A stretch of 26,176 nucleotides of DNA from a virus, in the IMG/VR virus record IMGVR_UViG_3300006853_000058, positions 1-26,176 of that record. One strand, given 5' to 3'. The position numbers were made by a program, and so were the translations under genes. Below, one piece after another: positions 1 to 26,176 of this stretch (positions are counted from its first letter, which is position 1; each line of letters opens with the position of its first letter). The notes beneath the pieces were generated by a model that saw only the letters and a program-made list of their open reading frames with translations, was not told the origin of the DNA and did not search any database.

Positions 1-589
1 CGTCGCCGTAGAGGTTGAAGTTCGGCAGCGTCGGGCACCACGGCCGGAGAATGTCGAGCATCGGCTCGAGCAGCACCGTGTCGCGCCGGCAGTAACGCTC
101 GAAACGTTTCCAGGCGGCCGGGTCGCCGTTCATGCACTTGACCCACAGCGCATGCCCCTCGTGCGGAACCTTGCCGGCCAGACCTAGAGCCCGGCTGACG
201 TAGGCCAGCTTGTTCGAGGGGAAGTTGAACTGCTTCTGCACAACCTTCAGCAGGTCGATCTGCTTGTAAGGCGAGGGCGGCGTCAGGCCGCCCAGCAGGA
301 ACTCCCTGTTCAGGTGAGGGATGTCGAACTTCTTGCCGTTGTAGTGAACGACGGCGTCAGCCTCGTCGAGCAGGCTGTGCGCCGCCGTCACCATGTCTTC
401 CTGGCCATCCGCGAACTGCGAATGGAAGAACACTTCGCGCTCGTGGTACCACTTCGCCGCGAAACACATCATCTGTGTCGACTCGAGCAGTTGCTCGAGA
501 CCGACGTTCTCTTGCCAGATCCGCCAGACGTGCGCCAGGTTCGGGCTCGTCTCGATGTCAATCAGGAGCACGCGCACTGTCGCACCCAT
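1..589 (-). CDS. DnaQ-like 3'-5' exonuclease (3' end outside window)
   Basis: The translated product reads MGATVRVLLIDIETSPN at its start and runs off the left edge after about 196 codons. It carries the three acidic motifs of the RNase H-fold DEDD exonucleases: ExoI DIE (D11, E13), ExoII in HYNGKKFDIPHLN, and ExoIII YCRRD followed by TVLLEP. Known members proofread for DNA polymerases or degrade DNA and RNA ends; here it is probably the phage replication exonuclease, with a polymerase possibly encoded further left (inference). The ATG at 589 follows a purine-rich GACGAGAGAG. It is the only early gene with a clear promoter of its own (632-660), and that promoter is overlapped by a copy of the dispersed operator-like repeat. 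Confidence 0.85.
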   Translation of the reverse strand, partial: MGATVRVLLIDIETSPNLAHVWRIWQENVGLEQLLESTQMMCFAAKWYHEREVFFHSQFADGQEDMVTAAHSLLDEADAVVHYNGKKFDIPHLNREFLLGGLTPPSPYKQIDLLKVVQKQFNFPSNKLAYVSRALGLAGKVPHEGHALWVKCMNGDPAAWKRFERYCRRDTVLLEPMLDILRPWCPTLPNFNLYGD

Positions 590-626
590 CTCTCTCGTCT
601 CAGCCGTTTCGTGTTGCCGGCTCTAG

Positions 627-643
627 CCTCTACTGTAAGGTTC
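627..643 (+). promoter_or_regulatory. Operator-like repeat copy 1, CCTCTACTGTAAGGTTC
   Basis: This is a member of the dispersed family YCTCTRCTGTRACRTTC. It lies over the -10 element of the leftward promoter at 632-660, so this copy is the best candidate for a true operator rather than a downstream stoperator. Confidence 0.65.
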
Positions 644-660
644 TGGTCAGATGGAGTCAA
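632..660 (-). promoter_or_regulatory. Sigma70-type promoter driving the exonuclease gene
   Basis: On the minus strand TTGACT (660-655) and TACAGT (637-632) are separated by exactly 17 bases, matching 5/6 and 4/6 of the vegetative -35 and -10 consensus. The expected start of transcription is near 625, 36 bases before the ATG at 589. The -10 box is part of the operator-like repeat at 627-643, so a protein bound there should block RNA polymerase. Confidence 0.65.
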
Positions 661-670
661 CGCGCGTTGA

Positions 671-1066
671 CTACTGCTCCTGACGGAGCCTCGTCTTCAC
701 GTACTCGACCTCGGTGATGTTGAAGAACACTGCGGCCGCGTGGTCCTCGTCGTCCTCGCCGCAGAACCACTGCATGAAGTGGCGGAACGCCGAGTCCTTC
801 GCCCGGTTCAGCTCCTCGCTGCCGGCGGCCTTCTCCCAGTTCCGCTCCCCGTACTTGGTGGCGCCGCGCATCAGCAGCTCGGCGTACCGGGTGAGCATCT
901 GATCCTTGTACGGGATGCCGAGCGGGATCAGCAGGTCGAAGCGGGCCTTGCCCTCCCGGGTGTCGCGGACCATGCCACCCTCGAACTCCTGGCGTTCGCC
1001 GGAGTCCTTGGTCTCGAAGCCCTGGCGGACGACCTCCTGAATCCGCTCCGCCTCTGGATGAATCAC
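671..1066 (-). CDS. DUF5664-like (dATP/dGTP diphosphohydrolase N-terminal-like) protein
   Basis: The 131-residue product contains FETKDSGERQEFEGGMVRDTREGKARFDLL, then RYAELLMRGATKYGERNW and HFMQWFCGEDDEDHAAAVFFNI. Together these resemble the phage DUF5664 family, associated by annotation with dATP/dGTP diphosphohydrolases. The conserved KYGERNW segment and the E/D-rich helix near the end fit an all-alpha NTP pyrophosphatase-like fold. It may adjust the dNTP pool alongside the MazG-like gene at 5188. The GTG start at 1066 overlaps the stop of the upstream gene (GTGA). The family call is from pattern memory; the enzymatic activity is inference. Confidence 0.65.
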   Translation of the reverse strand: MIHPEAERIQEVVRQGFETKDSGERQEFEGGMVRDTREGKARFDLLIPLGIPYKDQMLTRYAELLMRGATKYGERNWEKAAGSEELNRAKDSAFRHFMQWFCGEDDEDHAAAVFFNITEVEYVKTRLRQEQ

Positions 1067-1185
1067 GGTAGTTTCTCCACCTCCACGATCAGTCGAATGC
1101 GATGTGCGTCGTCTTCGACGCCAACGACCTGCAGGCCATGCTCACGAAGCCACGCAATGAGCTGGCGTAGATCTTCAGCGGACAC
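1063..1185 (-). CDS. Small hypothetical protein, 40 aa
   Basis: The peptide begins MSAEDLRQLIAWLREHGLQ and ends HRIRLIVEVEKLP. I chose the GTG at 1185 because it lies 1 base past the stop of the preceding gene (TGA-T-GTG) and 8 bases after a GGAG. The open frame extends further upstream, but that part is Arg/Ser-rich shadow of the neighbouring gene. The sequence suggests one amphipathic helix followed by two beta strands. I do not recognise a family. It is translationally coupled on both sides. Confidence 0.5.
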   Translation of the reverse strand: MSAEDLRQLIAWLREHGLQVVGVEDDAHRIRLIVEVEKLP

Positions 1186-1186
1186 A

Positions 1187-1381
1187 TCACGCGCTCCGCA
1201 GGAGCGCCTGCGCGCCCTTCGGTTCGCCGGTCGCGATGTCGTCGACCGCGGCCGCGTAGCCCGACCTGAAACCCTCACGCCAGGCCTCGGGCACCTCGGC
1301 CGTGCCGAACAGCACGCCGTCGTCGTGCGCCTCGTTCAGCTTCTCGTCGAGGTCGCCCTGGGTGTAGAGTCGCTCTCCCAT
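1187..1381 (-). CDS. Small hypothetical protein, 64 aa
   Basis: The product starts MGERLYTQGDLDEKLNEAHDDG and contains AWREGFRSGYAAAVDDIATG, a mostly helical acidic protein. The ATG at 1381 follows the TGA of the TOPRIM gene (1385) by one base, so it is probably translated by coupling. The EGFRSGYAAA segment looks like small helical actinophage proteins of unknown function. No catalytic motif is visible. Confidence 0.6.
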   Translation of the reverse strand: MGERLYTQGDLDEKLNEAHDDGVLFGTAEVPEAWREGFRSGYAAAVDDIATGEPKGAQALLRSA

Positions 1382-1384
1382 TTC

Positions 1385-2023
1385 TCAGTCCAATCCGCAC
1401 TTAGCCCGGATGAATTCCGGGCCAAACGTCAGGTAGGTGTCGTTCACATCGTCCGGAAGTACGATGCTCGTTGGGTCCTGCACAACGCTCATGATCTTCT
1501 TGGCCATGTTCTGGCCGGCCTTGTCCGGGTCCATCACCACAAAGACCCGCTCGTAGTCTTCGAACAGTCGGCGCCAGATGTTCTCGTTCTTCTCCCAGTG
1601 GCTCACCCCGGGAATTCCCACGGCTGGAATGTTGCAGAGTCCGCTCAGGACGATGGCGTCGAACTCACCCTCGCAGATGGCGATGTGTGTTTCGGGAGCG
1701 TGAAAGGCTCGGACGTTGAAGAGCGGAGTGCGACTTCCAGCCTCCTGTAGGTACTTAGTTCCCTCTCCAAGGCTTCGGAACCTAATGCCAACAACTCCCG
1801 CAGGAGTGAGGTAGGGAATTGAAACTGTCCCGGTGTACTGTTCATGACCCTCCCTCGGCTCGCTCACGAAACCGAGCCTGAAGTGCTTGATGACTTCCTC
1901 GGTAAGGCCCCGCTTCTCCATCAGGTAGGTAGCGCCAGGGCTTCCCCACAGCGAAGAGGCGTAGCTGCTCGCCGCGGATTCGAGGAACCTCCGCCTGTTC
2001 GCGGTCACCTGCGGGAAGTCCAT
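1385..2023 (-). CDS. DNA primase, TOPRIM catalytic part (split primase)
   Basis: This 212-residue protein has the DnaG-like order of elements: GATYLMEKRGLTEEVIKHFRLGF (residues 30-52), IPYLTPAGVVGIRFRSL (69-85) and a TOPRIM domain. The TOPRIM domain has the glutamate motif CEGEFDA (E118/E120) and the DPD motif VVMDPDKAG (D165, D167), which bind catalytic Mg2+. It should synthesise RNA primers at the fork with the zinc-finger gene at 2307 and the helicase at 4049. I prefer the ATG at 2023, with AGAGGTGAG just upstream; a GTG at 2035 is in frame. It lacks both the zinc finger and a helicase domain. Its first 180 bases overlap the gene at 1842-2123 in another frame. Confidence 0.85.
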   Translation of the reverse strand: MDFPQVTANRRRFLESAASSYASSLWGSPGATYLMEKRGLTEEVIKHFRLGFVSEPREGHEQYTGTVSIPYLTPAGVVGIRFRSLGEGTKYLQEAGSRTPLFNVRAFHAPETHIAICEGEFDAIVLSGLCNIPAVGIPGVSHWEKNENIWRRLFEDYERVFVVMDPDKAGQNMAKKIMSVVQDPTSIVLPDDVNDTYLTFGPEFIRAKCGLD

Positions 2024-2123
2024 TGATCGGCTCACCTCTTTCCTCGTCTTGCATCAGTTCCGCGATCCGGTCCTCGAGGGCAAAGGCCTCGGCCAGTAGT
2101 TCAGCTTTCTCGGCTTCGTTCAC
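1842..2123 (-). CDS. Hypothetical protein, 93 aa, largely overlapping the primase gene
   Basis: The GTG at 2123 is preceded at 5 bases by AGGAG, and the first 30 residues (MNEAEKAELLAEAFALEDRI...) form a convincing acidic helix or coiled coil, so the start looks real. The frame then stays open for 182 bases inside the primase gene and ends at 1842 with an Arg-rich tail. A long out-of-frame overlap is unusual for this otherwise compact operon. Either the overlap is genuinely coding twice, or only the first third is under selection. No family recognised. Confidence 0.45.
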   Translation of the reverse strand: MNEAEKAELLAEAFALEDRIAELMQDEERGEPINGLPAGDREQAEVPRIRGEQLRLFAVGKPWRYLPDGEAGPYRGSHQALQARFRERAEGGS

Positions 2124-2319
2124 GCCGCTCCTGTTCGTGCTGCTGCTTGGTCGGGCACGGCCAGTCCTGGTTGCACACGCAGCACCTCAGGGCCCTGTAT
2201 GGTTCGCCGTCCAGGTAGTCGCAACCGCAGTCCAGGTCGACGCACACCCACCGATGTGGGTGGTGCGCCTCAGCCGGCTGGCAGGGCGTCTCGGGGTTGA
2301 CCCTGACTAGCGCAGCCAC
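2101..2319 (-). CDS. Cys-rich probable zinc-binding protein, about 72 aa
   Basis: The product contains HHPHRWVCVDLDCGCDYLDGEPYRALRCCVCNQDWPC: a histidine cluster followed by C-x4-C-x-C and C-C-x2-C-x4-C, a good candidate for a structural zinc ribbon. The C-terminus (QQHEQERRERSRES) is strongly charged. I prefer the GTG at 2319, 5 bases after GGAGG; a GTG at 2331 is also in frame. It lies between the two halves of the primase and overlaps both neighbours by a few bases, so a role at the replication complex is possible, but function is unknown. Confidence 0.6.
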   Translation of the reverse strand: MAALVRVNPETPCQPAEAHHPHRWVCVDLDCGCDYLDGEPYRALRCCVCNQDWPCPTKQQHEQERRERSRES

Positions 2320-2630
2320 GGTGGCCTCCACGGCTTGCCGGTCTTCTTCTTGTTCACTCCCGGGCCGCGTTCACCTTCGGTGAACACGCCGAATTTCTGA
2401 ACAGCGATCCGTTTCTGCTCCGGGAAACTGTCGACCAGCTCCTTCAGCTTCACCAGCTCGTAGATGTCCCCGTGGCCGCAGCCGGCGAAGCAGGTCCAGC
2501 GCTGGTTGTCGATGTTCACGCGGGCGCTCGCACGACTGTCGTCGTGCAGCGGGCACTTGGCCTTGACGTTGCCGTGGTCACCGAGCAGCTCGCCGCCGTA
2601 TTCCTCCCAGGCCAGCTCAAGTGGCGTCAC
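2307..2630 (-). CDS. Primase zinc-finger (CHC2-type) protein
   Basis: The 107-residue product has the DnaG N-terminal zinc-finger signature AKCPLHDD (C-P-x-H) ... RWTCFAGCGHGDIYELVKL, with C and H at the first pair and C-x3-C at the second. In bacterial primases this domain binds template DNA and sets initiation sites. Here it is a separate gene from the TOPRIM part (1385-2023), with two small genes in between. The GTG at 2630 is supported by a near-perfect Shine-Dalgarno GAAGGAGGTC about 6 bases upstream, which rules out the longer reading. The tail (NKKKTGKPWRPPWLR) is basic and may contact nucleic acid. Confidence 0.8.
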   Translation of the reverse strand: MTPLELAWEEYGGELLGDHGNVKAKCPLHDDSRASARVNIDNQRWTCFAGCGHGDIYELVKLKELVDSFPEQKRIAVQKFGVFTEGERGPGVNKKKTGKPWRPPWLR

Positions 2631-2811
2631 CGATGACCTCCTTCGGCTTGAACTCCCAGATGATCTGCATCGGGTCTTCCATCTCGTCGGCACAGATCGG
2701 GCAGATGATGTGGTAGATCAGGTTGAGCGCACCGAAGATCGTTGCGTCGTCCCCGAGCACGCGGTGGATGCCGCAAGCGCGGCACCACCCAGCCTCTGCT
2801 GTGACATCCAC
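2617..2811 (-). CDS. Small zinc-finger-like protein, 64 aa
   Basis: The peptide carries two Cys pairs, WCRACGIHRV and IICPICADEM, a C-x2-C...C-x2-C arrangement typical of a treble-clef or ribbon zinc site. The likely start is the GTG at 2811, in frame and directly after the ClpP-like gene's TGA at 2813-2815. The operator-like repeat at 2793-2809 covers codons 1-6, encoding the VTAE peptide seen in other genes. The Shine-Dalgarno is weak (GACGAGAT). The end overlaps the GTG of the primase zinc-finger gene. Function unknown. Confidence 0.6.
   Translation of the reverse strand: MDVTAEAGWCRACGIHRVLGDDATIFGALNLIYHIICPICADEMEDPMQIIWEFKPKEVIGDAT
2793..2809 (+). promoter_or_regulatory. Operator-like repeat copy 2, CCTCTGCTGTGACATCC
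   Basis: This copy matches the family consensus in 16 of 17 positions. It lies over the first codons of the zinc-finger-like gene at 2617-2811 and opposes the direction of transcription, the same relative orientation as most other copies. Confidence 0.6.
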
Positions 2812-2812
2812 G

Positions 2813-3328
2813 TCACACGATCTCGTCGACAAGGCCGTAGAGCTTGGCGCCTGCGGCGTTCAAGTACCACTTGCGGTGCGAGTAGATGTTCTGCCGAATG
2901 CCCCTACCGTTGCCCCGCTCGCCGTAGATCTGCAGCATCTGATTGAACATGACCTCGAAGTTGTGCAGCCGTTCCCGCATGGCGAGCATGTCGCCAGTGA
3001 AGTTCTCGATGCCAGGCGGGTGCAACATCAGCCTGGAGGCTTCACCCATCCGGCGCAGCTCACCAGCCTGCAACATGATCGTCGCGATCGAACCGGTGTA
3101 GCCGGCGGCGCGAGTGTTGATGTGCAAACCCTGCTTGCGCCGCATGCGCGTGACATCCTCGTAGAACCGAAGGCCGGCCGAAGGGCTGCCGCCCTCGGAC
3201 GAGATGCTCACCTCGACGAGCGCGTTCCGATCCTCCTGCAGGCACTGCTGGATCTGGAGCAGGGCCTTGGTCACCGCTTCGTCGGTGACCTTGCCGTCGA
3301 AGTAGTAGGTGTAGTCGACGTCACTCAT
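2813..3328 (-). CDS. ClpP-like serine protease
   Basis: The 171-residue protein has the ClpP/crotonase fold pattern: EVSISSEGGSPSAGLRFYEDV (oxyanion-hole glycines), AAGYTGSIATIMLQAG with a nucleophile candidate Ser80, and SRLMLHPPG with His103. The end, AAGAKLYGLVDEIV, matches the ClpP C-terminal helix. In my hand alignment to E. coli ClpP (EAVEYGLVD) the catalytic Asp position (ERDRFLSA) reads HRKWYLNA, so the Asp seems to be replaced. Phage ClpP-like proteins usually mature the capsid and sit beside portal and capsid genes; this one is among replication genes. The start ATG at 3328 has GGAG 6 bases upstream and overlaps the previous stop; an ATG at 3340 is less likely. Confidence 0.8.
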   Translation of the reverse strand: MSDVDYTYYFDGKVTDEAVTKALLQIQQCLQEDRNALVEVSISSEGGSPSAGLRFYEDVTRMRRKQGLHINTRAAGYTGSIATIMLQAGELRRMGEASRLMLHPPGIENFTGDMLAMRERLHNFEVMFNQMLQIYGERGNGRGIRQNIYSHRKWYLNAAGAKLYGLVDEIV

Positions 3329-3665
3329 CCGGATCTCCATAGCCCGCCTGCCGCAGCAGGTCTGTTCCGTCCTCGAGGGTGAGGATCATCAGCCACCTGT
3401 TGATGCGCTCCGGCCCATAGCCGTTCGGTCGCCAGACCACGAACGGAACACCCTTGCCGGCGTTCCTCACCGCCTGGTTGAGGGCTCCGGTCACGTCGCC
3501 CGGGGTGGCCTTGACCTCCGGGGAGAGGCCGGGCATGTTCTCGACGTCGATGCCGGACTCTCCGGCGCCCTTGCTGTAGGCGAAGGGCCAGCCGTGCTTC
3601 TGGAACCACTCGGCGACCATGCGCTGCGTGGCGTAGCCGCGGTGCTTACGGCTTTGGCTGGCCAT
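3321..3665 (-). CDS. PD-(D/E)XK nuclease, probable Holliday-junction resolvase-like
   Basis: This 114-residue protein begins with a basic helix (MASQSRKHRGYATQRMVAEWFQKHGW), followed by YSKGAGESGIDVENMPGLSPEVKAT and later VPFVVWRP. The ESGIDV...EVKA pattern supplies the D and E-x-K metal ligands of the PD-(D/E)XK fold, and the order resembles Hjc/VRR-type resolvases. It would cleave branched recombination or replication intermediates before packaging. The ATG at 3665 overlaps the upstream Cys-rich gene by 20 bases. The nuclease fold is well supported; resolvase specificity is inference. Confidence 0.7.
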   Translation of the reverse strand: MASQSRKHRGYATQRMVAEWFQKHGWPFAYSKGAGESGIDVENMPGLSPEVKATPGDVTGALNQAVRNAGKGVPFVVWRPNGYGPERINRWLMILTLEDGTDLLRQAGYGDPDE

Positions 3666-3831
3666 CGGCCTTCTCCTTCGCGCAGCAGCGGCCGAGGATG
3701 TCGTTGTCCGAGTCGCAACCCGTGCAGCCGCACTTGCCCATGTACTCGCACATGCCGTAGCAGTCGCCGGACTCGCAGAAGCCGTACCAGCTTCCGTCGA
3801 TGCAGCCCTCGAGATCGTTGCCGCAGCTCAC
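3646..3831 (-). CDS. Cysteine-rich small protein, 61 aa
   Basis: Ten of about 61 residues are cysteine (for example GDCYGMCEYMGKCGCTGCDSD and GRCCAKEK), with many glycines and acidic residues and almost no hydrophobic core. This resembles metallothionein-like or multi-zinc peptides more than an enzyme. The GTG at 3831 overlaps the TGA of the upstream gene (GTGA). The frame is embedded in a strictly spaced operon, which supports it being real. No family recognised; metal binding is inference from composition. Confidence 0.55.
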   Translation of the reverse strand: MSCGNDLEGCIDGSWYGFCESGDCYGMCEYMGKCGCTGCDSDNDILGRCCAKEKADGQPKP

Positions 3832-4052
3832 CAGGCGTCCTCTCCGACGACCACCTCGAAGTAGGCGGCATCGTCGTCGAGCACGAACTGGCCGAGGATT
3901 TGATCATCCGCCACGAGGTCACCCCTGGCGACCACGCCCCAGCTACGCAGCAGCGGAATGACGCCGTCGATCGACGCCTTGTTGAACGGAACCTGACCCA
4001 GCAGGAGCCCTTCGGCGCGGTCGCTGTTGCGGAGGTATACATCAATCATCAT
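3828..4052 (-). CDS. Hypothetical protein, 74 aa
   Basis: The product starts MMIDVYLRNSDRAEGLLLGQVPFNKASID and ends AYFEVVVGEDAW, an acidic alpha/beta-looking protein. Two ATG codons (4052, 4049) overlap the helicase stop (ATGATGA), so it is translated by coupling. No motif recognised. The position next to the helicase suggests a replication accessory, without direct evidence. Confidence 0.6.
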   Translation of the reverse strand: MMIDVYLRNSDRAEGLLLGQVPFNKASIDGVIPLLRSWGVVARGDLVADDQILGQFVLDDDAAYFEVVVGEDAW

Positions 4053-4864
4053 TGCCCCAAAGGTATGTAGTCCATCGTGCTGTAGCGAACTCGCTCGAAA
4101 TCGAGTCGCAATGGGATGTTGAACTGCGCGCTGCGGTCCTGTTTCCCGTCCCGGTTCTTCACTGGGGCGAGCCGCTGAATTCCCTGCTCCTCGTCCAGGC
4201 CGAGCGTGATGACCAGCTCAGCTTTCTGGCTCACCTTGCCGGTGATCGCAGACCGTGGCGGCGGGTAGTGGATCTTGTCGTACTTGTCTTCGTTGCAGTG
4301 GTGCAGCAAGATGACGTGGCTGCCGGTCAACCGAGCCAGCCGCTTAGCGGCCTTGTTCGTGTCTCGCATACCGCCGTACTCGTTCTCGTTCTCGCCGGCA
4401 ACGTCCATCAGGTTGTCGACGAAGATGGCGTCCGGGTACTCGCCCCACATTTCGAAGAAGGCGATCGTCTCGGCATAAAGGTGGTCGTAGGTGGGGTCGG
4501 TCTCGAATGAGAACGAGACCCCACCCGCCAGCTCGTCGAGGGAGCGTTGAACTTCGCTCCACCCGGACGCCATCTGTTGCTTCACGTACGACTGCGGCTG
4601 CCCCGTGACGGCCGCCGCCGCGCGCTTCAGTGTCGTGTACTCGTCGGAGTCGGCAGAGAAGTACAGCGACTTCATCCCAGCCCGGGCCCACGGGATCGCG
4701 AGCCCGCCTACGGCGAGCACACTCTTCCCGACACTGGGCCAGCCGGCGATCATCGACACCTGACCGCGGTGCCAAGAGATCCCGTACTTCTCCAGCTCGA
4801 GCACGTCAGGCAACGCTTCCCTCGCTGCGTGCCGGTTCGGGTTGATGCGCTGTAGGCGTTGCAT
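4049..4864 (-). CDS. DnaB-like replicative helicase, RecA-fold core only
   Basis: The 271-residue protein has a Walker A motif GWPSVGKS (41-48), a strand and sensor-like segment KSLYFSADSDEYTTLKR (65-81), Walker B DAIFVDNL (D150) and a HVILLHHCNED motif, followed by QKAELVITL and PVKNRDGKQ. This is the arrangement of the DnaB/RepA/RadA hexameric ATPase domain. It should unwind DNA at the phage fork together with the split primase. It lacks the DnaB N-terminal primase-interaction domain, so loading may need another protein. The ATG at 4864 overlaps the previous TGA (TGATG). Confidence 0.8.
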   Translation of the reverse strand: MQRLQRINPNRHAAREALPDVLELEKYGISWHRGQVSMIAGWPSVGKSVLAVGGLAIPWARAGMKSLYFSADSDEYTTLKRAAAAVTGQPQSYVKQQMASGWSEVQRSLDELAGGVSFSFETDPTYDHLYAETIAFFEMWGEYPDAIFVDNLMDVAGENENEYGGMRDTNKAAKRLARLTGSHVILLHHCNEDKYDKIHYPPPRSAITGKVSQKAELVITLGLDEEQGIQRLAPVKNRDGKQDRSAQFNIPLRLDFERVRYSTMDYIPLGQ

Positions 4865-4947
4865 CAGCGGCTGACCGCCGCCAGGTAGGCACCGACGATG
4901 ACCGCTGTTGCGAACACGATGACCGCTGCGATCAGCTTGTCTCTCAT
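4864..4947 (-). CDS. 27-residue single-pass membrane peptide
   Basis: The peptide is a short basic start (MRDK) followed by one long hydrophobic stretch (LIAAVIVFATAVIVGAYLAAV) and SR, that is, one transmembrane helix and nothing else. Its ATG overlaps the upstream stop (ATGA) and its own stop overlaps the helicase ATG (TGATG). This perfect double coupling is strong evidence that it is a gene. It may be an early membrane effector, for example in exclusion or membrane anchoring of replication. Function unknown. Confidence 0.6.
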   Translation of the reverse strand: MRDKLIAAVIVFATAVIVGAYLAAVSR

Positions 4948-5195
4948 ACGAACTCCGTTGTGTGTCCCATGGAGCGGGTCGGACAGCGCCACGCCTTGCA
5001 CTTGGTGCCGCCCTCGGATGTCCAGACCTGCCACACGAGGTACTCGCCGCAGGTCTTGTTGGTGCACGTCTTGAACTCGGGGTGAGTCAGCTCCCCCCGT
5101 CCGGAGCGCTGTCGCAGCTCCGGATCGAGATCGGAAGCGGAGCTTCCGACTGGCCGAGTTGCCGGGGGGAGCACGTCGAACAGATCGTCACTCAC
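4944..5195 (-). CDS. Zinc-ribbon-like protein, 83 aa
   Basis: The N-terminal 45 residues (MSDDLFDVLPPATRPVGSSASDL...) are low complexity. The C-terminal part is a compact Cys4 module, KTCTNKTCGEYLVWQVW...TKCKAWRCPTRS, with two C-x4-C knuckles. I chose the GTG at 5195 because it overlaps the upstream stop (GTGAGTGA). Such small ribbons often bind nucleic acid or proteins. No named family. Confidence 0.6.
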   Translation of the reverse strand: MSDDLFDVLPPATRPVGSSASDLDPELRQRSGRGELTHPEFKTCTNKTCGEYLVWQVWTSEGGTKCKAWRCPTRSMGHTTEFV

Positions 5196-5598
5196 TGAGA
5201 GCCTTGAGGTGCGTGTCGCACTCGCAGGCGGACTCGTATCCGGATTCGTCCTCCGAGGTCTCGCACTCCCCCGTGCGACGATCGATCGCCTCGACCCACG
5301 CCGCCGCCACGGCGGCAACCTGGATCAGCTCGGCACGGAGCTTGACCGGGTCCTCCTCGGCCAACGCCTCGTAGAACTCTTCGGCGAGGATGTGGCGCCA
5401 GGTCAGCGAGCCATGCTTCGCGGCGTTGTCGGCGAGCCGCCGCTCAGCTTCCGCACGAAGCGTGTACGAGTCATGGGTCCCGTCAGGGTGGTTCTGCTCA
5501 CCCCACTTGGCGTCCTGGCGCAGGCGCTCCCGCTCGACGTCACCGAGGACCGCCCACCAGGGCGGCACCTCGAACTCCAGCTCAGCGACGTCGGCCAT
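5188..5598 (-). CDS. MazG-like nucleotide pyrophosphohydrolase
   Basis: The 136-residue protein contains DVERERLRQDAKWGEQNHPDG, then RHILAEEFYEALAEEDPVKLRAELIQVAAVAAAWVEAIDRR. The EExxE...E/D-containing helices are the metal-binding core of all-alpha NTP pyrophosphatases, and RQDAKWGEQNHPDG is a typical actinophage variant of the N-terminus. It would hydrolyse (d)NTPs to (d)NMP and PPi, shaping nucleotide pools or alarmone levels during infection. The C-terminus (CETSEDESGYESACECDT) is an unusual acidic, Cys-containing tail. The ATG at 5598 overlaps the previous stop (TGATG). Confidence 0.75.
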   Translation of the reverse strand: MADVAELEFEVPPWWAVLGDVERERLRQDAKWGEQNHPDGTHDSYTLRAEAERRLADNAAKHGSLTWRHILAEEFYEALAEEDPVKLRAELIQVAAVAAAWVEAIDRRTGECETSEDESGYESACECDTHLKALSE

Positions 5599-6047
5599 CA
5601 GTACGGCACTTCGCCGTCGGACTCGAACGCGTCCGGCAGGGTGTGGACGGCGCCGTACTCCTTCTTCGGCTTGCCCTTCTTCGGCTTGCCGTTGGCGTCC
5701 TTCCGCGCGACCACGTCGGTGATCTCGATCTCGAGGACGCTGCCGACCTGGATCTGGCCGGACTTCTGCTGCGCGTCGCGGATCGCGGCGAACAGCGAGC
5801 TGGGCTTCGGGGCCCACAGCGAACGGGTCTGGCCGTTCTCCTCGACCTTGACGACCACGGTCATCTTCGGGTTCGGCTCCTGGCCCGGCTTCGCCGGCCA
5901 GAACGCCGGCTCACCCGTGTCGAAGTCCTTGGCCTGGACCAGCTTCGGCAGCTCCATCACGACGAGGCGGGTCTTGTAGCCCTTGCCCTGGTCGGCGAAG
6001 CTGACGCTCGGCGTCTTGTCGTAGCTCTGGAACGGGTCGGTGCTCAC
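5598..6047 (-). CDS. Possible OB-fold single-strand DNA-binding protein
   Basis: The 149-residue protein is mainly beta strands: GYKTRLVVMELPKLVQAKDFDTGEPAFW, KMTVVVKVEENGQTRSLWAP and VGSVLEIEITDVV. A lysine-rich insertion (KDANGKPKKGKPKKEYG) and an acidic end (DAFESDGEVPY) follow. Strand pattern, size, basic loop and acidic tip all fit phage SSB-like OB folds, and its place among replication genes agrees, but no diagnostic motif is present. The GTG at 6047 overlaps the upstream TGA. It could instead be an unrelated beta-barrel replication accessory. Confidence 0.5.
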   Translation of the reverse strand: MSTDPFQSYDKTPSVSFADQGKGYKTRLVVMELPKLVQAKDFDTGEPAFWPAKPGQEPNPKMTVVVKVEENGQTRSLWAPKPSSLFAAIRDAQQKSGQIQVGSVLEIEITDVVARKDANGKPKKGKPKKEYGAVHTLPDAFESDGEVPY

Positions 6048-6592
6048 TTGCTGGCCTCCTGTAGGGCTGCGGCTCGGGTGGTTGCGATCTTGAGGTGCTC
6101 GTCGGTCCAGCCGTTGTTCTTGTACTTCGGGAACACCTTGCGGAGGTCCGCGAGCGTGGTCGCGGCGTTCAGCTCAGCCGCGATCGGGTCTTCACCAGTC
6201 TCTGCTGTAACGTTCTCGTCAGCAGAGGTGGACTCGGCGGCGCCGCTGGCGGGAGCAGAAGAAGAGGGGGAACCCTGCTTCGCCGCCGGCTTCGAAGAGG
6301 AGGGCTCTCCGGAACGAGTTCCGGATGACGAGCCAGAGCCTCCGGGAACCGGGCTCTGGCCGGTGTCGCCCTTCGACGCACTGGGCGCCGCCGAGAACTT
6401 TGAACGGAACGAGCGGCTGGCCTGCACCACACGCTCCATGACATCGGTCGCCTCGAGAGAGGCGAGCAGGGCGGCCAGCTCCTCAGCTGTGTCCGCTTCG
6501 ACCGTCAGCCAGGGCGCCTCGAAGCCGGCGCCTGCCTTCAGGGTCACCTTCAGAGGTACGCCGTAGACGTCCTCATCCTCAGAACCTGCCAT
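6044..6592 (-). CDS. Hypothetical protein with long Ser/Pro/Ala linker, 182 aa
   Basis: Residues 1-65 form an alpha/beta domain (VPLKVTLKAGAGFEAPWLTVEADTAEEL...). Residues 70-125 are a low-complexity Ser/Pro/Gly/Ala linker, and the end is a helical module (TTLADLRKVFPKYKNNGWTDEHLKIATTRAAALQ). The two-domain layout with a disordered linker suggests a tether. Two convergent operator-like half-repeats (6199-6227) fall in the linker, where sequence constraint on the protein is low. The ATG at 6592 opens a sub-block after the 41-base gap carrying the palindrome 6608-6622. Confidence 0.55.
   Translation of the reverse strand: MAGSEDEDVYGVPLKVTLKAGAGFEAPWLTVEADTAEELAALLASLEATDVMERVVQASRSFRSKFSAAPSASKGDTGQSPVPGGSGSSSGTRSGEPSSSKPAAKQGSPSSSAPASGAAESTSADENVTAETGEDPIAAELNAATTLADLRKVFPKYKNNGWTDEHLKIATTRAAALQEASK
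6199..6215 (+). promoter_or_regulatory. Operator-like repeat copy 3, TCTCTGCTGTAACGTTC
   Basis: A 17/17 match to the family consensus, inside the Ser/Pro linker of the gene at 6044-6592, read there as NVTAE. A reversed partial copy (CAGCAGAG, 6220-6227) faces it across 12 bases, so the pair also forms an 8-base perfect inverted repeat. Confidence 0.6.
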
Positions 6593-6607
6593 GCTTTCCT
6601 CATTTCC

Positions 6608-6622
6608 TAGACGGAGCGTCTA
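6608..6622. repeat. Perfect palindrome TAGACG-GAG-CGTCTA
   Basis: A 6-base inverted repeat with a 3-base centre lies in the 41-base gap between the genes at 6044 and 6634. The short loop is poor for a hairpin, so a dimeric protein site is as likely as a terminator remnant. No T-tract follows on either strand. Confidence 0.35.
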
Positions 6623-6633
6623 CGTTTCGGGAA

Positions 6634-6921
6634 TTACTGGGGCTTCTTGGACTGCCGGACCTGCCGCATGCGTTCGGCCGCCGCAGCCCTCTGTTCGTCG
6701 GTCAGGTTGCTCCGGCGCTTGGCGCCGGTCACCGGGTTCCACTGGTCAGCCGGGATGGTGAACTCCGCCCACGGGGACCCTTCGTAGGTCCCCGCCTTCA
6801 GCAGCGTGAAGGATGGGTGCTTCTGCATCCGGTTGATCACCGGCCGCTGCGCGGTCCAGATGTGGACCAGCTTGTCCTCGTCGGAGACCGTGATGACCGT
6901 CTCCCGCTCGGTGGCGATCAT
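6634..6921 (-). CDS. Hypothetical protein, 95 aa
   Basis: The product begins MIATERETVITVSDEDKLVHIWTAQRPVINRMQKHPSF, then EGSPWAEFTIPADQWNP and a basic end (TGAKRRSNLTDEQRAAAAERMRQVRQSKKPQ). The N-terminal half looks like a small beta domain and the C-terminal half a basic helix that could bind nucleic acid. The ATG at 6921 overlaps the upstream stop (ATGA). I recall similar small proteins in actinophage early regions but cannot name a function. Confidence 0.6.
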   Translation of the reverse strand: MIATERETVITVSDEDKLVHIWTAQRPVINRMQKHPSFTLLKAGTYEGSPWAEFTIPADQWNPVTGAKRRSNLTDEQRAAAAERMRQVRQSKKPQ

Positions 6922-7235
6922 GCCGCCGCCTTCGCCGGCACGTCGACCTCGTTGACCTTGCCGCCGCTGATGACGGTGAGCCTGCCGGCGACGTGGTCCG
7001 CCTCCGCCGCGGGCTTCGCCGGCACCTCGACACCCAGCTCCTGCGCCAGCGACTCGGTGACGTCCAGGCCCTGCGGGTTGGTGATCCGGAAGCCTGACTC
7101 GATCAGAGAGCCGAAGCCGGCCGCGAACGCCTGGGCGAGCTGGGTCTGCTTGAAGCGTTCGTTGCGTGCGGCCGCGGCAAGGGCCGCCGCCTGGGAGCGC
7201 TTGGCCGGGTTGCCGGAGCGACGCTGGTCCTTCAT
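6918..7235 (-). CDS. Hypothetical protein, 105 aa
   Basis: The first 35 residues are basic and Ala-rich (MKDQRRSGNPAKRSQAAALAAAARNERFKQTQL), followed by a helical segment (AQAFAAGFGSLIESGFRI) and a small beta-like end (GRLTVISGGKVNEVDVPAKAAA). The basic helix suggests nucleic-acid contact. Start and stop both overlap neighbours by 4 bases, so it belongs to the coupled block 6634-8562. No family recognised. Confidence 0.55.
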   Translation of the reverse strand: MKDQRRSGNPAKRSQAAALAAAARNERFKQTQLAQAFAAGFGSLIESGFRITNPQGLDVTESLAQELGVEVPAKPAAEADHVAGRLTVISGGKVNEVDVPAKAAA

Positions 7236-7672
7236 GCCACCACCCCCAGCGTCTCCGCCTCGGTCTCCCGGCGGTACATGCGGGCCGACTGGTGTACGTG
7301 GACCTTCCCGGTCTCGAGGTAGAGGACATCCACGCGCTCGTTCACCTCGTCGGAGAGCACGACGCGACGCTTCGCGTCGGCGGCCTTCAGCCGGACGATC
7401 TCGCCGACCTTCAGCTTGGCGGCCTCAGCCGCCTTGCGATCCGCCTCCTCCTTGGCCTTGCGAGCCTCCTCGCGCTTGCGCTCGTCCTCCCTCTGGTCGA
7501 ACGCCCAGACGGCATCCTGGAGTGTGCGGGTCAGCTTGACGACCGCGTCGCGGTCCAGGAAGATGCCACCGTCGTTCGTGCGGACGAACGCGACACCCTT
7601 GTAAGGCTTGACGAGAGCGTGGACAAACTGGTCGTCGTCGGCCGGGTCGTGGTAGTACAGGCCCTTGGTCAT
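7232..7672 (-). CDS. Hypothetical protein with central charged coiled coil, 146 aa
   Basis: Residues 1-60 (MTKGLYYHDPADDDQFVHALVKPYKGVAFVRTNDG...) look like a small alpha/beta domain. Residues 61-88 are an almost continuous E/K/R/A helix (QREDERKREEARKAKEEADR). Residues 89-146 form a beta-rich part (VGEIVRLKAADAKRRVVLSDEV...). The coiled coil probably mediates oligomerisation. The gene is coupled to the nuclease gene upstream (overlap of 4). Function unknown. Confidence 0.6.
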   Translation of the reverse strand: MTKGLYYHDPADDDQFVHALVKPYKGVAFVRTNDGGIFLDRDAVVKLTRTLQDAVWAFDQREDERKREEARKAKEEADRKAAEAAKLKVGEIVRLKAADAKRRVVLSDEVNERVDVLYLETGKVHVHQSARMYRRETEAETLGVVA

Positions 7673-8562
7673 GCTGCCTTCCCCTCTTCCTCTGCTGTGA
7701 CATTCGGCTGATAGTTCGGGTCGAGCCGGTCGTACAGGTGGGACAGGTGACCGTCGGTGGTGTAGCAGGCGGCCGCGACGTCACACATCCGGCACGCCTC
7801 ACCCTCGTTCGGCGAGAAGTTCCCCGCACGAACACCCTCGATCGCCCCACCGAAGATCTGGTCCAGGTAGTCCTTGGTGTACTTGGCGAGCGGGACTGGC
7901 TCGGTGTGCTTGCCGTCCTTACCCATCCAGTACAGGCCGTACTTGGGCCGGGGGTACCCGGCCAGCTCCACCGCAGTGGCGTACGTGCCGAGCTGCAGCG
8001 GCGTCTTCGGCTTCTGACCCGACTTGATGTCCAGCACCGCCAGCGACTCGTCCGGCAGGTACGGCAGCCGGTCGATGACCGCGACGAACGGGAGGCCACC
8101 CAGCTCGATCTCGAGCCGCAGCTCGATGCCAGGCTCACCACCGAACATCGCCCACTCCCAGCGGTGCTCCTTGCGCCAGTCGACCCACCGCTGCACCATC
8201 TCCGGCGCCACCGTGTGCCAGTGGTCGGAACGCTGCTTCTCTTTCCCGCGGCCGCCGGCAATCCACTTCGACGGGTCGATACCCGACTTGGCCTCTGCTT
8301 CCGTGATCAGCTCGTCCAGCTTGGCGTTCGTCAATGCGACGACGTCGTCCTCTGCTGTGACATTCTCCCCCATCAAGAACTCGAGGCGGTCGACCTGCTC
8401 GGTTCCGCCGTGGACGGCGTTCCCGCCGATCGCGTACCAGGAGGGGAGCTGCGGGGCCTTGATGATCCGGGACAGCTCGTAGCCCTTCCCGCAGCGCAGG
8501 TAGCTGGTGTACCGGCTGAACGACCACATGTGCGACTCGTAGCCGGCGAGGTGGATGCTCAC
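7669..8562 (-). CDS. RecB/Cas4-like PD-(D/E)XK exonuclease with probable Fe-S cluster
   Basis: The 297-residue protein starts with the typical motif WSFSRYTSYLRCGKGYEL (first cluster Cys, C24). It has the nuclease core FVAVIDRLPYL, LAVLDIKSG and LQLGTYATAVEL (D, D-x-K and the Q/Y of motif QxxxY), and ends with ACRMCDVAAAC, the remaining three cysteines. This is the layout of Cas4/AddB-like 4Fe-4S nucleases, which resect DNA ends for recombination. Two copies of the operator-like repeat lie in it, both read as NVTAE: one in an insertion near residue 68, one at the extreme C-terminus. The GTG at 8562 has GGGGTGA upstream; an ATG at 8529 is possible. Confidence 0.8.
   Translation of the reverse strand: MSIHLAGYESHMWSFSRYTSYLRCGKGYELSRIIKAPQLPSWYAIGGNAVHGGTEQVDRLEFLMGENVTAEDDVVALTNAKLDELITEAEAKSGIDPSKWIAGGRGKEKQRSDHWHTVAPEMVQRWVDWRKEHRWEWAMFGGEPGIELRLEIELGGLPFVAVIDRLPYLPDESLAVLDIKSGQKPKTPLQLGTYATAVELAGYPRPKYGLYWMGKDGKHTEPVPLAKYTKDYLDQIFGGAIEGVRAGNFSPNEGEACRMCDVAAACYTTDGHLSHLYDRLDPNYQPNVTAEEEGKAA
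7689..7705 (+). promoter_or_regulatory. Operator-like repeat copy 4, CCTCTGCTGTGACATTC
   Basis: A 17/17 match to the consensus, spanning the last codons of the Cas4-like nuclease gene (read as NVTAE, followed by EEGKAA and the stop). The location at the C-terminal tip is where an added peptide is least harmful. Confidence 0.65.
8349..8365 (+). promoter_or_regulatory. Operator-like repeat copy 5, CCTCTGCTGTGACATTC
   Basis: Identical over 17 bases to copy 4, which is 660 bases away in the same gene. It is read as NVTAE in a stretch (LMGENVTAEDDV) between the N-terminal Cys motif and the nuclease core. Two identical 17-mers in one gene, in the same frame, are hard to explain by chance. Confidence 0.65.
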
Positions 8563-8867
8563 GACTCACCCCGCGCGATCCCAGCGGCCGAAGCCTTGAT
8601 CTCGTAGGCGTTGACCTGCCACCCGTCAGAGTAGAACTCCTCCAGCGCCTCGATGGCTTGTGCGATGCGTTCACGCTCGGCCGCGAGGATGGCCGGTGCT
8701 GCTGCCTCCAGGGCAGCCCGCACGCTGAAGTCGAATCCGGCACGCGGTCGGCAGTCTAGGCCGTTATGGCCGTGCTCATCGAGCAGGTCGATAGCCGCGT
8801 CTACCGCCTCTTCGGGGATGATGATCAAGCCACTGCCCTCACGTCCCGTGTCCGGAAGATCAGCCAC
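8559..8867 (-). CDS. Hypothetical helical protein, up to 102 aa
   Basis: The body reads GLIIIPEEAVDAAIDLLDEHGH, FSVRAALEAAAPAILAAERERIAQAIEALEEFYSDG and ends ASAAGIARGES: an all-helical protein with an amphipathic pattern. The IARGES end and AAAPAI..AERERIAQAIE segment resemble small actinophage proteins of unknown role. The start is uncertain: the GTG at 8867 overlaps the previous gene by 43 bases, while the TTG at 8828 gives the usual 4-base overlap (TTGA). The conserved-looking part begins at the TTG. Confidence 0.55.
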   Translation of the reverse strand: MADLPDTGREGSGLIIIPEEAVDAAIDLLDEHGHNGLDCRPRAGFDFSVRAALEAAAPAILAAERERIAQAIEALEEFYSDGWQVNAYEIKASAAGIARGES

Positions 8868-9172
8868 ACCGACACCTCGCCCTCTTCGTCTGCGACTACC
8901 TCGCGAGACACAACGGTATCCGTGGTCACAGTAGAGGGCAATGCCCGGATCACAGCAGAGATCTCAACCATGCCTGTGACGTTGACCGCGACCTCGCCCA
9001 GCTCGGCGAACTCGACGATCTCCAGCTCCTCGGCCCCCACAGCCGGCGCCAGGTCCTGCATCTGATCCCCCACCTCCCCTTCTCCGTCGCCCTCCTGGGC
9101 GTCCCGCGGGCAGCCTACTTGCGTAGACCGACAGTCTCGTGCATCCCCCGCCGTGAACAGGCCATTACTCAT
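8825..9172 (-). CDS. First gene of the leftward early operon, 115 aa, unknown
   Basis: The product starts MSNGLFTAGDARD and is acidic and Val/Glu-rich (EELEIVEFAELGEVAVNVTGMVEISAVIRAL...VSVWLIFRTRDV), suggesting a beta-sheet protein. The ATG at 9172 is supported by GGAGGG 7 bases upstream. That Shine-Dalgarno adjoins the hairpin 9184-9217, which may control translation. Two operator-like repeats in the minority orientation (8921-8937, 8945-8961) lie inside the gene. No family recognised. Confidence 0.6.
   Translation of the reverse strand: MSNGLFTAGDARDCRSTQVGCPRDAQEGDGEGEVGDQMQDLAPAVGAEELEIVEFAELGEVAVNVTGMVEISAVIRALPSTVTTDTVVSREVVADEEGEVSVWLIFRTRDVRAVA
8921..8937 (-). promoter_or_regulatory. 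Operator-like repeat copy 6 (reversed), CCTCTACTGTGACCACG
   Basis: It matches the first 13 consensus positions on the minus strand. With copy 7 it forms a direct pair spaced 24 bases apart, about two helical turns, so two bound repressors would sit on roughly the same face of the DNA. Confidence 0.5.
8945..8961 (-). promoter_or_regulatory. Operator-like repeat copy 7 (reversed), TCTCTGCTGTGATCCGG
   Basis: It matches the first 12 consensus positions on the minus strand. It lies in the first early gene and runs in the same direction as transcription, unlike copies 2-5. Confidence 0.5.
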
Positions 9173-9183
9173 TGCGTAACCCT

Positions 9184-9217
9184 CCGGTACTTGGATCGTT
9201 AAATCGATCGGTACCGG
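9184..9217 (-). promoter_or_regulatory. Hairpin in the early operon leader, next to the ribosome binding site
   Basis: Outer arms CCGGTAC (9184-9190) and GTACCGG (9211-9217) are perfectly complementary. An inner stem GATCG (9194-9198)/CGATC (9205-9209) closes a 6-base A/T loop. In the leftward RNA the 3' arm ends inside the GGAGGG that serves the ATG at 9172, so folding would hide part of the Shine-Dalgarno. A second GGTACC at about 9251-9256 could compete for pairing. Confidence 0.45.
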
Positions 9218-9309
9218 CGGCGACTACGGATCTCCCCCCCGAGACGTCGTCGGTACCCCCTACATCGTCAGCACCGTCAGATAGTTACGCCTCTAAACAT
9301 CACAGATCC

Positions 9310-9319
9310 GTAACGTTAC
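9310..9319. repeat. Palindrome GTAACGTTAC
   Basis: A perfect 10-base palindrome lies in the leader/promoter region between the repressor and the early operon. It could be a site for a dimeric regulator. It is short enough to be accidental. Confidence 0.25.
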
Positions 9320-9355
9320 CGTCTGTTCACTCTCTGGAAACGCTCCCACGTTTAG

Positions 9356-9372
9356 CCAAGTCACAGTAGAGG
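9356..9372 (-). promoter_or_regulatory. Operator-like repeat copy 8 (reversed), CCTCTACTGTGACTTGG
   Basis: It matches the first 13 consensus positions on the minus strand. It lies in the 359-base gap (9173-9531) where the leftward early promoter must be, about 190 bases before the first early ATG, so it is a candidate operator for that promoter. I could not find a convincing -35/-10 pair around it. Confidence 0.5.
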
Positions 9373-9434
9373 CTCGCCTCTTGCGCTCGCTGCCGCGCGC
9401 GCGTCTAATGGTTATACTCGAGAAAGAAGGGCAA

Positions 9435-9516
9435 GACTGTCCTAGCCGAGCTGGAGCCCCTAGGCGGAAGCTCGAGCGACAGTCCTAAGAGGCCTCCCTG
9501 GGGGTCGGCCTCTTAG
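9435..9516 (-). terminator. Two tandem hairpins after the repressor gene
   Basis: Reading on minus from the repressor stop (9532), the first hairpin is a perfect 10-base stem, CTAAGAGGCC (9485-9494) with GGCCTCTTAG (9507-9516), loop 12. The second is a long nested hairpin, GACTGTC (9435-9441)/GACAGTC (9478-9484) with inner GAGCT/AGCTC and GCC/GGC stems. A pyrimidine-rich stretch (CTTGCCCTTCTTTCTC) follows it on minus. They fit terminators of the repressor transcript. They could also be the body of a short rightward RNA starting near a TATACT at 9413-9418. Confidence 0.5.
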
Positions 9517-9531
9517 CCAGCGAAGACCCGC

Positions 9532-10053
9532 TTAACTGGTCTTGACTAGTTTAGACGGCGGAGACTCTTCCAGCTCCGGCCGGCGGATGACGGGATGCTT
9601 CCCGTCCGTCCCCTCGAAATCTTCAGGCTTGGCTGCGACGTAGTAGAAGCCGTCGACGGTGTCTCGGATGTAGGTCACCACCAGGCCGAGGGGAGCATCT
9701 CGCTCCGGCTGCGGCTCCGCGAGCCGCTCGAGCCAGGAGTCCAGATCCTTGAGCCGCTTCTGCTGGATGTGGCTGAGATCCACGCCGGCACGTCGCGAGT
9801 CCTCGAGCCTGAGCAGCTGCGCGATGTAGCTGCGGAGGTGCTCCGACCTCATCGGGCTCCACGGCAGCAGGTTCTTGTGTCGGATCAGTTTCGGGCCAAG
9901 CCCGTAGCGCTTGCGCGCTACGGCGATCCCAGCTCGAGTGACGCGCACGCCAGTGCGCTCGTACCACAAGTCCGCGGCCTGCTGAGCCGTCAGTCCCTGC
10001 TCGTCGGCCTTCTGCAGGAACTCCTTGTCCGGGCCGCCCTTCTGGTTGGCCAT
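9532..10053 (-). CDS. Immunity repressor, mycobacteriophage L5 gp71-like
   Basis: The 173-residue protein has a helix-turn-helix at about 18-52 (EQGLTAQQAADLWYERTGVR, then TRAGIAVARKRYGLG). A second domain at 58-145 follows, with LLPWSPMRSEHL, QQKRLKDLDSWLERL and DGFYYVAAKPEDF. From memory, L5 gp71 and Bxb1 repressor have the same order of landmarks: HTH, NWPW..., KKRLLSWWKML, GFRYVPRD. Those repressors bind one asymmetric operator and many dispersed stoperators as monomers. It lies beside the integrase and is divergent from it, in a control region with several operator-like repeats, so self-regulation is likely. The ATG at 10053 follows GGGGGAGACTGAAGG. This is a family call by eye, not by search. 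Confidence 0.75.
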   Translation of the reverse strand: MANQKGGPDKEFLQKADEQGLTAQQAADLWYERTGVRVTRAGIAVARKRYGLGPKLIRHKNLLPWSPMRSEHLRSYIAQLLRLEDSRRAGVDLSHIQQKRLKDLDSWLERLAEPQPERDAPLGLVVTYIRDTVDGFYYVAAKPEDFEGTDGKHPVIRRPELEESPPSKLVKTS

Positions 10054-10092
10054 CCTTCAGTCTCCCCCAAGAGATCTACTCGTCCGTAGGGT

Positions 10093-10107
10093 TGCAAGGG
10101 TACGTAA
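10093..10107 (+). repeat. Arm-like repeat, left copy TGCAAGGGTACGTAA
   Basis: This 15-base element recurs inverted at 10268-10285 as TGCAAG-3 bases-GGTACGTAA. The two lie about 85 bases either side of the central inverted repeat at 10178-10200, which is what integrase arm-type sites around an attP core look like. Confidence 0.45.
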
Positions 10108-10130
10108 CCAAATAGAGACTTGACAACAGA

Positions 10131-10147
10131 TCTCTACTGCATCAACC
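10131..10147 (+). promoter_or_regulatory. Operator-like repeat copy 9, TCTCTACTGCATCAACC (weak)
   Basis: It keeps the TCTCTACTG core but diverges after it. It lies a few bases downstream of a perfect TTGACA (10120-10125) in the repressor-integrase gap. Confidence 0.4.
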
Positions 10148-10177
10148 GCATACCGAACGTTGGCTACGCTCCGTGCG

Positions 10178-10200
10178 GCACTGGTACACGTTGCCAGTGC
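10178..10200. other. Candidate attP core: inverted repeat GCACTGG-N9-CCAGTGC
   Basis: Perfect 7-base arms (10178-10184 and 10194-10200) flank a 9-base centre in the 313-base gap beside the integrase. It is nearly centred between the inverted arm-like repeats at 10093 and 10268. Tyrosine recombinases bind inverted core sites around a 6-8 base crossover, which fits approximately. No tRNA 3' end sequence is recognisable here, so the attachment site assignment is inference. Confidence 0.4.
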
Positions 10201-10216
10201 GTCTGCTGTTACGCAA
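10200..10216 (+). promoter_or_regulatory. Operator-like repeat copy 10, CGTCTGCTGTTACGCAA (weak)
   Basis: It keeps TCTGCTGT and AC but has changes at positions 2, 11 and 14. It begins at the last base of the inverted repeat 10178-10200, so repressor binding here would touch the candidate attP core. Confidence 0.4.
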
Positions 10217-10267
10217 CATTGGGGGTGTCGACCCGTGCAAACCCGCAGGTCGGCCACGAGGCGCAAC

Positions 10268-10285
10268 TTACGTACCAGTCTTGCA
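10268..10285 (-). repeat. Arm-like repeat, right copy (inverted), TGCAAG-ACT-GGTACGTAA
   Basis: This is the inverted counterpart of 10093-10107, with a 3-base insertion. See that entry for the interpretation. Confidence 0.45.
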
Positions 10286-10294
10286 TCCGCTGGA

Positions 10295-10311
10295 TCTCTG
10301 CTGTAACGTCA
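10295..10311 (+). promoter_or_regulatory. Operator-like repeat copy 11, TCTCTGCTGTAACGTCA
   Basis: It matches the consensus in 15 of 17 positions and lies 56 bases before the integrase ATG. A protein bound here would probably interfere with integrase transcription. Confidence 0.6.
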
Positions 10312-10319
10312 GGTCAGAG

Positions 10320-10349
10320 CCTCTACTGCACGTCTCTACTCCAGTACGC
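10320..10349 (+). promoter_or_regulatory. Operator-like repeat copies 12 and 13 (two weak tandem copies)
   Basis: CCTCTACTGCACGTCTC (10320-10336) overlaps TCTCTACTCCAGTACGC (10333-10349); the copies start 13 bases apart. Both keep only the left half of the consensus. They lie just upstream of the integrase Shine-Dalgarno. Confidence 0.4.
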
Positions 10350-10366
10350 ACACCGAAGGGGGTCTC

Positions 10367-11419
10367 ATGGCAGTCCGAAGCACCCGACTCAGCGACGCGA
10401 TCAACGACTACCTGGCGCAGCGGAAGATCGAGGGGTACGCGAAGAGCACCCTCAACAACCAGCGGGTGATCCTCGACCGCACGCTCAAGGTGATCGGCAA
10501 CCTGCTGCTCCACAACATCACCGACTTGCACATCCGTGAGGTCATGGCCGTGGCCGGCCAGACCCGCTCCGCCCGGACCCGCACGAACGACCATGCCTGC
10601 CTGCGGCAGTTCTTCAACTGGGCAGCTGAGACCAAGCGGATGCCGAAACACTCCAACCCGATGGCCGGCTCGCGGCCGCCCCGGTACTCGGTGGAGGAAC
10701 GCCGACGTGTCCCCGTCGGCCAGTTCCCGGCCCTGATGGACAGCGCCAAGCACCCGCGGGACCGCATGCTGATCGTCCTGGCCATCTACCTGCTGGCCCG
10801 CTCAGTGGAGATCACCGGCATCCGGTTGAAGGACGTCCGGCTGGACCAGGGGGTGATCCGGATCACCGTCGCCAAGAAGAGCAACGGCCAGGTCGTCACC
10901 GACGACATGGCCATCCCGAAGAAACTGGACGCCGAGCTGCGCGCGTACCTGCAGTGGTACTCGAGCGAGTTCCCCGAGATGAACCCCGAGTGGTTCCTGG
11001 TGCCGGGCATCTCCGGGCCACGGTTCGTCTCCCGCTACGAACGCACCTACGGTCAGATGATCCCGTGGCGCCGTTTCCGGCGCCCGTCCGCCGTGATCAA
11101 CCGGTGCTTGGCGTCGATCGGTTTCGCGGTCCGCGACGAGGACGGCGCCTCACTACACGAGGGGATGCACACTCTGCGCCGGTCAGCCGCCCGGGCCCTG
11201 TTCGACGTCCTCGTCAAGAAGGGGTACGACGGCGCCCTGCGCCGCGTCCAGGCCATGCTGCACCACAAGAACGCGTCGATGACCGAGCATTACATCGGGA
11301 TCGACCTGGATCGGCAGCAGCGCAACGCGGACATGATGGGCGCCGAGGTGTACCCGTTCGAAGCTGAGAACGTGGTCCACCTGGGGCAGGCCCAGAACCG
11401 GGCTTCTACTGGCCAGTAA
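10367..11419 (+). CDS. int: Tyrosine-type phage integrase
   Basis: The 350-residue protein has an N-terminal SAM-like core-binding domain (about 5-100: SDAINDYLAQRKIEGYAKSTLNNQR...) and a catalytic domain. Visible catalytic residues are R145 (LLARSVEI), K170/K171, H268-x2-R271 (MHTLRRSAA), H300 (LHHKN) and the nucleophile Y309 (TEHYIG). It integrates the phage genome at an attachment site, for which 10178-10200 is the nearby candidate. It has no obvious separate arm-binding domain. The ATG at 10367 follows GAAGGGGG. With its small downstream neighbour it is the only recognised plus-strand unit in the window, and it is preceded by several operator-like repeats. Confidence 0.93.
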   Translation: MAVRSTRLSDAINDYLAQRKIEGYAKSTLNNQRVILDRTLKVIGNLLLHNITDLHIREVMAVAGQTRSARTRTNDHACLRQFFNWAAETKRMPKHSNPMAGSRPPRYSVEERRRVPVGQFPALMDSAKHPRDRMLIVLAIYLLARSVEITGIRLKDVRLDQGVIRITVAKKSNGQVVTDDMAIPKKLDAELRAYLQWYSSEFPEMNPEWFLVPGISGPRFVSRYERTYGQMIPWRRFRRPSAVINRCLASIGFAVRDEDGASLHEGMHTLRRSAARALFDVLVKKGYDGALRRVQAMLHHKNASMTEHYIGIDLDRQQRNADMMGAEVYPFEAENVVHLGQAQNRASTGQ

Positions 11420-11451
11420 CCCTGTTCTCAGTGTAGGAATCCGGAGCTAAC

Positions 11452-11465
11452 TACCCTTCCGGGTA
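11452..11465 (+). repeat. Short hairpin TACCC-TTCC-GGGTA before the Lsr2-like gene
   Basis: A 5-base perfect stem with a 4-base loop ends 11 bases before the ATG at 11477. It is weak as a terminator (no T-tract). It may be a leader structure that modulates initiation, since no good Shine-Dalgarno precedes the ATG. Confidence 0.25.
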
Positions 11466-11476
11466 CCCTGGGCCGC

Positions 11477-11710
11477 ATGGTCGTACGAGTCAAGGAAGAA
11501 CGCACCTGCGACGCGCCAGGGAAACACGACGGTGAAGTCAAGCCCGCCGAGCTGATCATCGATGGCCGGCTGTACAAGCCGGACTGGTGCGAGAAGCACC
11601 GGGCCCAGGCCAAGGCACTGCTCGGCAAGGTGAAGCCGGCGCGGCGCGGCCGCAGCAGGATGGTGCCCGTCGACCCCGATGAGATCCCGCGGATCGGCGT
11701 CGGGTCCTGA
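11477..11710 (+). CDS. Small Lsr2-N-terminus-like protein, 77 aa
   Basis: The sequence MVVRVKEERTCDAPGKHDGEVKPAELIIDGRLYKPDWCEKHRAQAKALLG resembles the dimerisation half of actinobacterial Lsr2 (beta hairpin, DGxxYxxDxCxxH, helix). It ends in a basic ARRGRSRM segment but lacks the usual AT-hook-like DNA-binding domain. A truncated Lsr2-like protein could poison or recruit the host nucleoid silencer (inference). It lies 57 bases after the integrase on the same strand and ends 10 bases before a strong terminator. The start codon has only a weak Shine-Dalgarno. It could instead be a simple C-x-n-C-x2-H zinc protein. Confidence 0.5.
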   Translation: MVVRVKEERTCDAPGKHDGEVKPAELIIDGRLYKPDWCEKHRAQAKALLGKVKPARRGRSRMVPVDPDEIPRIGVGS

Positions 11711-11720
11711 GACGCAAAGT

Positions 11721-11757
11721 AGAGCCCCCGCCGTGAAGCGGGGGCTCTTCCTTTTCT
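11721..11757 (+). terminator. Rho-independent terminator of the integrase unit
   Basis: An 11-base perfect stem AGAGCCCCCGC (11721-11731)/GCGGGGGCTCT (11738-11748) with a 6-base loop is followed by TCCTTTTCT. It ends the plus-strand integrase unit just before the convergent late operon end at 11816, and the stem may also slow leftward late transcription. Confidence 0.9.
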
Positions 11758-11788
11758 GCCGGCAGAGGCGGAGCCGGGGGGAGGACTG

Positions 11789-11805
11789 CCTCTGCTGTGT
11801 TCCAC
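11789..11805 (+). promoter_or_regulatory. Operator-like repeat copy 14, CCTCTGCTGTGTTCCAC
   Basis: It keeps the 11-base core CCTCTGCTGTG but diverges to the right. It lies 11 bases past the last late gene stop and before the integrase terminator, opposing leftward transcription. This is a typical position for a stoperator that would stop stray late transcription from entering the lysogeny genes. Confidence 0.5.
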
Positions 11806-11815
11806 TACATCACGG

Positions 11816-13747
11816 CTACGTCAGCGTCCGCAATGTGACGACGAGCACACCACCCCAGGACGCGTTCTGCTTGTCGGCGGTCGGCTGGGTGTGGCGAATG
11901 AGTCGCATCTCCTCGATCCGGCACAGGGTGCCGGCCGTGGGTTCCACGGTGTAGTCCCGCAGGATGATCGGACCGCCGGCGTTCTCCGCCTCCTGGAGCG
12001 CCTCGTAGCGTTCACGGGCGAAACCGTCATAGCCCTCCAGCTGGCCGGTCGACCAGTACTCCCGGTCGTAGCACTCCAGCGGGATCTGGTAGATGCGCTG
12101 CGGCTTGGCCGCCGGCAGCGACTTCACCTGGACACCGTAAACCGTAGGTCCGGTGATGAGATCGCCGTGGCGGGCGAAGTTCAGCTTCACGCTCGCGAAC
12201 CGCATCGGGTTCGCCTCGGTCGGCACCTCGGCCACAGCCAGGTTGGTGGCGCCCTGCGTGTTGTACGTGATCAGAGAACGCTCAGTGTCAGCGTCGTTCA
12301 AGACCACAACCTCGAGCGACCCAGCCAGCGGGGCCACCGTGGTGGCGATCCGCTGGAACGACTTCGGTTCATCGGTGCGGTACCGGATGCGGCCAGTGAT
12401 CAGGTAGCCGGTCGCCTCCAGTTCGGTCGGCACCCGGTACACCAGATGGCCGTCGGAGGTGCAGACGATGGGACGCTCGTTGCGGACCGTGATGCCGTGG
12501 AAGGCGGTGGAGCCCAGCTCCATGTCCGCGGCGTACGCGAACACACCTTCCTCAACCTCGACCGACGAGTCGATGCGCCACACCTTCGCTTCGTCACCCC
12601 AAACCAGCCACCACCAGCGCCCGGCGGAAACCACCTGGGGCTTGGCGGTGGACGGCACCTCAGCCCGGTCCATGAAACGGGGCCCGTACACCATCTCCTC
12701 ACCCGAGGTGGCCGCTACGCGCACACCACGGTTCGTCACCATCAGCACCATCGAGGAGGCCAGCGACGAGATCCGCAGGACCCGCTCATCGTTCGGGAGG
12801 ACCGCTGTGACCAGAGCACCAGACAGTGTCGGCACGGCGCCGGCCGTGTCCAGGGTGATCTTCTGTAGGCCGCTCGAGCCGTCGCCGTACCCGGAGAAGA
12901 CGATGCCGCCGGGGGCGTCACACAGGTCGGTGTAGGTGAACGCGGTCGACGGGTGGGAGTAGTCAGCGGCGACCGCCACGGGGGCGCCGGCCGGGCCACC
13001 GGTCACGTCGATCTGCCACAGCTTGTTGCCGTTCACCGCCCACAGGCGGTGCTTGGCCCACAGGATGCGCATCGGCTTAGTCGGGTCGGCCCCAGTGAGC
13101 TGCCACACGACAGGGGCGCCGCCAGCCAGGGTGCCGTTGTAGACCCTGACAGACAGGGCGCTCACGTCACCGATCGCCCACCAGTCAGTGTCGCCGGCCA
13201 GCACATGGTTGAAGATGGTGCCAGGTTCGGAGAACAGTGTCGTGGTCCCCGTGCCGCCGTCGAGGTGGTTGTACTTCGCGACGTTGCCGGAGCGTCCCAC
13301 CACGGCGGCGTTGAGCGACGGGTCAGGGATGGCAGCCACAGACTTGACCGCACCGTCGGTGACGGACGCCCCGCGGCGAAGCATCGTCACCTGACCCGGA
13401 GTCCAGACGTCGACACCCTTGGACTCCCAGAACCTAAAGGTGTCCTTGACTTCGCCGCGCGCCTCGACGTAGCGGGCGCCAGCGCCCTCATGGAAGCTGT
13501 TCTGGTTGCGGAGCCACCAGCCAGCGAGACTGTTCTCGCCGGCCTCGGGCTCGACGTCCTGCTGTTCCTTCTGGACCGGGGCAGTGGTGATCGTCATCGG
13601 CAGGTCCGGCATCACCGCGGTCCGGAAGGGCACACCCGCGATGGTGTAGTGGATCTCCCGCCCAGCGCGGTCGAGGGGCGAGTCTGAAAGGCTTGTCTCC
13701 CGCGTAGTGAACGGGAAGGGAAGCCGTTCGGCGAAAGACTCGGTCAT
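11816..13747 (-). CDS. Tail nozzle-like beta-propeller protein (last late gene)
   Basis: The 643-residue protein is rich in repeated short strands separated by turns (VWQLTGADPTKPMRILWAKHRLWAVNGNKLWQIDV, WWWLVWGDEAKVWRID, RPIVCTSDGHLVYRV). This suggests a beta-propeller, followed by a beta-sandwich end (RIEEMRLIRHT...WGGVLVVTLRTLT). In podoviruses the nozzle (T7 gp12-like) has such a propeller and follows the adaptor gene, as here. A minor tail protein that binds the host surface is the alternative. The ATG at 13747 overlaps the fibre stop. No signal peptide. Confidence 0.55.
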   Translation of the reverse strand: MTESFAERLPFPFTTRETSLSDSPLDRAGREIHYTIAGVPFRTAVMPDLPMTITTAPVQKEQQDVEPEAGENSLAGWWLRNQNSFHEGAGARYVEARGEVKDTFRFWESKGVDVWTPGQVTMLRRGASVTDGAVKSVAAIPDPSLNAAVVGRSGNVAKYNHLDGGTGTTTLFSEPGTIFNHVLAGDTDWWAIGDVSALSVRVYNGTLAGGAPVVWQLTGADPTKPMRILWAKHRLWAVNGNKLWQIDVTGGPAGAPVAVAADYSHPSTAFTYTDLCDAPGGIVFSGYGDGSSGLQKITLDTAGAVPTLSGALVTAVLPNDERVLRISSLASSMVLMVTNRGVRVAATSGEEMVYGPRFMDRAEVPSTAKPQVVSAGRWWWLVWGDEAKVWRIDSSVEVEEGVFAYAADMELGSTAFHGITVRNERPIVCTSDGHLVYRVPTELEATGYLITGRIRYRTDEPKSFQRIATTVAPLAGSLEVVVLNDADTERSLITYNTQGATNLAVAEVPTEANPMRFASVKLNFARHGDLITGPTVYGVQVKSLPAAKPQRIYQIPLECYDREYWSTGQLEGYDGFARERYEALQEAENAGGPIILRDYTVEPTAGTLCRIEEMRLIRHTQPTADKQNASWGGVLVVTLRTLT

Positions 13748-14886
13748 CAGAAGTAGTTCCTCACGATGATCAGGCCGCCGGCTCCGTCACCACCAGCTCG
13801 GGCAGTGCCGGCCGCGTCGCGGTTCAGGCCACCGGAGCCACCGGAGCCGAACCCGGTACCCGGGCGGCCCGTGGTGCTCGTGGAGCTGAGCGCAGAGTTG
13901 CCGCCGTTGCCGAACATGGAGTCAGCACCAACGCCGGCTTCGCCGACTGCGCCAGCAGTCCACCGGGCGTTGCCGCCGGAACCGCCAGTCATGTTCAGGT
14001 CGCCGCCAGATCCGACACCGCCCGCTCCACCAGACTCGATGCCGTTGACGGCGTTCGTGCCGCCGGCACCGCCAGCTCCACCAGTCGCAGAGCAGTGGGC
14101 GCCGAAGCTTGAGGAACCGCCAGCAGAGCCGGCGTTGTCGCCCGCTACGCCACCAGCGCCACCCGCTCCAACAGTCACGGTCTCAGAGGCACCGAGCGAC
14201 GCAGCGAGAATCCGCTTGCGGGTGTAGCCACCCGCACCGCCACCGGCCCCACAGGACGCTTGGCCGGCCGCGCTGGTTGCCGCGCCGCCACCGCCAGCTC
14301 CAGCAGCGAGGACTTCCACCTCGATCCACTTCAGACCAGTCGGCTTGTTCCAGGTGGAGCCTGCCGTGTAGACGTTGACCGTCGGGTCGATGTTGCGCAG
14401 GAACGCACCGTCGACGATCGGTGGGGTGGTGAACGTGTAGGACCCGCCGAGGGTGCCACCGCCGGACGCGTTCAGCAGACCGTTCACAGTGGTCGTGGCG
14501 CTGAAGGTCTTCGCGCCCGCGATGACCTGCGCGCTGCCGGTGTCCACCAAGGACCCGGTGGCACCGTGAATGCCGGTCGTCGAGTTGATGTGCGTGTTGG
14601 CTTCGGTCGCGTCCCCGGCCGTGAAGCCGTGGGCGATCACGGAACCGGCAGCGTGCGCAGACGCCGTGGAGCCGTCAGAGCCGCGGACAACGGTGAGCGT
14701 GAGGCCCACGATGTTCGAGACGTCGACGATCTCTTCGAGGGCAGTGTCCGGTTCGATGATGGCCCGAAAGGGGAACTGTGTCGGCCAACCGGTGATCGAG
14801 TCGACCACGATCGACGTGGTCGTGTTGTTCGCGACGCCGCCGGGGATGGTGTGGGCCGGCGCGTTCTTGTAGTACCTGGTGGGCAT
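13747..14886 (-). CDS. Glycine-rich tail fibre / receptor-binding adhesin
   Basis: Residues 1-100 (YYKNAPAHTIPGGVANNTTTSIVVDSITGWP..., EEIVDVSNI, LTVVRGSDGSTASAHAAGSVI, HGFTAGDATEANTH) match the N-terminal connector domain of many actinophage fibres. Residues 100-190 form a short shaft, including a TYTAGSTW-like strand before WNKPTGLKWIEVEVL. Residues 195-379 are a glycine-rich domain with GGAGG-type repeats, ending AGGLIIVRNYF. Glycine-rich tips of this kind can fold as polyglycine-II bundles and bind receptors (known for T4-like gp38 adhesins). The ATG at 14886 is 3 bases past the adaptor stop. Confidence 0.75.
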   Translation of the reverse strand: MPTRYYKNAPAHTIPGGVANNTTTSIVVDSITGWPTQFPFRAIIEPDTALEEIVDVSNIVGLTLTVVRGSDGSTASAHAAGSVIAHGFTAGDATEANTHINSTTGIHGATGSLVDTGSAQVIAGAKTFSATTTVNGLLNASGGGTLGGSYTFTTPPIVDGAFLRNIDPTVNVYTAGSTWNKPTGLKWIEVEVLAAGAGGGGAATSAAGQASCGAGGGAGGYTRKRILAASLGASETVTVGAGGAGGVAGDNAGSAGGSSSFGAHCSATGGAGGAGGTNAVNGIESGGAGGVGSGGDLNMTGGSGGNARWTAGAVGEAGVGADSMFGNGGNSALSSTSTTGRPGTGFGSGGSGGLNRDAAGTARAGGDGAGGLIIVRNYF

Positions 14887-14889
14887 CAG

Positions 14890-15771
14890 TTACCTCGTTG
14901 CGTAGCGCTTGGCCGGCGGATGGGTCATCAGGAGCCGCTTACGTTCCTGTGCCTTGGCTCGCTCGTAGAGGGCGAACATCTGGGCGGCGATCTTCGAGGG
15001 GTCGCCAACCTGGAGCCCTTGGGCTCGGGCCTGCTGCTCAACGGCCCGCAGGTTCAGGCGGGGCAGCTCCATGAACTGGACGAGCTGGCCGCACGCGTAC
15101 CAGAGGAGAACCTCGTGGGCGGACTCCGGGATCTTGCAGGTCGACTCGAGCACGTCGCTCGTGCTCGTCGGGCTGGTGTAACGCCCGGCGTAGGTGACCT
15201 GCACGGTGCGCCCAGGCTGGATCGCGGTGTGGAGCACGAGCGCCTTGCCGGTGCCGGTGGCCGCGTTGTGGTCGATCGTCCAGTACGGGATCGTCAGCCA
15301 CTCCTGCGAGGGGCCGATCATCTCGTACTGCACCTTCAGGACCCGGTCCACGGCGGCCGGGATCTCATACGTGGTTTGCACCGGGCTCGACGTGAACTCG
15401 GTTGTGGCGACAGCGAACAGGTCCGGTTGGGCCGCGAGGATCCCCCGCTTGATCGCGTCGTAGATCCGCACCCGCGGGAACAGCGGGTCGTTGACCACCT
15501 TCGTGTTGACGGCGTGGGCGGCGGCCACGGAGCCGGAGACCCCACGGCCGTACGGCGCCATCTCGATCGACGTCGATCCCACCGTGTCGACGTGGAGCAG
15601 TTCGTCGTCGATCTCGACGAGCCCCTGCGTGATCTTCGTGGGGTGCTGCACCAGGAAGTTGGTGTCCGAGTCCGAGACGTCGTCGATCAGGTACGTCGCC
15701 GCCTCGAGCGTCCCGGTGAAGTTGTGCAGGTGGGAGCTGATCTGCTCGATGAGCTGACTGACGGTGGTCAT
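14890..15771 (-). CDS. Head-tail adaptor, T7 gp11-like
   Basis: The 293-residue protein starts with a helix (MTTVSQLIEQISSHLHNF). It continues with a beta segment shared in style with the fibre N-terminus (GLVEIDDELLHVDTVGSTSIEMAPYGRGVSGS), then NDPLFPRVRIYDAIKRGILAAQPDLFAVAT, a beta domain, and helices (HEVLLWYACGQLVQFM, AAQMFALYERAKAQERKRLL). Short helix-beta-helix adaptors that link portal to nozzle have this order in podoviruses, and the genomic place before fibre and nozzle agrees. The family call is inference. Confidence 0.6.
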   Translation of the reverse strand: MTTVSQLIEQISSHLHNFTGTLEAATYLIDDVSDSDTNFLVQHPTKITQGLVEIDDELLHVDTVGSTSIEMAPYGRGVSGSVAAAHAVNTKVVNDPLFPRVRIYDAIKRGILAAQPDLFAVATTEFTSSPVQTTYEIPAAVDRVLKVQYEMIGPSQEWLTIPYWTIDHNAATGTGKALVLHTAIQPGRTVQVTYAGRYTSPTSTSDVLESTCKIPESAHEVLLWYACGQLVQFMELPRLNLRAVEQQARAQGLQVGDPSKIAAQMFALYERAKAQERKRLLMTHPPAKRYATR

Positions 15772-15784
15772 CGGTCAGCCCCGA

Positions 15785-16141
15785 TCAGTGCTGAACTTCG
15801 CGCACGGAGAACGTGAACGAAGGCGTGGTGCCGCCGATGGTCCAGCGCACCCGGTAGCAGTCACCCTTGGCTTCGAACGCCTTGGCTGCTGTACCCACGG
15901 CGGTCTTCTGGGTGAACGAGTCCGCCGGCTCACCCACGAGGAACGTGGTGCCGCCGTCGAAGCTCCACTCGACCGTGAGGTCCAGCGTCGGGGTCGTGCC
16001 GGAGGCCGCGGTGATATTCACGCCGAGGGTGAGCCGGTGCTCGCCGTTGACCGCACCGTTGTGGCGGTTCAGCCGCATGTTGCCGCTGGTGCCGGTGGTG
16101 GTCCTGGCCGCAGAGGCCGCTACTTCGTTAGGGCCGATCAT
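15785..16141 (-). CDS. Beta-sandwich virion protein, 118 aa
   Basis: The product (MRLNRHNGAVNGEHRLTLGVNITAASGTTPTLDLTVEWSFDGGTTFLVG, KGDCYRVRWTIGGTTPSFTFSVREV) is almost all beta strands with Gly/Thr turns, an immunoglobulin- or jelly-roll-like sandwich. Such proteins decorate heads or serve as tail accessories. Its place between capsid and adaptor genes supports a virion role. The upstream gap (16142-16175) holds operator-like copy 15. Confidence 0.6.
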   Translation of the reverse strand: MIGPNEVAASAARTTTGTSGNMRLNRHNGAVNGEHRLTLGVNITAASGTTPTLDLTVEWSFDGGTTFLVGEPADSFTQKTAVGTAAKAFEAKGDCYRVRWTIGGTTPSFTFSVREVQH

Positions 16142-16160
16142 GCTTCACTTCCAGTTCTTG

Positions 16161-16177
16161 TCTCTGCTGTGACATTC
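16161..16177 (+). promoter_or_regulatory. Operator-like repeat copy 15, TCTCTGCTGTGACATTC
   Basis: A 17/17 consensus match inside the late operon, overlapping the stop codon of the gene at 16176 and filling the 34-base gap before 16141. It has the same orientation against transcription as most copies. A repressor site in the middle of a virion operon is best explained as a stoperator. Confidence 0.65.
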
Positions 16178-16469
16178 AGAGCAGACGCTCGAGCGTCTTC
16201 AGCTGCTTGGTCTTCGTGGCCAGGTCCTGCGAGTAGGGCTGCTGGTGCTTCTCGGACCATCGCTCAGCGGCGAGGATCTTGGTGGTGGAGGTGCCGTCCG
16301 GCTGGATGCCCTGGTTGCGCGCGGCCTCATACCGGTCCAGTTCGCTGTCCCACGCCTTCTGGCGGGTGCGGTCCTGGTTGCCCAGGCCGCTGACGCTCAC
16401 TGAACTGACCCGACAACCGAAGCAGCCGGGGACATACTCGGGGTGCGTTTGCCTCTGATGCAGAGTCAC
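16176..16469 (-). CDS. Hypothetical virion-region protein, 97 aa
   Basis: It begins MTLHQRQTHPEYVPGCFGCRVSSVSVSG, with a C-x2-C pair, and continues as a charged helical protein (QKAWDSELDRYEAARNQGI, KILAAERWSEKHQQ, TKTKQLKTLERLL). The HPEYVPGCFGC start is a pattern I remember from small actinophage proteins, where it may form half of a zinc site. The GTG at 16469 lies one base after the previous stop. Function unknown. Confidence 0.6.
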   Translation of the reverse strand: MTLHQRQTHPEYVPGCFGCRVSSVSVSGLGNQDRTRQKAWDSELDRYEAARNQGIQPDGTSTTKILAAERWSEKHQQPYSQDLATKTKQLKTLERLL

Positions 16470-16470
16470 T

Positions 16471-16734
16471 TCACTGCCCTCCCAGCATCGGTCCGAGCAG
16501 CGCCCCAGCGCTGCCCCCGACAGCTGCGGCTACGCCGGCAGCGATCCATGCCGACCGCTCCAACCTGCGGAGCCGCGTTTCGTGGTCTCGGATCGTGCCC
16601 GGAGGGACCTCGTCCTCGAGCCGGCGGATCCGCTGCTCGTGGTCCTTGGTGCCGTCGCCGGACAGGTCCAGCTTCGTCTCGATGCGCACCAACCGTTCAA
16701 AGACCGGTTCCGGCATGGACACGGGCTCGTTCAT
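16471..16734 (-). CDS. XhlA/holin-like membrane protein, 87 aa
   Basis: Residues 10-60 are a charged coiled coil with two similar units (RLVRIETKLD...KDHEQRIRRLEDEV and IRDHETRLRRLERS). They are followed by one hydrophobic, Gly/Ala-rich transmembrane helix (WIAAGVAAAVGGSAGALLGPML). This is the hemolysin XhlA / holin-like plan, so a role in lysis is plausible. An alternative is a membrane-bound virion accessory. The ATG overlaps the upstream stop (ATGA). Confidence 0.6.
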   Translation of the reverse strand: MNEPVSMPEPVFERLVRIETKLDLSGDGTKDHEQRIRRLEDEVPPGTIRDHETRLRRLERSAWIAAGVAAAVGGSAGALLGPMLGGQ

Positions 16735-16988
16735 ACGTTCTCCAGGTACTGCGCCGGCAGCCCCGTCGCGGCCGCTTCGGCGTCGGTGAGGTTGTAGATG
16801 TGACCGCCGAGGAACCAGTTGCCGTCCCCGAGGTCGCGGAGCAGCTGCTGGCTCGGCGTGATGATTTCCTGCCAAACGCCTTCGACCTTGATCAGGGACT
16901 TCGAGTAGATGTCGAGCTGGTAGCGCGACAGCAACGGCCCCGGACCGGCCGGACGCGAATAGGTGGGAAACACGACCCTTTTTGCCAT
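16731..16988 (-). CDS. Hypothetical virion-region protein, 85 aa
   Basis: The product begins MAKRVVFPTYSRPAGPGPLLSRYQLDIYSKSLIKVEGVWQEI and ends DAEAAATGLPAQYLENV: a small alpha/beta protein without a diagnostic motif. It is the first gene after the capsid gene and its hairpin, a position often held by head-completion or head-tail joining proteins; that is inference. The ATG at 16988 is 18 bases past the hairpin stem. Confidence 0.55.
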   Translation of the reverse strand: MAKRVVFPTYSRPAGPGPLLSRYQLDIYSKSLIKVEGVWQEIITPSQQLLRDLGDGNWFLGGHIYNLTDAEAAATGLPAQYLENV

Positions 16989-17006
16989 AAGTGCCCTTTC
17001 GACGAA

Positions 17007-17036
17007 GAGGCCCCGCCCGGTCAGGGGCGGGGCCTC
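17007..17036 (-). terminator. Attenuating hairpin after the capsid gene
   Basis: An 11-base perfect stem GAGGCCCCGCC (17007-17017)/GGCGGGGCCTC (17026-17036) with an 8-base loop fills the gap between the capsid stop (17052) and the next ATG (16988). No strong T-tract follows on minus, so partial termination or 3'-end protection is likely. It would let the capsid message exceed that of the downstream genes. Confidence 0.75.
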
Positions 17037-17051
17037 TCTCAGTCAGCTGGA

Positions 17052-17987
17052 TCAGGTGTTCGCGATCGAGCTGCCGGTCTCGAGCCGCACCAGGTTGTTC
17101 TGGCGGTAGATGGCCCAGTTCAGCGCGCCGTGCCAGCCGAACGCGCGGTGACGCGACAGCTTGTCCACGACACCCGGCTCGGCGATGACCGTGCCCGGCT
17201 CCTTCCACACGACCTCAGCCAGAGCCTGGCGGCCCCGGAAGATGGCCCGGTAGTTGGTGGCCGACGCGGCGCCGTCGTTCGCGACCTTCACACGCGGGGT
17301 CTCCTGGAAGAAGACACCCTCGTAGACGCCGATGACGCCCGGCCAGAACACGTCCGGCGCGGCGTACTTGTGCAGGTCCTGCCAGCCGCCGGCAGCGCTC
17401 TCGCGCCGCAGGTCGTACGACTGGTTCGGGTGCACCAGGGCGTGGTACAGGTCGCCGACCACGGTGTCCGCGGACTTCCGCACCAGGAAGGTACGGATGG
17501 CCCGGATGTCGTCCGAGTCGATCACGTCGGCCGCGTCGACGGTCACGGTCGAAACCGCGTTGCCGCCGTAGAACACGTTGGTGCCGGCGTTCGCGATCGT
17601 CTTGATCTCGTTGTCCAGCGACACCGCCTGGTCCCGGGCCAGCTGGTCCAGGATCATCGGGTCGACCTGCGCCAGCGAGGTCTGGTCGAGCTTGAACGAT
17701 CGCACGACGAGACGGCCCCACTCGGCGAACGCGACGTTCACCGTGTCGTTGGCCGGAGGCGCGACGGCGTCCGGCTCGGCGATCTCGGTCAGTGCGGCCG
17801 AGGTCTCCGCCAGGTCGTTGTAGATCTGCAGGGTGTAGGTCGAACCGGCGTGAGTCGGGTCGGCCAGGTACTTGTCGACAGCGCCCCGGAAGAGGACCTT
17901 CGAACGGTTCGCGTTCTCGATCATCTTGTCGTAGGCGGTGGTGACCAGGGTCGACAGAGTCGACACCTGGGTATAGGTGTCAGCCAT
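17052..17987 (-). CDS. Major capsid protein, N4 gp56-like
   Basis: The 311-residue protein has landmarks of the N4-gp56 capsid family within the HK97 fold. These are an N-terminal helix (TLSTLVTTAYDKMIENANRSKVLFRG), the GSTYTLQIYNDLAETSAALTE strand region, ARDQAVSLDNEIKTIANAGTN, VVGDLYHALVHPNQSYDLRRES and a C-terminal GWHGALNWAIYRQNNLVRLET. It forms the shell hexamers and pentamers. It follows the scaffold gene directly. The ATG at 17987 has AAGGAG about 10 bases upstream. No N-terminal delta domain is visible, which agrees with a separate scaffold. Confidence 0.85.
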   Translation of the reverse strand: MADTYTQVSTLSTLVTTAYDKMIENANRSKVLFRGAVDKYLADPTHAGSTYTLQIYNDLAETSAALTEIAEPDAVAPPANDTVNVAFAEWGRLVVRSFKLDQTSLAQVDPMILDQLARDQAVSLDNEIKTIANAGTNVFYGGNAVSTVTVDAADVIDSDDIRAIRTFLVRKSADTVVGDLYHALVHPNQSYDLRRESAAGGWQDLHKYAAPDVFWPGVIGVYEGVFFQETPRVKVANDGAASATNYRAIFRGRQALAEVVWKEPGTVIAEPGVVDKLSRHRAFGWHGALNWAIYRQNNLVRLETGSSIANT

Positions 17988-18026
17988 GGTTGGCTATCTC
18001 CTTGGGTGGGTGGTTGAGCGCCCGCC

Positions 18027-18521
18027 TCAGCGTGTAGCGGCTGCGAGTGCGGCCTGGACCTCTTCCGGCGTCTGCGCGGCGGCCATCAGGCGCGAAGCCT
18101 CAGCCAACTTGCTCGGGTCGGCAGGCAGGGCATTCAGCTGCGCACTCTGGAACGCAGCGAATTCAGCGGCAGCGTCACCCGGAGGGGTCTCCTGGTTCTG
18201 CTGGTCGCCGTCGGGAACCTGCTTCGCACCAGCGAAGAGGGAGCTGTTCTCCTCCAGCCAGGTGTCGACAGCCTTCTCGTCGGAAGGGTCGACGCCGTCC
18301 TTGGCGATGAACTTGCTCAGGGCCGGGTTGTAGCCCTTTCCCTCGAGTACGGTCTTGAGGGTCGTCGTGGTGACCTGGCCGCGCAACTTGCCGACCTCAG
18401 TGGTCAGCTCCTTGTTCTTAGCCAGGGCCTCTTCGAGCTGCCGCCGCAGTTCGCCGCCGGAAGACCGGCCGCCACCGCGGTTGTCGAAGTCGTCGTAGCC
18501 CTCGTCGTCGTACATACCCAT
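18027..18521 (-). CDS. Capsid scaffolding protein
   Basis: This 164-residue protein has an acidic, Gly-rich start (MGMYDDEGYDDFDNRGGG). A coiled coil follows (ELRRQLEEALAKNKELTTEVGKLRGQV), then LKTVLEGKGYNPALSKFIAKDGVDP, then an acidic helical end (PEEVQAALAAATR). Acidic coiled-coil proteins immediately before the capsid gene are scaffolds that guide procapsid assembly. The start ATG at 18521 has GGGGAG 4 bases upstream. Confidence 0.8.
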   Translation of the reverse strand: MGMYDDEGYDDFDNRGGGRSSGGELRRQLEEALAKNKELTTEVGKLRGQVTTTTLKTVLEGKGYNPALSKFIAKDGVDPSDEKAVDTWLEENSSLFAGAKQVPDGDQQNQETPPGDAAAEFAAFQSAQLNALPADPSKLAEASRLMAAAQTPEEVQAALAAATR

Positions 18522-18605
18522 TACTCCCCATCTCCTCTAAGGATTCGCGCACGCCAACGAGCCCCCCGGGGGAGGAGGGCTAATGCTCGTGCGGCTACCG
18601 GTCTT

Positions 18606-18806
18606 TCAATACGCTTCGCTGTGGGGCCGGTCGATCCATGCGAAGGGTGGACAGGTGCGCTCCCGAGCGCCGGCTGGGCCTAACCCAGAACCTGCCCTGT
18701 TTTCCTCAAAACACTGACTACTGCAATAGAATCCAGAAGGATCAGTACGCGTTGGACCCTGTGGCCTTCCCCGTCTTCCCCTTGCTGGAACCACTGAACG
18801 TTGCAC
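18606..18806 (-). CDS. Possible small half-zinc-finger protein overlapping the internal protein gene
   Basis: In the frame +1 to the end of the gene at 18742, the sequence TDPSGFYCSSQCFEENRAG appears, then ERTCPPFAWIDRPHSEAY and a stop. FYCSSxC is typical of the second knuckle of small zinc fingers, and its composition differs from the Arg/Pro shadow upstream of it. Possible starts are GTG at 18806 or 18794, neither with a good Shine-Dalgarno; a +1 shift at TAC-TGA is a further option. The region 18522-18605 beyond it holds only a C/G run and no clear gene. Confidence 0.35.
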   Translation of the reverse strand: MQRSVVPARGRRGRPQGPTRTDPSGFYCSSQCFEENRAGSGLGPAGARERTCPPFAWIDRPHSEAY

Positions 18807-19680
18807 GTTCCTGCGAGGCGAGCTTCTTGCGTTTCTCGCCGGCCTTGGCGTCACCACCGAAGACCTCACTGGCAGCCTCTTCGACGGTGTAGCCGTCGAG
18901 GCCGTAGATCTTGGCGAGCTTGTCGGTCTCGCCCTGGACTTCCTGGATGGCCGCGAAACCCTTCTCGGCGTCCTCCGGGTTCACGCCGAACGCGCCGTAC
19001 TGGTTGGCCAGGTCCCGGCTCACGTCGTAGCCGTGTCGCTGGGCGGCGGCCGCGAAGCTGACGGCCTTGGCGGTGCGCTGCAGAACCGGTAGGGCCCGCT
19101 GCGGGTCCATCAGGTAGGCGGCGTAGTCGGAGACCCCAAAGCCGGTGATCTTCCGGATCGCGTCCAACCCAGCCTTGTCCCTCATGGCTTCGGTCTGCCA
19201 CGCCTTGACCCGGTCGTTCAGTTCCTGCGGCGACAGGTCGTTCTCGAGGAACTTCTGGAAGTCGGCCTGCTGGTCGTAGAAGCCCTTCGGCATCCCCGAC
19301 GTGGCGAGCACCGAACGGTACGAGCGTTCAGTCTCGAGGTACTCCCGCGGGGACAGGACGGACAGGCCCGCCTTCTTGCGGGCCTCGTTGGCCGCGAACC
19401 TCGCCTTGTACTGCGGGGTTTCCTGCAGCATGATCGTGATCGTGTCGCTGCCGAAGCCCTGCTTGATGAAGCCGATGATCGAGCCGGCCAGCGACTCCAG
19501 GTTGTACTGGCTGAACATCGAGATGAGGGCGGCCGCGGCGTCCCGCTGCGGGCCGGCCAGCTTGGCGTAGTCCTTCATGTACTGCGACGGGATGCCGGCC
19601 ACCGGCGGGGGCGGGGGCGTAGTCGGCGCCGGCTTCGGCGGCAGGTCCTGTCCCGCGTCTCCCCAGCCTGGCGTAGCCAT
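18742..19680 (-). CDS. Internal virion (ejection) protein, 312 aa
   Basis: The start is Pro-rich (PKPAPTTPPPPPVAGIP), followed by an all-helical body: DYAKLAGPQRDAAAALISMFSQYNLE, GSDTITIMLQETPQYKARFAANEARKKAG, LSPREYLETERSYRSVLATSG, then SDYAAYLMDPQRALPVLQRTAKAV and a basic Ser/Gly end. The TPQYKARFAANEARK segment resembles TKWYKSRSEAARQ in the next gene, so the two may be distant paralogues. Helical proteins of this kind form the internal core ejected through the envelope in podoviruses. The ATG at 19680 overlaps the previous stop (TGATG). Confidence 0.6.
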   Translation of the reverse strand: MATPGWGDAGQDLPPKPAPTTPPPPPVAGIPSQYMKDYAKLAGPQRDAAAALISMFSQYNLESLAGSIIGFIKQGFGSDTITIMLQETPQYKARFAANEARKKAGLSVLSPREYLETERSYRSVLATSGMPKGFYDQQADFQKFLENDLSPQELNDRVKAWQTEAMRDKAGLDAIRKITGFGVSDYAAYLMDPQRALPVLQRTAKAVSFAAAAQRHGYDVSRDLANQYGAFGVNPEDAEKGFAAIQEVQGETDKLAKIYGLDGYTVEEAASEVFGGDAKAGEKRKKLASQERATFSGSSKGKTGKATGSNAY

Positions 19681-20591
19681 CAGTTACCTCCAGCTAGCAG
19701 GCCAAGATCCTCGAGGACCTTGCGGCCAACCGACATGATCTCGTCCTGTGCACCTTGCGTCTTGTTCCAGCGGGGATCGGCCTTGAGTTGCTTCTCGAAC
19801 TCCCATAGCGGCATCCCCGTCGGGGCGCCGGGCTTACCGCCCTTGCCGGGCGCCCTGTGAGTCAGAGCCTTCTGGATGAAGGCGTCGCTGACCGAGATGC
19901 CCCGGTCGCTGATCTCGAGCGTCTTCGCCATCAGCTGCTTGTACGGTTCGGCGATGTCCCTGATCGTCATGCCCTTGGCCAGTTCGTCGGCGAAGCCGGC
20001 GTACTTGCCCATCGCCGCCTTGCGGTAGTAGGCGATGGTCGACGTCAGGTCCTGCTGCTGGTTGGCGATCGCGTGGAGCTGGCGGGCGATCGCGGTGTCG
20101 GAGAACGGGACACCGTAGTCCTCGGCTGCCTGACGCAGCTGCCGCTCAGCTTCGCCGAGCGTTCCACCGAGACCACCCTTGGTCATCAGGGTCTGCGTCT
20201 TGACCAGGCGTCCCGCCAGGTCCCGCAGCTCACCTTCGCCGTAGCCGTAGTAGAGGGCGTGGTCGGCGAACTTCCAGAACTCCTTGCCGCCCGGGTTCCG
20301 GCCGGTCAGCTGGTGGTACATGTCGGCGAGCGTCGCCCGCGTCTGCGCGCGGCGCCGGTTCCACTCGGCGGGGTCCGCCTTGCGGAGAACCTCGGACTGC
20401 CGGGCAGCCTCGGAGCGGGACTTGTACCACTTGGTGTTGCGCAGCTCGGCGACGAAACGCTGACCCGAGTACGAGTTCTTGACCGCCCGGTCGAACAGGG
20501 CGGAAAGGTCGGGGCTTGAGCGCAGCACAGCAAGAGCCCAGCCGTACTGCGCGGCCATCTCCTGCTGGTTGATCTGCGGGGTGACTGGCAT
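19680..20591 (-). CDS. Internal virion (ejection) protein, 303 aa
   Basis: This all-helical protein contains FVAELRNTKWYKSRSEAARQSEVLRKADPAEWNRRRAQTRATLADMYHQLTGRNPGG, YGEGELRDLAGRLVK, and ends with MPLWEFEKQLKADPRWNKTQGAQDEIMSVGRKVLEDLGL. The ADPRWNKT segment is familiar from core proteins of actinophage virions. It is probably a partner of the 312-residue protein in the ejected core. The ATG at 20591 follows GAGAGGGAAC. No enzymatic motif. Confidence 0.6.
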   Translation of the reverse strand: MPVTPQINQQEMAAQYGWALAVLRSSPDLSALFDRAVKNSYSGQRFVAELRNTKWYKSRSEAARQSEVLRKADPAEWNRRRAQTRATLADMYHQLTGRNPGGKEFWKFADHALYYGYGEGELRDLAGRLVKTQTLMTKGGLGGTLGEAERQLRQAAEDYGVPFSDTAIARQLHAIANQQQDLTSTIAYYRKAAMGKYAGFADELAKGMTIRDIAEPYKQLMAKTLEISDRGISVSDAFIQKALTHRAPGKGGKPGAPTGMPLWEFEKQLKADPRWNKTQGAQDEIMSVGRKVLEDLGLLAGGN

Positions 20592-20599
20592 GTTCCCTC

Positions 20600-21682
20600 T
20601 CAGTAGTCCAAGGAGACGCCCCAGGCGCCTTCGTCGTCACCGAGCTGTCGGATGCGAACGCTCAGGCCTGGCCGCGGAGCCTCGGCGATCAAGCCGTTGC
20701 CCATGTAGATGGCGATGTGGTCGGCGCCGTTGTTCCGACTCGAGTTGTCCCAGGCGACAAGGTCGCCCGGCCGAAGCGCCTTCAGGCCTACGCGCCTCCC
20801 GGCGCGAGCCTGCTGGTTGGAGATCCGTGGGAGGTTCACACCCGCTTGGCGCAGCACGTACTGCACGTAGCCGCTGCAGTCCAGGCCGTTGTCAGGATCG
20901 GTGCCACCCCAGACGTACGGGGTGCCCAGCAGCTTCTTGGCCATGTTCAGCACCAGGGCCCGGCCGCCGCCGGCAACGTCCGTCTCCTTCGGGAAGATGC
21001 TGGAGAACGTCTCCGCGTCCGGCATACCGGGCGGCGCCTGCGCCGGCAGGAAATCCATGGCCAGGCTGAACGCGGGCGCCTCGTTGGCCGCCTCGATGCC
21101 GGGAGCCGCAGCGGACTCCACGCCAGGCGCAGCCCCAGTCTCAGGGACCGGGGAGGCGATCTGGTCTCCCATGTCGGCCAGGACCGACGACTCCTGCGTG
21201 GACGGCTCGAGCGAGCTGTCGACCTCCGTTGCTCCCAGATTGGGGGTAACTGGGAGTTCGCTGGGTGCAGTACTGCCGATCTCCCCGAGCAGCTCCCGGG
21301 CCTTACCCTCGTGCTTGGCGTAGGCGTCTGGGAACGCCGAGACCTGGACCTTCTGGGCAGCCTGGGTCAGCGACCACTGGTTCCGTTGCTGGAAGTCGAG
21401 CAGGCCGCGCTGGCCATCCGCTCCCCCGGTGAAGAACATCCGGGCGGACTTGACGGGGTCCATGCGGTCGTTCAGGCTGGCCCAGCCGGCGCGCTGCTGG
21501 AAGAGGCCGACCGAGTCACGGTCGCCGTAGTTCAGGTTGCGGAGGCCGGACTCCTGGAAGGCCGCCATGATCGCGATCAGGATGTCGCGGTTGCTGGCGC
21601 CAAGCGAGCGTCCCACGCTCGAGATCACGCGGGCGTTGCTGAGCTGCTCGTTGGTGAAACGAGACTCTCTGGGGGTCGGCAT
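20600..21682 (-). CDS. Virion peptidoglycan hydrolase: lysozyme-like plus NlpC/P60 domains
   Basis: Residues 15-128 form a muramidase/transglycosylase-like domain (IMAAFQESGLRNLNYGDRDSVGLFQQR with E44 as acid candidate, then DPVKSARMFF...AQKVQVSAFPDAYAKHEGKA). A 110-residue low-complexity acidic/Pro linker follows. Residues from about 246 to the end are an NlpC/P60 cysteine peptidase (GTPYVWGG, GLDCSGYVQYVL, ADHIAIYMGNG; catalytic Cys and His visible). One protein thus cuts both glycan and peptide bonds. Lying among core proteins it probably opens the wall during DNA entry, like T7 gp16. It could also serve as the endolysin, since no other lysin is in the window. Confidence 0.85.
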   Translation of the reverse strand: MPTPRESRFTNEQLSNARVISSVGRSLGASNRDILIAIMAAFQESGLRNLNYGDRDSVGLFQQRAGWASLNDRMDPVKSARMFFTGGADGQRGLLDFQQRNQWSLTQAAQKVQVSAFPDAYAKHEGKARELLGEIGSTAPSELPVTPNLGATEVDSSLEPSTQESSVLADMGDQIASPVPETGAAPGVESAAAPGIEAANEAPAFSLAMDFLPAQAPPGMPDAETFSSIFPKETDVAGGGRALVLNMAKKLLGTPYVWGGTDPDNGLDCSGYVQYVLRQAGVNLPRISNQQARAGRRVGLKALRPGDLVAWDNSSRNNGADHIAIYMGNGLIAEAPRPGLSVRIRQLGDDEGAWGVSLDY

Positions 21683-21685
21683 GGC

Positions 21686-22864
21686 TTAGTCCGTCGGGGA
21701 GCCGAGTGCGTCAAGCAGCATCGGCATGTAGTAGCCGGAGGCCTGGAGGGCTCCGTATTCCTCGTCCTGCATCGCCATGTCCTGCGCCGCGAGCTGGGCC
21801 GCAGCCGCGGTCGCGTCAGCGCCACCAGAGGAGACGCTGGCCTGACTCACCGCCTCACCGTCGAAACCGAACTGCGTGGTCGTCTTGGTGACCTGCGGGT
21901 TCTGCCTGGCGATCGTCTGAGCCTTCGCGATGAAGTCGTCGATCTCGTCGTTCGAGGCCCGCCGGCCGAGGAACTCCTGCGCAGCCTTCTCGAACATGAG
22001 GCGGGCCTGGCTCGGGTCCATCTCCTCGATGCTGGTGGAGATCGTCGTCTTCGACTGCGGCTTCCCGCCGACCATCTGCTTGCCGCGCAGCTCGAGCAGC
22101 GACCACGGCGTGACCTTCTTGCCGGTCAGCGAATACGTGGCGCCGGCCTGGTCGAGCACCGACTTCCACAGCTTGGCCACGTCGTCATACGACTCGACGT
22201 CGAGGCCGGCCTTCTGCATCCGCCCCTTGATGTCGTTGAAACGGTTCTCGTCCGCGAGCCACGCCATCAGCTGGTTCTTGTCGACGACATTGTCGATCTG
22301 GACGCTCTTCGGGACGCGGTACTGGCCACCCTCGAACTCGCTGTCGCCCGGCAGGGCGCGGCGCACCGCGGCCTCCTTCGCGCCCATGTAGATGGCGCTG
22401 CCCTCCTTGCGGAGGCGTGCGCGGCGGATCTCGTCGGTGGCGTTCTTCTGGGCGGTGAGGCGGGCCTTGATGCTCGCGTCGCTGACCCCACCGAACAGCC
22501 CGGGGTCGGCCAGGCTGCGCGGCTTCTGCTCGGCCGCGAGGGCCTGAGCGTTGGCGTCGACACGGTCCGCGGCCTGCAGCATCGAGATGCCGGAGATCGG
22601 CTCACCCTGACGCTTGTCGAACTTCTTGTCCGACACCTTCTGGGCGAGCTGGCGCCCGGCCTCGTCGCGAGGCGTGAAACCTGCCGGCGGCGTCACGGCC
22701 GGCTTGGCCGCGGGCTGGTCAACCTTCGTCCCAGGCTTCGCGGTGCGGGCGGCCGCCTGCTTCCGCTCTTCGTCCCTGCGTCGCTTCCGGGCGGCGGCGA
22801 GCGCCGCCTCAGCGGACGTCGTCTTCTTCTTGCGCCGGGTGCGGCGCTCTCTCTGGTCAGCCAT
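21686..22864 (-). CDS. Internal virion protein, 392 aa
   Basis: The first 60 residues are extremely basic and Ala-rich (MADQRERRTRRKKKTTSAEAALAAARKRRRDEERKQ), as in DNA-packing or core proteins. The middle has RVPKSVQIDNVVDKNQLMAWLADENRF and DDVAKLWKSVLDQAGATY. The end is helical (AQEFLGRRASNDEIDDFIAKAQTIARQNP, then a Gln/Ala-rich tail). LGRRASNDEIDDF resembles the peptidoglycan- or partner-binding helices of ejection complexes. Function as a core or ejection protein is inference from context. The ATG overlaps the upstream TGA. Confidence 0.6.
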   Translation of the reverse strand: MADQRERRTRRKKKTTSAEAALAAARKRRRDEERKQAAARTAKPGTKVDQPAAKPAVTPPAGFTPRDEAGRQLAQKVSDKKFDKRQGEPISGISMLQAADRVDANAQALAAEQKPRSLADPGLFGGVSDASIKARLTAQKNATDEIRRARLRKEGSAIYMGAKEAAVRRALPGDSEFEGGQYRVPKSVQIDNVVDKNQLMAWLADENRFNDIKGRMQKAGLDVESYDDVAKLWKSVLDQAGATYSLTGKKVTPWSLLELRGKQMVGGKPQSKTTISTSIEEMDPSQARLMFEKAAQEFLGRRASNDEIDDFIAKAQTIARQNPQVTKTTTQFGFDGEAVSQASVSSGGADATAAAAQLAAQDMAMQDEEYGALQASGYYMPMLLDALGSPTD

Positions 22865-25800
22865 CAGAACCCCCAGCTAACGCTGGCGGCCGGCGCGTTC
22901 TGCACCGAAGTCAGCGGCTCGAGCAATGGGTCACGCTCCAGGAAGGGGTGGTAGATCCACTCGGCGAAGCGGATGTTGGCGCCGGCCAGGTCCTGCACGG
23001 CGTCGGTGAACTCCTGCTTGAGCGGGATTGCGTCTTGCGAACCAGGGGTGATCCCCAGCTCGTCGAGCTGCTCACCCAGCGCCTGGCGCAACGCCAGGTA
23101 CTCGCGGACAGCTCTCATGTCGTCTCGGCCCGACACCTTCGGGTTGGTCGCGATCTCAGCCAGCGCCTCGAGGTCGCGGGTGAACTTGCCCGGGTCCATC
23201 GACTCGAAGTCGACGCGCCACGCGGGGTTCTCGGCCTTCAGGTTCTCCACGAACTCCTTGCGCGTGGCAGTCAGCTCTTCGTCGTCGGCGTAGGTGCGGA
23301 GCCCACGTTCGTTGGCCAAGCCGTCGACGGTGTTCATGAACTGCCGGTACTTGTACCAACCGAGCGCCGTGTCGGCGTCAGCCGCCGCCTCCTGCGAGTT
23401 GGCCACGGACCGGAACGTCTCGCCCGAGGCCGGGCTGATCTCACGCGACTCCTGCCAGCGGTGCGCCGACTGGTTGAAGTCGCCCTCACCTTCCTGGCCC
23501 ACGATGATCCGGATCAGGTTGGCGTTGGACTGGCCGTCGGCCGAGATGCCGTACTTCGAGATCAGAGACTCGTACCGCTTCGACGCTTCGACCGCTTCAG
23601 CCGAGGAGCCGAGGCCGGCGTTGTTCTTGCTCATCCCCTGCACCAGCGGGAAGAAGCTCTCGCCGTACCCCTTGATGAACTGCTCGTCAGCCCAGCCACG
23701 CTCGTGGCCCTCGTTGCGTTCCCGCGACTTGAGGTCGCGGTACGCGTCGACGTACAGCTTGTAGGGGCTGTCGAAGATCGCCGGGAACGGGTTGCTGAAG
23801 TTGTTCAGCAGCTTGAGGTACCCGACGGAGCGGGCCCGCTCAGCGGCGTCCTCCCACGTCGGCGGCTTGTTGCCGAACCTCAACGGGTCTTCCCGGTACT
23901 CGTGCTGCATCGCCATGAAGATGCGCTCGGTGTCGTACATGTGGGCGCGGCTCTGATCGTTGATCAGTTCCTCGGCGCGCTTGAACACGCTGGGCGCCAC
24001 GGCGTCCCAGACGCCCTCCGGCGGACCGTACGGGTTCACGAACTTGGCCAGGCCCTCCATGCTCGGGTTGGCCACCTGGAGCTTGCCGACGGGGATGGCC
24101 ATCAGCGGGCCGAAGCCCGGCTGCAGACCACCCTGTAGGACGATGTTCACCGTCTGCTTCGGGATGCGGAACTCGGAGTCCCCAACCTTCAACGACTTGC
24201 CGCCAATACCAGGCACCCACGAAGGGGCCCTGAGCAGCATGTAGTTGGCGTCCGTGAAGTTGTCCCTGTCTACCGGCTTGCCGTCCTTGTCGACGACGAG
24301 GCCCAGCGAGTTGGGCGCGTTCCACGCCAGGTAGGCCTTCCCGAGGATCGACGGGTCCTCGGAGGCGATGCGGCCCCACTTGCGGACCGTGTCCTCCCAC
24401 GCCGCGATGAACGGGCTGACGAAGCGCATGGCGTGAGCCAGGTCGCTTCGGGTCGCCACGTCGAACATGTAACGCTTCAGCGTGTCCTGGGCCTTCTTGT
24501 GCGCCTGGTCCTGGATCAGCTTCTGGATCGAGCCAGAGGTGAAGTGTTCGATGCGCGGGTCGGCCAGCAGGAACTCGGCGCGACGCTTGGCCTCCTGCTC
24601 GTACACCGCGGCGTACAGCGGGTGCCGGGCAAGCTGGTCTTCGGGCGCGTCCGAGATGAACGTCATGTAGCGAGACATGAAGTTGTTCAAGGCCTTCGCG
24701 GCGTGGTTGCCGCGCTCAGTCGCCAGGCTCAGCGACTCGCCGTGTACCGGCGGCCGCAGCTCGACATCAGGGAACGCTGCCTCGAGGTCGTCCTGCTTGA
24801 TGCGTTCCTTGACCGCCTTCTCGCGCAGCGCGCGCGAGGGCAGGTAGTGGTTCACGTAGCCGACCACCTCACGGGCGGCCTGCTCACGGTTCGCCCACGT
24901 CCACTGCAGCCGGCCCATCAGCTCACGCCCCTCGGGCGTGGACTTGGCCCACTTCAGCAGGGCAGCCGTGGCCTTCTCCGGGTCGTCGCCGTGCTTGGCC
25001 TGCAGCTCGAGCGCCTTGGCGCCGATCTTCGACTGGCGGAGCTGCGCGTTGACCGCGTGCAGCCACGACTCCATGTGGTGCACCGGGTCGCTGGTGTCGA
25101 CGTACGTCCAGTTGCCGGACGTCAGGTGCGAGTAGGTGATCTTCTCGGTGTCGCCGTAGATGCCGGCGGCGAGCGTCGACGCGTTCTTCCAACGCTGCAT
25201 GCGGCCGTAGTCGTCGGCGAAGGCGCCAGTGATCTCACCCGCACGGGTCTTGATCGACTTCTGGCCCGGGTCACCGAAGATGCCGTAGGCCTTGCGGCGG
25301 CCCTCACGGCCACCGGTCCGGTACAGGTGCAGCCGCGCGCGCAGAGCGTCCCGCTCTTTGAGCAGGTCGTCGTACGCCTCGTCGACGATGTCACCGTCGT
25401 TGGTGGCGCGCCACGCGTCCTCGAACTTCTCGATGTCGGTCTCGAGCGCGGTGAGCGCGTTGTCGTCCGCGGCCGCAGCGAAGTGCTGCTTGACGCGGGT
25501 AGCTCCACCAGCCGTGGCGATGCCAACCGTCCGCGGAGCGGCGTGCATGGCGAAAGCCAGCGGGCCCACCTTGGCGATCGCTCGCATGTCCGAGTCGGCC
25601 AGGTTCCGCATGATGTAGGCCTGCGGGCGGGTGCCGAGCTGCAGGAACTTCCACATGTTGGTGAGGCCGGCGAGACCCGTCTTCATCAGCTCTTCGGTCT
25701 GCCACGCCCGCATGTTCGCGTTGGTGATCGTGCGCGCCAGGTTGTCGGCCCGGTAAGTCTTCTCGCCCACAGCGCCATCGAAGAGTCGCCGGCTGATCTC

Positions 25801-26176
25801 CGCGATGCGCCCCGGGTCGGGGGCGCGGTCACCCTTCACCCAGGCAGCCATGTCGGTCACCCAGTTGGAGTGCTTGTGGAGGACATGCTCGAGCGCCTTC
25901 ATGTCGGGCAGCGGGATCGTGTTGACGATCTGCGTGTCCAGCACGTAGGTGGGTTGGCCGTTGCTGTCGATGCGGATGTCGCCGCGCTTCGCCTCGCCGT
26001 CCGGGCCCACCAACTTGTGGGCGGTGAACATGCGGGCGGTGAGCGCCGAACGGTGCCGCTCCCAGGTGTAGTCCTTGGCCAGGTCGTTCTTGACCAGCTG
26101 GAGGACCTCGTCGGTGAGGTGCGGGTTCTTCGCGCGGTACGCGTCGATCACCGAGTCACGGGCCAGGCCGATCGCC
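22864..26176 (-). CDS. Giant internal virion / DNA-ejection protein (5' end outside window)
   Basis: The reading frame stays open to the right edge with no stop. The GTG at 26151 has no Shine-Dalgarno, so I treat the gene as 5'-truncated, with at least 1100 residues here. It is largely helical. Notable segments are FISDAPEDQLARHPLYAAVYEQEAKRRAE, RFVSPFIAAWEDTVRKWGRIA, APSWVPGIGGKSL, NPFPAIFDSPYKLYVDAYRDLK and a long charged C-terminal part (LKAENPAWRVDFESMDPGKF). The style, a very large protein with SPFxAAW segments beside core proteins, is that of the biggest podovirus ejection proteins. No catalytic motif was recognised in the visible part. Confidence 0.65.
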   Translation of the reverse strand, partial: AIGLARDSVIDAYRAKNPHLTDEVLQLVKNDLAKDYTWERHRSALTARMFTAHKLVGPDGEAKRGDIRIDSNGQPTYVLDTQIVNTIPLPDMKALEHVLHKHSNWVTDMAAWVKGDRAPDPGRIAEISRRLFDGAVGEKTYRADNLARTITNANMRAWQTEELMKTGLAGLTNMWKFLQLGTRPQAYIMRNLADSDMRAIAKVGPLAFAMHAAPRTVGIATAGGATRVKQHFAAAADDNALTALETDIEKFEDAWRATNDGDIVDEAYDDLLKERDALRARLHLYRTGGREGRRKAYGIFGDPGQKSIKTRAGEITGAFADDYGRMQRWKNASTLAAGIYGDTEKITYSHLTSGNWTYVDTSDPVHHMESWLHAVNAQLRQSKIGAKALELQAKHGDDPEKATAALLKWAKSTPEGRELMGRLQWTWANREQAAREVVGYVNHYLPSRALREKAVKERIKQDDLEAAFPDVELRPPVHGESLSLATERGNHAAKALNNFMSRYMTFISDAPEDQLARHPLYAAVYEQEAKRRAEFLLADPRIEHFTSGSIQKLIQDQAHKKAQDTLKRYMFDVATRSDLAHAMRFVSPFIAAWEDTVRKWGRIASEDPSILGKAYLAWNAPNSLGLVVDKDGKPVDRDNFTDANYMLLRAPSWVPGIGGKSLKVGDSEFRIPKQTVNIVLQGGLQPGFGPLMAIPVGKLQVANPSMEGLAKFVNPYGPPEGVWDAVAPSVFKRAEELINDQSRAHMYDTERIFMAMQHEYREDPLRFGNKPPTWEDAAERARSVGYLKLLNNFSNPFPAIFDSPYKLYVDAYRDLKSRERNEGHERGWADEQFIKGYGESFFPLVQGMSKNNAGLGSSAEAVEASKRYESLISKYGISADGQSNANLIRIIVGQEGEGDFNQSAHRWQESREISPASGETFRSVANSQEAAADADTALGWYKYRQFMNTVDGLANERGLRTYADDEELTATRKEFVENLKAENPAWRVDFESMDPGKFTRDLEALAEIATNPKVSGRDDMRAVREYLALRQALGEQLDELGITPGSQDAIPLKQEFTDAVQDLAGANIRFAEWIYHPFLERDPLLEPLTSVQNAPAASVSWGF

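Follow-up and report, generated by a model that had tools for sequence, protein, structure and literature searches.

Between a leftward repressor-like gene and a rightward tyrosine integrase gene, the viral DNA analyzed here (IMG/VR record IMGVR_UViG_3300006853_000058; the whole stretch of 26,176 nucleotides is referred to as the window) has a gap of 313 bp (10054-10366). The question raised by this locus is whether the gap is the phage attachment site (attP) and, if so, how such a site is organized. The gene on its left (9532-10053, minus strand, 173 amino acids), which would form the left border of an attP/operator module, is immunity-repressor-like. It matches the transcriptional repressor family phrog_3929 (E = 1.4e-14), has homologs in Streptomyces phages that are annotated as immunity repressor, and belongs to the same family as the repressors of the phiHau3/Issmi type, although the identity to these is about 32% and the operator sequence is the window phage's own. 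No phage DNA resembling the window was found, and searches with the repressor or the neighbouring nuclease did not yield closer relatives covering the gap. Integrase searches yielded phages of the same repressor-integrase arrangement, six of which have an aligned upstream region (L007-L011 and L018). No tRNA or tmRNA core was found in the window, a sigma-70 promoter scan found no promoter, and the search for a host attachment site (attB) gave no recurrent chromosomal match save to the box region described below. An 18-base match at 10289-10306 to two genomes was rejected, being one near-identical AT-rich locus in both and unrelated. Elsewhere in the window a ClpP-like protease gene (2813-3340) lies amid phage replication genes.

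The integrase gene (10367-11419, plus strand, 350 amino acids; PF00589, phrog_1) encodes a core-binding and a catalytic domain only. No upstream extension of the frame is possible, as the stretch from the stop at 10304 to the ATG at 10367 lacks a start codon. The integrases of alignment A2 members L007-L011 begin in the same way, and Angelica Int, which has an arm domain, aligns to residue 2 of the window integrase only from its own residue ~62. In an AlphaFold model (six family members) the core-binding domain starts at residue 7 and helices at residue 8; the four core-binding helices come first and are directly followed by the catalytic domain (mean pLDDT 77, pTM 0.57). Foldseek matched the model to XerA, to Brujita Int (5vfz, a top fold match) and to residues 75-356 of lambda Int. 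Lambda-type arm sites require an arm-binding domain on the integrase, and because the window integrase is without one, there is no reason to expect P and P' arm sites. Arm-less tyrosine integrases are described for Brujita, BPs, Halo and Weirdo19ES (Lunt & Hatfull 2016, as cited in PMC7194413), with which the window shares the two-domain make-up. In Brujita-type systems attP is within the repressor gene (PMC7194413), whereas the boxes of the window lie outside its repressor gene and attP would be upstream of this divergent gene. Brujita Int is weakly similar to the window integrase (30% over 110 amino acids, E 1e-5), and no strict box was found near the Brujita int gene. The cluster K1/F1 mycobacteriophages Angelica and Tweety have integrases with an N-terminal arm domain, a tRNA/tmRNA core and paired arm sites (PMC3203893). 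Their attP resembles the window in its place 5' of int and in the box-like CAGGTC sequences beside the core, and their integrases differ from that of the window in carrying the arm domain.

The place of attP can be read from the junctions of a relative's prophage. The actinobacterial genome G397 contains a prophage with a related integrase, only 31% identical to that of the window, and the same phrog_11667-like gene adjoining it. Leftward of this integrase lies a host cyclase-family gene that is cut short after GGCCTGGTACTGGAACAACA. The remainder of the gene is found on a second contig, preceded by ...TGTGGTCCTGGTACTGGAACAACATCACC; the phage side there carries a repressor with homology to the repressors of the window and L007. 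Homologs of the cyclase-family gene are uninterrupted in 14 related genomes, and from its interruption in G397 we infer that the two contigs hold opposite ends of a single prophage. The junctions share an 18-bp core, CCTGGTACTGGAACAACA, inside the host gene, with int at attL and the repressor at attR. The crossover of the G397 phage thus took place between repressor and integrase, attR being located upstream of a repressor gene that is left whole and not within it as in Brujita-type systems, and the target was a protein gene, not a tRNA gene. Since both junctions fall between repressor and integrase, the equivalent gap of the window is very probably the attP region, and the crossover of the window phage itself would lie inside it. 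The G397 core contains CTGGTAC. Tried as the attB of the window, this core gave a match in the window no better than chance, and no recognisable box pair was found upstream of the G397 integrase. The prophage thus supports the place of attP and not its details. The interrupted gene is kynurenine-formamidase-like and is entered at its WYWNN motif (L389 9274-9480; L414 ~1480-1520). Genomes G620 and G321 and the Aeromicrobium relatives gave no further usable junction pair. In G321 a second related integrase adjoins an apparently truncated glycosidase-like gene (L393 10628-12068), possibly another protein-gene target.

The initial annotation had also proposed an attP in this gap and had drawn it as a mirror-image array, with GCACTGG (10178-10184), a 9-base spacer and CCAGTGC (10194-10200) as the core, TGCAAG-GGTACGTAA as the left arm (10093-10107, plus strand) and TTACGTACC-AGT-CTTGCA as the right arm (10268-10285, minus strand). 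Letters and coordinates of all three were correct on re-check, and the right arm does share ACTGGTAC with the core, on opposite strands (plus in the core, minus in the right arm). The outer inverted pair is gapped, owing to three extra bases in the right arm. The near-mirror spacing had been regarded as unlikely by chance; the array proved to exceed chance only weakly. When the 313-bp gap was Markov-shuffled, 15% of the shuffles contained a perfect inverted repeat of at least 7 bp, or 6% with a spacer of 6-9, and the gapped outer pair, which is the best in the gap, was equalled in 9 of 400 shuffles. The mirror spacing (71 and 68 bases) was spotted post hoc and was given no independent weight. 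When conservation was tested on six integrase-bearing relatives (L007, L008, L009, L010, L011, and L018), the 7-9-7 repeat and the left arm occurred in none, and of the right arm only GTACC was kept. The attP claim is supported for the region, by the G397 junctions, but not for the P and P' arm sites.

As judged by comparison with these relatives, the conserved part of the gap is a pair of direct box copies about 100 bp further right, interleaved with operator-like sites. The box consensus, GCRAAMCCGCAGGTCAGAG, was built from copies next to tRNAs and integrases elsewhere. Box1 (GCAAACCCGCAGGTCGGCC, 10237-10255, plus strand), an att-associated box, agrees with it at 16 of 19 positions, better than anywhere else in the window and at a level reached in 0 of 1000 gap shuffles, and its position is conserved in L007-L011 and L018. 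Box2 (CTGTAACGTCAGGTCAGAG, 10301-10319, plus strand), with 14 of 19 positions among the next best in the window, is a second copy in the same orientation, 64 bp or about six helical turns away. The spacing is likewise 64 bp in L008, L009, L010, and L018, and it is 65 bp in L011. In L007 Box1 is strong and Box2 weak, and relatives L019 and L020 are without the box. There was no Rfam match to the box region. After the CAGGT of Box1, at a distance of 21 bases, follows GTACC (10272-10276), a candidate core half-site. The resulting CAGGT-N21-GTACC (10246-10276) is found at the same offset in L007, L008, L009, and L010, of which L008 and L009 are closely alike (85% integrase identity) and count once. 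Because the window shares this element with L007-L010, the proposed right arm is seen to overlap the right end of another element. An exact search of viral contigs for CGCAGGT-N19-TTGTACC gave no new contig with an integrase of the window's family. The 15 bases around GTACC in L008/L009 agree with the G397 attB core at 13 of 15 positions, on the other strand. That the window phage crosses over near GTACC is, in our estimate, nearly an even call. An arm-less attP could alternatively have its crossover in the 7-9-7 repeat (10178-10200) as a two-site core, the outer pair then being due to chance and the boxes being accessory sites at a distance of 37-100 bp. A 9-bp centre between two 7-bp half-sites would make a possible recombinase site, and the repeat holds CTGGTAC on the strand and in the orientation to repressor and integrase seen in the G397 core. 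However, its match to that core is no better than chance and it is unconserved in L007-L010, which do keep Box1-N21-GTACC, and we regard this location as unlikely.

The operator-like copies reported earlier are real, as the window contains 9 matches to the dispersed consensus CTCTRCTGTRACNTY where 0.75 would be expected. The copies in the gap are all on the plus strand: TCTCTACTGC (10131-10140), closer to the repressor start, O1 (TCTGCTGTTACG, 10202-10213), a weaker copy 95 bp before O2, O2 (CTCTGCTGTAACGTC, 10296-10310), an exact consensus match which overlaps Box2, O3 (CTCTACTGCACG, 10321-10332), which adjoins Box2 25 bp after O2, and O4 (TCTCTACTCC, 10333-10342). The copies at 10296 and 10321 thus straddle Box2. 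In L009 the repeat GGGWTGATGTAAAC (spacing of 95 and 25 bp) and in L010 the repeat GCCACCAANGNAAC (94 and 25 bp) occupy the same places relative to Box2. The operator-like sequences of the window, L009, and L010 are mutually unrelated, yet their geometry around the boxes is the same. L008 has an operator-like pair at 24 bp, and the different operator spacing of L007 does not fit the common geometry. These data support an interleaving of the putative operators with att-type elements; the overlap with the attachment region that had been suggested is found at Box2 but not at the proposed core. Operator-like copies occur outside the gap as well in the window, L010, and L008, as expected of dispersed operators. 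Four exact sites in the window (2794-2808, 6200-6214, 7690-7704, and 8350-8364) lie inside coding regions on the opposite strand, and each encodes a (N/D)VTAE peptide, which suggests that the DNA site is selected for in different genes. A repressor of a known family is thus combined with many asymmetric sites across the genome, the arrangement of dispersed-operator immunity. The stoperators of cluster A mycobacteriophages are short asymmetric repeats scattered genome-wide beyond the immunity region. The operator-like repeats of the window are dispersed likewise and differ from stoperators in their sequence and in that several lie inside coding sequence.

The box is widespread outside this phage. 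The pattern AAMCCGCAGGTCAG was present in 132 of 247 Actinomycetia genomes, with about 300 copies (summed over the per-genome table) against 9 for the reversed pattern, a control that ignores codon bias while some box copies do fall in coding sequence. Among 40 copies sampled from genomes of this set, 11 were located either no more than 33 bp from a tRNA or at the 3' fragment of one; the orientation relative to the tRNA was variable, and copies beside tRNA genes often had no integrase nearby. A scan of viral contigs found a recognisable tyrosine integrase in 7 of 119 box loci, the box being 62-127 bp from the integrase frame in six of the seven. In L242 the box is on both sides of a tmRNA 3' fragment in inverted orientation, box-like sequences flank the core of the Tweety attP region on both sides, one such sequence is beside the tRNA-like core of D29, and CGCCAGGTCAG occurs close to the annotated attP of Angelica. 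The actinobacterial genome G052 (L173-L192) has 29 copies of CCGCAGGTCAG against 5 in the reversed control; several of them directly follow tRNA 3' ends or partial tRNA fragments (e.g., L184 1535, L187 1465) and look like integration scars. The box is also near integrases on the AT-rich viral contigs L235 and L322 and may not be limited to high-GC Actinomycetia. A literature search on the box sequence found nothing on integration. Because the box is common to integrases with unrelated cores, with or without arm domains, we infer that a host protein is involved, and we take mIHF to be a candidate. We tentatively propose, with the balance somewhat against it, that site-specific integration in actinobacteria makes general use of GCRAAMCCGCAGGTCAGAG as an accessory site, that a single shared host protein (mIHF or a different architectural protein) binds it whether or not the integrase has an arm domain, and that its placement in this phage family lets the repressor control access to it.

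That operator-like repeats keep constant distances around Box2 would also fit a conserved int promoter, in which case the gap would be a divergent promoter/operator region only, its boxes and repeats regulatory, and attP elsewhere, for example downstream of int. We consider this improbable, as both G397 junctions are between repressor and integrase and as the box elsewhere is found next to tRNA genes, in many cases without a nearby integrase. Least probable is a lambda-type attP with its core at 10178-10200 and P and P' arms at 10093-10107 and 10268-10285 bound by an N-terminal integrase domain, for which the correct coordinates, the outer pair as the best in the gap, ACTGGTAC common to core and right arm, and CTGGTAC on the same strand in the G397 core can be cited, but against which stand an integrase without that domain, a left arm and core that none of the six relatives has, a right arm overlapping Box1-N21-GTACC, and an inverted repeat expected by chance at 6-15%.

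The interpretation that we prefer, and hold to be probable, is that an arm-less integrase has its attP/operator module in the gap (10054-10366) and that the boxes function there as accessory sites. The two-domain integrase, the conserved boxes with their spacing and operator geometry, and the prophage junctions found for a relative in the corresponding gap were computed directly. The window would then derive from a temperate actinophage whose arm-less integrase recombines a short core in the gap with a host site. Box1 and Box2 would serve as accessory sites, most likely bound by a DNA-shaping host protein, and the phage repressor would bind three operator-like sites, one at 10202 and two, at 10296 and 10321, on either side of Box2. 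In a lysogen, the repressor could in this way block both the expression of the integrase and its assembly on attP.

An arm-less integrase has no obvious source of directionality, and the fixed geometry of boxes and phage-specific operators would make control of such an integrase by a repressor on the attachment site testable. If our proposal for the box is true, many attachment sites used by phages and integrative elements of actinobacteria are marked by a single short box. The box would then aid in finding attP sites and integration scars, and it would point to a host recombination factor.
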